NCBI RefSeq assembly: GCF_000517625.1
Contig: NZ_CP007056.1
Location: 496,001 to 560,000 of the forward strand
Source of the DNA: Halostagnicola larsenii XH-48
GTDB taxonomy: Archaea; Halobacteriota; Halobacteria; Halobacteriales; Natrialbaceae
Length of the DNA stretch: 64,000 bases
Direction of reading: 5' to 3'
The notes beneath the pieces are model-generated. The model did no database searches and was not told the DNA's origin. It was given only the letters and a program-made list of their open reading frames with translations. Shown here piece by piece: positions 1 to 64,000 of the stretch. Made by a program: the position numbers and the translations under genes. Positions within the stretch are counted from its first letter, which is position 1. Every line of letters starts with the position of its first letter.

Positions 1-183
1 TGCGTGCACGTACGCATCGTAGAGTTTGCGGTACCGGTCGCGACGAGATTCCTCGTACTCCGAAGTGATTTCGAACGGCGAGCTAACGTTCCCGCCGTCG
101 GCCCTCACATCTCGTTCGGTTTCGTCCCAATCGAACGGCTCAGAGCGGTCAGTCGTCGAATCGGAGTTCGGTTCGTTCGTCAT
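1..183 (-). CDS. dppC: DppC-type ABC transporter permease, N-terminal fragment (runs off left edge)
   Basis: Only the first 61 codons lie in the window; the reading frame is open to base 1. The visible part is a hydrophilic, acidic N-terminal tail starting MTNEPNSDSTTD, as is usual for haloarchaeal DppC permeases before their first membrane helix. The start is the ATG at 181-183 (minus strand), preceded by a good Shine-Dalgarno GAGGTGA at about 187-193, consistent with an internal operon gene. It follows the DppB-type permease in the same direction with a 141-base gap. DppBC pairs form the membrane channel of peptide/opine/nickel-family importers, which in archaea often carry oligosaccharides. 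The DppC call rests mainly on position, since no conserved permease motif is inside the window. Confidence 0.6.
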   Translation of the reverse strand, partial: MTNEPNSDSTTDRSEPFDWDETERDVRADGGNVSSPFEITSEYEESRRDRYRKLYDAYVHA

Positions 184-186
184 CAG

Positions 187-193
187 TTCACCT
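187..193 (-). promoter_or_regulatory. Shine-Dalgarno site of the dppC-type gene
   Basis: Minus-strand GAGGTGA lies 3-9 bases before the ATG at 181-183. It is notable because most first genes in this window look leaderless; a clear ribosome site here supports translation as an internal cistron of the dppBC operon. Confidence 0.5.
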
Positions 194-324
194 CTCTTTT
201 ACCCGTATTCGGGTTGGTTAACTGTAACTGTTGCATGGTTTGGTTCGATGGTATACTGGATAGATTCGTCGTAGCAAAGCGTGCCGACGACGGCCATCGT
301 CTCGACATCTCGGTCGTCAATTGG

Positions 325-1329
325 TTAGTACGCTTCATTTTCCTTTCCTCCTACTCGTGGATCAACGAACGAGTACGTTAAGTCAGCTATCAGCAAGGCG
401 AGGACAACTGCGACCGTCAAGACAGTGAACATCCCCATCATCAACGGATAGTCGCGTTGATACGTAGCCGATAGCATGTACCATCCCAAGCCTCGGTAGG
501 AGAATATTTGCTCGAGAACCACGGAGCCACCAAACATCTCCCCCAGACTGATCAAGAACGCCGTATACATCGGAAGGATGGCGTTTCGTGCGACGTACTG
601 AGTCGAGATTGTGATATCAGAGAGTCCACGAAGCCGCGCCACACGGAGGTAGTCCTCACCGAGGACGCGGATACTGTTTCCGCGCATCCCTAATGAGGCG
701 AACCCAGAAGCAACCAGCATAGACATCACCGGCAACGCAGCATGTCGTATGATGCCACTGATATACGGCCAATTGAATCCGACTGGAATGCCTGTCGGCT
801 GGCGACCACTCGTCGGGAAGATACCCCATCGGTACGACAGGAACATCAATAGCAGGAGTGCCATCACATAATACGGAATAGACCCCATCAGGACCGCCCA
901 CGATGTGAGACCAAGATCCAATTTTCCACCCTCCCAGTAGGCCATCAAGGCACCGACGACGATCCCGAGGAAGAAACTGATGAATAGTGACCAACTCATC
1001 ACAAAGAGCGTCCACGGGAGTGCTCTTGCGATGATGTCGACGACCGGTTCCGTGTAGTACATTGACGTTCCAAGGTTTCCTTGGACCATATTAGCCATAT
1101 AGTCTACGTACGCGTACGGAATCGGTTTGTCCGGATCGACACTCAATCGAAGTTCGACGAGTCGTCTAGCTCGAGCCGGATTAACGCCTTGTCGGATCAA
1201 CTGTGAGACCATCGCTCCCATCGGATTCCCCGGTAATAGTCGAACGAGAGCGAAAGTCAGTGTGAGAACTGCCCATAACGTGAACACTGTTTGCCCTGTA
1301 CGACGTATTCGCCAGCTTATATTCACCAT
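325..1329 (-). CDS. dppB: DppB-type ABC transporter permease
   Basis: Inner-membrane permease of the peptide/opine/nickel ABC importer family, 334 aa from the ATG at 1327-1329; the frame also allows a GTG start 15 bases upstream. The N-terminal helix and LPGNPMGAM stretch are typical of DppB proteins, followed by five more hydrophobic segments. The cytoplasmic loop YLRVARLRGLS matches the conserved region that contacts the ATPase. It sits between a 65-aa membrane protein and the dppC fragment, all on the minus strand. No substrate-binding protein or ATPase gene of this system is in the window, so substrate is unknown. Its position next to pectate-lyase genes suggests oligogalacturonides, but that is inference. 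Confidence 0.85.
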   Translation of the reverse strand: MVNISWRIRRTGQTVFTLWAVLTLTFALVRLLPGNPMGAMVSQLIRQGVNPARARRLVELRLSVDPDKPIPYAYVDYMANMVQGNLGTSMYYTEPVVDIIARALPWTLFVMSWSLFISFFLGIVVGALMAYWEGGKLDLGLTSWAVLMGSIPYYVMALLLLMFLSYRWGIFPTSGRQPTGIPVGFNWPYISGIIRHAALPVMSMLVASGFASLGMRGNSIRVLGEDYLRVARLRGLSDITISTQYVARNAILPMYTAFLISLGEMFGGSVVLEQIFSYRGLGWYMLSATYQRDYPLMMGMFTVLTVAVVLALLIADLTYSFVDPRVGGKENEAY

Positions 1330-1488
1330 GATACCGTTGTGCACACAGTTGGAGATAGGCCCTAATTAATGTATCCCATTTCAACTCGGTTCCTTCTGCG
1401 GGATTCTATTCTTATATGCAAAGCTAATGGGCGGCTTGAACCGCTGCATACAGAGCAAGGAACCAGGGAAGCATCCGAGCGACTGGGT

Positions 1489-1686
1489 TCACTCAAACGG
1501 ATCCCAACCCGTATAGAGGACTGCCACACTCATCACGAGAGTGAGCACCGTCGGAACAAGAGTCAGCGACGCCACAACGAACGGACCCGAACCGGGTTCA
1601 ATATAGAGAAACGAGAACCCAAGCAACAATAAAAAAAGCACGTCAATTCCAAGAATGACCCTCGAGGCAGATTGTAACATTCCCAT
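1489..1686 (-). CDS. small two-helix membrane protein, unknown function
   Basis: A 65-aa protein with two hydrophobic segments, roughly residues 8-28 and 35-57, and a short acidic end (GWDPFE). No family is recognised. It is likely a real gene because a TATA-like stretch lies 20-29 bases before its ATG at 1684-1686. It is also the first gene of the minus-strand run leading to the dppB and dppC permeases, with 159 bases to dppB. Similar small membrane proteins often lead haloarchaeal transporter operons, but a role in this transporter is only a guess. Confidence 0.55.
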   Translation of the reverse strand: MGMLQSASRVILGIDVLFLLLLGFSFLYIEPGSGPFVVASLTLVPTVLTLVMSVAVLYTGWDPFE

Positions 1687-2010
1687 AGTAGCAGGTTTGG
1701 CCCCAATATAATAAGCGTTTATCTGTCAGGGGTAGTCCGAAGGCCCAGTATCAGTACCGATCACGATATACACAAACGGGTAAGTGTGTATCGCTGAATC
1801 ACCGCGAGACTAGTAGCTGACCATCTCACAAGGGGTGTACTGGCGTATCGCCGGCCGAAAATCCGGTGCTCGTTACTAACCGTGCAGTTGGAGCCATTTT
1901 CAAGCTGCAAAAGAGCCAGATCGATATCGTTCATCAGCCGTACATCTGGCGCCGATCCGTTGCGTCTCAGACGAACTCGTGATTTACCTAACGCCGCCAC
2001 TACGGCTCGC
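1687..2010. other. intergenic region without a recognisable gene
   Basis: 324 bases between the small membrane protein and the first lyase gene. Apart from the promoter at 1706-1715 I see nothing coding; the open frame at 1761-2222 (minus) mostly overlaps the lyase in another frame and has no family features. Confidence 0.5.
1706..1715 (-). promoter_or_regulatory. TATA-like promoter of the small membrane protein / dppBC run
   Basis: Minus strand reads TTATTATATT about 20-29 bases before the ATG at 1686, the archaeal spacing for a leaderless or nearly leaderless transcript. Confidence 0.45.
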
Positions 2011-3270
2011 TTATCTGAGCCCGTTCCCAGTCTCGACTTTCCGTGACCACATGCGGAGCCACTGGCGTAGCCCACCCTGAGGAGGGTGCAGCTTACGTGT
2101 GTTCTCAGGAAGATCAGGATAGCCACCAACCTCGTCTTGGCTGTCGATAATATCACCGGTCCGGTTTCGGATGTCATCGACGATACGCTGGTCATGATGG
2201 GTGCGGTCAGCGGGGCGGGCACCAGCGTTCGTAAACTGATACTCCGGCAGTTCCGAAGCAGGCAGTTGGTCCAGCGTGTTAGGCCACAGCGGACGGTCGT
2301 TGAGACGCTCGTCGGGCACTGCCTCCGGTGTACCGGGATCAGTATAGTTGTCTTCGTGATAGACGTGGCCGTATTGGATGTAATGAGAACTGACTCGATG
2401 GTATGCGTTACCCACTACTGCCGAGCGAGCGGGGACATCCTCTCCCGGACCCGGTCCACCGAAGCTGGTTATCCAGTCAGTGGCATGATAGATAACATTG
2501 TTGGCGATGACGGTCGTCGTATCTCCCTTGGGAGCCGGGTTACGACCAGTGTTGTGCGCCCAGGCGTTCCCGATCAGTGCGACATTCTGCGCGCCGTCAC
2601 CGACCAGAGTACCGTAACCGTGTTCGCCCTTGGTGTGGGTCGCATCGTTGAGCCCCTCGGCGATAATGCAGTTCGAAACCGTGGTATCCTCTGTCCGGTA
2701 GCCAACCGAAAGCGTCTCGTCAACGGCCCAGCTCGTCGAACAGTGATCGATCACGTTGTTCACCGTATCATCACCCGTATGCATGGCATCGGGCTCCCAA
2801 TTACCACCGTCGTCGGGTCCTTTGTTCGCGTCACCGGGTCGGACTCGAAGATGTTGGACAACGCAGTCATCAGCGTTGATGTAGAGACCGCCGCGAATGA
2901 GTGTGACCCCAGGTGAGGGGGCAGTCTGTCCCGCAATCCAACACTTGTCTTCGGTGATCTCGAGAGATTCCTCCTTGAGGTCAATCGTCCCGCTAGTTTC
3001 AAAAACGACAACGCGGGGTCCTGAACCATGGACGCTGTCCGCAAGCGCCTCCCGAGTTGGTTCCGTCACCCTCGTTACCGTCACATCCTCGTTCTCAAGC
3101 CAGGGCGCCGGATTCGCGAAGCCATCGTCTGGATCAAGAGACGACCCCGGCGGCTTACACCGGCCGTTCGACGGCCCGCCGGCCGCGGCCGTGTTACCCG
3201 CGAACAGTCCAGTTACGCCAATACTTCCCGCACCGATCGTTCGGAGAAACGTTCGTCTTTTCTGTGTCAT
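2011..3270 (-). CDS. Tat-exported pectate lyase-like protein, PL1 type, single domain
   Basis: 419 aa. A Tat signal (RRTFLRTIGAG, then an AAA cleavage region near residue 30) predicts export folded across the membrane. Residues 40-419 form a right-handed beta-helix of the pectate lyase family. The hallmark pieces are WIAGQTAPSPG, then DAMHTGDD, NVIDHCSTSWAVDE (calcium-site acids) and TGRNPAPKG (the catalytic Arg of PL1 enzymes). Known PL1 enzymes cleave polygalacturonate by calcium-assisted beta-elimination. The aspartate missing from the 790-aa paralogue is present here. It lies 135 bases downstream of that gene and has its own promoter. The exact pectic substrate is inferred. Confidence 0.85.
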   Translation of the reverse strand: MTQKRRTFLRTIGAGSIGVTGLFAGNTAAAGGPSNGRCKPPGSSLDPDDGFANPAPWLENEDVTVTRVTEPTREALADSVHGSGPRVVVFETSGTIDLKEESLEITEDKCWIAGQTAPSPGVTLIRGGLYINADDCVVQHLRVRPGDANKGPDDGGNWEPDAMHTGDDTVNNVIDHCSTSWAVDETLSVGYRTEDTTVSNCIIAEGLNDATHTKGEHGYGTLVGDGAQNVALIGNAWAHNTGRNPAPKGDTTTVIANNVIYHATDWITSFGGPGPGEDVPARSAVVGNAYHRVSSHYIQYGHVYHEDNYTDPGTPEAVPDERLNDRPLWPNTLDQLPASELPEYQFTNAGARPADRTHHDQRIVDDIRNRTGDIIDSQDEVGGYPDLPENTRKLHPPQGGLRQWLRMWSRKVETGNGLR

Positions 3271-3291
3271 TAGCTATCGTCCCACACATGA

Positions 3292-3312
3292 GTATCACGA
3301 TGATTGTAATAA
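3292..3312 (-). promoter_or_regulatory. promoter and shared lyase motif TTATTA-N8-GTGATAC
   Basis: On the minus strand TTATTA (3307-3312) is followed after exactly 8 bases by GTGATAC (3292-3298), which begins 28 bases before the lyase ATG. The same arrangement precedes the 790-aa lyase gene, and a close variant precedes the third lyase gene at 23618. TTATTA is a plausible TATA element; GTGATAC would then fall near the transcript start, where a repressor could bind. Confidence 0.5.
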
Positions 3313-3405
3313 TTTTTTTGATTGATCAGTCGAAATCGATTGAAATTCCGCGGTGCCAACACGGGTCAACGTTCGTTGCCTATCCTGATGAGTATCCGTT
3401 GAAGA

Positions 3406-5778
3406 TCAGTGACGCGACGTTTCGACACGACGTGCCCACGAATGCAGCCATGCACGTGTCCCAGAATGCGGCACGTTCAATTCGTGTACAGTTACCTCGA
3501 GATCAGGATAACCACCGACCGCATCCTGACTCTCGATATACTCGCCGTTTTGGTTACGGATTAGATCGGTGACACGCTCGTCGTGTGCGGTACGGCAAGC
3601 GGGTCGCGCCCCAGCATTCTCGAGGTTGTGCTCAAGTACGTCCGCAGATGGAATCGCTTCGAGCCCAGCAGGCCAGACTGGCGGCTCGTCGAGTAGTTCG
3701 TCGACATCGACTAGCGGGTCGACCGCTGGCTCGGCATAATTGTCGCGAGCGTACACCTGTCCGTTTCTGATCGGTGCCTGCTCCTCGTCTACCGCGTTGA
3801 GGAACCCGTTCCCAACGATCGACGAGAACGCTTCTTCCGTGGGCGTCGCTCCCGAGTTGAAGTGATACATTATATTATTGACGACGGCAGTACTTCCGCC
3901 GAGATTCGGGTTACGTGCCCTGTTGAGCGCCCAGACGTTTCCCAGCCAAGAAATGTTCTCAGCACCGTCACCGGCACCGATAGAACCGTACCCATACCTG
4001 ATGTCCAGTGCCTCGGCGATAAGGCAATTCGACACCGTTGTCTCCGTCGTTCTATAGGCGACAGAGAGGTTTTCGACCGTTCCCCACGTCGCCGTACAGT
4101 GGTCGATGACATTATTCCCGACGTCGTCGCCCGTCGTGAACGAGTCGACCGCCCAGTCGCGAACTGTCTCGTGACCAACGTCACCGGCGCGGAATCGCAG
4201 ATGCTGTATCACGCAATCGCTCGCATCTAGCATGAAACTACCACGAGTGAGCGTGATCCCGGGTGAGGGTGCGGTCTGTCCGGCGAGATAGAGTTCATCA
4301 TGTTGGACCGCGAGTCGACGCTCCTTCAGATCGATTGTGCCACTAGTTTCGAAAACCACGAGGCGCGGCCCGTCGACACCGGCGGCCACCTCTAGCTGTC
4401 GGCGCGTCGGTTCGGTAATCTTGATGATCGGCGTCTCGTCGTCGAGCCACGGCGCGGGATCTGCGAACCCAGCGTCCAGATCGAAGTGGGAGATGCTCCT
4501 TAGCCCGGTTCCAGTTCGACTACCCTTGCTCAGAGAGCGACTCTCCGTGTTAAAGAGGTGGACCTTGCTCGCGACGCTGGTCCCGTCAGCGGTCTCGACG
4601 ACTGCGCGAACATGATAGTAGCGTCTGCTCGTCAACTCCGAGAGATCCTGGCTGAACGATCCATCATCGGAAACACACTGTGAATTCGTCACGGTCCACG
4701 ACTCTCGAGGTACCTCGCGATACTCGATGCCAGCCTCGAGCGAGCCGGGATCACCGACAGTTACTGTCGCGTTGATTGTCGCCGAGGTTGAGGATATATC
4801 TTGGATCGCGTCAATCGAAACGATACTTGAAGTAGTGAACGCTTGGATTTCACCAGTAGCATCGTCGTCGTCTGTTGCCTCGATAACTGCCCGGAATTCG
4901 TACTCCTGAACACTCCGCGAAAGCCCCGAGATCTCACGGGTAAACGGACCGGGTCCGTTGAGCGTCCCCGAGTCCGTAACAGTCCACGACTCGGTACCGC
5001 CTTCGCGGTATTCGAAGTAACAATTAGCGGAGCCGGCACCACCAAGATCCGTGAGTTCGCCGCGTAGTGTAGCCGAGGTGGAGGTCACGTCCATCGCCTC
5101 GTCCGTAGAGACGAACGGAACGCTGGTCTCGGTTGAAGTGCTTCCGTCCGAACTGACGTCCCCAATATCACGATTCGCTGTCAGGTCTATTCCCTCGAGA
5201 TCTTTGAATGTCGCTCGACAGAGAACGTTTTCGTTGTGACTCGTGACCGCCAATCCGAGGTACGCATCGTTGCTCAATTCGATGTCATCAGCGGTGAAAC
5301 TACTGATGAGAGTCCAATCGTCTTCGTTCGTTGGTTCACCTTGCGACCCGAACGCTTCGATGATGTCTCCTTCTCTCCGCAAGCGCATCCAGTCAGCGTA
5401 GATGTTCGTCGACGTGTCTGTCATCTCAGTTTGCTCGCCCGCCTGGGGGCGCCACTGTACTGATTCTTCTTGGGTTGGCCGCCGCCGGAGCATCAGATTC
5501 TTTGCGTCGACGTCAAGCGATTCTCGGACCATGATTCCGGCTTTCGCCCAGACGTTCGTGTCCTCGACGAAGAGATTATGGACGATTACATCAAAATCAC
5601 CGCTTACATCCGTGTAAGAGTAGTGAAACTCGTCGGCTTCGTTCCAAATATCGGCACCACCGCCTTCTATCGTAATGACCGTGGCGGCCGAAGCAGTACT
5701 GCTCAGCGCCGAGACGCCGAGTGCGCCAATACTTCCCGCACTAATCGATCTGAGAAACGTCCGTCTATCGTGTGTCAT
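3406..5778 (-). CDS. Tat-exported multidomain pectate lyase-like protein (YesU-like + two FN3-like + PL1)
   Basis: 790 aa. Tat signal RRTFLRSIS with cleavage near residue 31. Residues 34-198 match the concanavalin-like domain often attached to secreted polysaccharidases (GADIWNEADEFHY, WAKAGIMVRES, YLGLAVTSH). Residues about 219-316 and 319-412 are two fibronectin-III-like repeats. Residues 433-790 are a PL1 beta-helix with LAGQTAPSPGITL, NNVIDHCTATWGTVENLSV and the catalytic-type ARNPNLGG near residue 622. Oddly, residue 568 is Val where both paralogues have Asp, in the segment that supplies calcium-binding acids, so activity may be weak or altered. It is the upstream gene of a tandem lyase pair; the extra domains probably bind polysaccharide or the cell surface. 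Confidence 0.85.
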   Translation of the reverse strand: MTHDRRTFLRSISAGSIGALGVSALSSTASAATVITIEGGGADIWNEADEFHYSYTDVSGDFDVIVHNLFVEDTNVWAKAGIMVRESLDVDAKNLMLRRRPTQEESVQWRPQAGEQTEMTDTSTNIYADWMRLRREGDIIEAFGSQGEPTNEDDWTLISSFTADDIELSNDAYLGLAVTSHNENVLCRATFKDLEGIDLTANRDIGDVSSDGSTSTETSVPFVSTDEAMDVTSTSATLRGELTDLGGAGSANCYFEYREGGTESWTVTDSGTLNGPGPFTREISGLSRSVQEYEFRAVIEATDDDDATGEIQAFTTSSIVSIDAIQDISSTSATINATVTVGDPGSLEAGIEYREVPRESWTVTNSQCVSDDGSFSQDLSELTSRRYYHVRAVVETADGTSVASKVHLFNTESRSLSKGSRTGTGLRSISHFDLDAGFADPAPWLDDETPIIKITEPTRRQLEVAAGVDGPRLVVFETSGTIDLKERRLAVQHDELYLAGQTAPSPGITLTRGSFMLDASDCVIQHLRFRAGDVGHETVRDWAVDSFTTGDDVGNNVIDHCTATWGTVENLSVAYRTTETTVSNCLIAEALDIRYGYGSIGAGDGAENISWLGNVWALNRARNPNLGGSTAVVNNIMYHFNSGATPTEEAFSSIVGNGFLNAVDEEQAPIRNGQVYARDNYAEPAVDPLVDVDELLDEPPVWPAGLEAIPSADVLEHNLENAGARPACRTAHDERVTDLIRNQNGEYIESQDAVGGYPDLEVTVHELNVPHSGTRAWLHSWARRVETSRH

Positions 5779-6433
5779 GGGGCAAACTCTTGATAGGGTA
5801 TCACATAGAAACTAATAAAATTTGTTGTGAATGTAGATTATATTATACCATACTGTTCAAAGTTCACCCAGTGTCTTTCCAATCAACTACCTCAGCGCAA
5901 ACGATGGCACCGCACACGCCTGTAGATTACTCGAGAAGCGGTGCAATAATACCGAAATCAGAATCATCGTTCCCGACAAAGGAACGTTTGATTACAGCTA
6001 CAGTTTTCTAAAATTCAGTATTTATTTTCGACAAACCTCCGTGAAGCTCGAGTAGCGACACAGTTTATTTGATGATATGATGATTCTCCGGGTATGAACT
6101 CACATCTCAATCAAAAGCAGTATCGCAATCTCGAAGTCACTCACACAGTATTCGATACGTTTCCTAGTAACACGCCGAAACCAAATGATCGATGATAATC
6201 AAGGAGTAAAGAGTATGATCAAATACAACATTCGTTATGAATTGGACGCTGTGGGTATTGTTATCTGATTACAATTGGAATTGGCGTATACCAGAGACAG
6301 GTACCGAGCATGCAACCACATCTATACGACCCAGAGACTGCTCAAGCGTTCGTCGAAAATATTGATAGTTGAATCAGTGAGATCGTGTCACAGATTACCG
6401 TTCCCCACTCGGGAACAGATAGATCGTCTCAGC
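5779..6433. other. 655-base intergenic region, AT-rich
   Basis: Apart from the promoter of the 790-aa lyase gene near 5798-5818, I see no supported gene. The open frame at 5772-6011 (plus) overlaps the lyase start and shows no family features. Confidence 0.5.
5798..5818 (-). promoter_or_regulatory. promoter and shared lyase motif TTATTA-N8-GTGATAC
   Basis: Minus strand TTATTA (5813-5818), 8 bases, then GTGATAC (5798-5804), which begins 26 bases before the ATG at 5776-5778. Spacing and both half-motifs are identical to the element before the 419-aa lyase gene. Confidence 0.5.
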
Positions 6434-7861
6434 TCACTCCCGTAGGACGGTAGCGTCCGCAAGATCATAGTCCTCGAAATAACTGCGCTCGATTTCGACA
6501 AGTTCGGCGAATAGATCACGGGCTTCGTTACGGCCGATACTGACCAGTGGGTCGTTGAGGAATGCCTGAAAGGCGAGATCGAGATCGCCGTCGAATCCGG
6601 CCTCAATCAATGTCTCCTGATTGGTGATCTGGCGTTCTATCATACTACGAACCTGTGGCGGAAGCGTCCCCGCACACAACGGTGTAACGCCTTTCCCGGT
6701 AAAGAGAGCATTAGTCTCGACGACAGCACCCTTGGGAAGGCCAGCAATCTGCCCGGTGTTCGGATAGTTGCAATGGGTTTTGAACGGTTCGCCGCCGGCC
6801 AGAGCGCGCATGATCTCGACGGCCTCCTCCCACGACTCGCCGAACTCGAACTCTTCAGCGCCGGTAAGATACTGCCGCATTTTATCGGGAGCATCACCGT
6901 CACTAATACGGGCAGAACTGGGTGTCAAGCGAATCCCCCACCGGTGAATCTCCTCCGGATCGTTGATATCGAGATACCAGGGAACGAACTCGGCAAGGTG
7001 ACGGTCCCCGGCCGCACCTAACACGCCAAACCGCTCGTACATGTCGAACGCGATCTGAAAGTTGTTTATCCAGAACGATTCACCGTCCATGTCTCCGGGT
7101 TCGTAGCCAGGAATCGGCTTTCGCTTCTCGAGTTCTGCATCGAGATATTGGACCAGATCATGATCACGCCAGTAGGCGTCATCGATCCACGTGAAGTGAT
7201 TGATTCCCTTGACAGAGATGTCGATTTCGTTCCGAGAGACATTCGTGGCCTCGTCGACATGGGCTTCGGCAATCTCTGCGAAAAGGTCTTGGTACGGGTG
7301 AACCTCGTGACAGAGGCCGATAGCGTTGATATCAGGGTACTCCTCGTAGAGCGAGCGAGTACAAACTGTCATTGGATTCGTATAATTGATGACCCACGCA
7401 TCAGGACACCAGTCACGGACCGTCGCTGCGATTTCGCGGTACTGAGGGATTGCACGGAGCGCGCGCATGATTCCACCAGGGCCGACCGTATCTGCAACAG
7501 TCTGATAGACCCCATACTTCTGTGGGACATCAATATCGTGTACGAACGTTTCCTCGGGAGGGTCCTGAATCGAACAGATCACAAAATCCGCTCCCTCAAG
7601 TGCGCCTGCCATTTCGTGGTAGGCTTCGAACTGCCAGTCACCGACTGCGTCGTCGCGTGCCATGACCTGATTTCCTAGCTCGGCGTTTCTCGTTGCCGCT
7701 TCGTAGTTGACGTCGTACAGTGCTACCTCGCCGGTGAGGTCCGAACACTGACCCAAATCGTTGATGAGCGTATGTGCCCAGCCCTGGCTTCCGCCGCCGA
7801 TATACCCTATCTTTACCCGTTGGCTCACACGTTCATCTGCAGATCGCTGTAGCCGATGCAT
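6434..7861 (-). CDS. glycoside hydrolase family 4 enzyme (NAD- and metal-dependent)
   Basis: 475 aa from the ATG at 7859-7861; a GTG at 7826-7828 would give a start closer to the family norm (VSQRVKIGYIGGGS). GH4 enzymes use NAD+ and a divalent metal to cleave glycosides by transient oxidation at C3. Visible features are the N-terminal dinucleotide motif IGGGSQGW, the GPGGIMRALR stretch, VINYTNPM, and the metal-site segment GLCHEVHPY whose Cys and following His are expected ligands. No signal peptide, so cytoplasmic. The CHEV form of the motif is, as I recall, typical of alpha-glucosidase-like members, while genomic context suggests a uronide or galactoside. Substrate is therefore open. A TTTACT element lies about 30 bases upstream. 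Confidence 0.85.
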   Translation of the reverse strand: MHRLQRSADERVSQRVKIGYIGGGSQGWAHTLINDLGQCSDLTGEVALYDVNYEAATRNAELGNQVMARDDAVGDWQFEAYHEMAGALEGADFVICSIQDPPEETFVHDIDVPQKYGVYQTVADTVGPGGIMRALRAIPQYREIAATVRDWCPDAWVINYTNPMTVCTRSLYEEYPDINAIGLCHEVHPYQDLFAEIAEAHVDEATNVSRNEIDISVKGINHFTWIDDAYWRDHDLVQYLDAELEKRKPIPGYEPGDMDGESFWINNFQIAFDMYERFGVLGAAGDRHLAEFVPWYLDINDPEEIHRWGIRLTPSSARISDGDAPDKMRQYLTGAEEFEFGESWEEAVEIMRALAGGEPFKTHCNYPNTGQIAGLPKGAVVETNALFTGKGVTPLCAGTLPPQVRSMIERQITNQETLIEAGFDGDLDLAFQAFLNDPLVSIGRNEARDLFAELVEIERSYFEDYDLADATVLRE

Positions 7862-8059
7862 ACGAACCAACCTTACGCAGCAATGAGTAAAGTGTTTGCA
7901 TTGAGGAAGTGATTTCCCGTCGAGATCAGCGTTTGATCGACAATTCCGAGGACGCCGGTGACATGGCTACTGTCGTAGCCCATACAGGCTTGTCCACTCG
8001 ATACTCATCACAGTCTTGTCCATGCTAAACGAGTCGAACCGACGACAGTACTCAAGTTC

Positions 8060-9172
8060 TCAGTCCTCGTTCGACGAATCGATACCGTCCGGAAACGTCC
8101 GTGGAAGCGCCGCCGGTTGATCGCAGTCGGCCTCGAGCGCCACATACTCGCTTTCGGTGGAAGACGATCGGATCCCGGAGAGGACCTCGAGAACGTGCTC
8201 GGCCAGCTCACCGCTCGTGCGGTGATCCCAGTCGGACCGAATCGCGAGTGCCATGTCGGCGACGCCGACACCACGACCACCCGTGTACTCGTGTGTGTAC
8301 GGGATATCCTCCCATCCATCAGTTTTGCGGCTGGAAACCTGTACCGTTCCATCGAAGTTGTTCGGATTAGTGAGACGGAGCGTCCCGTCCGTCCCGTAGA
8401 GTTCGAACGCCGGCGCTGGCAAGGTCGAATCCTGAACATCGAAGCTCGTCAGAACGTTCGCAATCGCGCCCGATTCAAAGTCGACGACGCCGGCTTCGTG
8501 GGTTGGTACCTCGACATCGACCGTCTCGCCGTGGCGAGGCTCGCTCGTGATCGTCCGCTTGTCGGATGCCCGTCCGATCGAACCAGCAACCCGTCGCGCG
8601 GGACCAAGCAGAAAGACCAGCGCCGTCACGTAATAGGGGCCCATATCGAACAGCGGTCCCCCGCCTTCCTGATAGTAGAGATCCGGGTTCGGATGCCAAG
8701 TCTCATGGCCCGAAGATGTCCATATCGCGGTCGCCCCAACCGGCCTCCCGATCCGGCCCTCATCGATAACTGTGCGGCACGTCTGTAAACCGGCACCGAG
8801 GAAGGTATCCGGAGCCGACCCAACGAACAGGCCGCGATCGGCTGCCAGCTCGCGGATCGCGTCGGCATCCGCCACCGTCGTTGCGAACGGCTTTTCGGTA
8901 TAAACGTGTTTTTCGGCCTCGAGAACTTCCGTGCAGACCTCGGCGTGAACCGTCGGAGGTGTCAGGTTTAAAACAATATCGATCGCCGGATCGTCAAGCA
9001 ACTCCGGAACCTCGACGGCCTCGATTCCGTACTCGGCCGCTTTGGATTCAGCACGGTCACGATCGATGTCGGCACAGGTCGTGATCCGATACTGATCAAA
9101 CTGTGTTGCATTCGAAAGGTACGCATCACAAATCGTTCCACATCCGACGATCCCAACATTGACTGGATGCAT
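8060..9172 (-). CDS. Gfo/Idh/MocA family NAD(P)-dependent sugar oxidoreductase
   Basis: 370 aa, starting at MHPVNVGIVGCG. Residues 1-120 form a Rossmann NAD(P)-binding domain (GIVGCGTICDAY), followed by the conserved YTEKPFA lysine motif and a C-terminal substrate domain containing GGGPLFDMGPYY. Members oxidise or reduce sugars, cyclitols or uronates. It is the last gene of a minus-strand run with a truncated relative and a sugar isomerase/epimerase. The three probably act on one sugar released by the neighbouring lyases and GH4. The frame stays open 21 codons upstream of this ATG, but those residues look unlike a Gfo N-terminus. Specific reaction unknown. Confidence 0.8.
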   Translation of the reverse strand: MHPVNVGIVGCGTICDAYLSNATQFDQYRITTCADIDRDRAESKAAEYGIEAVEVPELLDDPAIDIVLNLTPPTVHAEVCTEVLEAEKHVYTEKPFATTVADADAIRELAADRGLFVGSAPDTFLGAGLQTCRTVIDEGRIGRPVGATAIWTSSGHETWHPNPDLYYQEGGGPLFDMGPYYVTALVFLLGPARRVAGSIGRASDKRTITSEPRHGETVDVEVPTHEAGVVDFESGAIANVLTSFDVQDSTLPAPAFELYGTDGTLRLTNPNNFDGTVQVSSRKTDGWEDIPYTHEYTGGRGVGVADMALAIRSDWDHRTSGELAEHVLEVLSGIRSSSTESEYVALEADCDQPAALPRTFPDGIDSSNED

Positions 9173-9277
9173 ATCAGGAAGGTTCTTTACACGTGACTTA
9201 ACACTGTTGGTGATGGAAACCGCCAGGAGGAACATATCTCGAGGACTGGCCGACGACGAACCGGCGATATAACCGGG

Positions 9278-9760
9278 CTATGGGTACTGCCCGCGCACGT
9301 GATGGACTTCACCAAGTTCGCCGGAATCGACGAGCTTCTTCGTGTACTGAATCGGGGGGATGAATCGGTAGTTGAACGCGATCCCTGCAGTTCCCGCCGC
9401 ATTCTTGGCGGCCTCGTGCATCTGCTCTGCATCCTTGAGAGTGTGGACCAGCGGTTTCTCACAGAACACCGACGCAACTGCCTCAAGGGCTGCAATCGCT
9501 GGATCAGCGTGGATCGCGTTTGGCCCGAGGTTGTAGAGGACATCAACCTCGTCAACGATGTTCTCCCAGTTCGTACCGGTAGGGGTGAAGTTGAGCCGTT
9601 CGGCAGCGTCGGCAACTCCCTCTTCGTATCGGCCAATCATTATCTGACGTTCGACTCCTGGAACCGCCGGAAAACAGTGGAGACGCTCGAGTGCACTCGA
9701 GTGGGGCTTGGCCCATAAACCGATACCCAGCATACCGACCGTCAGTGGGTCGTTGCTCAT
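9278..9760 (-). pseudogene. truncated Gfo/Idh/MocA oxidoreductase (C-terminal domain missing)
   Basis: 160 codons from the ATG at 9758-9760: a complete Rossmann half (MLGIGLWAK, CEKPLVHTLKDA with the conserved Lys) ending at VRGQYP and a TAG stop. Intact family members are about 350-390 aa and continue here with a tryptophan-containing strand and the substrate domain. No such continuation is visible in any frame of the 105 bases before the next gene. The residues just before the next Gfo gene (FLLAVSITNSVKSRVKNLP) faintly resemble a Gfo C-terminus, which would fit an internal deletion, but this is weak. It may be a decayed gene or, less likely, a stand-alone NAD-binding protein. Confidence 0.65.
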
Positions 9761-9770
9761 TCTATTGACT

Positions 9771-10736
9771 TTAGGCCCAGTAGGCGTCGCCAGGCGTCGT
9801 TTCGAAAACGGCACGGTCAAGGACATCGATCGCCTTCTCGAGGCCTTCGTTGGGCGAGGTCAGCGAATCCTCGTGTTCGATACTAAGCACACCGTCGTAG
9901 TCGACCATTCGAAGGGTCGAGACGATGTCCTTCCAGAACTCCTCTCCATGACCGTAGCCGATCGAACGAAACAGCCACGAGCGGTTGATTTCGTCCGTAT
10001 ACGGTGTCGTATCGAGTACTCCTTTCTCCCGGGAATTAGCGTCGTAAACCTTCGTATCCTTGGCGTGGAAGTGATGAATCGCGTCCTCCTCGCCAAGCAA
10101 TCGGATCGATTCTGTAATATCGATTCCTTGCCACACGAGATGGGACGGATCGTAGTTCGCACCGATGCGCTCGTTGGTCTCCTCTCGTAAGTCAAGCAAT
10201 CCATGCGGCTCGTAGATGAACATGTTGGGGTGCATCTCGAGGCCGACGTTCACGCCGTGATCGTCGGCAAATTCCGCGAGTTCGGACCAATAATCGACGG
10301 CAACCTCCCACTGATACTCGTGAGCCGACAAATGTTCCGGCGGCCACGGTGCCGTGATCCAGTTTGGGACCTCATCGGCGGGACCGCCAGCTGGCAGGCC
10401 GGAAAAGGTGGTAACTGTATCGACGCCGAGTTGGTTCGCGAGACGGATCGCCCCCCGAAGTTCTTCGTCAGCCTCGGCTGCACGCTCGTCGTCGGGATGA
10501 AGTGGGTTGTTGTGGGTCGCCAGTGCTGAAATGTGCAAATCGTACATATCGAGTAACGCCATCAACTCGGCATGAGCATCCTCGTCGTCTAGATACGTCT
10601 CCTGGGGCAGGTGGTCGTCACCGACGAATCCGCCACAGGCGATTTCGACCGCATCAACTCCCTGTTCTTCGAGGTACGCGAAGGTATCCTCAAGCGATTC
10701 ACCAGCGAGTGCAACTGTTAATACTCCGATCTCCAT
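9771..10736 (-). CDS. sugar isomerase/epimerase, xylose-isomerase-like TIM barrel
   Basis: 321 aa from MEIGVLTVAL at 10734-10736. The fold is that of the AP-endonuclease-2/sugar isomerase family. Metal ligands are visible in order: GLEMHPN (Glu), NYDPSHLVW (Asp and His), FHAKD (His) and IEHED (Glu). Such proteins isomerise or epimerise free sugars or keto-sugars in the cytoplasm. The stop is 10 bases before the start of the truncated Gfo gene, so they are one transcription unit. This isomerase plus Gfo-dehydrogenase pairing recurs in bacterial and archaeal sugar clusters. Substrate unknown; cytoplasmic because no signal peptide is present. Confidence 0.8.
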   Translation of the reverse strand: MEIGVLTVALAGESLEDTFAYLEEQGVDAVEIACGGFVGDDHLPQETYLDDEDAHAELMALLDMYDLHISALATHNNPLHPDDERAAEADEELRGAIRLANQLGVDTVTTFSGLPAGGPADEVPNWITAPWPPEHLSAHEYQWEVAVDYWSELAEFADDHGVNVGLEMHPNMFIYEPHGLLDLREETNERIGANYDPSHLVWQGIDITESIRLLGEEDAIHHFHAKDTKVYDANSREKGVLDTTPYTDEINRSWLFRSIGYGHGEEFWKDIVSTLRMVDYDGVLSIEHEDSLTSPNEGLEKAIDVLDRAVFETTPGDAYWA

Positions 10737-11008
10737 GCATACATTTGGCACGATATATATGAAAACTCTTCTGGTGTCGGCGATAGAGACAGTAGTGCGA
10801 TACAACTACTGGACGATGAGGCGACCGGTAAGGGCTCACGTCGAGGTACGATATCGACTCCTCGAGAGGTCGTTCACTCGATCAGACACGGGTTCCAGAC
10901 AGGCCCCGTCTCCGCTTGCACCGACCGAGCCAGTGGCAACCATCCGACGAGAGTCGACTGGTTCAACTCGACGAAAAGACTAAGATGGGACCTCGAGAAC
11001 GCAGTGAT

Positions 11009-11641
11009 ATGAGCGTGGATGCACTAGCTATCGGCGGTAATGAGTTCGATTTCCACGAGTTTACGGCAGTCGGACCGGTGCTTTCCGATGTCTTCGATGG
11101 CGTCGCCGAACTTAACCGGACGACCGACCGTAACGCAGTCCTCGAACTCGAGGCGTACGACGTTATGGTCGACTACACGACAAAGGCTGACTGGACTGAG
11201 GAACAGATTGAGGCGATTAGTTCGTTTATCGCGACCGGAGGCGGATACGTTGGCATTCACTGCGCAGCGGATGTTAGCTCCTTTATCGACGAACCATGCG
11301 ATGAGGTAGCATCACTTATTGGAGGACGGTTCGTCACACATCCCGAAATGTCCGAACTCGACATCGAAATCATTGAGCAGAACCACCCAGTGATGGCCGA
11401 TGTCGATACCTTTCGAACGTACGATGAACCGTATCAGCTCGACTGGAACGATGACCGCGTCACTGTTCTCGCAGAATTTACTCACGAATCGATGGGGACG
11501 ATGCCGGCTGTCTGGGTGCGATCCGTGGGAGAAGGGCGCGTGTTCTACTGCTCACTCGGACACGACGCCGCCGCGTTCGAACCTAACGACGTTCAGACAC
11601 TGCTCAGGAATGGACTCGCGTGGGCGAACAGAGAGAGTTAG
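11009..11641 (+). CDS. ThuA-like domain protein
   Basis: 210 aa from ATGAGCGTGGATGC at 11009; the frame is open further upstream but those residues look non-coding. The protein has the ThuA/class I glutamine-amidotransferase-like fold: VMVDYTTKADW, then GGGYVGIHCAAD at the turn after the central strand, a TYDEPYQLDW stretch, and FYCSLGHDAAAF near the end. ThuA proteins are widespread in sugar-utilisation clusters, but their chemistry is not firmly established. A paralogue lies in the xac cluster at 38558. This copy has Cys after GIH where the paralogue has Gly. It is divergent from the isomerase/Gfo run across 272 bases. Confidence 0.8.
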   Translation: MSVDALAIGGNEFDFHEFTAVGPVLSDVFDGVAELNRTTDRNAVLELEAYDVMVDYTTKADWTEEQIEAISSFIATGGGYVGIHCAADVSSFIDEPCDEVASLIGGRFVTHPEMSELDIEIIEQNHPVMADVDTFRTYDEPYQLDWNDDRVTVLAEFTHESMGTMPAVWVRSVGEGRVFYCSLGHDAAAFEPNDVQTLLRNGLAWANRES

Positions 11642-11948
11642 AAGCCAGTTCGAGGGTAGTCACCCGAACTGTATCCAACGCCGAAGTTCGTCCGTATTCG
11701 TCTGAGCACTGTCGATATTCTTCGAATTATAATCTCTTCGAAAGAAACCTATTGCCATCGGATAGCCGTTTCATCCCAGGTTGCACCATTTTCGATCGGT
11801 GGCGGTGGTTAGTTCGACGAATCCCGAATGAAGAAACGCCGGTGATAAGACTACATATATTGACATCCATCCCCACGGAATTTTTGCAGAATGAGGGGCC
11901 ACGAAGAACAATGATAAGTAGTATGGACAATACTACGGGGATAGAGCA
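11642..11948. other. 307-base intergenic region
   Basis: No gene seen. GATAAGTA at about 11910-11917 is a weak TATA candidate about 30 bases before the alpha/beta hydrolase start. Confidence 0.4.
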
Positions 11949-12968
11949 ATGACCCAACAACAGGAGTTTCAGCAGCAACTCCTTCAAACAGCCGCCCGCA
12001 AGCACGGGTACGATGGACAGACCGGACAGGCGTTTACATCCTGGCAGAACTCCGTTCAGCAGGAATTAGCAACAGTGCTAGGATTTCCTGAGATTCACGC
12101 TGCTAGTACGGACGAAATTGAGTCAAGACAACTCGAGACCGAATCGAGAGCCGATCACGAACGACAGAAATGGACGATTCGAACGGAAGATGGAATTCAT
12201 GTTCCGTTTTATCTGCTCGTTCCAGACGAGGGTGAGCCACCGTACCCCGTTGTGCTCGCGGTTCACGGTCACACCGAAGACGGCAAAGAATTGACCGTTG
12301 GAAACATCCCCGATGATCGAATAGAGATTTATCAGGAGCATCGGGATTTCGGTCGACAGGCTGTCCAACGAGGGTATGCGACTCTCGTACCAGACTTGCG
12401 AGCGTTCGGCGAATTGGCAGGCCCAAAAATCGAGAAAGACGGCTATCGGTCGTGTACACGAATGCAGAAAATCTCGCAGCTATTCGGTCGAACGCTTGCA
12501 GGGGAACGAACATGGGATGTTCTCCGGCTCGTCGACTTCGTCGAAAACGAGGAGATACTGGACGATAGTCGGATCGCTATCACAGGACATTCCGGCGGAG
12601 CCGCGGTGTCAATGTTCGCGGCAGCACTGGACGAACGATTGAGTCCTGTCGCGCTGAACGCCTACTTTTGTACGTTCAAAGATTCGATCATCGCTATCGA
12701 TCACTGTGAATGTAACTACGTACCGGGCATCTTCCGTCTCGGCGAAATGTGGGACATTGCCGGGGCGATTGCTCCCCGCCAGCTCACCATCGCCACCGGC
12801 GATGAAGATCCGATTTTCCCCATCAATGGGACGAAGCGTGCGTTTTCACGCCTGGAACAGATATATCTGAATGCCGGTGCAGAAGATGCGTGCGAACTGT
12901 TTGTAGGGTCTGGAGCACATCGGTACTACCCGAAGGGAGTCTGGCCAACCATCGAAAAGCACCTGTGA
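11949..12968 (+). CDS. alpha/beta hydrolase, acetyl-xylan-esterase-like (Abhydrolase_7 type)
   Basis: 339 aa, no signal peptide. The catalytic triad is recognisable: Ser in GHSGGAAVSM, Asp in GDEDPIFP, and His in GAHRYYPKG. Before the core is a glutamine-rich N-terminal helix region (TQQQEFQQQLLQ), then YPVVLAVHGHTEDGKE, which supplies the oxyanion-hole region. Relatives include acetyl-xylan esterases and other carbohydrate esterases. In this cluster it could remove acetyl or feruloyl groups from imported pectic or xylan oligomers, but this is inferred from context. It stands alone, followed by more than 1 kb without genes. Confidence 0.75.
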   Translation: MTQQQEFQQQLLQTAARKHGYDGQTGQAFTSWQNSVQQELATVLGFPEIHAASTDEIESRQLETESRADHERQKWTIRTEDGIHVPFYLLVPDEGEPPYPVVLAVHGHTEDGKELTVGNIPDDRIEIYQEHRDFGRQAVQRGYATLVPDLRAFGELAGPKIEKDGYRSCTRMQKISQLFGRTLAGERTWDVLRLVDFVENEEILDDSRIAITGHSGGAAVSMFAAALDERLSPVALNAYFCTFKDSIIAIDHCECNYVPGIFRLGEMWDIAGAIAPRQLTIATGDEDPIFPINGTKRAFSRLEQIYLNAGAEDACELFVGSGAHRYYPKGVWPTIEKHL

Positions 12969-14123
12969 CCATCTCGAGACATCTATATTACGGTTGGACG
13001 ACAACCTGATCAGAAAGTACGTACCACTCGAGAGAACCATTTCTTGCGATCGTCTGCCCTACTCACTCAGCTTTATACGTTGACGTAGAAGCGTGCCGTA
13101 GCGGTAGCAGGGACGGTTAATGCCGATTACGGATTTCTTATCGTGAACGCACGTATTTGACGAGCCAAAGTCACTAGCACTAGAGCAATAACGCCACGCG
13201 AAAACGTACATCACAGGTCTTGTTCCTTGCCATAACAAGAACATGGTAGACAACGCACGCGAAGTCCTCCCGACGAAAGGCAAACGCGCTCTCAACACCC
13301 GAGGAAAGAGACTGATATCTCTTTATTCACTCAACAGTCAATGATAACGTGCAACGCTGAGTTGATTATTCAGGGTAGGCCTTCTAGCAAGTCTCACGAA
13401 AAATCTTAGAAACACGTTTGGATACTAGAGCTCCCAACAGTCTGTGTGAAATGCCACCATGATATATGATGCTGGTTCCCCTGTCCCGATAATTACAATT
13501 GTATGTACGTAAACGCCCGTTACAAAAGTACTATCGTAAATTCAGCCACTACCGACAAGAGATAGTGAGAAGACAGCAACATCCGGAACACCAAAACCAG
13601 CTAAGAGACCACGTACCACCCGTAATAGGCGTTATGTTCATATTCGCAACAGGGAAATACAGACTTTGGGTTTTTCGCAGTCAATGGAACGATTCCGATT
13701 TGTATGGCGCCAAAATGACTGAAATCGGCCGAATCCACGATACACACAAAACGATCCTGGCATAATGGATAAACGCAGGGTGTGATTGCTTGTCTGCTGT
13801 TCCCGGTACGGGAACACAGAGCCGGGTCTAATATCTATAGAAGTGATGCAAGAAATTAATCGATCGAAACAGAATTTAGTCACTATCGCCAACCTGTTAA
13901 AAGAAGGAGTCAATCTACATATAATGGTGAGAGATTAACAACCAGAAGCAATCCCCAAAATAAGAGTCGGAAAGAATCAGACCAAAGCAATCATCAACTA
14001 AGAACGTAGTGAATAATGACGGTTGTGAGTTGGTACCATGATCTTATCCGATTTGTCGTCCCTACCAAAAGGATGTAGACGGGAACGCGGATAATTTATA
14101 CAGGAGGGCCGAAATTAATCGGT
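12969..14123. other. 1.15-kb gene-poor AT-rich region
   Basis: No convincing gene. Several short open frames (for example 13059-13298 minus and 13499-13765 plus) lack family features or promoter support. The region marks the border between the more AT-rich left part of the window and the GC-rich hexuronate block, and could hold worn-down insertion-sequence remains, but no terminal repeats or transposase motifs were recognised. Confidence 0.45.
14092..14104 (+). promoter_or_regulatory. TATA promoter with context shared with the 21445 gene
   Basis: TAATTTATACAGG begins 32 bases before the ATG at 14124. The identical 13 bases begin 33 bases before the ATG at 21445, so both genes may share promoter control. 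Spacing fits a leaderless transcript. Confidence 0.5.
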
Positions 14124-15368
14124 ATGGACATAGCTACGATAAATGGATATCCGCTTTCCTCACCGATCGATCCGGTACAGAAACGTCCGTTCTTCGGCGG
14201 AGAGCGACACCTTCGCAAACGAGATGTCGTTCTCGTCGTCGTCGAGACGCGAGACGGTCGGCAGGGCGTCGCGACGGCGGGCGCGAGCAGTTCCGCAATG
14301 CGCGAGTACTTCGAAGGCGATTCCCAGGGAACGTTCGCAGACATCGTCGAGGACTCGGTTGCAGACGCCCTCGAGGGTGAAACGATCGACGAGATCACCG
14401 ACGCTCACGACCTGCTCGCTGCGACGAATCTCCCCGCCCACCTCGAGACGGAAGCGATTTCGGCGATCGACGTCGCACTGTACGATATCCGCGGAAAGGA
14501 ACTGGGCGCGCCGATATACGAACTGCTGGCAGCGGAGTACGAGAGCGAGCCGACGACCGAGATGCCGCTGTACGCCAGCGCCGGGATGTACATGGAGCCG
14601 GAAGGGTACGTCGAGCAGGCTCGAGCGCTCGAGGAACTGGGCTTTTTCGGCTACAAGTATCGCCCCGGGATCGGTCCCGACGGCGACCGGCGAACGGTCG
14701 ACCTGCTGGCCGAGGCGGTCGACGAAATCGAGCTCATGCTCGACGTGCACACCTGGTGGAAACTCGGCGAATCCTACGGCCGCGAGACGGTCCGAGAGCT
14801 GGTCGAGCACGCCGCCGACCGCGGCGCGTACTGGATCGAGGAACCGGTCGAACCCGCCGATCACGCGGGCTACGTCGAACTGGCAGAAACCGGCGCGCCG
14901 CTGGCCGGCGGGGAAAGCGAGGAATCTCCGGCCGGACTCGTCAAACTCGGCGAGACCGGCGCGGTCGAGTTCCTGCAGGGCGACGTACGCCATCACGAGG
15001 GCTTTACGGGCTGTCGGGACGCAGTCGAGTACTGCGACGGACGCGACGTCGAGTTCGTGCCGCACAACTTCGGTACCTGGCTTGGCCTCCAGGCCAACGC
15101 ACACCTCGTCGCCGCGGCACCGGACGTCACCCTGCTCGAGTACCCCGTCTTCGAGGACGATCCGGCGCTCGCCGAGGCGACGATCGATCCGGGAATGTAC
15201 CCGTTCGATCTCGCGTTCGACATCATCGAGGGGCAACCCGATATCGAAGACGGATACCTGAGCGTTTCGGACGCGCCCGGACTCGGCGTCGAGGTCGACC
15301 TCGACGTGCTCGAAGAGTACCCGTTCGTCGACGGTGCGTGGACGGAGTTCCACTACGACGACGAGTAG
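14124..15368 (+). CDS. enolase-superfamily (mandelate racemase/muconate lactonizing type) sugar-acid dehydratase
   Basis: 414 aa. N-terminal capping domain, then a TIM barrel with the expected acid/base and Mg2+ residues: YKYRPG (KxR in place of the usual KxK), LMLDVHTWW (Asp ligand), WIEEPVEP (Glu), GGESEE (Glu), and FVPHNFGTW (His). The family dehydrates or isomerises aldonates and aldarates in the cytoplasm. It heads the hexuronate block and converges on the KdgD-like gene, 59 bases away. It is longer than the enzyme at 16541 and clearly a different subgroup, so it may take another acid such as galactonate, rhamnonate or glucarate. A TATA box 24-29 bases upstream fixes the start. Confidence 0.85.
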   Translation: MDIATINGYPLSSPIDPVQKRPFFGGERHLRKRDVVLVVVETRDGRQGVATAGASSSAMREYFEGDSQGTFADIVEDSVADALEGETIDEITDAHDLLAATNLPAHLETEAISAIDVALYDIRGKELGAPIYELLAAEYESEPTTEMPLYASAGMYMEPEGYVEQARALEELGFFGYKYRPGIGPDGDRRTVDLLAEAVDEIELMLDVHTWWKLGESYGRETVRELVEHAADRGAYWIEEPVEPADHAGYVELAETGAPLAGGESEESPAGLVKLGETGAVEFLQGDVRHHEGFTGCRDAVEYCDGRDVEFVPHNFGTWLGLQANAHLVAAAPDVTLLEYPVFEDDPALAEATIDPGMYPFDLAFDIIEGQPDIEDGYLSVSDAPGLGVEVDLDVLEEYPFVDGAWTEFHYDDE

Positions 15369-15427
15369 ACGGCGAAAATCGATTCTCTTGGACACCGTTC
15401 GACTGGTACCTCCGTAGACTCGCCGGA

Positions 15428-16363
15428 TCAGGCCGTCTCGAGCACCGGAGCCGACTGTACCGCCTCGTAGTACTTCTCGAGACGCGTTTCGTCCGCCGCG
15501 GAGAGGTTAACCAGCGGGTCGCGGACGGGACCGCCGGTGTAGCCCGCCAGATCCATGCCGTGTTTGACGACGGGAACGTTGTTCGCGGCCGCAAGTTCGT
15601 TTTCCTCACCCGATTCCGCGCGGAGGTCCTCGATCGGCCGGAGGAGCCGCTGGATCGACCGGGCCCGGTCCCAGTCGTCCGCCCGAATCGCTTCGAACAG
15701 CGCCAGCGTCGCCTCCGGCGCGAAGTTTCCGAGGCCGGTCGTATAGCCCGTCGCGCCCTCGATAGCGAACGAACAGGCGTACCGTTCGGCGATCCCGTTG
15801 AGCCAGGTCACCTCGCCGGGAGTCTCCGCGACCGTGCGGGAAAACGCCGCGACGTCGTCGACCGCGTACTTGACCGCGACGACGTTCTCGCGTTCGCTCA
15901 CGTCGGCGATCACGTCACGCGAGACTGCCGGACCCCGTTTGTAGATGACGACGCCGAGATCGGTCGCGTCGCAGATCCGGTGGTAGTAGTTCGCCAACCC
16001 GCGTTTGTGTACGTAGGTGTGATCCGGATCCATCACCATGATGGCGTCTGCGCCAGCGTCCTCGTAGGCATCTGAGAGCCGACTAACCTCCGGGAGACTG
16101 CCGGCGACGCCTCCAGCGATGGTCGCCTCGTCGCCGGTCGCTTCTACGTGGGTGGCGACGATTTCGATCCGTTCCTCGTCGGTGAGCGAGTAGTACTCGC
16201 CGGTGTTGCCACAGGGGATGAACAGGCGCGCACCGGCCTCGTACTGTTTCTCGAGGTTGTCCGCGAGGTCGTCGAAGAGTACGTCCGATCCGTCGGCGCT
16301 GAACGGCACGGCGGTCGTGAAAGCAACGTCACGAAAGCGTTCCCGAAGGACATCTCTGGCCAT
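15428..16363 (-). CDS. DapA/NAL-superfamily lyase, probable 5-dehydro-4-deoxyglucarate dehydratase (KdgD-like)
   Basis: 311 aa from MARDVLRERF at 16361-16363. TIM barrel of the dihydrodipicolinate synthase superfamily: phosphate-binding-like CGNTGEYYSL, the active-site Tyr in VIYKRG and the Schiff-base Lys in VAVKYAVDD. The Y-x-R pattern resembles KdgD, which dehydrates and decarboxylates 5-keto-4-deoxyglucarate to alpha-ketoglutarate semialdehyde. A KDG aldolase is the main alternative. Its neighbours (a cycloisomerase-like enzyme, uronate dehydrogenase, and semialdehyde dehydrogenase) supply the preceding and following steps, which favours KdgD. It is divergent from the cycloisomerase over 177 bases. 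Confidence 0.75.
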   Translation of the reverse strand: MARDVLRERFRDVAFTTAVPFSADGSDVLFDDLADNLEKQYEAGARLFIPCGNTGEYYSLTDEERIEIVATHVEATGDEATIAGGVAGSLPEVSRLSDAYEDAGADAIMVMDPDHTYVHKRGLANYYHRICDATDLGVVIYKRGPAVSRDVIADVSERENVVAVKYAVDDVAAFSRTVAETPGEVTWLNGIAERYACSFAIEGATGYTTGLGNFAPEATLALFEAIRADDWDRARSIQRLLRPIEDLRAESGEENELAAANNVPVVKHGMDLAGYTGGPVRDPLVNLSAADETRLEKYYEAVQSAPVLETA

Positions 16364-16406
16364 ATCGTAGTCAATAGTACGAGGGAGGGAACTGATAAGT
16401 GTATCC

Positions 16407-16478
16407 CCGGCAGCCATCTCCGGTGTCCCTCCGGCAGCTGTCTTCGGTGTTTCTCCGACGGCCGTCTCCGGCCGATGG
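16407..16478. repeat. three imperfect 24-bp tandem repeats in a divergent promoter region
   Basis: Units at 16407-16430, 16431-16454 and 16455-16478 share CCGGCAGCnnTCTnCGGTG with a few changes. The 24-base period equals eight codons, and on the minus strand the array is in frame with the KdgD-like gene downstream (TPKTAAGG-like octapeptides). It is probably non-coding, but the phase is notable. Confidence 0.5.
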
Positions 16479-16510
16479 TGGGTGCCCGTCGAACACCCGG
16501 AGACGCAAGC

Positions 16511-16516
16511 TATATT
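16511..16516 (+). promoter_or_regulatory. TATA box of the cycloisomerase-like gene
   Basis: TATATT lies 25-30 bases before the ATG at 16541, fitting a leaderless start and supporting that ATG over upstream in-frame alternatives. Confidence 0.5.
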
Positions 16517-16540
16517 GGTCGCGGCTCTGTCGCATTCGCT

Positions 16541-17674
16541 ATGGAGATCACGGACGTTCAGGCGATTCCGCTCGCACACTCGTTACCGGACGGACAGGGC
16601 CTCGGGGACGCTCGAGGCTTCGGAACCGATCGCGGGACGACGCTGGTCCGCCTCGAGACCGACGACGGGGCCGTCGGCTGGGGAGAGGCGTTCGCCCCGG
16701 GCCCGATGGCCACGGCGACGGTCGAAACGATGTTCGCCGACGACCTGATCGGGATGGACCCCTTCGAGGTCGAGTCGCTCGCCGAAAGGTCCTACACCGA
16801 TCCGTACCACTTCGGCGGCGACGTGGTCGTCCAGAGCGCCGTCAGCGCGCTCGATGTCGCCTGCTGGGACATCATCGGACAGCACGTCGGCCGGCCGGTC
16901 CACCGGCTGCTCGGTGGCACTCACTGCGAGGAGTTGACCCCCTACGCCTCGACGATGTACTTCACCGAATCGGATCGACCGATCGAGCAGCCGATTCGCG
17001 AGGCCGTCGAAGAAGGGTTCACCGCGGCAAAGATCAAGATCGGGGCGGGCCTCGAGTCGGACGTCGAGCGCGTACGGACGGCGCGGGAGATTCTCGGCGA
17101 AGATGCCGACCTGATGGTCGACATGAACGGCAACTACCGGCCGCATCAGGCCCTCGAGTCAGCTCGAGCCATCGAAGAGTTCGACGTGACCTGGATCGAG
17201 GAACCGGTCCCACCGGAGAACCTCTCGGGCTACCGCGAACTGCGGAAAAAGATCGACACGCCGATCGCCGCCGGCGAGGCCCACTACGGGCGGTTCGAGT
17301 TCAAGGAACTGATCGACGATCGAACCGTCGACATCGTCCAGCCGAATCTCGGCCGCTGTGGCGGCCTCTCGGAAGCGCGGCTGATCGCCGGCATGGCCTC
17401 GACCGAGAACGTCGCCGTCAGACCGCACATCTGGAACAGCGCCGTGGGCCTGGCCGCCGCGGTCCAGTTCGCCGCGAGCCTCTCGAGCTATCCACACACA
17501 CGAAACGTGCCCGAACCGATGCTGATCGAGTTCGACCGCAGCGAGAACCCGCTTCGGAGCGACCTGCTCGAGTCGCCGTTCGATCCGTCCGGCGGTAGTA
17601 TCGACGTCCCACAGGAACCGGGGCTCGGCATCGAGATCGATCAGGACGCACTCGAGCGCTATCGAAGCGACTAG
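16541..17674 (+). CDS. enolase-superfamily enzyme, probable D-galactarolactone cycloisomerase type
   Basis: 377 aa. MR/MLE enzyme with the classic set: AAKIKIGAG (KxK base), LMVDMNGNY (Asp), WIEEPVPPE (Glu), IAAGEAHYG (Glu) and VRPHIWNS (His). From memory it closely resembles the Agrobacterium galactarolactone cycloisomerase Gci, including CGGLSEARLIA and the EFDRSENPLR segment. That enzyme converts the galactarolactone made by uronate dehydrogenase to a 3-deoxy-2-keto-hexarate lactone, in a locus with kdgD and udh, as here. The udh gene follows after 82 bases on the same strand. A plain galactarate or glucarate dehydratase is the alternative. Confidence 0.75.
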   Translation: MEITDVQAIPLAHSLPDGQGLGDARGFGTDRGTTLVRLETDDGAVGWGEAFAPGPMATATVETMFADDLIGMDPFEVESLAERSYTDPYHFGGDVVVQSAVSALDVACWDIIGQHVGRPVHRLLGGTHCEELTPYASTMYFTESDRPIEQPIREAVEEGFTAAKIKIGAGLESDVERVRTAREILGEDADLMVDMNGNYRPHQALESARAIEEFDVTWIEEPVPPENLSGYRELRKKIDTPIAAGEAHYGRFEFKELIDDRTVDIVQPNLGRCGGLSEARLIAGMASTENVAVRPHIWNSAVGLAAAVQFAASLSSYPHTRNVPEPMLIEFDRSENPLRSDLLESPFDPSGGSIDVPQEPGLGIEIDQDALERYRSD

Positions 17675-17756
17675 CTGGAAAACAGGTTCTGTTGTCGGCA
17701 GCGGAACCGCGCCGCTGGACCGGTATTTTGATAATCTCCCCGACTGGCCTATGTGT

Positions 17757-18593
17757 ATGAACGTACTGGTAACTGGCACCTACGGCCGATGCGGTACCGC
17801 AATCATCGATCACTTACACGACGACGATCGGTACGAGTTTACGTACTATAATCGCTCAGACCGCGAAGAGGGACCCTACAGCGGCTACGATACTGTCGTC
17901 GGCGACATCGCGGACTACGAGACGCTTCGGGACGCCTGCGAGGGGCAAGACGCCATCATCCACCTCGCGGCCTACCCCTACACCGACGGCGACTGGGGCG
18001 ACATCTTCGAACCCAACATCATCGGCATGTACAACGTCCTCGAGGCCGCCCGCGAGGCCGAAGTGGAGTCCATCATTTTCGGGTCGACCAATCACGTGAT
18101 GGGGATGTACGAACTCGAGAACGCCCCCGAAATCTACGAGCGCGATCACGACCTCGTGATCGACCATACCGATCCCGTTCGTCCGGATTCGTACTACGGG
18201 GCCTCCAAGAGCTTCGGCGAGGACCTCGGTCGGTACTACGTCGAGGGCGGCGAGTACCCGAAGCAGTTCTACGCGATCCGGATCTGTAGCGTGCGGATGC
18301 CCGAGTACGACCATCCCTACGGAGACGCCGAAATCCACGTTGCCGAGGGCGAGTTCGAGCGGGGCAGCGACGAGTACGAAGAGCAGGTCGCCCGGATGAA
18401 AGCAACCTGGCAATCCCGCCGTGACTTCGCCCACCAGATCGACTGCTGTCTGCAGGACGACAGCGTCGCGTTCGACGTGTTCAGCGGCGTCAGCGACAAC
18501 CGCCGGCGCTGGTACGACTTGGAGCACGCTCGAGCGCGCATCGGCTACGATCCGCAGGACGACGGCGAGGAGTGGGACGCGCCGCCGGAGTAA
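17757..18593 (+). CDS. udh: uronate dehydrogenase (NAD-dependent, extended SDR fold)
   Basis: 278 aa from MNVLVTGTYGRCG; an ATG two codons upstream is also possible. Rossmann motif TGTYGRCGTA, NAD-binding VVGDIAD and HLAAYPYT, the substrate motif FGSTNHVMGMYE, and catalytic YYGASK (Tyr and Lys). These match bacterial Udh, which oxidises D-galacturonate or D-glucuronate to the aldaro-lactone in the cytoplasm. The genes around it (cycloisomerase, KdgD, metallohydrolase, semialdehyde dehydrogenase) make the oxidative hexuronate route. A second, divergent copy is cut by the right edge of the window. The substrate preference between galacturonate and glucuronate cannot be read from the sequence. 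Confidence 0.88.
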   Translation: MNVLVTGTYGRCGTAIIDHLHDDDRYEFTYYNRSDREEGPYSGYDTVVGDIADYETLRDACEGQDAIIHLAAYPYTDGDWGDIFEPNIIGMYNVLEAAREAEVESIIFGSTNHVMGMYELENAPEIYERDHDLVIDHTDPVRPDSYYGASKSFGEDLGRYYVEGGEYPKQFYAIRICSVRMPEYDHPYGDAEIHVAEGEFERGSDEYEEQVARMKATWQSRRDFAHQIDCCLQDDSVAFDVFSGVSDNRRRWYDLEHARARIGYDPQDDGEEWDAPPE

Positions 18594-18805
18594 GCGGGAT
18601 TTCTCTTCTCCCGGATACTCCGACATGTCCGACACACCAGCCTGCAGATAGGCCCGACACACCAGTCCGCCGATCTGGCGACAGGCCGAGGATGCACGGA
18701 TCGTTCCTGGCACGAACGCGTCGAAAGGTTTAGGCGGGCTCGAGCGGATCGGATTCGTATGGTTCGAACGAGCGGCCGAGCCGACGGACAGTGCCGGGTG
18801 AAACG

Positions 18806-19657
18806 ATGACGATCAACAGCGACTGGGGCAGGTGGTGGACCCGAGAGGACCTGTACGGGCCCTCGGTCGACGGCGTATCGATGTGGTTTCTCGGGGTCAC
18901 CGGCTGGGCGATCAGAACGCCGGAGGCGACGATATTCATCGATCCGTACTTCAGCACCGAGCGGGACCGCGAGTACATCGCCCGGATGCCGCCGGTGCCG
19001 ATGGAGCCCCAGTGGGCGGAATCCTGCGATGGAGTCTTCTGTACGCACGATCACCGCGATCACTTCTGGCCGCCGTCGTTCGGGCCATTGCTGGACCACG
19101 GCGGGTCTGTCCACGCGCCGGCCGAGTGCTACGAGAACCACGACGTGAGCGAGATTCCGACGGATCAGCAGGTAGCCGCCGAACCCGGTGACAGCTACGA
19201 AATCGGCGATCTGACGATCCACATCCGGGACGGCCGCGATCCGGACGCCGACGGCAGCGTCACCTACGTCCTCGAGCACGAGGCGGGGACCATCTTCCAC
19301 GGCGGCGACAACCGTCCGTGCGACGCGTTCTACGATGTCGGCGAGGAGTTCGATATCGACGTGGGGATGCTTTCGTACGGGACCACGGGCCGCCTCTCGG
19401 CCGACAGCGACGCGACTGGCCGGAAACTGTACAACGACGCTACAGACGTGGTCGAGGCCGCGAACGCCCTCGAGCTCGACCGACTGGTGCCGACCCACTG
19501 GCGGCGCTGGCGGTCGATTCAGGCAGATCCCCATGCGCTTTCGACCGCCGCGACGACCTTCGAGTACCCCCGCGTGATCGAAACCGTCGAAGTCGGGGAC
19601 CGGCTTCGGCTCGGCCAGCCCGGCGTAGTGCCGCCGACCCGCCTCGAGGGTGAGTAA
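18806..19657 (+). CDS. UlaG-like metallo-beta-lactamase-fold hydrolase, lactonase candidate
   Basis: 283 aa from the ATG at 18806, which has GGGTGA just upstream; an ATG five codons earlier is possible. Metal ligands are clear: CTHDHRDHFW (HxHxDH), then HGGDNRPCD and a late PTHWRRW His. The fold matches UlaG, the L-ascorbate-6-phosphate lactonase, and other metal-dependent lactone hydrolases. Placed after udh and before the semialdehyde dehydrogenase, it is a good candidate for opening the aldaro-lactone or keto-deoxy-lactone formed in hexuronate oxidation. No signal peptide. The lactonase role is inference; the fold assignment is firm. Confidence 0.75.
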   Translation: MTINSDWGRWWTREDLYGPSVDGVSMWFLGVTGWAIRTPEATIFIDPYFSTERDREYIARMPPVPMEPQWAESCDGVFCTHDHRDHFWPPSFGPLLDHGGSVHAPAECYENHDVSEIPTDQQVAAEPGDSYEIGDLTIHIRDGRDPDADGSVTYVLEHEAGTIFHGGDNRPCDAFYDVGEEFDIDVGMLSYGTTGRLSADSDATGRKLYNDATDVVEAANALELDRLVPTHWRRWRSIQADPHALSTAATTFEYPRVIETVEVGDRLRLGQPGVVPPTRLEGE

Positions 19658-19851
19658 GGCGATTACGCGGTGATTCCTCGAGACGCGGTTGGGTACGCGT
19701 CTTCGTCGAGAGAACTTTTGATATCGATCTCGAGCGGCGTCGACTGAACGGTTCGAAGAGGAAACAGCCCGAAGAACGAATCGGCGATGCAATCACCGAG
19801 TACCGTCGAAAACGAGACTAGTTGCGATGGGACAGATCGTCGACCGCGACG

Positions 19852-21306
19852 CTAGTAGTTCATGTAGACCGTCTTCGTCGACGTGAAGAAGGCCAGACCG
19901 GCGTCACCCTGTTCGCGGTAGGTGTCCGTCGAAGACTGTTTGTAACCGCCGAATGGGACGTGTAGCTCGAGGCCGGTCGTCTTCTCGTTGACCTTCGCGA
20001 CGCCGGATTCGACGTTTTCGGCGAACTGGTTGGCTTCAGAGAGATCCTGCGTGATAATGCTCGCCGAGAGGCCGTAGTCGACGTCGTTTGCCACCTCGAG
20101 GCCCTCCTCGAAGCTGCTGACCTTCAACACTGCCAGCACCGGACCGAAGACCTCCTCCTGAGCGATGCGCATGTCGTTCGTCACGTCAGAGAAGACGGCT
20201 GGTTCGACGTAGTAGCCGTCGTCGTACTCCCCGCCAGTGAGTCGCTCGCCACCGGTCTCGAGGGTCGCACCGTCTTCTTCCGCCGCGATATCGACGTACT
20301 CGAGGGTCCCGTCCAATTCGCTTTGCGTGACGTGAGGGCCCATGTCGACGTCTTCGAGCCCGGAGCCGATCTCGATCGATTCGGCGTAGTCGACGATGCC
20401 GGCGACGAACTCGTCGTAAACGTCTTCGTGGACGATTGCCCGAGAGCAGGCGGTACAGGCCTGACCCGTGACGCCGAACGCGCCCGCGCCGACGATGTCG
20501 ACGGCTTCGCCGACGTCTGCGCTTGGCATCACAACTGTCGGATTCTTCCCGCCCATCTCACACTGGACGCGCTTGAGGTCGTCCGCGGCGGCCTGCGCGA
20601 CGTGGGTTCCGACGGCGGTCGATCCCGTAAAGGAGACGGCGTCGACGCCCTCGTGATCGGTAAGGACGCCGCCGGCTTCGCTCCCGGAGCCGGTGACGTA
20701 GTTCGCGACGCCGTCCGGCAATCCCGCCTCGTCGAGCGCCTCGAGTAACTTCCAGGCGACGGTCGGGGCCGCCGAGGCGGGTTTGAGGACGGCCGTGTTA
20801 CCGGCCGCGAGGGCGGGAGCGAGTTTCCACGCCGGAATGGCGATGGGGTAGTTCCACGGCGTAATCAACGCGACGGTTCCCAGCGGTTCGTGTTTGGTGT
20901 AGAGTTCTTTGTCCGTGCCGCTGGGTGACTTGACAGTGCCGCCGAGGTCGCTGGCTTTCTGTGCGTAGTAATAAAATATATCGATGGCTCGCTGGACCTC
21001 GCCGCCAGCTTCGCCGAGCGTCTTGCCCTCCTCGCGGGTCAGCGTCTCGGCGAGTTCGTCGCGCTGGTCCTCGAGGATCTGTGCCGTTTCCTGCAGAATC
21101 GCTCCCCGTTCCGGGCCGGGGGTCGACGACCACTCGTCCTCTGCGGCGACGGCTGCCTCGACCGCTTGCTCGGCGTCTTCGGCGGTCGACGACTGAAACT
21201 CGCCGACGACTTCGTCAGTATTTGCGGGATTTAGTACCTCAAACGAGTCTCCGGAACGTGATTCGACCCACTCTCCGTCGATGTAGTTACGGTGTACTGT
21301 CGGCAT
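19852..21306 (-). CDS. aldehyde dehydrogenase, probable alpha-ketoglutarate semialdehyde dehydrogenase (hexuronate branch)
   Basis: 484 aa from MPTVHRNYIDGEW. ALDH superfamily: ITPWNYP, FTGSTAVG (NAD binding), CEMGGKNP (catalytic Glu region), GQACTACSRA (nucleophile Cys) and EEVFGPVLAV. It is closely similar along its length to the xacF product at 39262, including shared stretches such as GEVQRAIDIFYYYA and VNEKTTGLELHVPFGG. That paralogue oxidises alpha-ketoglutarate semialdehyde to alpha-ketoglutarate. This copy sits in the hexuronate block and probably performs the same last step there. Its promoter region faces the gene at 21445. Confidence 0.82.
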   Translation of the reverse strand: MPTVHRNYIDGEWVESRSGDSFEVLNPANTDEVVGEFQSSTAEDAEQAVEAAVAAEDEWSSTPGPERGAILQETAQILEDQRDELAETLTREEGKTLGEAGGEVQRAIDIFYYYAQKASDLGGTVKSPSGTDKELYTKHEPLGTVALITPWNYPIAIPAWKLAPALAAGNTAVLKPASAAPTVAWKLLEALDEAGLPDGVANYVTGSGSEAGGVLTDHEGVDAVSFTGSTAVGTHVAQAAADDLKRVQCEMGGKNPTVVMPSADVGEAVDIVGAGAFGVTGQACTACSRAIVHEDVYDEFVAGIVDYAESIEIGSGLEDVDMGPHVTQSELDGTLEYVDIAAEEDGATLETGGERLTGGEYDDGYYVEPAVFSDVTNDMRIAQEEVFGPVLAVLKVSSFEEGLEVANDVDYGLSASIITQDLSEANQFAENVESGVAKVNEKTTGLELHVPFGGYKQSSTDTYREQGDAGLAFFTSTKTVYMNY

Positions 21307-21411
21307 TCGAACTAGTGATTTCGCTCTACCCAATACCAAGATTCGTCTTGCGGCAATATTTTCACCTGCGATGCGAACGATCCGAAGCGGATCGGCAGCA
21401 CAAACCCTAAC

Positions 21412-21424
21412 TAATTTATACAGG
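21412..21424 (+). promoter_or_regulatory. TATA promoter identical in core to the one at 14092
   Basis: TAATTTATACAGG starts 33 bases before the ATG at 21445 and repeats the 13-base core seen before the sugar-acid dehydratase gene at 14124. It supports 21445, not 21424, as the start. Confidence 0.5.
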
Positions 21425-21444
21425 TGAGACGAATCAACGTGGTA

Positions 21445-21735
21445 ATGGGTTCCACGCAGCGTTCGAGCGATCCGGATGAGATGTCTCGAGTACAAGAAGT
21501 GGGTTCGACGATCCGTGAAACAGTCGTCGAACCGGTGTATAACGTTCTCGAGCCAGTTCTCGAACCGCTTGCCGGCTCTGTCCTGTTAAAGCTCGCGGCA
21601 ATGGGGATGCTCCTGTTCGCCCTCGGTGCACTCCGCAGCGTCGGAGTCTGGGCCGCGATCCTCGCTGTCTGGGGATTCGGACTCATGCTCGTCGGCTTCG
21701 GGTGCTACGGACTGATCTGGTTGCAACGCAACTGA
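21445..21735 (+). CDS. small two-helix membrane protein, unknown function
   Basis: 96 aa from MGSTQRSSDPDEM. An acidic N-terminus is followed by a short proline/glutamate-containing stretch and two membrane helices (around SVLLKLAAMGMLLFALGAL and WAAILAVWGFGLMLVGFG). No family recognised. A TATA box at the leaderless distance and in-frame acidic codon use support a real gene. It shares its promoter core with the sugar-acid dehydratase at 14124 and is divergent from the semialdehyde dehydrogenase, so it may be co-regulated with hexuronate genes. Function unknown. Confidence 0.6.
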   Translation: MGSTQRSSDPDEMSRVQEVGSTIRETVVEPVYNVLEPVLEPLAGSVLLKLAAMGMLLFALGALRSVGVWAAILAVWGFGLMLVGFGCYGLIWLQRN

Positions 21736-21847
21736 TCAGCTCCGTCTCTGGATCGGCCAAAATATGCATCAATCGAGCGTGATCGAGCACGCGGCTTCCG
21801 CTTAAGACCATGTCCGAGTTGTTAGCATCCATTATACAACAGTCACG

Positions 21848-22282
21848 TTAGCGCTGCATGAGTTGGGAAACGTTTTGCTCGCCCGCACGGCGCTCAAGCG
21901 AGAGTCCCTCTATTTTCCGGATCGTTATTTCCCCGAGGACGTTGACCTCACAGCCTTCCTCGAGGTGGCCGCCGACGGTTCGGTCGCCGTCGAACGCGGT
22001 CACGTGAAGGTGGGGTTCGCCGTTGGCGATAACGCCGTTGATGTCGGTCACCTCCCAGGCACCCTCGAGCTCGAGGTCGACGTTCCGATCGGACTGCTCG
22101 TCGGGGAGATCAGTCCGATCGACGTAGTGGATATTCAGCGTGCTGAAGGTGCCGATCCCCGTGACGACCGCGCCGGTGTCGACCGCGTGTTCCTCGCAGG
22201 CGCGTTCGATCGACTCGAGGGCCATGTCGCCACGGTCGAGGCGAACGATAACGTGTCCGTCGCTGGATTCGAACGATTCCAT
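21848..22282 (-). CDS. PPC/DUF296-domain protein
   Basis: 144 aa from MESFESSDGHVIVRLDRGD. The PPC (DUF296) fold is shown by HVIVRLDRG, the GAVVTGIGTFSTL strand, and GEPHLHVTAFDGD with two metal-like His residues, followed by GGHLEEGCEVNVL. Prokaryotic single-domain members form trimers; some are called DNA-binding by homology to plant AT-hook proteins, but this one has no AT-hook. It is divergent from a Gfo/Idh/MocA gene across 120 bases. The role is unknown; regulatory or small-molecule binding are both possible. Confidence 0.8.
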   Translation of the reverse strand: MESFESSDGHVIVRLDRGDMALESIERACEEHAVDTGAVVTGIGTFSTLNIHYVDRTDLPDEQSDRNVDLELEGAWEVTDINGVIANGEPHLHVTAFDGDRTVGGHLEEGCEVNVLGEITIRKIEGLSLERRAGEQNVSQLMQR

Positions 22283-22402
22283 GACCGTCTGTGAAACCGC
22301 CGGCGGAATAAACCTTGACACTGCGGCAGTAGTGGGCGCGCCGGCGAACAAACTCGAAGGGGCCAAGCTTGAAGTGCAATCGAGCAGTCGGTTCACTATC
22401 GC

Positions 22403-23398
22403 ATGGAACCTATCAGGTACGGAATCGTCGGTGCGACGGGATTCGGAGCCAATCACGCGCAGGCGGTCGCGGCCGTAGACGGTGCCGAGGTCGTCGCGGG
22501 AACGGCGCGAACCGCGGACTCGGTCGCATCGTTCGAAGCGGATCACGACGCGGCGGGATACACGGACTACGAGGAACTGCTCGAGTCCGAGTCGCTCGAT
22601 GCGATCAGCATCTGTACGCCGTCGGGCACCCACGCCGAAATCGCGGTGGCCGCCGCCGAAGCCGGGGTTCACGTCCTCTCGGAGAAACCGCTCGACGTCT
22701 ACGTAGAGCGCGTCGACCGGATGATCGAGGCCGCGGATCGAAACGACGTTCGCCTCGGTGGGATCTTCCAGCGACGGTTCACGCCGGAACGTTGGACCGC
22801 CCGCCAGTGGGTCGAGGAAGGCCGGTTCGGCGACCTGCTGCTCGCTGATACGGCGATCAAGTGGCACCGCCCACAGCGCTACTACGAGGATCACTGGCAC
22901 GGAAGCCGCGACCTCGACGGCGGCGTTCTCATCCAGCAGGCGATCCACTTCGTCGACCTCCTCCAGTGGCTGGGCAGCGATATCGAGCGCGTAACTGCGG
23001 ACACGAAAACGGTGGCACACGAGATGGAGTGCGAAGACGTTGCCACCGTCAGCGTTCGGTTCGAAAACGGCGCTCAAGGTACCATCGTTGCGACGACCGG
23101 CGTGAAAGGCGGACGAGAGCGCGTCGAACTGAACGGAACAGCCGGCTCGTACAACTCCGGCACGTTCGTCCTCGAGGACGAAATTGTCGAGCCGACGCTC
23201 GAAGAACCGCCGTGTGGGACGGGGCTCGAGGGGCAGATTCGAGACTTTATCGCAGCAGTCCGCGAGGACCGCGAACCGATCGTTAGCGGACGGGATGCCC
23301 GCAAAGCGGTCGAAGTCGTGCTCGCTTCCTACGCATCGGCCACGCTCGATCGGCCGGTACGAGTCGACGAGGTCCGTGACGTGGCAGAACACACCTAG
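22403..23398 (+). CDS. Gfo/Idh/MocA family sugar oxidoreductase
   Basis: 331 aa. N-terminal Rossmann motif GIVGATGFGANHA, then SICTPSGTHAE, the conserved SEKPLDV lysine, and a C-terminal domain with GGVLIQQAIHFVDLLQWL whose His is the usual catalytic residue. Family members oxidise or reduce free sugars using NAD(P). It is distinct from the xylose dehydrogenase at 35376 and from the pair at 8060-9760. Neighbours are the PPC protein and the multidomain lyase, so the substrate is likely a pectic monosaccharide, not determined. The upstream region is GC-rich and lacks a strong TATA box. Confidence 0.8.
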   Translation: MEPIRYGIVGATGFGANHAQAVAAVDGAEVVAGTARTADSVASFEADHDAAGYTDYEELLESESLDAISICTPSGTHAEIAVAAAEAGVHVLSEKPLDVYVERVDRMIEAADRNDVRLGGIFQRRFTPERWTARQWVEEGRFGDLLLADTAIKWHRPQRYYEDHWHGSRDLDGGVLIQQAIHFVDLLQWLGSDIERVTADTKTVAHEMECEDVATVSVRFENGAQGTIVATTGVKGGRERVELNGTAGSYNSGTFVLEDEIVEPTLEEPPCGTGLEGQIRDFIAAVREDREPIVSGRDARKAVEVVLASYASATLDRPVRVDEVRDVAEHT

Positions 23399-23617
23399 GA
23401 GACATAACACAGAATACCGTTCGGGATCGTCCTAGGGAGATTCTGGGAGACAAAAACCATCTGAGTTCGATTGTCAGTAGAGCTACTCGTTCTCGAATTC
23501 AGAAGTGGTCGAGTTTAGATCGTATACGTTCAGCCGGTAGAAGGACTCAATCCGGAGATTAGAGAGAAATCTAATTCAAACAACATATACGAAGGCCAGA
23601 GAATCGAGAAGAAAAGA

Positions 23618-23637
23618 TTTAACAGTAATAGTGATTA
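23618..23637 (+). promoter_or_regulatory. promoter and variant of the shared lyase motif
   Basis: TTTAAC (23618-23623), 7 bases, then GTGATTA (23631-23637), which begins 28 bases before the lyase ATG at 23659. Closely resembles the TTATTA-N8-GTGATAC elements before the other two lyase genes. Confidence 0.45.
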
Positions 23638-23658
23638 CCACTCTCATGGTGTTAGATA

Positions 23659-25866
23659 ATGGCACACAAAAGACGGTCAGTCCTTCGAGCGATCGGTGTG
23701 AGTACCCTCGGGATCACTGCGGCGGCGTTGTCCAGCGGAACGGCCGCGGCAGCGACCATCATCACGATTCGCGGCGGTGGAACGGATATCTGGAACACGG
23801 AAGACGCGTTCCACTTCTATTCGGACGAGGTCAGCGGGGACTTCGACGTCGAAGTACGGAACACCTACCTCGAGAATACGGACGCCAACGCGAAAACGGG
23901 GATCATGTTCCGGGAGTCGATGGATCCGGCGTCGAAGAACGTGATGCTTCGGCGCACGCCAAACGGCGAGGCGTCGCTGCAGTGGCGACCCGAAGACGGA
24001 GCCGAAACGGTCAGCACGACATCGGGGGGCGAAGACGAGAGCGAGGTCGATGGCGGCAGCTTAGAGGCCGAGTGGCTGCGCCTGCGCCGAAGCGGCGACA
24101 CCATCGAAGCGTACGGCTCGAGCGATGGCGACGACTGGACGCTGATCGCCGACATCGATACGGACCAACTCGAGTTGAGCGACGATGCGTACGTCGGCAT
24201 ACCGGTCACGAGCCACGACACAGGAACACTCTGTACCGCAGAAGTGCGCGATCTGTCGGGAATCGACCCGAACGATAGCCGCGATATCGGCGATATCGAA
24301 GCCAATGGTGACGTCGATGTCGCGGAGGGCGTCCCGTTCGTATCGACCGGCGACGCGACCGACGTGACGGCTACGTCGGCGACCGTAGGCGGTGAACTAA
24401 CCGACCTTGGCGGTGCCGACTCGGCCGAGTGTTACGTCGAGTATCGGGAGGTCCCGACCGAGGCGTGGACGGAAACCGAGAGACAGACGCTAGCGGAACC
24501 CGGCGAGTTCCAGGTCCACCTCGAGGACCTCACGAGCAGGCGCTACTACGAGTACCGTGCGGCTATCGAGACCAGCGACGGCGACGGCGCAAACGGCTCG
24601 TCGGAAACGTTCGGGACACCGAGTCGCTGGAACGGCCCAACGATCCGAAAGGGGCCGGACAGCGCGTCGAACGTCGATCTCGCGGACGGGTTCGCAGATC
24701 CCGCACCGTGGTTGGACGACGACACGCCCGTCATTAAAATACGCGAGCCGACGCGGCAACAGCTATCGGCCGCACTCAGCGTCGACGGGCCGCGCCTCGT
24801 CGTCTTCGAAACGAGCGGCGTGATCGACCTCGAGCAACAGCGCCTGACGGTGACGGGCGACGAACTGTATATCGCCGGTCAGACGGCCCCATCGCCGGGC
24901 ATCACGCTCGTTCAGGGTGATCTCTGGATCGACGCCAACGACTGCGTGATTCAACACATCAGGGTCCGGCCGGGCGATGCCAACCTGACAGAAGAGAGCG
25001 ACTGGGAGCCCGACGCGATCAGAACGGGAGACGGGACCGAGAACAACGTCATCGATCACTGCACGACGACCTGGGGCGTCGACGAGAACCTTTCGGTCGG
25101 CTACGAGACGCAGAATACGACGGTGTCGAACTGCCTGGTCGCGGAACCGCTGCAGGACGCGACCCACCACAAGGGCGACCACGGGTACGGCTCGCTGATC
25201 GGCGACGATTCGGAGAACGTCACCCTCGCGGGGAACGTCTGGGCGCACAACTACGACCGGAATCCGCGGCTCAAAGAGGGGACCCGATCCGTCGTCGCGA
25301 ACAACGTCATGTACCACTATCGGGACGGCATCTGGATGGATCCCGACACGGAGGCCAGCATCGAGGGCAACGTCTTCAGGCGGCCGGTCAGCGACCAGCC
25401 AAATATCTTCGGCGACGGAACTGCGGCCGTCGTCGACAACGTCCTCGAGGACGCGGACAACCCGATAGTCGGCGACGGCATCTCGGAGGTCGACTCGCGA
25501 CCGCTGTGGCCGGAGGAACTCGACGTGCTACCGTCGGAAGCCGTCCTCGAGCACAACCTCAAACACGTCGGCGCACGTCCTGCCGACCGAACGGAGGCGG
25601 ACGAACGCGTGCTCGAGCAGCTCGTTACGGGCGAGGGATCGTATATCGATAGCCAGGAGGAGGTCGGCGGCTACCCCGACCTCGAGGAGAACACGTGGCC
25701 GATTCGCGTGCCCCAGAGCGCGACGCACGCGTGGCTCCGTGCGAAAGCTCGGTTCGTCGAAAAGTCAAACTGGTTTGGGCCGGGGCTGGGTGACGGACGC
25801 GGGCATCGAGACGACCACGGACATCGTGGGTCGGACAATCGATCCCGCGAGCATCCCAAACATTAA
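23659..25866 (+). CDS. Tat-exported multidomain pectate lyase-like protein (YesU-like + one FN3-like + PL1)
   Basis: 735 aa. Tat signal RRSVLRAIG with cleavage near residue 31. Residues 33 to about 200 match the concanavalin-like domain of the 790-aa paralogue (GTDIWNTEDAFHF, AKTGIMFRES, YVGIPVTSH). One FN3-like repeat spans about 227-322. The PL1 beta-helix follows from about residue 340, with IAGQTAPSPGITL, VIDHCTTTWGVDENLSV (Asp retained) and YDRNPRLKEG. After the lyase core is an unusual His/Asp/Arg/Gly-rich tail of about 29 residues (GRGHRDDHGHRGSDNR). The gene after it, 26 bases away, encodes an unrecognised protein and is probably co-transcribed. Function: extracellular pectate cleavage, inferred from the family. 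Confidence 0.87.
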   Translation: MAHKRRSVLRAIGVSTLGITAAALSSGTAAAATIITIRGGGTDIWNTEDAFHFYSDEVSGDFDVEVRNTYLENTDANAKTGIMFRESMDPASKNVMLRRTPNGEASLQWRPEDGAETVSTTSGGEDESEVDGGSLEAEWLRLRRSGDTIEAYGSSDGDDWTLIADIDTDQLELSDDAYVGIPVTSHDTGTLCTAEVRDLSGIDPNDSRDIGDIEANGDVDVAEGVPFVSTGDATDVTATSATVGGELTDLGGADSAECYVEYREVPTEAWTETERQTLAEPGEFQVHLEDLTSRRYYEYRAAIETSDGDGANGSSETFGTPSRWNGPTIRKGPDSASNVDLADGFADPAPWLDDDTPVIKIREPTRQQLSAALSVDGPRLVVFETSGVIDLEQQRLTVTGDELYIAGQTAPSPGITLVQGDLWIDANDCVIQHIRVRPGDANLTEESDWEPDAIRTGDGTENNVIDHCTTTWGVDENLSVGYETQNTTVSNCLVAEPLQDATHHKGDHGYGSLIGDDSENVTLAGNVWAHNYDRNPRLKEGTRSVVANNVMYHYRDGIWMDPDTEASIEGNVFRRPVSDQPNIFGDGTAAVVDNVLEDADNPIVGDGISEVDSRPLWPEELDVLPSEAVLEHNLKHVGARPADRTEADERVLEQLVTGEGSYIDSQEEVGGYPDLEENTWPIRVPQSATHAWLRAKARFVEKSNWFGPGLGDGRGHRDDHGHRGSDNRSREHPKH

Positions 25867-25892
25867 TTCGTCGGAACGACCCTGCATTGGGT

Positions 25893-27803
25893 ATGTTCGA
25901 CATCGAGGCGAGCCGTTCGCTCACCCGGCCTCCCGAGTGGGCGGCGTTACAGCGGACGCTGTTCGAGACGATGGCAACCAGCGTCGACCGATTCGTCGAT
26001 GAGTACTTCGACGAGGACGGCGAGCCCTACTGGCCGCCCGAGGACCACGTCGGCGTCGACGGCTTCGACGACGTGATCGAGGGCTTTTACAACTGGCCGC
26101 TGGTGTACGCGATGGGCGGTGACGAGCGCTTTCTCGAGCACGCTCGAGCGGCCTACGAGAGGGCGCTCCGGCGCGGCAGCGAGACCGAGACGCCGTTCGG
26201 CCACCCCATGGTCGTCGACGAGTTCGAGCAGTGTCGCGACTGGTTTCACATGGGCGAGGGGAACCTCTTTACGTACAACATGGGCCTTGCGGCACCCGGC
26301 GACGAGACCGTCGTCGACCGGGCCGAACGGTTCGCACAGTTGTACCTCGATGACGCTGAAGTGAACAACTACGACGGCGAGAAACGGCTCGTTCGCGGCC
26401 CCATGAGCGGGAGTATGGGGCCGAATTTCTGTGACTTCGCCGCCTACGAACACCACCCTTACGGCGCGGACTACCGCTGGGCGCGCCACGGGCTTCCCTG
26501 GCGGGACCTCGAGTTCGACGAGGCCACAGACCTGCTCGAGTCCGAGAACGAAAAGCGGCTGTTCGAGGTGCTCAACGAACGGTGTGCGAAGGGTGATATC
26601 CCGCTGAATCTCAACATCACGAGCCTGATGACCAACGCGTACCTCCACACCGGCGACGACCGCTATCGCGAGTGGGTCACCGACTACTTAGAGGCCTGGC
26701 GCGAGCGAACGGCGGAAAACGACGGGATCATCCCCGACAACGTCGGCCGGTCTGGCGAGATCGGCGAGTACATCGGCGGCAAGTGGTACGGCGGCTACTA
26801 CGGCTGGTCGTGGGGCGGCTGGCACTACGTCGGAATCGGGCCCACGGTGGCCGCGGAAAACGCCGTGTTACTCGAGGGTGATCGGGAGTACCTCGAGTTC
26901 CCGCGCTCGCAACTCGACGTGCTGATCGAAAACGGAATCGAAGTCAGCGAGGACGCCGTCCACGACACCCTCTATATCCCGCACAAGTACGGCGACCCCG
27001 GCGATTATCACTACGATGCCTCGGGCGTGCTCACCGAAGACGATGGCGAGGTGTACTGGCGAGATGGCTGGTACGAGTTCCAACCACATCAGGACGATCC
27101 GTACGCGTTCCACCTCTGGTATATGTCCCTCTCCGAAGCGGACCGCGAACGCGTCGACCGGCTTCGCGACTGGGGCAGTCGGGACTGGAAACAGGTCGAT
27201 TTCCGCCCGTCGAACAAACACGGGGCCGGCCAGGAGTACGCCTGGCTGGCGTATCTCGACGGCGACTTTCCAGCCTATCCCGAGCGCATCATGGAGGCGA
27301 ACCACGCCCACGTCCAGCAGCACCGCGAACTCATGCGGACGGAAGGCGGCCTTCCCGACGACGTCGACGAGGACTACCTCCGCGACCGAAACCCGGTCTT
27401 TCACCGCGGGCTCTTACAGCTCACGATGGGAGCCCCCCAGCCCGTCTACTACGGCGGCCTCGTGATGGCCCAGGTTCGCCACTTCGACCTCGAGCGCGAG
27501 CGCCCGGGACTCCCGGCTGGCGTCTCGGCGCTGGTCACGGACGTCACACGCGAGGGAATCGACCTGACGCTCGTCAACGGCGGCGGAGCCGACCGCGAAC
27601 TGATCGTGCAAGCCGGCGCGTACGGCGAACACGAATTCACCTCCCTCGAGCACGATGGAGAGCGCGGTCACCCCGAGTCGAACGCGATTCGAGTCTCGCT
27701 TCCCAGCGGGACTCGCGTCTCGCTTTCGGCCGCCCTCGAGCGCTTCGTGAACGACCCGGCCTACGAACCGCCGTGGAGCGATTCGCAGGCTCGGGTCAGG
27801 TAG
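25893..27803 (+). CDS. large soluble protein of unrecognised family, probable alpha/alpha-barrel carbohydrate enzyme
   Basis: 636 aa from MFDIEASRSL, no signal peptide. I do not recognise a named family. The middle has repeated helix-pair patterns with GDERFLEHARAAYERAL and GDDRYREWVTDYLEAW, of the sort found in (alpha/alpha)6 glycosidases and lyases. There are aromatic/glycine-rich loops (GGKWYGGYYGWSWGGWHY) and conserved-looking charged spots (EFEQCRDWFHMGEGN, PHKYGDPGDYHYD). The last 110 residues look like a beta-sandwich. It begins 26 bases after the multidomain lyase gene and is therefore likely in the same transcript, suggesting action on lyase products. A hydrolase, unsaturated-uronide hydrolase or epimerase are possible; none is shown. 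Confidence 0.65.
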   Translation: MFDIEASRSLTRPPEWAALQRTLFETMATSVDRFVDEYFDEDGEPYWPPEDHVGVDGFDDVIEGFYNWPLVYAMGGDERFLEHARAAYERALRRGSETETPFGHPMVVDEFEQCRDWFHMGEGNLFTYNMGLAAPGDETVVDRAERFAQLYLDDAEVNNYDGEKRLVRGPMSGSMGPNFCDFAAYEHHPYGADYRWARHGLPWRDLEFDEATDLLESENEKRLFEVLNERCAKGDIPLNLNITSLMTNAYLHTGDDRYREWVTDYLEAWRERTAENDGIIPDNVGRSGEIGEYIGGKWYGGYYGWSWGGWHYVGIGPTVAAENAVLLEGDREYLEFPRSQLDVLIENGIEVSEDAVHDTLYIPHKYGDPGDYHYDASGVLTEDDGEVYWRDGWYEFQPHQDDPYAFHLWYMSLSEADRERVDRLRDWGSRDWKQVDFRPSNKHGAGQEYAWLAYLDGDFPAYPERIMEANHAHVQQHRELMRTEGGLPDDVDEDYLRDRNPVFHRGLLQLTMGAPQPVYYGGLVMAQVRHFDLERERPGLPAGVSALVTDVTREGIDLTLVNGGGADRELIVQAGAYGEHEFTSLEHDGERGHPESNAIRVSLPSGTRVSLSAALERFVNDPAYEPPWSDSQARVR

Positions 27804-27989
27804 CGGATACGTCGGTCGAGGGGTTCGGATTGTTGTCGCCGGCTATCGCTTTCGCTCGAGAATAGCGCTGGGTGTATCGGGGTCGAAACGTAGTCCCGAT
27901 ATTTAATAACATAAGAGATATGAGTGGATTAGGAAACAATCATATATCAGTCTATTTCTCGAGATAGGCGCTTGAAAAGAGAACAACGA

Positions 27990-28020
27990 TACAAAGGAAA
28001 GATGGATCTCACCTCTAGAG
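27990..28020 (+). repeat. copy A of an intergenic motif (TACAAAG ... CTCACCTCTAGAG)
   Basis: The upstream purine-rich GAAAAGAGAAC, TACAAAGGAAAG and CTCACCTCTAGAG match copy B at 36933-36960 (AGAAGAGAG, TACAAAGAAGG, CTCACCTACTAGAG) with small gaps. Both copies are in long gene-free stretches and both are followed by a perfect 9-bp hairpin. Confidence 0.35.
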
Positions 28021-28080
28021 CCCGAAAGGGGATTGAATATGGTAATGAGGGAGTTTACTCCGTTCAAACTAATCAGTAGC

Positions 28081-28104
28081 CGAACGAGATTCGTCTCTCG
28101 TTCG
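28081..28104. other. 9-bp perfect hairpin
   Basis: CGAACGAGA (28081-28089) pairs with TCTCGTTCG (28096-28104) around a 6-base loop. It lies between two converging genes and could be a terminator stem or part of a structured RNA; no T-run directly follows. Confidence 0.4.
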
Positions 28105-28618
28105 ACTATGACACTTCACCATAGGAGGTAGGACGAATAGTTAGTATTTTGCTATAGTTTCAACCATAATCCACGGGAATGCGTTGTGAAGTGCTGTTAT
28201 CAAAATTATTATACCAAAGAATGACAATATCCACAATCATATGATCCGATATCGAGAACGATTATACCATATTTTGTTATATTACTGAAATCTGTGATTT
28301 ATGTTTGGAGCGAGAGCGATTGCTACCGCGAGCGACGACTCGAGAGTGAACGAGTAACTCATCGATGATCAAACCGTACCCACCTCACAAGCGAGAGATT
28401 TCGGAGAACGAACGTCTGCTGATCGAGTGGGTCGCCGGAGACTGTCAGTGAGCTACGACTGCTCTGTCAATCCGGTCGTATCGGGTAGTGTGGGCAGACG
28501 ACCGTCGACGACCCGACTACGGATATTCCCTACCCATATATGAATTGTTTGGTTTTTGGAGGGCGATTAGCGAAGAATATCCGAAAATCAGTCGAGACAC
28601 GGGGGTCGTTCTGCGCAC

Positions 28619-29752
28619 TCACTCGATGAGTAGCGGTTCGTGTACCGAGACGGATTCGTCGAAGCCGACCGCATCGTAGCTTCCCGTCGGCCAGTCGCCG
28701 GTCGACGTAAGCACCTCGAGGTCGTCGCGGTCGGCATCGACGAGAACCGTCTCCTCGCACTTTGCCCCCTGAATCGTCGGGTTCCACGCGAACGGCATCG
28801 GCGTCCGAATGGGGATCGCAGAGTCTGGCGTCGCCGTCCACTCGCGGCTCTCGTACCCGATCGCGCCGCCCTGATGATGGCGACGCCACTCGTCGGCGTG
28901 TCCGACCGCGGCGTAGGCCGCTCGAATCGCCTCGAAAACGTCACCTGCAGTTCCGCCAGTTTTCGCCGCCTCGAGCGTCGCTGCGATGGCCGTCGCGGCG
29001 ACTCGAGCCGTCGCTTCCTGTCGGTTGTAAAACCACTCCGGCGGATCGAACGCGACCGTCCGCGTGACCGCGACGTTGTGGCCGCCCCGCTGGGCGACGA
29101 CCGTGAGGTGGCCGAACGCCTCGAGCGGCGCGTCCGTCGGCGTGAAATGTCGTTCCCGCAGGGATCGCTCGGAACCGCCGACCAGCACCACCGGCGAAGC
29201 GAATCCGTGGCTCGACAGCTCGCGTCGAAGCGCCGTCGCGGCTTCCAGTTCGGTCATCTCGGGGGAGACTTCGTCGGCGACTGCCTCGACGGCCCGTGTC
29301 GTCTCCAGACAGGCAGTCCGGTAGCGCTCGAGTTCGGCGTCCGGCATCGGCGTTCTGAGCCCCGACGGATCGACCGTCTCCAGTCCGTCGATGGGTACGT
29401 CCGCCCCCGCCGACGATCGGGACCGACAGCGGTCTGCAACCGCGGCCGGAAGCGAGGATTCGTGCCACTCGTACTGTTCGAGTTCGACCTCGATCGGTGT
29501 ATCCTCGAGCAGCGGTAGCTCCTCCGTTCGAATCCGCTCGAGTTCGTTGTTCGGCGCGAGCAATCGAACGCGGACCCCATCGGCCGGAATTCCGAGCGCG
29601 GCCACGCCCACGTCGGCTGCCGCATCGACGACGGTACTCCCGCCAGCCAGCCAGGCGACGTTTTCCGGTCGCAAGAGCCACAGTTCCTCGAGGTCCCGTC
29701 GAGCTAATTCGTCGAAAATCCGATCGCGTTTGACACTCGCTGGAGCAGTCAT
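28619..29752 (-). CDS. M24/creatinase-fold protein lacking the metal-ligand aspartates
   Basis: 377 aa from MTAPASVKRDR at 29750-29752. The N-terminal creatinase-like half (LWLLRPENVAWLAGGST) is followed by the pita-bread catalytic half. The His-bearing HHQGGAIGYESREW and the Glu-bearing GAKCEETVLVD segments are present. However, where Xaa-Pro aminopeptidases have Asp...Asp in D...SDITRT, this protein reads VVAQRGGHNVAVTRTVAF, so both metal-binding Asp are missing. That matches creatinase-like non-metallo members and argues against a prolidase. The real substrate is unknown. It starts 81 bases before the stop of the convergent-side GH51 gene, on the same strand. A TATA-like AAAACTTATG is about 25-34 bases upstream. 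Confidence 0.75.
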   Translation of the reverse strand: MTAPASVKRDRIFDELARRDLEELWLLRPENVAWLAGGSTVVDAAADVGVAALGIPADGVRVRLLAPNNELERIRTEELPLLEDTPIEVELEQYEWHESSLPAAVADRCRSRSSAGADVPIDGLETVDPSGLRTPMPDAELERYRTACLETTRAVEAVADEVSPEMTELEAATALRRELSSHGFASPVVLVGGSERSLRERHFTPTDAPLEAFGHLTVVAQRGGHNVAVTRTVAFDPPEWFYNRQEATARVAATAIAATLEAAKTGGTAGDVFEAIRAAYAAVGHADEWRRHHQGGAIGYESREWTATPDSAIPIRTPMPFAWNPTIQGAKCEETVLVDADRDDLEVLTSTGDWPTGSYDAVGFDESVSVHEPLLIE

Positions 29753-29776
29753 ACCGACAATACTCTCAGTCTCGAG

Positions 29777-29786
29777 CATAAGTTTT
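29777..29786 (-). promoter_or_regulatory. TATA-like promoter of the M24-fold gene
   Basis: Minus strand AAAACTTATG lies 25-34 bases before the ATG at 29752 and supports that start over ATG or longer alternatives upstream. Confidence 0.4.
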
Positions 29787-29833
29787 TCTCGGGTCGCTGG
29801 CCGATGAATCCACAATTCGGGAGCGAGGGGGTC

Positions 29834-32053
29834 TCAGTCGCGAACGAACGTCACACGAACGATCGAAAACGGCGGGACCGTGACGGTTGCGGAACCGCCT
29901 TCGACGGCGACCGAGTCTCGCGACGGAGCGACGTTTTCGGGATCCGCGAACGTGTTTTCCTCGGCCATCGTTTCGCCGGCGAGCGTCGTCACCGTCGCCT
30001 CCGGAACGGGATCGAATCCGTCCTCGAGATCGATCGTGACCGCGATTTCGTCCGCGTTCGCATCGCGGTGGACTAACTCGATGAACAGTTCGTCGCCCGA
30101 CCGACTCGACGCCGCGAGCGGATCGAGAATTGGGACATCGGAAACAGGCGGAAGTTCGCCGAAGAATTCGGCGGTATCGGTCGCGAACGCCGTCTCCGTG
30201 TCGTAGGTGTCACACGTCAGTTCGGTCTCGAGCGGCGTCCCGCCGAACAGCGAGGCACCCATTTGGTGGTAGTAGTAACACGGGTCTGCCCAAACGCGTT
30301 CGCGGTGTTTGCGAAGCCCGCCGCCGTGATTGCCGGCACCCGAGTGGGTAAACATGTCGACGGCACCCGAACGGACGCTCTCGTGGACGAACGTGGCGTC
30401 GTAGATTGCCTCCGATATCGATCTGTTCGTCGGAAGTACGGGCGGGCCAGCTTGGTCCGTCCACTGCTCACGGTCGGGGAACGTGAAAAGCTGTAGTTCG
30501 GTAAGCGCGATCTGTGGATCGTCGATGCCAGCCTCTCGCATCGCCTCGCGTACGTCAGCGTACTCCTCCATCACCCGACCGGCGAGGGCCATGTGACTGT
30601 TGTACAGTTCCCGCTGGTCGACGTCGGGGCCGACGGGTGTTCCGACGAGGACGTGGTCGGTGAGCCACTCGACTTGATCGCCGGCCGTCGACAGGACCGG
30701 GTCGTTCCAATCGGTCAGGCGATTTCCGCAGGCCAACACTTCGATAGCGCCGTCCACGTCGACCATCGCCTCGTGGAATCTTCGATACCTGTCCGCGTAG
30801 CCCGCGGGCGTCGTCCAGGTGACCTGCCACGGACCGTACACCTCGTTGCCGACCTCCCAGTAGGTCACGTCGAACGGCTCCGGATGGCCGTGTTCAGCCC
30901 GAAGCGCTCCCATCTCGGTCTCCGTCGATCCGTTGCAGTACTCGACCCACCGGGCGGCCTCCGCGGGTGAGCCGTTTCCCGCGTTGACGCAGATCATCGG
31001 CTCACAGCCGATCCGCTCGCAGAACTCGAGGAACTCCACCGTCCCAAACAAATTCGTCTCGAGGCCGTCCCAGGCGGGATTCGGCTTCGTCGGCCGCTGT
31101 TCGGCCGGACCGACCCCGTCGCGCCAGCGATAGCCCGAGACGAAGTTGCCGCCGGGCCACCGGAAGAGCGGTAGTTCCGCCTCGCGCAGGAACTCGATAA
31201 CCTTCGGGTCCGCCGTCCCGACGTGATCGGCCGGATACAACCGCGCCATATCGAGCACGAGATTCGCCGGTGAATCGGTCGTAAGGCTGAATGCGAATAG
31301 CGTCTCCGGCGACGCCTCGAGATCGTCGGGAAGCTCGAGTTCGAAGTCGACGCTCTCCCACGATTTATCTACGGACACTGTGGTGTCGGCGAGGGCGGTC
31401 TCGAGGCGACCCGAGGGGCCGACTTCGTGGATGGCTACTGTCACCGTGGTTGGCGTCGCCGCACGCGCCGTCAGCGATCCCTCGAATTGACGGGTTCGAT
31501 GGGTCGGCAGGGAACACCACTGCGCGATGCCAGCGGAGTGTGCGAGCGATCGGTCGGCGGCCGATTCGGTGGGATGGGAGGTTCCGCTCGCCGTTATCTC
31601 GACTCGTTGAGCCCGGTCGCCAGCGATTCCGACGTCCGGACTCGTCGTGACGGTGACATCGTTGCCGCCGTCATCACCGAACGGAAACCACCAGAGTGCG
31701 GTCGCACCCCGGTAGGACTCGCGGAGTCTATCCGCGTCGGGATAGCCTCGAGCGTCGGCGTAGGCGTCGATTCGGTCGGCTTGCGTGTCGGAATCGTGGA
31801 CGGCTGGACGTCCGCCATCGACGGACGGGTGTTCGACCTGAAACTTCCAATCGCCGAAGGTCGGGTTGTGGAGGATCTGAGCCGTAAAGGAGTTCTTCGC
31901 GTTTCGCGTCGAGTAGAGGTGTTCGCCGAACTTGCCGAACAGTTTCGGGTCGACAGGATCCGCATCGGTCGTCGTCGGGTCGACGGTGACCGTCGCCTCG
32001 TCGGGATCCGACTCAGTCGATGTTCGGTGTGTTAGCAATTGCTTATCCGTCAT
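29834..32053 (-). CDS. GH51-type alpha-L-arabinofuranosidase with inserted carbohydrate-binding-like domain
   Basis: 739 aa from MTDKQLLTHRT at 32051-32053; an ATG two codons upstream exists, but the TATA element TAATAAATT (32076-32084) fits this one better. GH51 retaining enzyme: FGEHLYST start, then a beta-sandwich insertion of roughly 150 residues, then the barrel with LFRWPGGNFVSGYRW, acid/base Glu in WEVGNEVYGP, and nucleophile Glu in IALTELQLF. A C-terminal beta-sandwich follows. It removes alpha-L-arabinofuranosyl groups, typical for arabinan or arabinoxylan. No signal peptide, so it acts inside the cell on imported oligomers. A second GH51 without the insertion is at 42909. Confidence 0.87.
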   Translation of the reverse strand: MTDKQLLTHRTSTESDPDEATVTVDPTTTDADPVDPKLFGKFGEHLYSTRNAKNSFTAQILHNPTFGDWKFQVEHPSVDGGRPAVHDSDTQADRIDAYADARGYPDADRLRESYRGATALWWFPFGDDGGNDVTVTTSPDVGIAGDRAQRVEITASGTSHPTESAADRSLAHSAGIAQWCSLPTHRTRQFEGSLTARAATPTTVTVAIHEVGPSGRLETALADTTVSVDKSWESVDFELELPDDLEASPETLFAFSLTTDSPANLVLDMARLYPADHVGTADPKVIEFLREAELPLFRWPGGNFVSGYRWRDGVGPAEQRPTKPNPAWDGLETNLFGTVEFLEFCERIGCEPMICVNAGNGSPAEAARWVEYCNGSTETEMGALRAEHGHPEPFDVTYWEVGNEVYGPWQVTWTTPAGYADRYRRFHEAMVDVDGAIEVLACGNRLTDWNDPVLSTAGDQVEWLTDHVLVGTPVGPDVDQRELYNSHMALAGRVMEEYADVREAMREAGIDDPQIALTELQLFTFPDREQWTDQAGPPVLPTNRSISEAIYDATFVHESVRSGAVDMFTHSGAGNHGGGLRKHRERVWADPCYYYHQMGASLFGGTPLETELTCDTYDTETAFATDTAEFFGELPPVSDVPILDPLAASSRSGDELFIELVHRDANADEIAVTIDLEDGFDPVPEATVTTLAGETMAEENTFADPENVAPSRDSVAVEGGSATVTVPPFSIVRVTFVRD

Positions 32054-32075
32054 ATCCATACATTTCCGCCGGCAG

Positions 32076-32084
32076 TAATAAATT
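32076..32084 (-). promoter_or_regulatory. TATA box of the GH51 gene
   Basis: Minus strand AATTTATTA lies 23-31 bases before the ATG at 32053 (but only 17-25 before the alternative ATG at 32059), so it helps choose the start. Confidence 0.45.
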
Positions 32085-32185
32085 CGTTCGCCCAAACGAC
32101 CGTCGGTGTCTCGAGGTCGTCGAAGACGACCCGTCGGTCTTCGTTTGAGGATCCTATCCGGACTCGAGCGGACTGGCAGCGGCTC

Positions 32186-32614
32186 TCAGGCCTCGGCCAT
32201 CACAGTGACGACGGGACAGTCTGCGTCCAGCAAGACCGACTGCGTGACGCTGCCGAACAACGCCTTTCCGACGGGGGAGCGCGACCGGCCGCCGATGACG
32301 ATATACCGCGCATCGACTTCCTCGGCGCGGGCGAGGATTTCTTCGGCCGGATCGCCCACTCGCCCGACCGGTTCGGCGTCGTCGGCTCCACCAGCAGAAA
32401 CGTCGGCGACGACTTTCTCGGCGAGTTCCTGGGCTTGCGCTGGCGTTGGCGAGTCGGACTCGTTCAGGTACTGATTGACGAGGTAGGCGTGATCGCCCGC
32501 CTCGTAGACCAGGACCACCTCGAGGGACTCGTCGAACTGGTCTGCGAGGGCCCGCCCTTCGGCAAGGACGCTCTTCGAGCCGTCTTCCCCGTCGATCGCT
32601 GTCACGATGGTCAT
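32186..32614 (-). CDS. universal stress protein, UspA family
   Basis: 142 aa from MTIVTAIDGEDGS. Complete UspA fold with the ATP-binding pattern GGRSRSPVGKALFGSVTQSVLL near the end. A CTTATTTATG element 23-32 bases upstream supports the start and suggests its own promoter. Usp proteins bind ATP and act in stress or energy signalling in the cytoplasm. It lies between the GntP permease and GH51 genes and has no clear metabolic link to them; it may be a passenger. Confidence 0.85.
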   Translation of the reverse strand: MTIVTAIDGEDGSKSVLAEGRALADQFDESLEVVLVYEAGDHAYLVNQYLNESDSPTPAQAQELAEKVVADVSAGGADDAEPVGRVGDPAEEILARAEEVDARYIVIGGRSRSPVGKALFGSVTQSVLLDADCPVVTVMAEA

Positions 32615-32704
32615 AGGGTGCGATATCACGCCGATTCATAAATAAGTTCGTAGACGGTTCACCTCGCATAGTTGGAAATAAAATCGAAACGACGACCAGA
32701 GCGG

Positions 32705-34084
32705 TTAGGTAAGCGGGAAAAACGTTGAGAGGATCATGACGACGAGAAAACCGGTAATCGAAACGATAGTCGTCAGCGCGGTCCAGATTTTGAACGTTTC
32801 GGCTTGCGTCAGGCCGCCGATTTCCTTGACGATCCAGAAGCCGCTATCGTTGTACCACGAGAAGATCGTCCCTCCCGCGCCGATTATCATGACGAGATAC
32901 ACGGGATGCACTGAGAGACTCCCGAGCAGCGGTTCCATAATCCCCGCAGTCGTCAGCAGGGCGACCGTCGCCGACCCCTGTGCGATCCGGATCGTCGCCG
33001 CGATCACGAATCCGGCGACCAGCAGCGGAATGCCGAGACCCTCGAGGGCCGTCGCGATGTAGTCCCCGATTCCCGACAGCGCGAGCATACCGCCGAACGC
33101 GCCGCCCGCCGCGGTGATCGCAGCGATGTGGCCGCCGCTCTGGAGCGAGTCGACCAGTTCGTCCGACCACTCCTCGCGGGTGATCGACTCCATGCGGTAG
33201 TACGTGATTGCCGCTGCGAGGGCCGCCGCGGTCAACGCGATATTGGCGTCGCCGACGAACGTGGTCGCGACATCCACTGATCCACCCTCGTTCAGGAGAT
33301 TCACGTCGATCAAGGTATTAACCGTCGTGCCCGAGGAGACCAGCACCACCGCGAGTAAAATCGGGAGCATCGCCTCAAGCATCCCCGGCAGTTCGGACGA
33401 CGGTCGGTCCGCCAGTTCTTCAACCCGTTCGACCGACGAGCCCATGGTTTCGCGGAGCGGAATCTCCATCTGACGGTTGATCCACTTGCCGTAGAGAACA
33501 CCGGAGACGAACACCGTCGGCATTGCGACAGCAAGGCCCATCAGGATCGTCGGGCCGAGTTCGACACCAAGTTCAAGCGCCACCGCGAGCGGTCCCGGCG
33601 TCGGCGGAATAAAGCCGTGTGCTGTCACACCAGCAGCGCCGACGATGGTGATAAACAACGCGTAATCCCGGCCTTTTCGCGCGCGCATCGATCGGGCGAG
33701 CGGGGCGAGCAGGAAGAACACGTTGTCGAAAAAGACCGGAATCGCGAGCACGCCGCTTGAGCCGCCCAGCGCGAGATAGGAGTACTTATCGCCCGTCAAC
33801 GACTGAAACGCACGAACGATCCGTTCGGCAGCGCCGCTTTCCATCATCGTTTTCCCGATTACCGCTGCCATGAGAATCGGGATACCCACTCCAGCCATCG
33901 TATCACCGAAGCCTGCCGCCATTTCCTGAGGGACTTGCCCCAGAGGTACTTCGGTCGTCGCAGCACCGACGACCAGCGACGCGATTACCAGTCCGATGAA
34001 CGCGGGGATGCGAAGCCAAACTAACAACGCGATGACTACGATCAGTCCGATGCCGAAGACGATGAGGGGGTTTGCGAATGCCAT
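32705..34084 (-). CDS. gntP: GntP-family sugar-acid permease
   Basis: 459 aa from MAFANPLIVFGIG at 34082-34084, about 12 hydrophobic segments. GntP hallmarks: IPAFIGLVIASLVVG, PIFFDNVFFLLAPLARSM-like segment, HGFIPPTPGPLAVA and the late GSATVALLTTAGI. The family carries gluconate and other aldonates by proton or ion symport. Beside xacA and xacD it may import xylonate, arabinonate or galactonate, or act on hexuronate-derived acids; the substrate cannot be told. A TATAAAATA element sits about 21-29 bases before the start on the minus strand. Confidence 0.87.
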   Translation of the reverse strand: MAFANPLIVFGIGLIVVIALLVWLRIPAFIGLVIASLVVGAATTEVPLGQVPQEMAAGFGDTMAGVGIPILMAAVIGKTMMESGAAERIVRAFQSLTGDKYSYLALGGSSGVLAIPVFFDNVFFLLAPLARSMRARKGRDYALFITIVGAAGVTAHGFIPPTPGPLAVALELGVELGPTILMGLAVAMPTVFVSGVLYGKWINRQMEIPLRETMGSSVERVEELADRPSSELPGMLEAMLPILLAVVLVSSGTTVNTLIDVNLLNEGGSVDVATTFVGDANIALTAAALAAAITYYRMESITREEWSDELVDSLQSGGHIAAITAAGGAFGGMLALSGIGDYIATALEGLGIPLLVAGFVIAATIRIAQGSATVALLTTAGIMEPLLGSLSVHPVYLVMIIGAGGTIFSWYNDSGFWIVKEIGGLTQAETFKIWTALTTIVSITGFLVVMILSTFFPLT

Positions 34085-34104
34085 ACACAGACATTCAGAG
34101 GCAG

Positions 34105-34113
34105 TATAAAATA
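34105..34113 (-). promoter_or_regulatory. TATA box of gntP
   Basis: Minus strand TATTTTATA lies 21-29 bases before the ATG at 34084, consistent with a leaderless transcript. Confidence 0.5.
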
Positions 34114-34232
34114 ATCTTTGGTGATTGTTTTCACATATTACTGGAAACAAGTTCCAATCGCCACCACCCGTTGATCAACAAAGAAGGATGGAAATTGCTT
34201 AACAGTCAACGAAGTCCAGAGACCGTCAGAGC

Positions 34233-35276
34233 TTACTCTCGAAGTACGCTCACGTCGAAGACGGGTTTACAGGTGTCGCCCGCCAGGAACGACTCGAAGG
34301 CCTCATCGGCCTCGAGCAGCGAATACCGGTCGTCGAGGAACGTCTCGAGGTCGACGTCGCCGGACTCGATGAGTCTGAGCGATCGCTCGAAATCCTCCCA
34401 GGTCGAAGCGTACGAACATTGCAGGTCGATTTCGGCACGGACGAGCGGCGAGTACGCCATGGTCGTCTCGCCCGTCTGGCCGACCATCACGATCTGGCCG
34501 CCTTTGCGAACCTCGTCGACGGCCATCGTCAATCCGGACGGATGCCCGGTCGTATCGAAGACGACATCGTAGCCGGCACCGTCGGTCAACTCCTCGCGGA
34601 CGCCCTCTAAGTCGTCGGTCTCGACGTTGAGCGTCGGGAAGCCAAGTTCCTCGGCGAGCGGGAGGCGATAGTTCGTGTCGCTGCCGACGCCGGCGACGAC
34701 GATGTCCCCGCCCTGCGCGTCCGCGATCTGGGCGGTCAGGAGGCCGATCGGGCCGGGACCGGCGACGAGGACGCGGTCGCCCGCGCCGACTCGAGAGTTC
34801 TGAATAACGGCTCGAGCGCCGATGCTCGTCGGCTCGACCAGCGCGGCGTGTTTCGGGTCGACGCCATCCTGAACGTGTTGGAGTGCCGTCTCCGGAACGG
34901 AAATGTAGCCAGCGTAGGCACCGTCGTGATCGACGCCGGTGATTACGGCATCTTGACAGACGTTTTCTTCTCCCATCTTACACTGGTAGCACTCGCCACA
35001 GCCCCGAATCGGTCGTTCGACGACGCGGTCGCCAACCTGGAATTCCGTGACGCCGTCACCGGTCTCGACGACGGTGCCGGTGTACTCGTGACCGATAACG
35101 GTCGGCAGGTCCATCCGTTCGAAAGCCGATTTAAACTTGTAGATCCCAGCGTCGCTGCCACAGAGACCCGCGTAGTCGACTTCGATCAGCGCTTCTCCCG
35201 GAGCTGGATCGGGCCGCTCTCGATCCACGAGTTCCATCTGGCCGTACTCCCGGCTCGTTTTCGCAAGTCCACGCAT
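34233..35276 (-). CDS. zinc-dependent alcohol/polyol dehydrogenase (MDR superfamily)
   Basis: 347 aa from MRGLAKTSREYG. Catalytic zinc ligands in LCGSDAGIY (Cys) and IGHEYTG (His, Glu). The structural-zinc segment GCGECYQCKMGEENVC has its four Cys. The NAD-binding AGPGPIGLLTAQ follows. Closest to threonine/sorbitol/galactitol-type dehydrogenases, oxidising a secondary alcohol of a polyol or sugar. It is between GntP and xylose dehydrogenase genes on the same strand, with separate TATA elements for each, so it is probably part of the sugar-acid or pentose catabolism. Substrate unassigned. Confidence 0.82.
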   Translation of the reverse strand: MRGLAKTSREYGQMELVDRERPDPAPGEALIEVDYAGLCGSDAGIYKFKSAFERMDLPTVIGHEYTGTVVETGDGVTEFQVGDRVVERPIRGCGECYQCKMGEENVCQDAVITGVDHDGAYAGYISVPETALQHVQDGVDPKHAALVEPTSIGARAVIQNSRVGAGDRVLVAGPGPIGLLTAQIADAQGGDIVVAGVGSDTNYRLPLAEELGFPTLNVETDDLEGVREELTDGAGYDVVFDTTGHPSGLTMAVDEVRKGGQIVMVGQTGETTMAYSPLVRAEIDLQCSYASTWEDFERSLRLIESGDVDLETFLDDRYSLLEADEAFESFLAGDTCKPVFDVSVLRE

Positions 35277-35300
35277 ACGTTCGTATGATCCGCCGAAGGG

Positions 35301-35308
35301 TATAATTC
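35301..35308 (-). promoter_or_regulatory. TATA box of the zinc alcohol dehydrogenase gene
   Basis: Minus strand GAATTATA lies 25-32 bases before the ATG at 35276. Confidence 0.45.
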
Positions 35309-35375
35309 TATTGGACTCCGCGTCGGAGCGAGCGAGAACCGGATCGCAGTGTGGGCATCGGGACCGAATCGATCG

Positions 35376-36455
35376 CTATTCGATGTCGACCCGTTCGTCG
35401 CGTTCGGCCGCCTCGTGGACGGCCCGAATCGTTCGCATATCGTCGAGGCCGTGACGACCGTCCGGAAGGATCGGTTCGTCGCCGAGCACCCGGTCGGCGA
35501 AGTAGTCGAACTCCTCGCGCATCTCCTCGACAGCGCCGTACTCAGTATCGTGGATTTCCGCCCGAAGACTGCCCGACGAGAGGTGCAGCGTCGCCTCGCC
35601 ATGGAACGCGGGGGCGAGTTCGATCGATCCCTCGGTGCCGATGATCTTGAGCTGGGTATCCGTCTGTGCGTGCTGGCTCGTCGTACAGACGAGCGGCAGG
35701 TCGCCCTCGAGCGTCAGCGTGAACGTCGCGTTCTGGTCGGGAACGTCCTCGAAGGCCGCCGCCGACGAGGACATCCGGGCGGTGACGGCGACCGGATCGC
35801 GCTCGAGCAGGAACCTGGCCGTGTTGATGGGGTAGATGCCGAGATCCATGACAGAGGTCCCGTATCCGGTGACGTCGGAATCGAGTCGCCACTGGTCCGG
35901 GTCGGGATTCATCTCGAGGATCGGTTGCGTGTTGTTCCCGTAGACGTGGGTCGGTTCACCGATGAAGCCGTCGTCGATGAGTTCCTTCGCTCTGCGAACG
36001 GCCGGTTCGGTGTGCATTCGGTAGGCCGTCATCAGCGGAATGTCGGCCGCTTCGGCCGCCTCGACGAGTCGCTCGGCTCGTTCGACGGTGGCCTCAAGGG
36101 GTTTCTCACAGAGGACCGCCTTTCCGAGTTCGGCGGCGGTTTCGACGTACTCGAGGTGGAAGGCGTTGGGCGTGCCCACGTAGACCGCGTCGTAGGCGTC
36201 GACACCGGCACCGTCGTGGAAGTCGTCGTAAGTGAGACCGCGTTCGACGCCGTGTTTGTCGGCCAGACGGTCCGCTTTTTCCTGTGTCGAACTGACGAGA
36301 ACGGTGGTTTCGCAGTGAGACGTCTGCTCGATCGCGGGAAGGACGACGTCTACCGTCCACCACCCGAGTCCGACGAGCGCAAATCGGAGGGTTCCGTCGG
36401 CCCCCGTCTCCCAGTCGCGTTCTTCGAACCGGCCAAGCACGGTATTGGTTTCCAT
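35376..36455 (-). CDS. xacA: D-xylose 1-dehydrogenase (NADP-dependent), XacA
   Basis: 359 aa from METNTVLGRFEERDW. It matches the haloarchaeal xylose dehydrogenase I know from Haloarcula/Haloferax: the FEERDW...RFALVGLGWW opening, TVLVSSTQEKAD, CEKPLEATVERAE, MTAYRMHTEPAVRRAK, NPDPDQWRLDSDV and LGIYPINTARFLL. It is a Gfo/Idh/MocA fold enzyme that oxidises xylose (and in some cases arabinose) to the lactone with NADP+, the first step of non-phosphorylated pentose oxidation. Neighbours on the same strand are xacD and xacF. The TATA element TAAAAT is about 26-31 bases upstream on the minus strand. No separate XacC-type lactonase is seen nearby. Confidence 0.9.
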   Translation of the reverse strand: METNTVLGRFEERDWETGADGTLRFALVGLGWWTVDVVLPAIEQTSHCETTVLVSSTQEKADRLADKHGVERGLTYDDFHDGAGVDAYDAVYVGTPNAFHLEYVETAAELGKAVLCEKPLEATVERAERLVEAAEAADIPLMTAYRMHTEPAVRRAKELIDDGFIGEPTHVYGNNTQPILEMNPDPDQWRLDSDVTGYGTSVMDLGIYPINTARFLLERDPVAVTARMSSSAAAFEDVPDQNATFTLTLEGDLPLVCTTSQHAQTDTQLKIIGTEGSIELAPAFHGEATLHLSSGSLRAEIHDTEYGAVEEMREEFDYFADRVLGDEPILPDGRHGLDDMRTIRAVHEAAERDERVDIE

Positions 36456-36480
36456 ACGGAGCCGTTTCGCCCGAGGGGAA

Positions 36481-36486
36481 TAAAAT
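36481..36486 (-). promoter_or_regulatory. TATA box of xacA
   Basis: Minus strand ATTTTA lies 26-31 bases before the xacA ATG at 36455. Confidence 0.5.
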
Positions 36487-36932
36487 CGTTCGGTGTGCTC
36501 GAGAGGAGACACCGACGGAACGTGGAGGCCCACCGTCGGTCTCGATAGCGAAAGTGGACGGTACTGATTGTTCTCTGCTAATTGGAGTTCACAGCTTGAC
36601 TAGAGTTGTTCTTATTCTCAGAACAAAGTTATCGAGTTTGACCGACCGACAGTCTATTTGAGAACTGAGATGGAGCGTGAGACACCATTCGGACGATCAA
36701 ACTGAGCCGTGTTTTACGAAGGTACGATCGTAATATTCTGCAACACTCGAGCGATGGCGAGCAGCGTTCTGTCGCGTTCCGTTTCCGAGAAACACCAGAT
36801 ACTGACCCCAACAAGCCCTGTATCAAGAGTTAAAAGAATGAATACAACGGGGCAGAAATTAGCTAGACAAAGCCTATCATGACTGGTTCTTTGTTTGATA
36901 GGGGTTGTTCTGTAATAGAGAAGAGAGTTTTC

Positions 36933-36960
36933 TACAAAGAAGGAGACTCACCTACTAGAG
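36933..36960 (+). repeat. copy B of the intergenic motif (TACAAAG ... CTCACCTACTAGAG)
   Basis: Counterpart of the stretch at 27990-28020; here the following hairpin begins only 11 bases downstream. Confidence 0.35.
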
Positions 36961-36970
36961 ACGCCTCTCG

Positions 36971-37000
36971 CGCGGATAGAATCTGAGTGTCCTATCCGCG
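36971..37000. other. 9-bp perfect hairpin
   Basis: CGCGGATAG (36971-36979) pairs with CTATCCGCG (36992-37000), 12-base loop. Lies just past the motif copy B, in a gap between same-strand genes, downstream of xacD in its direction of transcription. Confidence 0.45.
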
Positions 37001-37200
37001 GTAGCTTTCGAGATCGGATAGCTCGAGCGGACACATTTCCGCTATACTCTATCTACGTCTCGGATCAAACGCGAGATAGTTGTGACAATCTGCCCACATG
37101 GGGCTGGATGTAGCGTTAAAGAATAACAGAACAGCACTCCTGCGTGCTCGAGTCGCTGAACGATTTCGAGCAAAAGAGTGATCGGCGAAACGACGGCGAG

Positions 37201-38436
37201 TTACGCTTCGTCGAAGAGGGTTTCGCCTTCAACCATGTGTTCCTCGACGGCGTCGAGATCCAGCGTCAATCCGAGACCTGGTTTTTCGGGGACTTCCATA
37301 CGGCCGTTTTCGATCAATCCGTCTTCTTCGACGAGATCCTCCCACCAGCCGAGTTGGTAGGAGTGATACTCGAGCGCGAGCGAGTTCGGAATCGCCGCGG
37401 CGACCTGCGCGGAGGCCATCGTCCCGATCGGCGATGAGACGTTGTGCATCGCGACGGGGACGTAGTACAGATCTGCGAGGTCCGCGATCTTTCTGGTCTC
37501 GCGCATCCCGCCTACGCGCGGGAGGTCGGGTGCGATGATGTCGATCGACTGGTTCTCGATGAGTCGGCGCTGCCCGTGGGTCCGATAGACGTTCTCGCCG
37601 ACCGTGATCGGCGTCGTCGTCGACTGCGTGACCTCCTGTTGAACGTCGTGGTTTTCCGGCGGGACCGGATCCTCGAGCCACCAGACGTCGTAGGCCTCGA
37701 GTTCGCGTGCCAGCCGTTTCGCGGAGCCGGCGGAGAACGACCAGTGACAGTCGAAGGCGACATCCGCCCGGTCGCCGACCCGTTCGGTAACCTGCCGGAC
37801 GATTTCGACCTTGTGGTCGATTTCGGGGCCGCGAAGGTGGCGGTTCGCACGATCCTTCTCGTGGCCCGAGGGAACGTCCAGATCGAACTTGATGGCGTCG
37901 TAGCCGAGTTCCTCGACTACGCGTTCGCCCTCGTCGGCACAGGCGACGGGGTTGGCCTCGTCTTCGGTGTGAAGGTCGCAGTAAACCCGTACCTCGTCGC
38001 GGTACTTGCCGCCGACGAGCTGATAGGCGGGAAGCTCGAGGATCTTGCCGGCCACGTCGTGCAGCGCGATTTCGATGCCCGAGATGGCCGAGATTACCTT
38101 GCCCGAGATCGAGCCCTCGCCGGACATCTTCTGGATGAGGTGTTCGTACAGCCGGTCGATGTCGAGTGGGTTCTCGCCGATCAGGAACGGCGCCATCCGT
38201 TCGATGATCGCATCGTCGCCGCCGCCCCAGTAGGATTCACCCGTTCCAACGAGCCCGGCGTCGGTGTAGACGCGGACGAGAATCCAGGGGTAGTTGCCGT
38301 CGACCATCGTGGTCTGAACGTCAGTAATCTCGACGTCGCGTGGACCTCGGTCGGCGGTCAGCTCCATCGTCTCCGAGGACAGGTCGCGCATCGTGTACTC
38401 TGCGTTCGGATCGCGTAGCGTCCGGTAGTTCGGCAT
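37201..38436 (-). CDS. xacD: xylonate/arabinonate dehydratase, XacD (enolase superfamily)
   Basis: 411 aa. MR/MLE enzyme with KFDLD (the KxD pattern of pentonate dehydratases), VAFDCHWSFS (Asp), WLEDPVPPEN (Glu), TVGENVYRTH (Glu) and VAMHNVSSPIG (His). It agrees with the Haloferax XacD, which dehydrates D-xylonate and L-arabinonate to 2-keto-3-deoxypentonate. Located between xacA and, across the strand-switched ThuA gene, xacF. A GATATACC element lies 23-30 bases before the start on the minus strand. Longer N-terminus (MPNYRTLRDPNAEY) than the other two enolase-family enzymes in the window. Confidence 0.88.
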   Translation of the reverse strand: MPNYRTLRDPNAEYTMRDLSSETMELTADRGPRDVEITDVQTTMVDGNYPWILVRVYTDAGLVGTGESYWGGGDDAIIERMAPFLIGENPLDIDRLYEHLIQKMSGEGSISGKVISAISGIEIALHDVAGKILELPAYQLVGGKYRDEVRVYCDLHTEDEANPVACADEGERVVEELGYDAIKFDLDVPSGHEKDRANRHLRGPEIDHKVEIVRQVTERVGDRADVAFDCHWSFSAGSAKRLARELEAYDVWWLEDPVPPENHDVQQEVTQSTTTPITVGENVYRTHGQRRLIENQSIDIIAPDLPRVGGMRETRKIADLADLYYVPVAMHNVSSPIGTMASAQVAAAIPNSLALEYHSYQLGWWEDLVEEDGLIENGRMEVPEKPGLGLTLDLDAVEEHMVEGETLFDEA

Positions 38437-38458
38437 ACGCTTGCTGTTTACTTCTCAT

Positions 38459-38466
38459 GGTATATC
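38459..38466 (-). promoter_or_regulatory. TATA box of xacD
   Basis: Minus strand GATATACC lies 23-30 bases before the ATG at 38436. Confidence 0.45.
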
Positions 38467-38557
38467 ACGTTTGGCATGTCGATTACGGGAGCTGTGACTG
38501 GAAAATGGTAGTACCGCTACAATGGATTTTAGCCCCTGCAGCGTAACGATACCAACG

Positions 38558-39211
38558 ATGCCTGAACCAAACGCTGTCGTTCTCGGCGGAAATCGGTTCC
38601 CGTTTCACCGACTCGAGCGACTCGGGCCGGTTGTCGAACAATCAGTAGAAGAGCGAGGAATCGATGCCGACGTGACCACCGACCGCGATGTCCTGCTCGA
38701 GAAACGGATACGTGAGTACGATGTGCTCGTGGACATGACGACCGACAGCACGTTGAGCGACCGCCAGGAGTCCGGCCTCCGGTCGTTCGCCGAACGCGGC
38801 GGCGGCTACGTCGGCGTACACGGCGCAGCGGACCTCACCACGACTGCCGACGAACGACTCGAGGAACCGATTCCCGAACTCCGCGAACTCATCGGCGGGC
38901 ACTTTCTGGGCCACCCCGAACAGTCGACGTTCGACGTGAACGTCGTCGACAGCCACCACTCGATCACCGCCGATCTGGACGGGTTTACGGTGTGGGACGA
39001 ACCCTACGTGCTCGAGTACGACGACGATGTTCGCGTGCTCGCGCGTATGGACCATCCCCAAAACGGGGATATGCCCGTCGCGTGGGTGAAACCGTTCGGC
39101 GACGGCCGGGTCTTTTACTGCTCGCTCGGACACGACCTCCCGGCGCTGAGAAACGACGGCGTGCAGGCGCTGCTCGAGCGAGGGATCCGCTGGGCAGCGA
39201 GAAACGACTAG
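38558..39211 (+). CDS. ThuA-like domain protein, xac-cluster copy
   Basis: 217 aa from MPEPNAVVLGGNRFPFHR. Same ThuA fold as the 11009 gene: GGNRFPFHRLERLGPVV, DVLVDMTTDSTLS, GGGYVGVHGAADLTT, WDEPYVLEYD and VFYCSLGHDLPAL. The position after GVH is Gly, not Cys, so a Cys nucleophile at that turn is not general to the pair. It lies divergent from xacD and convergent with xacF, inside the pentose cluster, which suggests a role in pentose or sugar-acid use. Molecular function is not established for the family. Confidence 0.78.
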   Translation: MPEPNAVVLGGNRFPFHRLERLGPVVEQSVEERGIDADVTTDRDVLLEKRIREYDVLVDMTTDSTLSDRQESGLRSFAERGGGYVGVHGAADLTTTADERLEEPIPELRELIGGHFLGHPEQSTFDVNVVDSHHSITADLDGFTVWDEPYVLEYDDDVRVLARMDHPQNGDMPVAWVKPFGDGRVFYCSLGHDLPALRNDGVQALLERGIRWAARND

Positions 39212-39261
39212 TCGCAGTCGAGCAGCGTCGATCGGACGCGAAAAAAGCGGCGTTAGATGCG

Positions 39262-40710
39262 TTAGAACGTGTCGTAGACCGTCTTCTCGATCGTGTAGAA
39301 GTCGATTCCAGCGTCGCCCTGTTCGCGCCAGGTTTCGCTCGAGGACTGTTTGAATCCGCCGAACGGAACGTGGAGCTCGAGGCCGGTCGTCTTCGCGTTA
39401 ATCTTGGCGACGCCCGCCTCGACCTCGCGGACGAACCGCTCGGCTTCCGTGTGATCGTCGGTGACGATGCTCGCCGAAAGGCCGTACTGCACGTCGTTGG
39501 CCGCTTCGACGCCCTGTTCGTAGTCCTCGACTTCGATCACGGCGAGGACCGGACCGAAGACCTCCTCCTGTGCGATCCGATAGTCGTTCTCGACGTCCGA
39601 AAAGACGGTCGGCTCGACGTAGTAGCCGTCCTCGAAGCGCTCGCCTTCTGGCTGGCCGCCGCCGGTCTCGAGAGTTGCCCCTTCTTTCTGCGCGACATCG
39701 ATGTAGTCGAGCGTGCCCTCGAGTTCGCTTTCGGTCACCTGCGGGCCCATGTCGTACTCGTCGCCGGGACCGATCTCGATCGACTCGGCTTCGGCGACGA
39801 CGGCGTCGACGAACTCGTCGTAAACGTCCGTGTGGACGATTGCCCGAGAGCAGGCGGTACAGGCCTGGCCCGTGACGCCGAACGCGCCCGAAGCGACGAT
39901 TTCGGCGGCTTCCTCGACGTCAGCGCTGTCCGAAACCACCGTCGGGTTCTTGCCGCCGAGTTCGGTCTGGACGCGCTTGCCGTCGTCGGTGGCCTTGTCG
40001 TAGACCATGTGGCCGACTTCGCCGGAGCCGGTAAAGGAGACCGCGTCGACGTCGTCATGGGTGATGATCGCATCGCCGACCGTACTGCCCGGGCCGGTGA
40101 CGACGTTCGCCGCACCGTCGGGGAGGCCGGCCTCGTCGAGCGCCTTGAACAGCTCGAGTGCGACGCCCGGTGCGACCGACGCGGGGTTGAGCACGACGGC
40201 GTTGCCGGTCGCCAGTGCGGGGGCGAGCTTCCAGGCCGGGATGGCGATGGGGTAGTTCCACGGCGTGATCAACGCGGTGACGCCGACGGGTTCGCTGACG
40301 GTATAGAGGTTCGTCCGCGGCCCGCTCGCGCTCTTTACCGAACCGCCGAGGTCTCGAGTCTTCTCGGCGTAGTAATAGAAGATGTCGATGGCTCGCTGAA
40401 CTTCGCCGCCGGCTTCGGCGTGGGTCTTGCCCTCTTCGCGGGTGAGTAGTTCGGTCAGGCGGTCCTTCCGGTCGGCCAGGATCGAACCGGCTTCGCGAAG
40501 AATCGCGCCGCGTTCGGGTGCCGGGGTGTTCGCCCATTCGGACTGGGTGGCCGCCGCCGCTTCGACCGCCGTATTCGCATCCTCGACGGTCGACTGTTGA
40601 TACGTCGCGACGACTTCGTCCGGGGCGGACGGATCGGTCGTTTCGAAGGTCTCAGCTGCTTCTGTGTCGGTCCACGCGCCGTCCACGTAGTTTTGGTAGT
40701 TCGCGGTCAC
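39262..40710 (-). CDS. xacF: alpha-ketoglutarate semialdehyde dehydrogenase, XacF
   Basis: 482 aa with a GTG start at 40708-40710 (VTANYQNYVDG). ALDH fold: ITPWNYPIAIP, FTGSGEVG, TELGGKNP, nucleophile Cys in TGQACTACSRA, and EEVFGPVLAVIEV. Strongly similar along the whole length to the hexuronate-branch copy at 19852. In Haloferax, XacF oxidises alpha-ketoglutarate semialdehyde, the product of XacE, to alpha-ketoglutarate for the TCA cycle. It is divergent from xacE across 243 bases. GTATAC at about 40732-40737 may be its TATA element. The family call is firm; the exact substrate is inferred from the cluster. Confidence 0.88.
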   Translation of the reverse strand: MTANYQNYVDGAWTDTEAAETFETTDPSAPDEVVATYQQSTVEDANTAVEAAAATQSEWANTPAPERGAILREAGSILADRKDRLTELLTREEGKTHAEAGGEVQRAIDIFYYYAEKTRDLGGSVKSASGPRTNLYTVSEPVGVTALITPWNYPIAIPAWKLAPALATGNAVVLNPASVAPGVALELFKALDEAGLPDGAANVVTGPGSTVGDAIITHDDVDAVSFTGSGEVGHMVYDKATDDGKRVQTELGGKNPTVVSDSADVEEAAEIVASGAFGVTGQACTACSRAIVHTDVYDEFVDAVVAEAESIEIGPGDEYDMGPQVTESELEGTLDYIDVAQKEGATLETGGGQPEGERFEDGYYVEPTVFSDVENDYRIAQEEVFGPVLAVIEVEDYEQGVEAANDVQYGLSASIVTDDHTEAERFVREVEAGVAKINAKTTGLELHVPFGGFKQSSSETWREQGDAGIDFYTIEKTVYDTF

Positions 40711-40953
40711 GAGTACCCTATCGGTGTGCTCGTATACGGATCTTATGATTCGGACAGGATTCTCCGCCTCGCGCGAAACGAGACCTACTGTCCGGCCACG
40801 TGATGATTCAGTTTATTCAGGCACGCGAGCGGACACAGAAAGACCCCTATGACAGCACCGATTTACGAATACTCAGGGGAGTAATCCACGATTCAGCGTT
40901 CGGAGACGAGCACCAGACCTAATACGGATGCGAATAAAGTTGGAGATACTCAC

Positions 40954-41826
40954 ATGCGCTACTACCAGCTATGCGAGGACGGAGCCCCCCGCCTCGCGCT
41001 CGAGACGGCTGACTCAGTGTACGATCTCACGGCGGCAAAACCGCGGTTACAAACGTTCGAAGACCTCCTCGCTGCGGCGGATATCGCTAACCAGTCGATC
41101 GATGCGGTCGCGGATCAACTCCTCGAGGACGCTGTCGTCCTCCCGAGCGAGCCAGTGGAGGATCATGCTGCAACAACTCCGGTTTCGTCGGGCGAAGTCT
41201 GGGCAGCCGGCGTCACCTACCGGATTAGCGAGAAAGCGCGGCAGGCGGAGAGTTCGATGCCGGATATGTATATCGACGTCTACGAGAGCGACCGACCGGA
41301 AGTGTTCTTCAAGGCGACGCCGAACCGTACCGTCGGTCCCGACGAGGCGGTCGGTATCCGCGCGGACTCCGAATGGGACGTGCCGGAACCAGAACTCGGT
41401 ATCGTCCTCTCGGGCGGAGAGATCGTCGGGTATACGATCGGAAACGACATGAGTAGCCGATCGATCGAGGGGGAGAACCCGCTTTACCTGCCGCAAGCAA
41501 AGGTCTACGATCGATGTTGTTCGATCGGACCGTGTATCCGGTCGGCCGATTCCATCAGCGACCCGCACGACCTCGAGATGTGGATGACGATCACTCGAGA
41601 CGGTGAGCTCCGGTACGACGAATCGACGAGCACGTCGAAGATGGTTCGGTCGGTCGAAGAACTGACCGAGTATTACGTCAAACACAACGCTGTTCCCGAC
41701 GTGTCCGTTCTGTTGACCGGAACGTCGCTCGTTCCAGACGAAGGGTTCACGTTACACGAAGGCGATGTCATCGAGATCGGTATCGAGGAAATCGGAACGC
41801 TCACCAATACCGTCGTCGAGGTCTGA
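40954..41826 (+). CDS. xacE: 2-keto-3-deoxypentonate dehydratase, XacE (fumarylacetoacetase family)
   Basis: 290 aa. FAH-fold enzyme: GVTYRISEKARQ, the metal-site EPELGIVLS (EPE/G pattern), GNDMSSRSIEGENPLYLPQAK and the closing GTSLVPDEGFTLHEGDVIEI. Haloferax XacE, from the same fold family, converts 2-keto-3-deoxyxylonate/arabonate to alpha-ketoglutarate semialdehyde. It is divergent from xacF (next step) and in line with xacR. Cytoplasmic; Mg2+ or Mn2+ expected from the family. A start at ATGCGCTACTACC is supported by the family-typical MRYYQL opening. Confidence 0.87.
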   Translation: MRYYQLCEDGAPRLALETADSVYDLTAAKPRLQTFEDLLAAADIANQSIDAVADQLLEDAVVLPSEPVEDHAATTPVSSGEVWAAGVTYRISEKARQAESSMPDMYIDVYESDRPEVFFKATPNRTVGPDEAVGIRADSEWDVPEPELGIVLSGGEIVGYTIGNDMSSRSIEGENPLYLPQAKVYDRCCSIGPCIRSADSISDPHDLEMWMTITRDGELRYDESTSTSKMVRSVEELTEYYVKHNAVPDVSVLLTGTSLVPDEGFTLHEGDVIEIGIEEIGTLTNTVVEV

Positions 41827-42010
41827 GCGGGTCCCAGTCGAAACGACTCGAGAACTGTACGGAAGCTCACTCCCTGCTCGTTTATGCTGTGGCTCGACGT
41901 GTTGGCTGCAAGTACCCCCGCAGGCGACCAGTCTCAAAGCAGGATAACTCGTTCTATCGTGGGCGGGTCGATTCGTGCGGTGAGGAACGGAGTTTGTTAT
42001 CAGAGAACAA

Positions 42011-42018
42011 TCTATATG
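42011..42018 (+). promoter_or_regulatory. TATA box of xacR
   Basis: TCTATATG lies 25-32 bases before the ATG at 42043 and supports that start over the long upstream in-frame extension. Confidence 0.5.
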
Positions 42019-42042
42019 GGGCTTCGGTTTGATTGGGACCGT

Positions 42043-42804
42043 ATGGCTGAACCGAACCATCCCGTTCGCACCGTCGGAAGGACGTTCGAAATCCTCGAGG
42101 TAATTCAGGAACTCGACGGCGCTGGCGTTTCGGAAATCGCCGAGCGCGTCGACATCGGTAAAAGCGGCGTTCACAATCACCTCACGACGTTGACGAACTG
42201 CGAGTACGTCGACAAGGAAGGCGACGAATACCATATCGGACTGGCGTTTCTCGGGCTCGGTGCATACGCCAGGAACAGAACACCGATATACGACACCGCA
42301 CAGGGACAGGCCGACAAACTGGCAGAGGAAACCGGCGAGCTCGTCAACCTCCTCGTCGAAAAGAACGGCAGAGGGATCTACCTCTACCAGGCAAAAGGCG
42401 ATAACGCGGTCGAACTCGACACCCACGAAGGGAAACGGGTCCGATTGCACTGTACGGGGCTCGGAAAAGCGATACTCGGGTTCCGGCCCGAGTCGGAAGT
42501 CGACCGGATCCTGTCCGAACACGGCCTTCCGGAAGAAACTCCCCAGACGATCACGGACCGTGATGAACTCGCCGACGAACTCGAGGACATCCGCGACAAA
42601 CGATACGCGGTCGATCGAGAGGAACGACTCAACGGCCTGCGCTGTATCGCCGCACCGATCACCGACGACGACGACCGAAGCGTCGCGGCCATCAGCGTCT
42701 CCTGTCCCGTCCACCGCGTCGGCGACGAACGCTTCTACGAGGATCTCCCGGAGACGGTGCTGGCGGCAGCGAACGTGATCGAACTCGAGCACAACTATTC
42801 CTGA
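42043..42804 (+). CDS. xacR: IclR-family transcriptional regulator, XacR-like
   Basis: 253 aa from MAEPNHPVRTVGRTFEIL. N-terminal winged helix-turn-helix (AGVSEIAERVDIGKSGVHNHL, residues about 28-50) and a C-terminal IclR ligand-binding domain (LHCTGLGKAIL, AAISVSCPVHRV). The Haloferax XacR, also IclR-type and encoded in the xac cluster, activates the pentose genes. This one lies directly after xacE and before GH51 and the XacGHIJK importer. It is the only recognised regulator in the 64-kb window, so it may control much of the cluster; that is inference. The ligand is unknown, likely a pentose acid. Confidence 0.85.
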   Translation: MAEPNHPVRTVGRTFEILEVIQELDGAGVSEIAERVDIGKSGVHNHLTTLTNCEYVDKEGDEYHIGLAFLGLGAYARNRTPIYDTAQGQADKLAEETGELVNLLVEKNGRGIYLYQAKGDNAVELDTHEGKRVRLHCTGLGKAILGFRPESEVDRILSEHGLPEETPQTITDRDELADELEDIRDKRYAVDREERLNGLRCIAAPITDDDDRSVAAISVSCPVHRVGDERFYEDLPETVLAAANVIELEHNYS

Positions 42805-42908
42805 GCCACAGTCCGTGACGAGAACGCTACGACACAGCGTCTCGCCGATTTGCTCGGTTAAAACAAACGGAGCGAAAGAACCGGTGCTATGGGACGGTCA
42901 CGTCGCTT

Positions 42909-44414
42909 TTACTGGTCGATCGAAACTGCGGCGACCGTCGACGGCGGCAGTTCCGTCGTGAGAGTTCCGTCGGTGTCGACCGAAACTGCGAGTTGCTCGG
43001 CTCCGAACTCGGCGGCGTTATCCGCAGTTACCTCGAGGTCGGGCTCCTGATCGGCAAAGAGGATTTCGCCGGAGACGTCTTCTTCGGCCGGTTCGGTGCC
43101 CTCAAGCGAAAGTTCGACCGTCTGTGAACTGTGGCAATCGAGGTTCGTGAGCGTCACGTACGCCTCGTCCGCATCGACCGAGGCCGAGGAGCCGACGAGC
43201 GGCAGTTCTCGATCGTCCTCGAGTTCTCGAGACGGCGTAGACACGGAGGTCTGGACGGCTTCGTTGCCCTTGTGTGGTGCGTAGAGGTCGAAGACGTGGT
43301 AGGTCGGTCGCGCCCAGGCGTCGTCCTCGTCGGTTTCGACGAGACACTGGAGGACGTTGACGGTCTGTGCGATGTTCGTCATCGTGACGACGTCGCTGTG
43401 ATCGTTGAAAATGTCAAGCACCGACGCGGCCGAGAGCGCGTCGAGAACGGTTCCGGGCTGCTCGAGCCCGTTGTCGGCTGTCGCTTCGGGGTGCCAGGAT
43501 CCCCACTCGTCGATGATGACGCCGATGTCTCGGGTCGTCGCGACGGCGTTGATCGCCGCTGCGATCCGTTCGATGTGGTCTTCGGTCTCGAGGGCGTCGG
43601 CGAGGAACCGATCGTACTGCTCGTCGTCGGCCTCCGAGACGGTCATTCCCTGTCCGTAATAGTGATGCAGCGTCAGGTGATCGAGCGGGAACTCGGTCCC
43701 CCACGGTGCGCCGGCGACTTCCTCCATGAAGCGGCGGTTCCACTCGTGGCCCTCGAACCCGCAGGCGATGAGCTCGAGGTCCTCCTCGACTAGCAGGTTG
43801 TCCATGGTACCGACGTAGGTCGCGTATCGACGATACTCTCGAGCGTACTGCTCGGGCGTCATTCGGCCGCCACAGCCCCAGTTTTCGTTTCCAAGGCCCC
43901 AGTATTTGACGCCGTAGGAGTCTTCGCGGCCGTTTTCGCGACGGCGGTCTGCCAGTTCGGTGTCGCCCTCGTAGTTGCAGTACTCGACCCAGTTTGCCGC
44001 CTCCTGTGGATCCCCGGAGCCGACGTTCGCCGCGAGATACGGCTCCGTGCCGATCCGTTCGCAGTACTCGAGGAACTCGTCGGTCCCGAAGGCGTTCGAT
44101 TCTTCGGGAGTCTCCTCGGGCCCCTGCGCCCAGAAGAGATTTCGGCGACGCGGGCGGTCCTCCTGCGGCCCGACGCCGTCCTCCCAGTGATAATCGTCCG
44201 CAAAACAGCCGCCCGGCCACCGCAGGACGGGAAGCTCGAGGTCTGCGAGTAACTCGAGGGTGTCCTCGCGGAATCCCTCCTCGTCGGAGCTGTCGCTGTG
44301 CCAGATACCGCCATAGATACAGCGTCCCAGGTGTTCGGCGAAGTGGCCGTGAACCTCGGGCGCGATGCGATCGATCGTTGCCTCTGTATGTACTGTTACA
44401 CGTGCGTCAGTCAT
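42909..44414 (-). CDS. GH51 alpha-L-arabinofuranosidase, compact form
   Basis: 501 aa. Canonical GH51: VHGHFAEHLGRCIYGGIW near the N-terminus, VLRWPGGCFADDYHWEDG, acid/base Glu in GLGNENWGCGG, and nucleophile Glu in GVIIDEWGSWH, followed by a beta-sandwich. Retaining enzyme releasing arabinose from arabinan or arabinoxylan oligomers. No signal peptide, so it acts inside. It converges on xacR. A TATTTATATC element is 27-36 bases upstream. Differs from the 739-aa GH51 at 29834 by lacking the carbohydrate-binding-like insertion. Confidence 0.9.
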   Translation of the reverse strand: MTDARVTVHTEATIDRIAPEVHGHFAEHLGRCIYGGIWHSDSSDEEGFREDTLELLADLELPVLRWPGGCFADDYHWEDGVGPQEDRPRRRNLFWAQGPEETPEESNAFGTDEFLEYCERIGTEPYLAANVGSGDPQEAANWVEYCNYEGDTELADRRRENGREDSYGVKYWGLGNENWGCGGRMTPEQYAREYRRYATYVGTMDNLLVEEDLELIACGFEGHEWNRRFMEEVAGAPWGTEFPLDHLTLHHYYGQGMTVSEADDEQYDRFLADALETEDHIERIAAAINAVATTRDIGVIIDEWGSWHPEATADNGLEQPGTVLDALSAASVLDIFNDHSDVVTMTNIAQTVNVLQCLVETDEDDAWARPTYHVFDLYAPHKGNEAVQTSVSTPSRELEDDRELPLVGSSASVDADEAYVTLTNLDCHSSQTVELSLEGTEPAEEDVSGEILFADQEPDLEVTADNAAEFGAEQLAVSVDTDGTLTTELPPSTVAAVSIDQ

Positions 44415-44440
44415 GCACTAATTTGATATTTTCGGAGAGT

Positions 44441-44450
44441 GATATAAATA
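44441..44450 (-). promoter_or_regulatory. TATA box of the compact GH51 gene
   Basis: Minus strand TATTTATATC lies 27-36 bases before the ATG at 44414. Confidence 0.45.
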
Positions 44451-44558
44451 CTTCGGATCCCGTCACTTTTCAGACTCGATTGCGGTCGGCGGGGCGTTCC
44501 GTTCGGGTGCTGTCACGCGATGGAAACGTTCATGGTATCACACGAGAGTCTCTCGAGC

Positions 44559-45332
44559 ATGCAGGACTATTCACACGCGCCGGTTTCGGTCGCCGACAAG
44601 CGTGCGATCGTCGTCGGTGGGACGAGCGGGCTTGGACAGGCAATCGCCGTGGGCTTTGCGGCCGACGGTGCGGACGTCATCGCGACGAGTCGCAGCCAGG
44701 ACGCCGTCGACGAAACCGCCTCCCTACTCGAGGATCACGGCGCGGACACCGCGCGTGTCACGTGTGACGTGACCGACCGGGACTCGCTCGAGAACGTCCG
44801 CGACATCGCTCGAGAGACGTTCGGCGGCATCGATATCGTCGTCGCTTCGCAGGGAGCTATCTCGAGAGAGACGGTCGTCGGAATCGACGACGACGAGTGG
44901 GAGTTCGTCACGGACGTCGCACTCGACGGCGTGCGGCGGGTGACGCAGGTGTTCGCGCCTGCGATGGACGACGGCGGTTCGATCATCAACATCTCCTCGC
45001 TCGCCGCGCGCCTTTCGATGGCGAACCTCCCGGCGTACTCGGCTGCCAAAGGCGGTGTCGAAGCCTTCACTCGAGCCTCAGCCAAAGAGTTAGCGCCCGA
45101 GGTTCGAGTCAACGCGATCGCTCCCGGCTTTTTCATCACGCCACAGAACGCGGACACGTACGCCGACGGAACCGAAAAACGCGAGCGAATCGACGATCGC
45201 ACGCCACTGGGACGGGTCGGCGAACGCGAAGAGTTGATCGGAGCGGCGATCTACCTCTCGAGCGATGCGTCGTCGTTCGTCACGGGCGAAGTGCTCACCG
45301 TCGACGGTGGGTTCGCAGATAGTGCGTTCTGA
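44559..45332 (+). CDS. short-chain dehydrogenase/reductase (classical SDR)
   Basis: 257 aa from MQDYSHAPVSVAD; ATGs 27 and 39 bases upstream are in frame and cannot be excluded. Classical SDR: VGGTSGLGQA cofactor motif, CDVTDRD, SQGA, catalytic Ser in NISSLAARL, and YSAAKGG (Tyr, Lys). It may oxidise arabinose, rhamnose or another free sugar in the cytoplasm. Haloferax uses an SDR-type L-arabinose dehydrogenase, but that one is of the extended class, so identity is not assumed. Position between an arabinofuranosidase and the XacG binding-protein gene supports a pentose link. Confidence 0.78.
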   Translation: MQDYSHAPVSVADKRAIVVGGTSGLGQAIAVGFAADGADVIATSRSQDAVDETASLLEDHGADTARVTCDVTDRDSLENVRDIARETFGGIDIVVASQGAISRETVVGIDDDEWEFVTDVALDGVRRVTQVFAPAMDDGGSIINISSLAARLSMANLPAYSAAKGGVEAFTRASAKELAPEVRVNAIAPGFFITPQNADTYADGTEKRERIDDRTPLGRVGEREELIGAAIYLSSDASSFVTGEVLTVDGGFADSAF

Positions 45333-45714
45333 GTTCGGACGCGGCTATAGCTGGTGAGAGCCCGACTACCAGTAATGTATACGTGTTTTTCCGTGAACGT
45401 ATAACTCAAGATTTAGTTCAACCCTTCGTCAACGGTGTCGCGGCGACCCGATGGTCAAGGACACCGTGTGGAAAGACGGGTGTCATCGCGGAGGATCTGC
45501 TAAGTTCGGTCACGGTGATAGACCTGCTGGACAACGAGTGCAAGCGAGATTGAAGGGACGGGCCCACAGTGCATTGAACAAGTATCGAAGCTCCAGTCAA
45601 ATTGGCGGTCGAGAGGGGCCGCAAGATGAATGCGAGAAGTGCCAATTGGAACTACATACCGACGTTCACTATACCGATACTTTTTTTATTATGTATAGAT
45701 TTGTTCCCAATGGT
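45333..45714. other. 382-base upstream region of xacG
   Basis: Contains the xacG promoter (TATA near 45685). A long in-frame extension of xacG covers it, but the residues look non-coding (no signal peptide logic). An out-of-frame stretch (GKTGVIAEDLLSSVTVIDLL at about 45470-45530) looks protein-like and could be a gene remnant; no family identified. Confidence 0.4.
45685..45692 (+). promoter_or_regulatory. TATA box of the xacGHIJK operon
   Basis: TTTATTAT lies 23-30 bases before the ATG at 45715, favouring that start (Tat lipoprotein signal begins there) over the ATG at 45691. Confidence 0.5.
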
Positions 45715-46998
45715 ATGCGTAGCCATGACAATCTCGTCAGGGGAACGGGTAGACGAGCGTATCTCGGAACAATCGCCACGGGCACCGCCTTCGCTCTTGC
45801 AGGCTGTATGGGCAGTGCTGGATCCGACGAACTCGAAGTGATCCACGGGTGGACCGGCGGCGACGGCGAAGCGGCGATCAACGCGCTTATCGAAGCGTTT
45901 GAAGAGAATCACGGAGACATCGAGACGAACTTCGAAGCCTCCGGGGGAGAGGGTAACGCGCAGGTGAACTCGGTCGTTCAACGACGGCTGACGAACTCGA
46001 ATCCGATGAGTTCGTTCGCCAACTGGCCGGGTGCAAACCTCGAAAACTACGAAAACGGCCTGATGGACATCGAAGCGGACGTCTGGGACGCTGAAGGGTT
46101 CAAAGACACCATGCAGGAACGGGCCATCGACCTCTGTACGTACAACGACCAGATGGTCGCGGTTCCTATCGGGTCCCACCGGATGAACAACCTGTTTTAT
46201 AACACGGCAGCGTTCGACGAAGCCGGCGTCGACGCCGAGGAACTCGGCAGCGTGCCGGACCTCATAGATGCACTGGAAACGATCGACGAGGAGACGGAAT
46301 ACACGCCGTTCGCACACGGGATGGACGCCGGGTTCCTCGGTCTACAGACGTTCGCCCAGATCCTCACGAGTCAGAGCGGCGTCGACGCGTACATGGACTT
46401 CATCGATGGTAACGGCGACCGGGACGCGATGCTCGAGGCGCTCGAGTCGCTCCAGGAGATCAGGGAGAACTACATCACCGATGACGCGTCCTCGATCGGG
46501 TACACGGAGGCGGCCCAGTACCTGATTTCGGGCGACGCTGCGTGTATGCACGGTGGAAATTGGATGTACGGGATGTTTCGGGAAGACGACGAATTCAACT
46601 ACGGTGAGGAGTGGGACTGGGTACCCTTCCCCGGGACGGACGGCGTCTACTTCTACCACGTCGACGCGTTCATCGCGGTCGGCGACAATCCAACTCCGGA
46701 CGACACGATCGCTTGGCAACAGTTCGTCGGGTCGAAAGAAGCGCAGATCGCGTTCAACGAACCCAAAGGCTCCGTTCCGCTTCGGACCGATATCGATTCC
46801 GAAGAGCTGTCCGAGTTCCTTGCGTTGAATTATGAGGACCTCCTCGAGTCAACCGACTTTCCACCGACGATCGCCCACGGTCTCGCGGTCAGTCCGCGGG
46901 CGAAAAACGACTGTGAAGGTGTGATTGCCAACGAATTCTCCGGCCCATACAACGCTGAAGCGGCGGTCGACGGATTGCTCGACGCCGTCTCGGAGTAG
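45715..46998 (+). CDS. xacG: sugar-binding lipoprotein of the XacGHIJK importer
   Basis: 427 aa from MRSHDNLVRGTGRRAYLG. Tat signal (RRAYLGTIATGTAF) followed by a lipobox LAGC, so a Tat-exported lipid-anchored binding protein, common in haloarchaea. CUT1-type solute-binding fold: ELEVIHGWTGGDGE, then QVNSVVQRRL and a long C-terminal lobe with GDAACMHGGNWMYGM. In Haloferax, XacG captures D-xylose and L-arabinose. It is followed by two permeases and two ATPases with gaps of 2 to 27 bases, a single operon. Matching gene content and order support the name. Confidence 0.85.
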   Translation: MRSHDNLVRGTGRRAYLGTIATGTAFALAGCMGSAGSDELEVIHGWTGGDGEAAINALIEAFEENHGDIETNFEASGGEGNAQVNSVVQRRLTNSNPMSSFANWPGANLENYENGLMDIEADVWDAEGFKDTMQERAIDLCTYNDQMVAVPIGSHRMNNLFYNTAAFDEAGVDAEELGSVPDLIDALETIDEETEYTPFAHGMDAGFLGLQTFAQILTSQSGVDAYMDFIDGNGDRDAMLEALESLQEIRENYITDDASSIGYTEAAQYLISGDAACMHGGNWMYGMFREDDEFNYGEEWDWVPFPGTDGVYFYHVDAFIAVGDNPTPDDTIAWQQFVGSKEAQIAFNEPKGSVPLRTDIDSEELSEFLALNYEDLLESTDFPPTIAHGLAVSPRAKNDCEGVIANEFSGPYNAEAAVDGLLDAVSE

Positions 46999-47025
46999 AC
47001 GAACTATAAGTGATGTTTAGTAACT

Positions 47026-48000
47026 ATGAGTGAAGCATCTAATCGGGTAGCAACGAGGGACAAAGAAGATCCCACATCGCCTCCTCCAGAAGAGACGGTA
47101 GACTGGCGAACGAAACTCAGGTACTTCCTGAACAGCGACTTCGTCCGATCGTCGCCGTATTGGGGGATCCCGTTTCTCCTTATGGGGATCGCCGTGTACG
47201 GGGGAATCGGCTACAACATCCTGATTTCGTTAACGGATTACGAAGGAATCGGCGAGCCCAACTTCTCGAATCTCGATCTCGAGATGTACCGGACGGCGTT
47301 GGCGGACGGCGCGTTTCGAGAAGCCGTGATCCACAACTTCGTACTGATCGTGGCTTTTACGACGATGTCGCTCGCACTCGGTCTGTTTCTGGCAATCCTG
47401 CTCGACCACGGGATCAGATACAAGGACAAGATTCAGACGATATACCTTCTGCCCATGGCGCTCTCGTTCGTGGTGACGGCTCAGCTCTGGCTGTGGATGT
47501 ACAATCCGTCACGGGGCGTGGTGAACGTCATAATCACGACGTTCGGCTTCGACTCGATCGACTGGCTCGGGAATCCCAGATTCGCGCTGGCTGCGGTCAT
47601 CCTCGCGCTGGTGTGGCAGTTCAGCGGGTACGCGATGGTCGTGTATCTGGCCGGCCTCCAGTCATTACCGGACGATCAGTTCGAGGCGGCGAAAGTCGAC
47701 GGCGCGAGTCCGTTTCGGACCTATCTGAAGATAATCGTTCCCCAGTTGAAAGAATCCTCTGTCGCCGCTGCGGTCGTCCTGATGCTGTTCGCGCTCAAGG
47801 CGTTTGACTTCCTGTACGCGCTGTTGGGATCGTACCGTCCGCCGACCGGGACCGATATCATGGCGACGCTGATGGTCCGCGAAGCGTTACAATTCGGTAG
47901 ATGGGCCTATGGCGCGGCGATCGCGACAATGTTGCTCCTGCTCGCTCTCGGTATCATCGCGCCGTATCTCGCCTACCAACACCGACAGGGGAGCCTATAA
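47026..48000 (+). CDS. xacH: XacH permease of the pentose ABC importer
   Basis: 324 aa, six predicted membrane helices. MalF-type CUT1 permease with the ATPase-contact loop EAAKVDGASPFRTYLKIIVPQL. A charged N-terminal tail of about 40 residues precedes the first helix. It begins 27 bases after xacG and ends 2 bases before the xacI start. With XacI it forms the membrane channel for pentose uptake. Confidence 0.88.
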   Translation: MSEASNRVATRDKEDPTSPPPEETVDWRTKLRYFLNSDFVRSSPYWGIPFLLMGIAVYGGIGYNILISLTDYEGIGEPNFSNLDLEMYRTALADGAFREAVIHNFVLIVAFTTMSLALGLFLAILLDHGIRYKDKIQTIYLLPMALSFVVTAQLWLWMYNPSRGVVNVIITTFGFDSIDWLGNPRFALAAVILALVWQFSGYAMVVYLAGLQSLPDDQFEAAKVDGASPFRTYLKIIVPQLKESSVAAAVVLMLFALKAFDFLYALLGSYRPPTGTDIMATLMVREALQFGRWAYGAAIATMLLLLALGIIAPYLAYQHRQGSL

Positions 48001-48002
48001 CA

Positions 48003-48935
48003 ATGTCACAATCGAGACCGAACACGAATTTCGACGTCGCATCGCTCGTGGAAGATGTAAACCTCAGGCGTGTCGGTCAGTACACACTGGTCCTCGTCTT
48101 CCTGGGATTCTTCCTCGTCCCGCTTGAGACCGGGATCATGACCGCATTGAAGACGAACGAATCGCTCGCGCGGTCGCTGCCGTTCGCGCCGCCGGTCGGA
48201 GACGGCTTCACGCTCGAGAACCTCCAGTACGCGGTCAACAATCTCTCACACGCGTTCGTTAATTCGCTGGTTATGGCGATTCCGGCGACGATCATCAACG
48301 TGTTGCTGGCGAGCATGGCAGCGTACGGACTCACCATGGTCAAATGGCGCGGCCAGATGATCGTTCTCGTCCTGTTCCTGATCGGTATTTTTGTCCCGTA
48401 TCAGGCAGTTGTGGTTCCGCTCTCGAACTTCTGGAACAATATTTTCCCGCTCGCACGGATGCTGGAACCGATATTCGTGACGCTGCCGTACTTCCAAGGG
48501 GGGCACTCGAGACTTGTCCCGCTGATAATAACCCACGTCGCCTACGGGATCCCGATCTGTACGATCCTGTTTCGGTCGTATTACACGAGCCTCCCGGATT
48601 CGTACGTCGAAGCGGCCAAGGTCGACGGAGCGAGCATCACGAAGATCTACCGGCGGATCGTCCTGCCCATCTCGAAGCCGATGTTCGGCGTCGTGTTCAT
48701 TTACCAGTTCACGCAGATCTACAACGAGTTCCTGTTCTCGTTGACGCTAATCACGGGAGCGAACTCGCCGGAGGCGACGGTCACGCTGATCCTGCCGTCG
48801 ATCGGCGTCTCAACGTCCGGCATCAACTTCGGGATTCGAATGGCAGCGGCGTTCGTCGCGGCGTTGCCGACGATCCTCCTGTATATTGCGTTCGCCGAAC
48901 AGTTCGCGAAAGGCCTGCAAACGGAGAGTGGATGA
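48003..48935 (+). CDS. xacI: XacI permease of the pentose ABC importer
   Basis: 310 aa from MSQSRPNTNFDVASL. MalG-type CUT1 permease, six helices, with the contact loop EAAKVDGASITKIYRRIVLPI and the GANSPEATVTLILPSI loop. Paired with XacH and followed 3 bases later by the first ATPase gene. The frame has a false upstream extension overlapping xacH; the ATG at 48003 fits operon spacing. Confidence 0.88.
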   Translation: MSQSRPNTNFDVASLVEDVNLRRVGQYTLVLVFLGFFLVPLETGIMTALKTNESLARSLPFAPPVGDGFTLENLQYAVNNLSHAFVNSLVMAIPATIINVLLASMAAYGLTMVKWRGQMIVLVLFLIGIFVPYQAVVVPLSNFWNNIFPLARMLEPIFVTLPYFQGGHSRLVPLIITHVAYGIPICTILFRSYYTSLPDSYVEAAKVDGASITKIYRRIVLPISKPMFGVVFIYQFTQIYNEFLFSLTLITGANSPEATVTLILPSIGVSTSGINFGIRMAAAFVAALPTILLYIAFAEQFAKGLQTESG

Positions 48936-48938
48936 TAG

Positions 48939-50087
48939 ATGGAACGTATTCAACTCGATCGACTGACGAAGCAGTTCGGAGAAGAGATCGCTGTCGAAGA
49001 CGTGACGCTCGAGATTGAGGACGGAGAATTCCTCGTCCTGGTCGGTCCGTCCGGCTGTGGGAAGTCGACGACGCTACGGATGATCGCCGGTCTCGAGACG
49101 CCGACGGCGGGAAATATCTACATCGATGGCGATCACATGAACTATCGCGTTCCCCAGAACCGAGACATCGCGATGGTATTCCAGTCGTACGCCCTCTACC
49201 CGCACATGACCGTCCGCGAGAACGTCAGATTCGGACTCGAGGAAGAAGCGGGCTACACCGCCGACGAGATGGACGAACGGGTAGTCGAAGTCGCCGAGGA
49301 CCTCGGCATCGAGGCGTACCTTGAGCGAAAGCCCGCCGATCTCTCCGGTGGTCAGCAACAGCGAGTTGCGCTTGGCCGTGCGATTATCCGCGAACCCAGT
49401 GTGTTCTTGATGGACGAGCCACTCGCCAACCTCGATGCCAAACTCCGAACCCAGATGCGGACGGAGCTACAGCGGTTGCAGGCGGACCTCGACGTGACGA
49501 CGGTGTACGTCACCCACAACCAGGTCGAGGCGATGACGATGGGCGATCGGATCGCCGTGTTAAACGATGGTCAACTCCAGCAGGTTGGTGATCCAATGAC
49601 ACTCTATCACGAACCGGCAAACCAGTTCGTTGCGGGATTCATCGGCGAACCATCGATGAACTTCGTTAGCGGGCACAGATCGAACGGAAAGATCGTCGGC
49701 GATCACATAGAGTACCCGCTCGATGATCGTCTAGCGAGTGCAGTCGACGAGACAGATGGCGGTGAGGTCGTCGTCGGTATTCGTCCCGAAGCGATCGACA
49801 TTCGACGGGCGGACGACGGGTCAACCAGTGGGCCACACGAATTCCGAATGACCGTGAGGGTCATCGAAACCCACGGCGATCGGAACGTCATCACCCTCGC
49901 ACCGGCTTCGGAGTCTGCGGACCATGAAGTCCTGCAGGTCGTAACGGATGGTACCTTCATCGTGGACGCCGGCGAGACAGTGGTGGTAACCGCCGATCCT
50001 GATGCCGTCCACATCTTCGACGGGATGACCGGCGAAGCGCTGTGTAATCGACGACTCGAAACCGAACACGAACTACGGAGGGTATAA
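48939..50087 (+). CDS. xacJ: XacJ ATPase of the pentose ABC importer
   Basis: 382 aa. CUT1 (MalK/UgpC-type) ATPase: Walker A GPSGCGKST, Q-loop VFQSYALYPHM, signature LSGGQQQRVALGRA, Walker B VFLMDEPLANLDA, switch TVYVTHNQVEA (Asn where most members have Asp), then a C-terminal TOBE regulatory domain. In Haloferax the pentose importer has two different ATPases, XacJ and XacK, forming one heterodimeric or alternative motor; the same pair is here. Confidence 0.88.
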   Translation: MERIQLDRLTKQFGEEIAVEDVTLEIEDGEFLVLVGPSGCGKSTTLRMIAGLETPTAGNIYIDGDHMNYRVPQNRDIAMVFQSYALYPHMTVRENVRFGLEEEAGYTADEMDERVVEVAEDLGIEAYLERKPADLSGGQQQRVALGRAIIREPSVFLMDEPLANLDAKLRTQMRTELQRLQADLDVTTVYVTHNQVEAMTMGDRIAVLNDGQLQQVGDPMTLYHEPANQFVAGFIGEPSMNFVSGHRSNGKIVGDHIEYPLDDRLASAVDETDGGEVVVGIRPEAIDIRRADDGSTSGPHEFRMTVRVIETHGDRNVITLAPASESADHEVLQVVTDGTFIVDAGETVVVTADPDAVHIFDGMTGEALCNRRLETEHELRRV

Positions 50088-50090
50088 TCG

Positions 50091-51236
50091 ATGGCACACC
50101 TCGAACTCGACGACGTAACCAAGGAGTATCAAAGCGACGAGACGAGCGTTATCGCCGTTGATGACGTCTCAGTCGACGTTGCGAGTGGAGAATTTCTCGT
50201 CCTCGTCGGTCCGTCCGGCTGTGGAAAGTCGACGACGCTACGGATGATCGCCGGTCTCGAAGACGTTTCGGACGGACACATTCGGCTCGACGAACAGGCG
50301 ATTGACGACGTGCCGACTCAGGAGCGAGACATCGCGATGGTCTTCCAGTCGTACGCGCTTTATCCTCACAAGTCCGTCCACGGAAACATGTCGTTCGGCC
50401 TGGAAGAGTCGACGAATCTCTCGAGCGCGGAGATTACTGAGACGGTCGAGGAAGTGGCAGCGTTGATGGGGATCGACAATCTCCTCGATCGCAAACCCGG
50501 CGAGCTTTCGGGCGGTCAGCGACAACGTGTCGCACTCGGCCGAGCGATCGTTCGCGATCCCGAGGTGTTCCTGATGGACGAACCGCTTTCCAACCTCGAC
50601 GCAAAGCTACGCGCAGACATGCGGACCGAACTCCAGCACCTGCAGCAACGGCTCGGCGTGACGACCGTCTACGTCACCCACGACCAGACCGAGGCGATGA
50701 CGATGGGCGATCGAATTGCGGTGTTGAACAAGGGGGAACTACAACAGATCGGTACCCCACTCGAGTGCTATCACCAACCGGAGAACCTGTTCGTCGCCGG
50801 GTTCATCGGAGAACCCTCGATGAACTGCTTCGACGGCCGTCTTGAGGACTGTTCGATCGTGACGGAAAATATTCAGTACCCGCTTTCTCCGGACCTGGAC
50901 CTCGACCACCAGGATGGCGCTTCGCTCGTCCTGGGGATCCGACCTGAAGACATTCGAATCGGGAAGCGAGCGACGAACGAGACAGAGTTCGAAGCAATGG
51001 TCACCCTCGTCGAACCGATGGGGAATGAAAACATCGTCCACCTCGGATTCGACAGCGCGACGTCGAACGAGGAGTTTGTCGCGACAACGGAGGGAATGCC
51101 GGCCGTCGCCAGTGGCGACCGAGTTGCGGTCGAGTTTCCGGAGCGGGTCGTCCACCTCTTCGACGGGACTACCGGAGCAGCGTTGAAAAACCGACGGCTG
51201 ACGTTCACCGACCGTTCGAAAGCACAACTCCTGTAG
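50091..51236 (+). CDS. xacK: XacK ATPase of the pentose ABC importer
   Basis: 381 aa, 3 bases after xacJ. Walker A GPSGCGKST, Q-loop VFQSYALYPHK, signature LSGGQRQRVALGRA, Walker B VFLMDEPLSNLDA and the canonical switch TVYVTHDQTEA. C-terminal TOBE domain. Paralogue of XacJ by tandem duplication, about equal in length. Last gene of the xacG-xacK operon. Which of the two drives the importer under given conditions cannot be inferred. Confidence 0.88.
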   Translation: MAHLELDDVTKEYQSDETSVIAVDDVSVDVASGEFLVLVGPSGCGKSTTLRMIAGLEDVSDGHIRLDEQAIDDVPTQERDIAMVFQSYALYPHKSVHGNMSFGLEESTNLSSAEITETVEEVAALMGIDNLLDRKPGELSGGQRQRVALGRAIVRDPEVFLMDEPLSNLDAKLRADMRTELQHLQQRLGVTTVYVTHDQTEAMTMGDRIAVLNKGELQQIGTPLECYHQPENLFVAGFIGEPSMNCFDGRLEDCSIVTENIQYPLSPDLDLDHQDGASLVLGIRPEDIRIGKRATNETEFEAMVTLVEPMGNENIVHLGFDSATSNEEFVATTEGMPAVASGDRVAVEFPERVVHLFDGTTGAALKNRRLTFTDRSKAQLL

Positions 51237-51490
51237 CGTTCCAAAGAGGAAAGGGTGGCCTATCGCCCGCCGACACCGTTGCGACGACGGTATTCGTCGA
51301 CACAATGGAAGCGATTGACAGAAGAGGTAGCGTACACCGAGGTTATTGTTATATAGAAACGAGTGGAGACGCGCGACCGACTGGTGTAATTGGGTCGGGT
51401 TCCGTTCACCAGCGTTGTACTTGGTTTCGCCGTGTCTGCAGGAGTGTCTGTTAATATTTCTCCCGAATTATCAAAATACAATAGTTCGTA

Positions 51491-51500
51491 AAATATATAT
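51491..51500 (+). promoter_or_regulatory. TATA box of the second CUT1 importer operon
   Basis: AAATATATAT lies 26-35 bases before the ATG at 51526, fixing the start and marking a separate operon from xacGHIJK. Confidence 0.55.
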
Positions 51501-51525
51501 GCGCATGTTTTATCAATACTAATGT

Positions 51526-52842
51526 ATGAGAAGAGGTGACAAAAAGAGGCGATCACAGAAACCTCACTTGACCCATGGGACCGACTCGAGTCTGACGAGT
51601 CGCCGAGGGCTACTCCAGGCAGCGGGGACAGCGGGCCTTGCCGGACTCGCCGGTTGTACAGGGTACCTGGGCGCGTCACAGGAGGGGATCGATTACTGGA
51701 CACTGTTCAGCGGGGGTGATGGGGCCGTAATGGAGACGATGGTCAACGAGATCAATGAAAACGACGAGTACGAGTACTCCATCAATCGACAGCGAGCGCC
51801 GTGGGACGAACACTACACTCGCCTGTACACGGCGATGGTCGGCGGCAATCCGCCGGACATCGCCGTGATGCACTCTCGGATGATGCGCGACTATCAGGAC
51901 AACCTCGTCACGCTCACGGACGAGATCGGAACGGATCCGTACTTAGACGAGGTCGCACAGGGCGGCGTCGTCGACGGCGAGCAACTCGCCGTCCCGCTCG
52001 ATTCGCACCCGTTCGGCCTCTATTACAACAAGGATATTTTCGAAGAAGCCGGGTTGGATCCAGAAGATCCACCGAACACAGCCGAACGGTTTCGGGAAGC
52101 CGCGAACGCGATCGTCGAGAATACGGACCACTATGCCTTTGACTACTTCGACGGCGAGTTCCACGCCGAGATCATGCGAATGCTGCTCCACGGTCGCGGC
52201 GGTCAGCTCCTGACCGAGGACTACGAACCCGCCTTCGACACCGACGACGGTCTGGCGGTCGTCCAGGAGATGCACGACTGGGTCCACGAACGCGAGTGGG
52301 CACCCGTCGATCCTAATGCCGGCTGGGACGCCTGGAACCGCGGCGAAGTCGGTATGAAAATCGAGGGGACGTGGCACATTACGGTCGTTCGTGAGATCGG
52401 GTTCGACTTCGGCATGACGAAACCGTTCGTCATGCCGGACGCGGACGACCCCGTCACGCTCGGCGACAGTCACATGCTCATCATCCCTGAAAGCGAACAA
52501 CGCGAGCAAAGCAGACTCGAGAACGCAATCGAAACGATCCGCCTGCTCACGCAGGATTTCAACAACAGATGGGGATCCGATGCCGGTCACCTTCCCGCCA
52601 GCGATACGGCGATCGAAAGCGACGAACTCCGGGAATCGGATACCTGGGATCAAACGCTCGAGACGTTCTACGAGATGGTAGACGAAGACCAGTTCATCCG
52701 TCCGCCCGCGACGCCAAACGTTCAGGGATACATGGAAGAGATATATCAGCCCTTAGATGACATGCGCGCCGGGAACATGACTCCGGAGGAGGTCATCGAA
52801 ACTGCGACAGAGGGCGTCAAACAAGTGTTCGAGAGGGAATAA
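51526..52842 (+). CDS. CUT1 sugar-binding lipoprotein, second importer
   Basis: 438 aa. Tat signal SRRGLLQAAGTAG with lipobox LAGC, then a CUT1 binding-protein fold (IDYWTLFSGGDG, GGNPPDIAVMHSRM, LAVPLDSHPFGLYYNKD, MKIEGTWHI). Exported and lipid-anchored. The operon it starts continues through two permeases, a YesL/DUF624 protein, an ATPase, and GH2, GH127 and GH4 glycosidases, so an arabino- or galacto-oligosaccharide from pectin side chains is the likely cargo (inference). Confidence 0.87.
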   Translation: MRRGDKKRRSQKPHLTHGTDSSLTSRRGLLQAAGTAGLAGLAGCTGYLGASQEGIDYWTLFSGGDGAVMETMVNEINENDEYEYSINRQRAPWDEHYTRLYTAMVGGNPPDIAVMHSRMMRDYQDNLVTLTDEIGTDPYLDEVAQGGVVDGEQLAVPLDSHPFGLYYNKDIFEEAGLDPEDPPNTAERFREAANAIVENTDHYAFDYFDGEFHAEIMRMLLHGRGGQLLTEDYEPAFDTDDGLAVVQEMHDWVHEREWAPVDPNAGWDAWNRGEVGMKIEGTWHITVVREIGFDFGMTKPFVMPDADDPVTLGDSHMLIIPESEQREQSRLENAIETIRLLTQDFNNRWGSDAGHLPASDTAIESDELRESDTWDQTLETFYEMVDEDQFIRPPATPNVQGYMEEIYQPLDDMRAGNMTPEEVIETATEGVKQVFERE

Positions 52843-52843
52843 C

Positions 52844-53755
52844 ATGGTACAAGCAACAGAACAGACAGACGCGGACGAATCAGAGCTCATCAACTTCTCG
52901 AAGTCCTCGACACGCGAGTGGATTTCGGGAGCGACGTTTTCGCTCCCGTATCTCCTGATCGCCGGGACGTTCCTCTTCGGACCACTACTGCTCGCGCTGT
53001 ACATGAGCTTCTACGACTGGGCCGCGCTCGATCCGGCCCAGTCCGAGTTCATCGGTCTCGAGAACTACCAGGTCCTGCTATCGGATCCCAATTTCTGGAA
53101 CGCGCTGAAAAACACCGTCTACTTCGTCGCGCTCACGGTGCCGCCGATCGTCGTCGGGTCGTTGCTGTTAGCGCTCGGAGTCAACCGCGATGTGAAGGGC
53201 CAGTGGCTGTTGCGGACGATCTTCTTCAGTCCGTACGTACTGACCGTCGCCGTCGTTGGACTGGTGTGGACGGAGGTCTTCAATTCCACGGGACTCGTTC
53301 CCCACTACCTCGGTGGCGGAAACTGGTTGACATCACACGACCTCGCGATGCCCGCGATCGCCATCGCCACGATCTGGTGGCAACTGGCGTTTAACTTCAT
53401 CATCCTGCTTGCCGCACGACAGAACGTCTCCGAACGCCTCTACGAGGCGGCGAAACTCGACGGCGCGAGTTCGTGGCGGATGATGCGCGACGTCACGATC
53501 CCGCAGATGTGGAATCCGCTCGTCTTCGTGATTATCGTCACGTTCGTCAACTCGTTTCAGGTGTTCGGACAGCCGTTCATCATGACCGACGGTGGACCGT
53601 CGTTCTCGACGACGACTATCGTCCTGTATCTGTACGATACAGCGTTCGTTGGCCGCGACTTCGGTTACGCCGCTGCAGTCGGCTACGTGCTGTTCCTTAT
53701 CCTGATCGCCGTCTCAGCGACGAACTACTACTTCCTCACGGGTGATGACGAATGA
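52844..53755 (+). CDS. CUT1 ABC permease (MalF type), second importer
   Basis: 303 aa, starting one base after the binding-protein stop. Six membrane helices; contact loop EAAKLDGASSWRMMRDVTIPQ. Overlaps the next permease gene by four bases (ATGA), so translation is coupled. Cargo as for the binding protein. Confidence 0.88.
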   Translation: MVQATEQTDADESELINFSKSSTREWISGATFSLPYLLIAGTFLFGPLLLALYMSFYDWAALDPAQSEFIGLENYQVLLSDPNFWNALKNTVYFVALTVPPIVVGSLLLALGVNRDVKGQWLLRTIFFSPYVLTVAVVGLVWTEVFNSTGLVPHYLGGGNWLTSHDLAMPAIAIATIWWQLAFNFIILLAARQNVSERLYEAAKLDGASSWRMMRDVTIPQMWNPLVFVIIVTFVNSFQVFGQPFIMTDGGPSFSTTTIVLYLYDTAFVGRDFGYAAAVGYVLFLILIAVSATNYYFLTGDDE

Positions 53756-54618
53756 GTACGAAAACAACGACGGTACGCGATCGCCTCACGAGTACCGACG
53801 GACGGCTCAAGACCATTGCAGTGTATCTCGGGCTGTACGGGACGGCTGCGCTGTTCTTGCTCCCGTACTGGTACATGTTCGCGACGTCGTTCATGACCCG
53901 CGAGCTGGTATACTCCGACGTACCGCACCTGATCCCGTGGGACGTCACCCTCTACTGGTACGAGTACCTCCTCACCGACTCGTTGATCGGGATGTGGACG
54001 GTCAACACCATCATACTGGCGGGAATCACGACGGCCGTCGTCCTCCTGATCGACGCGATGATCGCCTACTCGCTGACCCGCCTCGAGTGGCCGGGTCGAC
54101 GCGTCATCTTCGCGGTTATCGTGGCCAGTTTCATGGTGCCTGGCATCGTTAATCTCGTCCCAGTGTACATCATCGTCAGCGAACTCGGACTGGTGAACTC
54201 CGTGTGGGGTGTCGTCCTGCCGAGCGCCGCCAATCCGCTCGGCGTGTTCATGCTCGTCCAGTTCTTCAAAGACATCCCCGACGAACTCGAGGAGGCGGCG
54301 CGTCTGGACGGGTTCTCACGGCTCCGGATATTTACCCACATCATCATGCCGTTGATGCGGTCGGCGCTCGCGGCGCTCGGGCTGTTCATTTTCATCTGGA
54401 CGTGGAACGCCTTCGTCTGGCCGCTTCTCATCCTCCAGAGCGAGACGATGTACACGCTGCCGATCGGGCTGGTAACCCTCCAGGAGAACATGGGTACCAC
54501 CGAACCGGGCGTCATCATGACTTCGGCGGTCATCGCCTCGGTGCCGCTGCTTATCGTGTTCCTCGTCATGCAGAAACAACTCGTCAAGGCCGTCGAAATG
54601 CAGGGGACGACCAAATGA
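53752..54618 (+). CDS. CUT1 ABC permease (MalG type), second importer
   Basis: 288 aa with four-base overlaps at both ends. Six helices and the contact loop EEAARLDGFSRLRIFTHIIMPL. FIWTWNAFVWPLLIL is typical of MalG-like proteins. Forms the channel with the upstream permease. Confidence 0.88.
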   Translation: MSTKTTTVRDRLTSTDGRLKTIAVYLGLYGTAALFLLPYWYMFATSFMTRELVYSDVPHLIPWDVTLYWYEYLLTDSLIGMWTVNTIILAGITTAVVLLIDAMIAYSLTRLEWPGRRVIFAVIVASFMVPGIVNLVPVYIIVSELGLVNSVWGVVLPSAANPLGVFMLVQFFKDIPDELEEAARLDGFSRLRIFTHIIMPLMRSALAALGLFIFIWTWNAFVWPLLILQSETMYTLPIGLVTLQENMGTTEPGVIMTSAVIASVPLLIVFLVMQKQLVKAVEMQGTTK

Positions 54619-55262
54619 CCCGAACGACCGACATCGATCCGATGTACGCCTCGCTCGAGCGGACCGCGCGGTTCGTCTGGGCGAATCTCGTGTCGATCGT
54701 GTGGATTAGCATCGGCTGGTTCCTCGCCGCGCTTCCGATCGTCACGCTCGGGGCCGCAACCGTCGGCGCCTACCGCGCCGTGCTGTCGCTAAGAGAGGAC
54801 GACCGCGAGGGAATCGATCGGACGGCGGTCCGCGAGACCGTCCGTCGACAGTTCGTCCACGCGACGCTGCTCGGACTTGTCCCGCTGGTCCTGTTCGCGA
54901 TCGCGGCGAACTACGCGCTCGCGTATCTCGTGAGCGAGACGGTCACCGCCGGCCTGCTTGCACTCTGTTGTGGGTACGCCGGCCTCTACGCCACACTCGT
55001 CTCGATGCCGACGCTGCTCGGCCTCGCTGAAGGTAAGCCCATGACCGCCGCGCTCAGAGACGGCATCGTCTGGACGGCGCGCCACGCCGTCGGCGCGGTG
55101 GCCCTCGGCGTCGTGACGGTGGCGCTGCTCGTCCTCACGTCGCTGCTGACCGTCGCGGTGGCGCTGTTGTTCGCCGGCATCGCGTTCGCGCTCCACGTCG
55201 AGTTCATCTCGAGCGTCGACGAGGGCGAGACGCGGGTCGCGACAGGGGTGACCGACCGATGA
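54615..55262 (+). CDS. YesL/DUF624-family membrane protein
   Basis: 215 aa from MTRTTDIDPMYASLERTARF, overlapping the permease stop by four bases. About five to six hydrophobic segments and the family opening NLVSIVWISIGWFLAALPIVTLGAATVGAYRA-like pattern. DUF624 genes, such as yesL in the Bacillus rhamnogalacturonan locus, accompany CUT1 sugar importers, but their function is not settled; a transport accessory or regulator is usual speculation. Embedded here between permease and ATPase genes of the same importer. Confidence 0.82.
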   Translation: MTRTTDIDPMYASLERTARFVWANLVSIVWISIGWFLAALPIVTLGAATVGAYRAVLSLREDDREGIDRTAVRETVRRQFVHATLLGLVPLVLFAIAANYALAYLVSETVTAGLLALCCGYAGLYATLVSMPTLLGLAEGKPMTAALRDGIVWTARHAVGAVALGVVTVALLVLTSLLTVAVALLFAGIAFALHVEFISSVDEGETRVATGVTDR

Positions 55263-55367
55263 CTCCGCGCGTGGGTCAACCACGGACTGCCTCCCCGGAA
55301 ACGGGCGAATCGAGAGCAACGGTTACGAACGACGACAGTACTCACGACCACCAACGGAGCTACAACA

Positions 55368-56531
55368 ATGAGTGAAACGACAGACGACGCGGCTTCGGTA
55401 ACGTTCGACAACGTGCGGAAAGTGTACCTCGACGACTTCGTCGCGATCAAGGGATTCGACGCCCAAATCGAGGACGGCGAATTCATCACCGTCGTCGGCC
55501 CGTCCGGGTCCGGCAAATCGACGCTGCTGCGGATGATCGCCGGCCTCGAAGAGATCTCCGGCGGAGATATCCGGATCGGCAATGAGAGTATCAAGGGTGT
55601 CGAGCCCCAAGATCGCGGGATCGCGATGGTGTTCCAGAATTACGCGCTGTACCCGCACATGAGCGTCCGAAAGAACATGGCCTACGGGCTGAAACTGACG
55701 ACGGACCTCTCCAGCGACGAAATCGACCAGCGCGTCCGCGAGACGGCGACGATGATGGGCATCGAAGACCAGTTGGGCGACAAACCGGCAAACCTCTCGG
55801 GCGGTCAGCAACAGCGAGTTGCGACCGGGCGAGCGATCGTCCGCGACCCGAAGATTTTCCTGATGGACGAGCCGCTGTCGAACTTGGACGCGAAGCTCAA
55901 GGTTCACATGCGGACCGAACTCCAGCGACTGCAGGAGGATCTCGGGACGACGACGATCTACGTCACCCACGATCAGCACGAGGCGCTGACGATGAGCGAC
56001 CGGATCATCGTCCTCGACGGAGGCGAACTCCAGCAGTTCGCGCCGCCGGACGAGGTTTACAACGAGCCCGCAAACCGGTTCGTTGCGGACTTCATCGGGA
56101 GTCCGGCGATGAACTTCTTCGACGTCGAACTGAACGGAACGACGCTCGTCGGCGACGGGTTCGAGTACGCCATCCCGCCGTCGATCAGCGATACGATCCG
56201 CGACACGGCGGCCAAGTCCAGACTTGAACTGGGCATCCGTCCCGAAGACATCACGTACGACGCGACCGGCGATAACACGATTACTGGCACCGTCGATGTC
56301 GTCGAGGTAGCGGGCAGCGACAACTTCGTCTACCTCGACATCGCGGGTTCTGAGTGTCGCGTTCGCGTCGACGGCGACGTGAAACCGTCCGTCGGCGAGA
56401 CCACCCAAATTGCGTTCGATCCGAACGATATCCACCTCTTCGACACTCAAAGTGGCGACAACCTGCTCTCGGGAACGAGGGAGAGACAGGTCGCCGAGGC
56501 CGAGACAGAGGAAGCGGAGGAGGCCGCCTGA
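55368..56531 (+). CDS. CUT1 ABC ATPase (MalK/UgpC type), second importer
   Basis: 387 aa. Walker A GPSGSGKST, Q-loop VFQNYALYPHM, signature LSGGQQQRVATGRA, Walker B IFLMDEPLSNLDA, switch TIYVTHDQHEA, and a C-terminal TOBE domain with an acidic tail (AEAETEEAEEAA). Only one ATPase is present in this operon, unlike xacJ/xacK. It starts 105 bases after the YesL gene; a 38-codon frame overlapping both may link them. Confidence 0.87.
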   Translation: MSETTDDAASVTFDNVRKVYLDDFVAIKGFDAQIEDGEFITVVGPSGSGKSTLLRMIAGLEEISGGDIRIGNESIKGVEPQDRGIAMVFQNYALYPHMSVRKNMAYGLKLTTDLSSDEIDQRVRETATMMGIEDQLGDKPANLSGGQQQRVATGRAIVRDPKIFLMDEPLSNLDAKLKVHMRTELQRLQEDLGTTTIYVTHDQHEALTMSDRIIVLDGGELQQFAPPDEVYNEPANRFVADFIGSPAMNFFDVELNGTTLVGDGFEYAIPPSISDTIRDTAAKSRLELGIRPEDITYDATGDNTITGTVDVVEVAGSDNFVYLDIAGSECRVRVDGDVKPSVGETTQIAFDPNDIHLFDTQSGDNLLSGTRERQVAEAETEEAEEAA

Positions 56532-56612
56532 GCGAACGACCATCAACCGGCGGTAAGCGACTCTCGACTGTACCGACGACTGACGCTCGACCAACGAGGA
56601 GACGCACACGAT

Positions 56613-59336
56613 ATGGACACAGATTTTCGGAAGGACGATGTTCGACGGACCGCAGTACTGAACGGCTCGTGGCAATTTGCCACCGACCCAGAGAAGGTCG
56701 GACGCAAGGCGAGCTGGTACGAAGCCGACCGCGACTGGCCCGAGCGAGCACGGACCGTCGAGGTACCTCACGCCTGGCAGGAACTTGAGGCGTACCGAGC
56801 GTACACAGGAACGGCGTGGTATCGGCGAACGATCACCTTGGACACGCCGAGAGACGACAGCGTCCGGCGACGCCTCCGGTTCGGCGCCGTCGACTACGAG
56901 GCGACCGTCTGGGTCAACGGTGAACGTGTCGGGACGAACCGCGGCGGCTACCTTCCCTTCGAGTTCGACGTCACCGACGCGCTCGTCGACGGCGAGAACG
57001 ACATCGTCGTCGAGGTCGTCGACCCGGACGATCTGAGCGAACTGCCACACGGCAAGCAGGGCGAGCCGTGGTACCAGCGAGTTAGCGGCATCTGGCAGGA
57101 TGTGACCCTCGAGACCGTTCCGCTAGTTCATGTCGACCGCATCCGCGTCACGCCGGATCTCGAGACGGACACTGCCCACGTCGAGATCACCGTGGACGGA
57201 CTCGACGGGGCGAGCGGCGAGTCCATCGACGCGACCGTCGCCGTCGCTCGAGACGGCGATCAGATCGCAGTCGAATCCGCGGCGATCGACGCCAACGGGG
57301 CGGGGGCGGCCACCGTTCCGATTCCCGATCCCGACTACTGGACGCCCGAGACACCGGTCTGCTACGACGTGCGCGTCGACCTCGAGGCCGACGAGAGCGT
57401 CGTCGACCGGTACGAGGACTACTTCGGAATGCGCAGCGTCGAGGCTCGAGACGGGCGGGTGTACCTGAACGGCGAGCCGTACTTCATCCGAGGCGCCCTC
57501 GAACAGGGCTACTACCCGGAGACGCTGTATCGACCGTTTAGCGACGACTGCTTCGAGCAGGAGGTTCGAACCGCCAAGGAGCTCGGCTTCAACCTGCTTC
57601 GCAAGCACATCAAGCCAGCCCACCCCGACTTCCTCGAGTGTGCCGACCGACTCGGCATCCTCGTCTGGGAGGAGCCCGCGAATCCGACGGTCCACACCGA
57701 TCGCTCGCGGCGCGCTGTGTTCGAACAGCTCGAGGCGATGATCGAGCGAGACTACAACCGCCCGAGCGTCGTGATCTGGAGTATCTACAACGAAGAGTGG
57801 GGAATCGGCAACCCGCAGGGACTGGACGTGGAGACGTCGCTGTGGGACGACGAAGAAAAACAGCGCTACCTCGCCGACTGTTACGAGGCTGCCCGCCAGC
57901 GGGATCCGACGCGACTCGTCTGTGACAACTCCGGGTGGGCGCACGTCGCGACCGACGTCAACGACTACCACCGCTACTTCGTCAGCCCCGACCGAGCCGA
58001 CGCCTGGGCGACGGACCTCGAACGGATGAGCGACCGGCCGGAAGACAATTACGCGGCGACCGAAACGGATCCCGACGACGCGCCGCTCGTCGTCTCCGAG
58101 TTCGGCACGTGGGGTTTGTGCGATGCGCCCGCGATCGAAGAGTATTACGGCGAGCGACCGCCCTGGTTCGATTACGAGTTCCTTGAAGAAGGGCTGAAAC
58201 GTCCCGACGGCTACCGCGAGCGGTTCGAGGGGACTGCGCTCTCGTCGGCGTTCGACGGACTCGAGTCGCTCGTCGAGGCATGGCAGTGGCGAGAATTCCG
58301 CTCGAACAAGGACATCATCGAGCGAATGCGCTCCCGAGACGACGTCGCCGGCTACGTCATCACGGAGTTCTCGGACATCGAGTGGGAGTTCAACGGGATC
58401 CTCGACTACCGCCGCGAGCGAAAGGCGTTTCACGACGCGTTTGCCCGTCTCAACGCGCCAGTTACCGTGCAACTCGACCTCGAGTCACGAACCGTCTGGG
58501 ACGACGAGTCCATTGTGGCGGACGCGGTCATCGTCAACGACACGGACGAGCGACTCGAGGCCGAACTGTCGTGGACTGCCGCCGGCGAATCGGGGCGACA
58601 AGCAGTCGCGGTCGAGTCCGCGTCGACCTCCCGCGTCGACGACTTCGTGACCATCGACGCACCGTCAGTAGACGGCATGACGGCGGAGACAGTGACCCTC
58701 GAGTTCGGCGATGCGACAACTGAGGAGTCTGTGACGATCGGGCCGCGGACCGACGCCGCCGAGCCGGTTCGCGACCGCGGCGGCGACGAACCGATTTACG
58801 TCATGGACGAGAGTCTCCGGGGCGAACTCGAGCAGCGAGGCGTGCCCGTCGTCGACCGACTCGACGACGCTGTAGCCGTCGCGATAGTCTCGGAGACGAA
58901 TGACGCGGTGCTCGAGTACGCCCACGATGGCGGCGACGTGCTGTTGCTGGCCGATCGGGACGGGACCGTCGCCGACGAGACGGTGTTCGAGTACCACGAC
59001 CTGCCTGAGGACGAAAGTTGGAACCTCGTCGCGTCGCTGTTCTACGCCAACGACGAGCGACTCGAGTCGATCCTCGGGCCGGTTCCGGGATGGGAACTCG
59101 ACGGGCAGTACCCGTACATGGTCGCAGCCGTAGGCGAGAACGACGACGTGACGCTCGGGTACGTCGAGGGGTGGCTCGCGAACCCGTCGGCGGCGATTGC
59201 GACTCGTCGGTACGGCGACGGCTCCGTCCGCGTCTGTACCGTTCGACTCGTCGATGCCTACGGGATCTGCCCGGTTGCGACCGCGCTCGTCGACGAGTTG
59301 CTAGCGAGCGCGCTCGCGTCGTCCGCGGCGCAGTGA
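56613..59336 (+). CDS. GH2 glycosidase with extra C-terminal flavodoxin/glutaminase-like domain
   Basis: 907 aa. N-terminal sugar-binding sandwich (LNGSWQFATDP, VPHAWQELEAY, WYRRTI), immunoglobulin-like middle, and a barrel with acid/base Glu in WSIYNEEWGI and nucleophile Glu in VVSEFGTWG. GH2 members include beta-galactosidases, beta-glucuronidases and arabinopyranosidases. After the barrel, from about residue 720, follows an extra domain with GGDVLLLADRDGTV and a YGDGSVRVCTVRL end, resembling a Rossmann-like or ThuA-like fold. No signal peptide. Upstream GAGGAGA serves as ribosome site. Likely acts on galactan or arabinogalactan oligomers brought in by the importer; substrate not proven. 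Confidence 0.85.
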   Translation: MDTDFRKDDVRRTAVLNGSWQFATDPEKVGRKASWYEADRDWPERARTVEVPHAWQELEAYRAYTGTAWYRRTITLDTPRDDSVRRRLRFGAVDYEATVWVNGERVGTNRGGYLPFEFDVTDALVDGENDIVVEVVDPDDLSELPHGKQGEPWYQRVSGIWQDVTLETVPLVHVDRIRVTPDLETDTAHVEITVDGLDGASGESIDATVAVARDGDQIAVESAAIDANGAGAATVPIPDPDYWTPETPVCYDVRVDLEADESVVDRYEDYFGMRSVEARDGRVYLNGEPYFIRGALEQGYYPETLYRPFSDDCFEQEVRTAKELGFNLLRKHIKPAHPDFLECADRLGILVWEEPANPTVHTDRSRRAVFEQLEAMIERDYNRPSVVIWSIYNEEWGIGNPQGLDVETSLWDDEEKQRYLADCYEAARQRDPTRLVCDNSGWAHVATDVNDYHRYFVSPDRADAWATDLERMSDRPEDNYAATETDPDDAPLVVSEFGTWGLCDAPAIEEYYGERPPWFDYEFLEEGLKRPDGYRERFEGTALSSAFDGLESLVEAWQWREFRSNKDIIERMRSRDDVAGYVITEFSDIEWEFNGILDYRRERKAFHDAFARLNAPVTVQLDLESRTVWDDESIVADAVIVNDTDERLEAELSWTAAGESGRQAVAVESASTSRVDDFVTIDAPSVDGMTAETVTLEFGDATTEESVTIGPRTDAAEPVRDRGGDEPIYVMDESLRGELEQRGVPVVDRLDDAVAVAIVSETNDAVLEYAHDGGDVLLLADRDGTVADETVFEYHDLPEDESWNLVASLFYANDERLESILGPVPGWELDGQYPYMVAAVGENDDVTLGYVEGWLANPSAAIATRRYGDGSVRVCTVRLVDAYGICPVATALVDELLASALASSAAQ

Positions 59337-59504
59337 GCGAGTTGATCGCCCGTCAAACGCGACGCGACAGTCGAAGACGGCCCGCTCTCGATTACACTCG
59401 AGCCATCGGTGATTACTCGGGTTCGGATCGCTCGCCGAACACGAACCGTCGGCGATTGCCAGAAGGGGAAACGTTACGGCAAGCCATCGTGTTACTCCGA
59501 GACA

Positions 59505-61544
59505 ATGGTAGACAGTTCCCGCGCGGAGCCAGTCGACCTGACCGACGTGTCCATCGACGATCAGTTCTGGAACGGCTGGATCGAGACGAACCGCGAAACA
59601 ACGCTCGAGTACCAGTACGAACAACTCGAATCGAGCGGGTGTCTCGAGAACTTTCGTCGCGCCGCTTCCGGGGACTCGGGCGGATTCGAGGGGATGTGGT
59701 TCGCCGACTCTGATGCGTACAAATGGCTCGAGGCGGCCAGTTACGTGCTCGCGGACGGAGACGTCGATTCCGACGCCGGGCTCGACGAGAGCCGTCGGAA
59801 CGAACTCGAAAAACGGGTCGACGACATCATCGATCTCGTCGCCAGTGCCCAGGAAGACGATGGGTACCTCAACACGTATTTCGCGCTCGAGGAGCCCGAA
59901 AAGCGCTGGACGAACCTGAACATGATGCACGAGCTCTACTGTGCGGGCCACCTTATCGAAGCTGCCGTTTCCCACTACCGCGCGACGAGCGACTCGAGAC
60001 TGCTCGACGTTGCGACGCGGTTTGCCGACCACATCGGTGCGAGGGTCGACGACGAAATCGACGGCGCGCCGGGCCACCAAGAGATCGAACTGGCGCTGGT
60101 GAAACTCGCTCGCGTTACCGACGAGCAACGCTACGTCGAGCTCGCACGGACGTTCGTCGACCGTCGCGGTCGAAACGATCGATTCGAACGGGAGTTCGAA
60201 CGCGTCGAATCGATTGCGGGGTACGATCCGGATGACGGCGGAATCGCGACGGACGCTCGCGGTGCGTTCTACGAGGACGGCGAATACGACGGCTCGTACG
60301 CGCAAGCCCACGAACCATTACCCGAGCAAGAAACGGTCGAAGGGCACGCGGTTCGGGCGATGTACTTCTTCGCCGGCGTCGCGGACGTCGCCGCCGAAAC
60401 CGGCGATCGGGAGCTTCTCGAGCGCCTCGAGAAGCTCTGGGAGAACATGACGAGCAAACGAATGTACGTGACGGGCGGGATCGGCTCGAGCGAGCACGGC
60501 GAGCGGTTCACAGACGATTACGACCTCCCGAACGAAACCGCCTACGCCGAAACCTGCGCTGCGATCGGGAGCGTCTTCTGGAATCAGCGGCTGTTCGAAC
60601 TTACCGGAAACGCCAGATACGCCGATCTGATCGAACGAACGCTGTACAACGGCGTCCTCTCGGGCGTCTCCGTCGACGGAACCGAGTTCTTCTACGACAA
60701 TCGCCTCGAGAGTCGCGGCGACCACCATCGGCGCGGTTGGTTCGACTGTGCGTGCTGTCCGCCCAACGTCACTCGGTTGCTCGCCTCCCTCGAGCGGTAC
60801 CTGTACGCGAGAGGTCCCGAATCGCTGTACGTCAACCAGTACGTCGGGAGCACGATATCGACGGCGGTCGCCGGTACGGCCGTCGAACTCGAGCAGACGA
60901 CGACCTATCCGTGGAGCGAGGACGTGACGATCGACGTCCGGACCGAGGATCCGGCGACGTTCTCGCTCGAGTTGCGGGTGCCGTCGTGGTGTACTGAAGC
61001 CGTAATCAGGGTCAACGGCGACGAAGTCCGCGCGGGCGAGAACGACACGTCCGGGGAGGCCGAATACGTGACCATCGAGCGCGAGTGGGATGAGGACCGA
61101 ATCGAGGTGACGTTCGCTCAGTCGATCGTCCCGGTGCGGATGCATCCTGCAGTCGGCGAGAACTGCGGGCGCGTCGCGCTGACCCGGGGACCGCTCGTCT
61201 ACTGTCTCGAATCCGCGGACAACGACCGGCCGCTCCGACAGTACAGCCTCGACCTCGAGGGGGAGCAGCGAACGCGGAAGGACGACGAACTCGCCGACGA
61301 CCTCGAGAACGCGGCCCTCTCGAACCCCGTCGTTATCGACTGTGATGCGATCGCTCCGTCTCTCGAGTCGTGGGAGTCAGATGACGAGGGAGGCGCTACC
61401 GAGTCATCCGGGACTGACCGACCGCCGCTGTACCAACCCGACGACCGAGTGAGTACGAAATCGGAGACAGTAACCGCCGTACCGTACTTCCTCTGGGACA
61501 ACCGGGATCCCGGCGAGATGGCTGTGTGGATCCGTTCGGCGTAA
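59505..61544 (+). CDS. GH127 beta-L-arabinofuranosidase
   Basis: 679 aa from MVDSSRAEPVDL. GH127 cysteine glycosidase: an (alpha/alpha)6 barrel with NETAYAETCA, giving Glu349 and Cys351, and CACCPPNVTRLL, giving Cys417 and Cys418. In the Bifidobacterium founding enzyme the corresponding Glu and three Cys bind zinc and one Cys is the nucleophile. Two C-terminal beta-sandwiches follow. It removes beta-L-arabinofuranose from arabinan or glycoproteins. Cytoplasmic by lack of signal. It begins 168 bases after the GH2 gene; no strong promoter is visible, so co-transcription is likely. Confidence 0.88.
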   Translation: MVDSSRAEPVDLTDVSIDDQFWNGWIETNRETTLEYQYEQLESSGCLENFRRAASGDSGGFEGMWFADSDAYKWLEAASYVLADGDVDSDAGLDESRRNELEKRVDDIIDLVASAQEDDGYLNTYFALEEPEKRWTNLNMMHELYCAGHLIEAAVSHYRATSDSRLLDVATRFADHIGARVDDEIDGAPGHQEIELALVKLARVTDEQRYVELARTFVDRRGRNDRFEREFERVESIAGYDPDDGGIATDARGAFYEDGEYDGSYAQAHEPLPEQETVEGHAVRAMYFFAGVADVAAETGDRELLERLEKLWENMTSKRMYVTGGIGSSEHGERFTDDYDLPNETAYAETCAAIGSVFWNQRLFELTGNARYADLIERTLYNGVLSGVSVDGTEFFYDNRLESRGDHHRRGWFDCACCPPNVTRLLASLERYLYARGPESLYVNQYVGSTISTAVAGTAVELEQTTTYPWSEDVTIDVRTEDPATFSLELRVPSWCTEAVIRVNGDEVRAGENDTSGEAEYVTIEREWDEDRIEVTFAQSIVPVRMHPAVGENCGRVALTRGPLVYCLESADNDRPLRQYSLDLEGEQRTRKDDELADDLENAALSNPVVIDCDAIAPSLESWESDDEGGATESSGTDRPPLYQPDDRVSTKSETVTAVPYFLWDNRDPGEMAVWIRSA

Positions 61545-61631
61545 ATCGATCGAACGTCCCACAGAAGATCGACTGCCACGACAGACGTGCCATCCCGCAC
61601 GCTTATTGTGGACTATGGCAACGTATCTGTA

Positions 61632-62969
61632 ATGGTGAAGATTGCATTTATCGGCGCTGGAAGTCACACGTTCACGCAGACGCTCGTCCGTGACGTACTC
61701 TCGTTTCCGGCGTTACAGGATTCGACGCTGAGTCTGATGGATATCGACGCCGATCGACTCGAGCGGATCGAGACGGCCACGAACGTCCTGGTCGACGAAC
61801 ACGACCTCCCCGCGACGGTCGAGGCGACGACGGATCGTCGGGAAGCGCTCGAGGACGCGGACTACGTCATCACGATGATCCACGTCGGGGGCGTCGAACC
61901 GGTCGAAAACGAGGTCGAGATTCCCCAGCGCTACGGGGTCAACCAGTCCGTCGGCGATACGCTCGGCCCGGGCGGCGTCTTCCGGGCCCAGCGAACGATT
62001 CCGACGATGCTCGAGATCGCCCGCGACATGGAGGAGTTGTGTCCGAACGCCCCCCTATTGCAGCACACGAACCCCATGGTGATGGTCTGTTGGGCCATCG
62101 AAAAAGAGACGGAAATCGACGTCTACGGGATCTGCCACAGCATCGTCGGGACGGCCCACGACATCGCATCCTACGTCGACGTCCCCTTCGAGGAGTTGGA
62201 GTACTGGGTGGCAGGCATCAATCACATGGCCTGGTTCCTCGAGATCGAACACGATGGCCGGAGTCTCTACCCGGACCTACAGGAGGCGATGACCGATCCG
62301 GAAACCTACGCCGAGGACGTTGTCCGTTTCGAAACGATGGACCACTTCGGGAAATTCATCACGGAATCGAGCCACCACCTCAGCGAATACCTCCCCTACT
62401 TTCGTCACGACGAGGACGAAATCGACCGCCTCGTCGACGCCAGCGCGTACGACCCGTTCGCAGAGGAATTCGAATATTCGCCGGTCTGCTGGCTCCCGAC
62501 AGGCGAGTACTTCGAGCAGTGGCGGTCCATCGATCACGCCGAGGGGGTCGACGAGGCGGAGATGGATCGGTCGCTCTCGCGATCCGGGGAGTACGCCGCG
62601 CGGATCATCCACTCGCTCGAGACCGGTGAGCGCCGGCGGATGAACCTCAACGTCCCGAACGACGGCCGACTCATCACGAATCTCCCCGACGACGCGCTCG
62701 TCGAAGTCCCCTGTCTCGTAGACAGAACGGGTGTTCGCCCATGCACAATCGGAGATCTTCCGCCGCAGCTCGCCGCCCTCAACCGATCGAACGTGAACGT
62801 TCAGTCGCTCGCCGTCGACGCAGCACTCGAGCGCGACGAAGAACGGCTTCGTCAGGCGGTCAAACTCGATCCGCTGACGGCCGCAGTCTGCACGCTCGAG
62901 GAAGTCGATGCATTAGTTGACGACCTACTCGAGGCGAACGAGGAATACCTCCCGGCGTACACTTCGTGA
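61632..62969 (+). CDS. glycoside hydrolase family 4, alpha-galactosidase/galacturonidase type
   Basis: 445 aa from MVKIAFIGAGSHTFTQTL; the in-frame extension upstream is not needed. NAD-binding FIGAGSHTFTQ, QHTNPMVMVCW, metal-site GICHSIVGTAHD and GINHMAWFLEI. The CHS variant of the GH4 metal motif is usual in alpha-galactosidase and alpha-galacturonidase (LplD-like) members. Retains NAD+ and Mn2+ dependence by family. CTTATT 25-30 bases upstream could give it a separate promoter. With GH2 and GH127 it would finish degradation of pectin side chains. Confidence 0.87.
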   Translation: MVKIAFIGAGSHTFTQTLVRDVLSFPALQDSTLSLMDIDADRLERIETATNVLVDEHDLPATVEATTDRREALEDADYVITMIHVGGVEPVENEVEIPQRYGVNQSVGDTLGPGGVFRAQRTIPTMLEIARDMEELCPNAPLLQHTNPMVMVCWAIEKETEIDVYGICHSIVGTAHDIASYVDVPFEELEYWVAGINHMAWFLEIEHDGRSLYPDLQEAMTDPETYAEDVVRFETMDHFGKFITESSHHLSEYLPYFRHDEDEIDRLVDASAYDPFAEEFEYSPVCWLPTGEYFEQWRSIDHAEGVDEAEMDRSLSRSGEYAARIIHSLETGERRRMNLNVPNDGRLITNLPDDALVEVPCLVDRTGVRPCTIGDLPPQLAALNRSNVNVQSLAVDAALERDEERLRQAVKLDPLTAAVCTLEEVDALVDDLLEANEEYLPAYTS

Positions 62970-63409
62970 CGCCACCTAGCGTCGGTTGTGGACAGTAAGG
63001 CAACGAGACTGGCGGAGACAGCCGGTTAGACTGGAATCGCTCAGCAGAAGACGCTCAACCACGGATAGTGATAAATGGTTTTCTAAAAGAGAACACTAGT
63101 CACTATGTCAAAACAGCCTTTGCGAGCACAGCAGCAACCCACCCGCTACTGTCGACTCACAGACTCGGTCGCGATCGACAGGGAATTGGGCGAGACGACG
63201 ACCAACAAGGGGCCGGCGGAAACGTCCGTCTCTCGTCGCACCCACTCGTTTCAGTACTATCGAAACGTGCCCACGGCCGGGCCAGTAGTTCGTCGATTTC
63301 GCACCGCTAACGTCGAAAACGAAGTTTCAGCGCCGCAAGGATGTCGGCAACGGTTCGGTGGGACCCACGAGTCACTCCCCGCTCTGGTCGTCACGCAGGG
63401 TTTCAATAA
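62970..63409. other. 440-base intergenic region, converging genes
   Basis: Between the GH4 stop and the stop of the second udh-like gene. The open frames at 63068-63413 (plus) have no features of real genes. No terminator hairpin was confidently seen. Confidence 0.4.
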
Positions 63410-64000
63410 TTAGTTTGACTGTGTCTCGACATCGGGCGGGCTCTCCCATTCGGCACCGTCGTCCTGTGGCTCGTATCCGAGCACCTCCTTTGCGTGTTCG
63501 GTGTCGAACCACCGGCCGGCGTTATCGCTCACCGCGTAGAACGCATCGTACGTTACCGTCTCGTTCTCGAGACAGCACTCGATCAGGTGGGCGAAGTCAC
63601 GCTGTGAGGTCCAGGTGCACTTCAGTCGCTTGACCATCTCTTCGTACTCGTCGCTGCCGCGCTCCCACGACCCCGTTTGACTGGGGTCCCAGGCTCCACC
63701 TTCCGGATCGACGCCGTCTTCGGTACCCCGCTGGACGCCGCGTTCGGCGTCGCCGTAGGGATGATCGTACGGATCTGGTCGAACGCTCGAGATCCGAATC
63801 GAGAAAAACTGCGACGGTGGCGAGTCGGAACGTGCGTGAACCCGACCGATATGTTCGCCGAACATCTTCGTCGCGCCGTAGTAGCCGTCCGGTTTCGGGA
63901 GCGACTCGTGATCCAGCAGGAGGGGGTGATCCTCCTCGTACAGTTCCGGGGAGTTATCCTCCTCGTACAACCCCATCACGCGTTGTGAGGACGCGAATAT
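63410..64000 (-). CDS. second uronate dehydrogenase-like SDR, N-terminus cut by window end
   Basis: 197 codons visible, frame open to base 64000. Aligns to the udh product at 17757 from its substrate motif onward: FASSQRVMGLYEEDN, YYGATKMFGEHIGR (Tyr, Lys catalytic), QFFSIRISSVRPDPYDHPYGD, and the end YEPQDDGAEWESPP. Compared with the first copy it reads SQR where Udh has the substrate-binding TNH, and it carries about 20 extra residues in the loop after the PYGDAE segment. It may oxidise a different aldose or uronate. The missing N-terminal NAD-binding part is beyond the window. Confidence 0.8.
   Translation of the reverse strand: MFASSQRVMGLYEEDNSPELYEEDHPLLLDHESLPKPDGYYGATKMFGEHIGRVHARSDSPPSQFFSIRISSVRPDPYDHPYGDAERGVQRGTEDGVDPEGGAWDPSQTGSWERGSDEYEEMVKRLKCTWTSQRDFAHLIECCLENETVTYDAFYAVSDNAGRWFDTEHAKEVLGYEPQDDGAEWESPPDVETQSN

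Follow-up and report, generated by a model that had tools for sequence, protein, structure and literature searches.

What is the role of the 636-residue protein whose gene lies directly downstream of a secreted pectate-lyase-like protein in Halostagnicola larsenii XH-48, and is this protein tied to the degradation of pectin? A preliminary description of the locus, made from the sequence alone, had left the protein without a family. The features of the gene and its immediate upstream region are given below in coordinates of the window, by which the whole analyzed stretch of 64,000 nucleotides is meant.

23659..25866, + strand: pectate-lyase-like protein, secreted (Tat signal), N-terminal part DUF1349-like (Pfam/NCBIfam, signal)
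25855..25867, + strand: promoter-like element CCCAAACATTAAT, at -38 to -26 relative to the target ATG (haloarchaeal upstream comparison)
25893..27803, + strand: target gene, unnamed (alpha/alpha)6-barrel family, 636 aa, predicted cytoplasmic (ORF, homologues, model)
25935..27428, + strand: predicted barrel part, residues about 15-512, helix pairs (predicted secondary structure, fold matches)
26775..26822, + strand: GGKWYGGYYGWSWGGW loop, residues 295-310 (alignment)
27465..27752, + strand: predicted C-terminal beta-domain, residues about 525-620 (predicted secondary structure, alignment)

The reading frame of the target is intact, with an ATG start and 636 codons followed by a stop, and the N-termini of relatives coincide with this ATG and not with a possible alternative start, a TTG 6 bases upstream. 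The originally reported gap of 26 bases to the lyase gene was reproduced (stop of the upstream frame at 25866, target ATG at 25893). The product is acidic (D+E 19%, K+R 9%), and an alignment of 24 relatives at 36-83% identity shows conservation over its full length, so that this is no chance reading frame; the early view of a real, acidic gene is borne out. The profile searches that had been proposed as a check returned nothing for the target in Pfam or NCBIfam at E<=1, in line with the initial statement that no named family fits, and gave no clear match to a characterised non-carbohydrate family. Relatives of the target likewise had no significant match in Pfam; alginate lyase PF05426, touched by one member of the alignment at a non-significant E of 0.12, was rejected. 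PDB sequences yielded nothing, either with the target as a single query or with a 101-member profile, and the sole hits of an earlier PDB profile search, a designed helical protein and taxadiene synthase, did not rise above chance. In annotated plasmid records the homologues are labelled 'hypothetical protein'.

By sequence comparison, the target is a member of an undescribed family that is common to haloarchaea and several bacterial phyla; it is the sequence family that is new, the kind of enzyme (alpha/alpha-barrel carbohydrate enzyme) being already known. An initial scan found 30 loci, mostly in Halobacteria, with single loci in Paenibacillus, Latescibacterota and Acidobacteriota. Amongst the sampled genomes, the family was present in 31 of 391 Halobacteria (28 with an intact copy and three, G143, G163 and G270, with fragments), 52 of 64 Latescibacterota (as many as 15 matches in a genome), 33 of the 104 genomes from the Paenibacillus koleovorans family and 5 of 247 Acidobacteriota, and across 398 genomes of the Paenibacillus phylum it was found only in the starting genome. 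Further members at 28-36% identity were identified in plasmid-collection records of Streptomyces, Nonomuraea, Asticcacaulis and Sphingobium, and large plasmids carry many copies of the target. In a quick, midpoint-rooted tree, the haloarchaeal members form one clade (support 0.91) beside a mixed Latescibacterota/Paenibacillaceae clade, which suggests a single transfer of the family into Halobacteria. Some of the Latescibacterota copies stand in tandem (L029, L209), within a large expansion of paralogues.

The structure of the target was modeled with AlphaFold2 from an alignment of 101 sequences (pLDDT 92.0, pTM 0.94), superseding an earlier model from 25 sequences that had poor loops. The model consists of helix pairs in residues 15-512 and a beta-domain in residues 525-620. 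Fold comparison with the PDB gave 23 matches at E<=0.001, every one of them an (alpha/alpha)6-barrel sugar enzyme, from families GH127, GH47, GH76, GH146 and the AGE/YihS/cellobiose epimerases, as the alpha/alpha-barrel reading of the preliminary description had anticipated. No close PDB chain was found among these fold matches, and a viral structure library gave nothing significant. Since even the best matches have low TM-scores, no higher than 0.37 by query and about 0.5 by target, the comparison supports the barrel class and not a particular reaction or membership of any matched family. At the level of fold class, the model thus supports an (alpha/alpha)6 barrel with a C-terminal beta-domain.

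Eight polar barrel residues (D59, E63, H119, E122, N159, D235, Y265 and R272) are unchanged in 101 of 101 aligned sequences and were also kept in all five sequences outside the alignment, from Actinomycetota and Alphaproteobacteria. The four acids amongst them, D59, E63, E122 and D235, provide the conserved acidic residues that had been named beforehand as support for a barrel enzyme, and they extend beyond the haloarchaeal homologues. Additionally, W298, Y303, G304 and W305 in the GGKWYGGYYGWSWGGW loop are nearly invariant, and D532 and H580 of the beta-domain are invariant. D59/E63, H119/E122, D235 and the W298-W305 loop are located at or just before predicted helix starts, a placement in the model that would be expected of an active site at the mouth of the barrel.

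Pectin or galacturonate genes were found within about 10 kb of 26 of the 28 haloarchaeal loci; recurring neighbors identified with Pfam and NCBIfam are an enolase-type dehydratase, a DHDPS-type KdgD, GH4, GH28, ThuA, IclR and GFO/IDH/MocA proteins, and annotated records additionally name pectate lyases and a transporter. Most intact haloarchaeal copies belong to one 40-kb island with lyases, GH4, a transporter and galacturonate-oxidation genes. In H. larsenii XH-48, GH28, ThuA, IclR, KdgD, lyases and a transporter are encoded just upstream of the window, which itself contains the following further genes.

14124..15368, + strand: enolase-superfamily sugar acid dehydratase (MR_MLE)
17751..18593, + strand: NAD-dependent epimerase-type protein (cluster c17), a candidate uronate dehydrogenase (island neighbors, homologues)
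19852..21495, - strand: 2,5-dioxovalerate dehydrogenase, a late step of oxidative uronate/pentose degradation (NF052305, 858 bits, cut-off 750)
22403..23398, + strand: GFO/IDH/MocA-type oxidoreductase, conserved in other islands (translation, homologues; named from its Rossmann-type N-terminus, no profile scan)
29834..32095, - strand: alpha-L-arabinofuranosidase-like protein, a possible pectin side-chain enzyme (Pfam/NCBIfam)
37201..38436, - strand: enolase-superfamily galactonate/gluconate-type dehydratase

Two other frames of the window were noted. A long frame at 21848-23410 (- strand) with a C-terminal PCC domain looks mis-extended: in relatives the protein is only about 150 aa long, and the N-terminal part of the frame is antisense to the conserved GFO/IDH/MocA-type gene. 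A 288-aa protein at 18791-19657 (+ strand), metallo-beta-lactamase-like in appearance and with an HDHRDH motif, occurs in two other loci only, at about 80% identity.

Each of the 28 genomes in which the target is intact gave a strong GH28 match (E<1e-37), as against 5 of the 360 that lack the target (Fisher 6e-38); by genus the counts were 13 of 13 versus 4 of 73 (3e-12). These statistics are inflated by shared ancestry. The two genes are on one contig within about 42 kb in most genomes, and no signal peptide was seen in the associated GH28. The three genomes with target fragments also have no strong GH28 match, and this observation, combined with the patchy pattern by genus, argues that the link between GH28 and the target is real. 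A ThuA-like clade (>=73% identity) likewise accompanies every one of the 28 intact targets, but several genomes that lack the target have it too. Judged by co-occurrence, the signal-less GH28 and the ThuA-like protein are tighter partners of the target than the lyase. In four islands with otherwise the same genes the target is absent, which weighs against the role proposed below.

The available part of the 2011 description of the H. turkmenica pectin island names PL1, PL2 and polygalacturonase genes and makes no mention of the target protein (PMC3102087). When tested, isolates of haloarchaea that carry pectin lyase genes failed to grow on pectin (PMC9726719), a puzzle that bears on the true substrates of these islands; a strain with such lyase genes, AArc-m2/3/4 (locus L023), carries the target gene. 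A literature search on PL2 and haloarchaeal oligogalacturonate metabolism found nothing useful.

The preliminary description had also regarded the target as translationally linked to the adjacent lyase, but neither a translational nor an operon link to it was supported. The lyase gene encodes a 735-aa product with the Tat-type signal MAHKRRSVLRAIGVSTLG at its N-terminus and scores 236 bits against pectate lyase PelZ, below the cut-off of 840. Direct adjacency to a lyase is not the rule, the nearest neighbor elsewhere being KdgD, ThuA, IclR or another gene. The CCCAAACATTAAT element overlaps the stop codon of the lyase gene, and in most haloarchaeal relatives, across genera, a CCCAAATATTMAT-type element occupies a constant position, from about 38 to about 26 bases ahead of the ATG, whichever gene lies upstream. 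A TATA/BRE element of a leaderless haloarchaeal transcript is expected at this distance from the start codon. The target gene is therefore likely to be transcribed from a promoter of its own, an argument against its being translationally coupled to the lyase. Exact copies of the CCCAAACATTAAT element number only one per locus.

As stated initially for the target, no signal peptide was seen in the haloarchaeal members; these, the Paenibacillaceae and most Latescibacterota members start directly at the conserved N-terminus. Signal peptides are present in the acidobacterial members, a few Latescibacterota and both alphaproteobacterial members (Asticcacaulis and Sphingobium). Enzymes acting on imported oligosaccharides are commonly cytoplasmic in monoderms and exported in diderms, and the presence of signal peptides in diderms and their absence from monoderms thus fit an oligosaccharide-processing enzyme.

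Uronate, pectin and other sugar genes were found near bacterial as well as archaeal members, and the concern that homologues might never occur near sugar genes did not materialize. Neighbors in Paenibacillus include aldo/keto reductase, GH88-type, amidohydrolase and beta-helix genes, and those in Latescibacterota include 2-hydroxyacid dehydrogenase, HpcH/HpaI aldolase, GH130-like and DUF4432 genes; a GH78 gene is also near bacterial members. In Asticcacaulis, an MFS transporter gene abuts the target homologue, with kdgD 1.6 kb and dgoD 5.5 kb away. The proximity of the bacterial paralogues, up to 15 per Latescibacterota genome, to varied sugar genes suggests that the substrate may differ by clade.

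The reading that we favor, with a probability of about 0.57, is that the target is a cytoplasmic, end-acting enzyme that trims imported oligogalacturonides in a haloarchaeal pectin (homogalacturonan) island. Secreted lyases would cut the homogalacturonan polymer outside the cell, an ABC transporter would import the oligogalacturonides, and the target, together with the signal-less GH28 and often GH4, would trim these from an end to monomers, which would enter the oxidative galacturonate route by way of an enolase-type dehydratase, KdgD and 2,5-dioxovalerate dehydrogenase. Hydrolysis or hydration by D59, E63, E122 or D235 appears more likely than lyase chemistry through H119, Y265 or R272, and action on unsaturated pectate-lyase products, as the preliminary description had it, is possible. 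Catalysis, the oligogalacturonide substrate, the end-wise action and the chemistry are what we infer, and family, predicted fold, conserved residues and context are what was found.

An unlikely alternative, though the strongest, is that the target is an exolytic polysaccharide lyase, a functional counterpart of the cytoplasmic PL2, which would act on imported oligogalacturonides by beta-elimination through H119, Y265, R272 and N159, invariant His, Tyr, Arg and Asn residues that could serve such chemistry. PL2 exopolygalacturonate lyase is, like the target, a helical-barrel enzyme of the same haloarchaeal islands. PL2 genes were found in three of the four islands without the target (G311, G379 and G099) and PL2 remnants beside the target in three Natrialba genomes, as if the two were interchangeable. 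However, intact PL2 and intact target occur together in at least four genomes (G117, G180, G356 and G378), by which mutual exclusion is ruled out, and in one more, G375, the PL2 copy is interrupted by a stop codon; these observations cover the locus stretches examined. Moreover, PF06917 (PL2) gave no match to the target family (hhalign probability 0.4%), and no PL2 structure was among the 50 best fold matches of the target model. Within the haloarchaeal pectin islands, PL2 (PF06917) genes are located at L223:2988-4844, L225:5328-6878, L227:1684-3246 and L236:13181-14737; decayed remnants adjoin the target in Natrialba at L002, L003, L022 and L237; and a stop-containing copy is found at L261.

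A glycosidase that acts on some other part of pectin or plant glycans (rhamnogalacturonan, arabinan or galactan) and is inherited along with pectin islands is less probable still. The best fold match (E 7e-5) is to the beta-L-arabinofuranosidases of GH127/GH146, which share an (alpha/alpha)6 barrel and a C-terminal beta-domain with the target; GH78, GH130-like and GH88 genes flank bacterial members, and the arabinofuranosidase-like gene of the window is 2 kb from the target. Nevertheless, the match has a TM-score of about 0.3 and 10% identity, and no GH127 sequence match was obtained in Pfam or in the PDB profile search. GH127 catalysis employs a cysteine-metal site, whereas Cys occurs in at most 25 of 101 members at any alignment column, leaving the target without a conserved Cys. 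The association with GH28 in haloarchaea also points to galacturonan.

An AGE-type sugar isomerase or epimerase acting on released uronate or keto-sugars is very unlikely, even though the best fold matches include AGE, YihS and cellobiose 2-epimerase. AGE enzymes have two catalytic histidines, whereas the target lacks this pair, H119 being its sole invariant barrel His, and has no Pfam match to the AGE superfamily; in addition, the signal peptides of the diderm members would be unusual for a monomer isomerase. GH47, GH76 and AGE/cellobiose epimerase all share the (alpha/alpha)6 barrel (TM about 0.5 by target length) but have no Pfam or PDB sequence match to the target, which has an extra beta-domain and different invariant residues. 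Most improbable is a target without a tie to pectin, carried by chance in plasmid-borne clusters, since, although large plasmids, on which unrelated sugar genes accumulate, carry many of the copies, the 28 intact haloarchaeal copies, spread over 13 genera, are without exception accompanied by a single GH28 type and a single ThuA clade, and uronate genes surround distant bacterial members.

The closest known systems are thus GH127, GH47 and AGE by fold and, likely, PL2, GH88/105 and PL22 by role. GH88/GH105 unsaturated uronyl hydrolases act on unsaturated uronic acid oligomers and, like the target, have a helical barrel, and a GH88-type gene adjoins some bacterial members; however, PF07470 (GH88/GH105) gave no match to the target family (hhalign probability 2%), and many genomes possess both. 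GH88 was not found in the searched stretches of the islands without the target. PL22 oligogalacturonate lyase, a beta-propeller, is a candidate functional equivalent in intracellular oligogalacturonide breakdown but differs in that PF14583 (PL22) has no sequence match to the target family. GH88/105 or PL22 is present in most haloarchaeal genomes with the target; six of 31, five of them with an intact copy, have neither a PF07470 nor a PF14583 match. In those five, lyase products would need another enzyme, for which the target, GH28 and GH4 are all candidates, and from this genome survey outright replacement of GH88/105 or PL22 by the target is a possibility.

If the target does trim imported oligogalacturonides, it may, as we suggest tentatively, represent a new archaeal and bacterial enzyme family that removes terminal galacturonyl units, including unsaturated ones, with a site unlike those of GH88, GH105, PL2 and PL22, and supplies the missing cytoplasmic step of pectate-lyase catabolism in haloarchaea without intact copies of those enzymes. 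The occurrence of the family with sugar-acid and pectin-degrading genes suggests that it is probably a missing step in the breakdown of small pectin fragments. The family is unnamed in Pfam and NCBIfam, yet most of the Latescibacterota sampled and a third of the genomes from one Paenibacillus family have it, frequently in numerous copies; it would close a gap in how uronic acid polymers are degraded.
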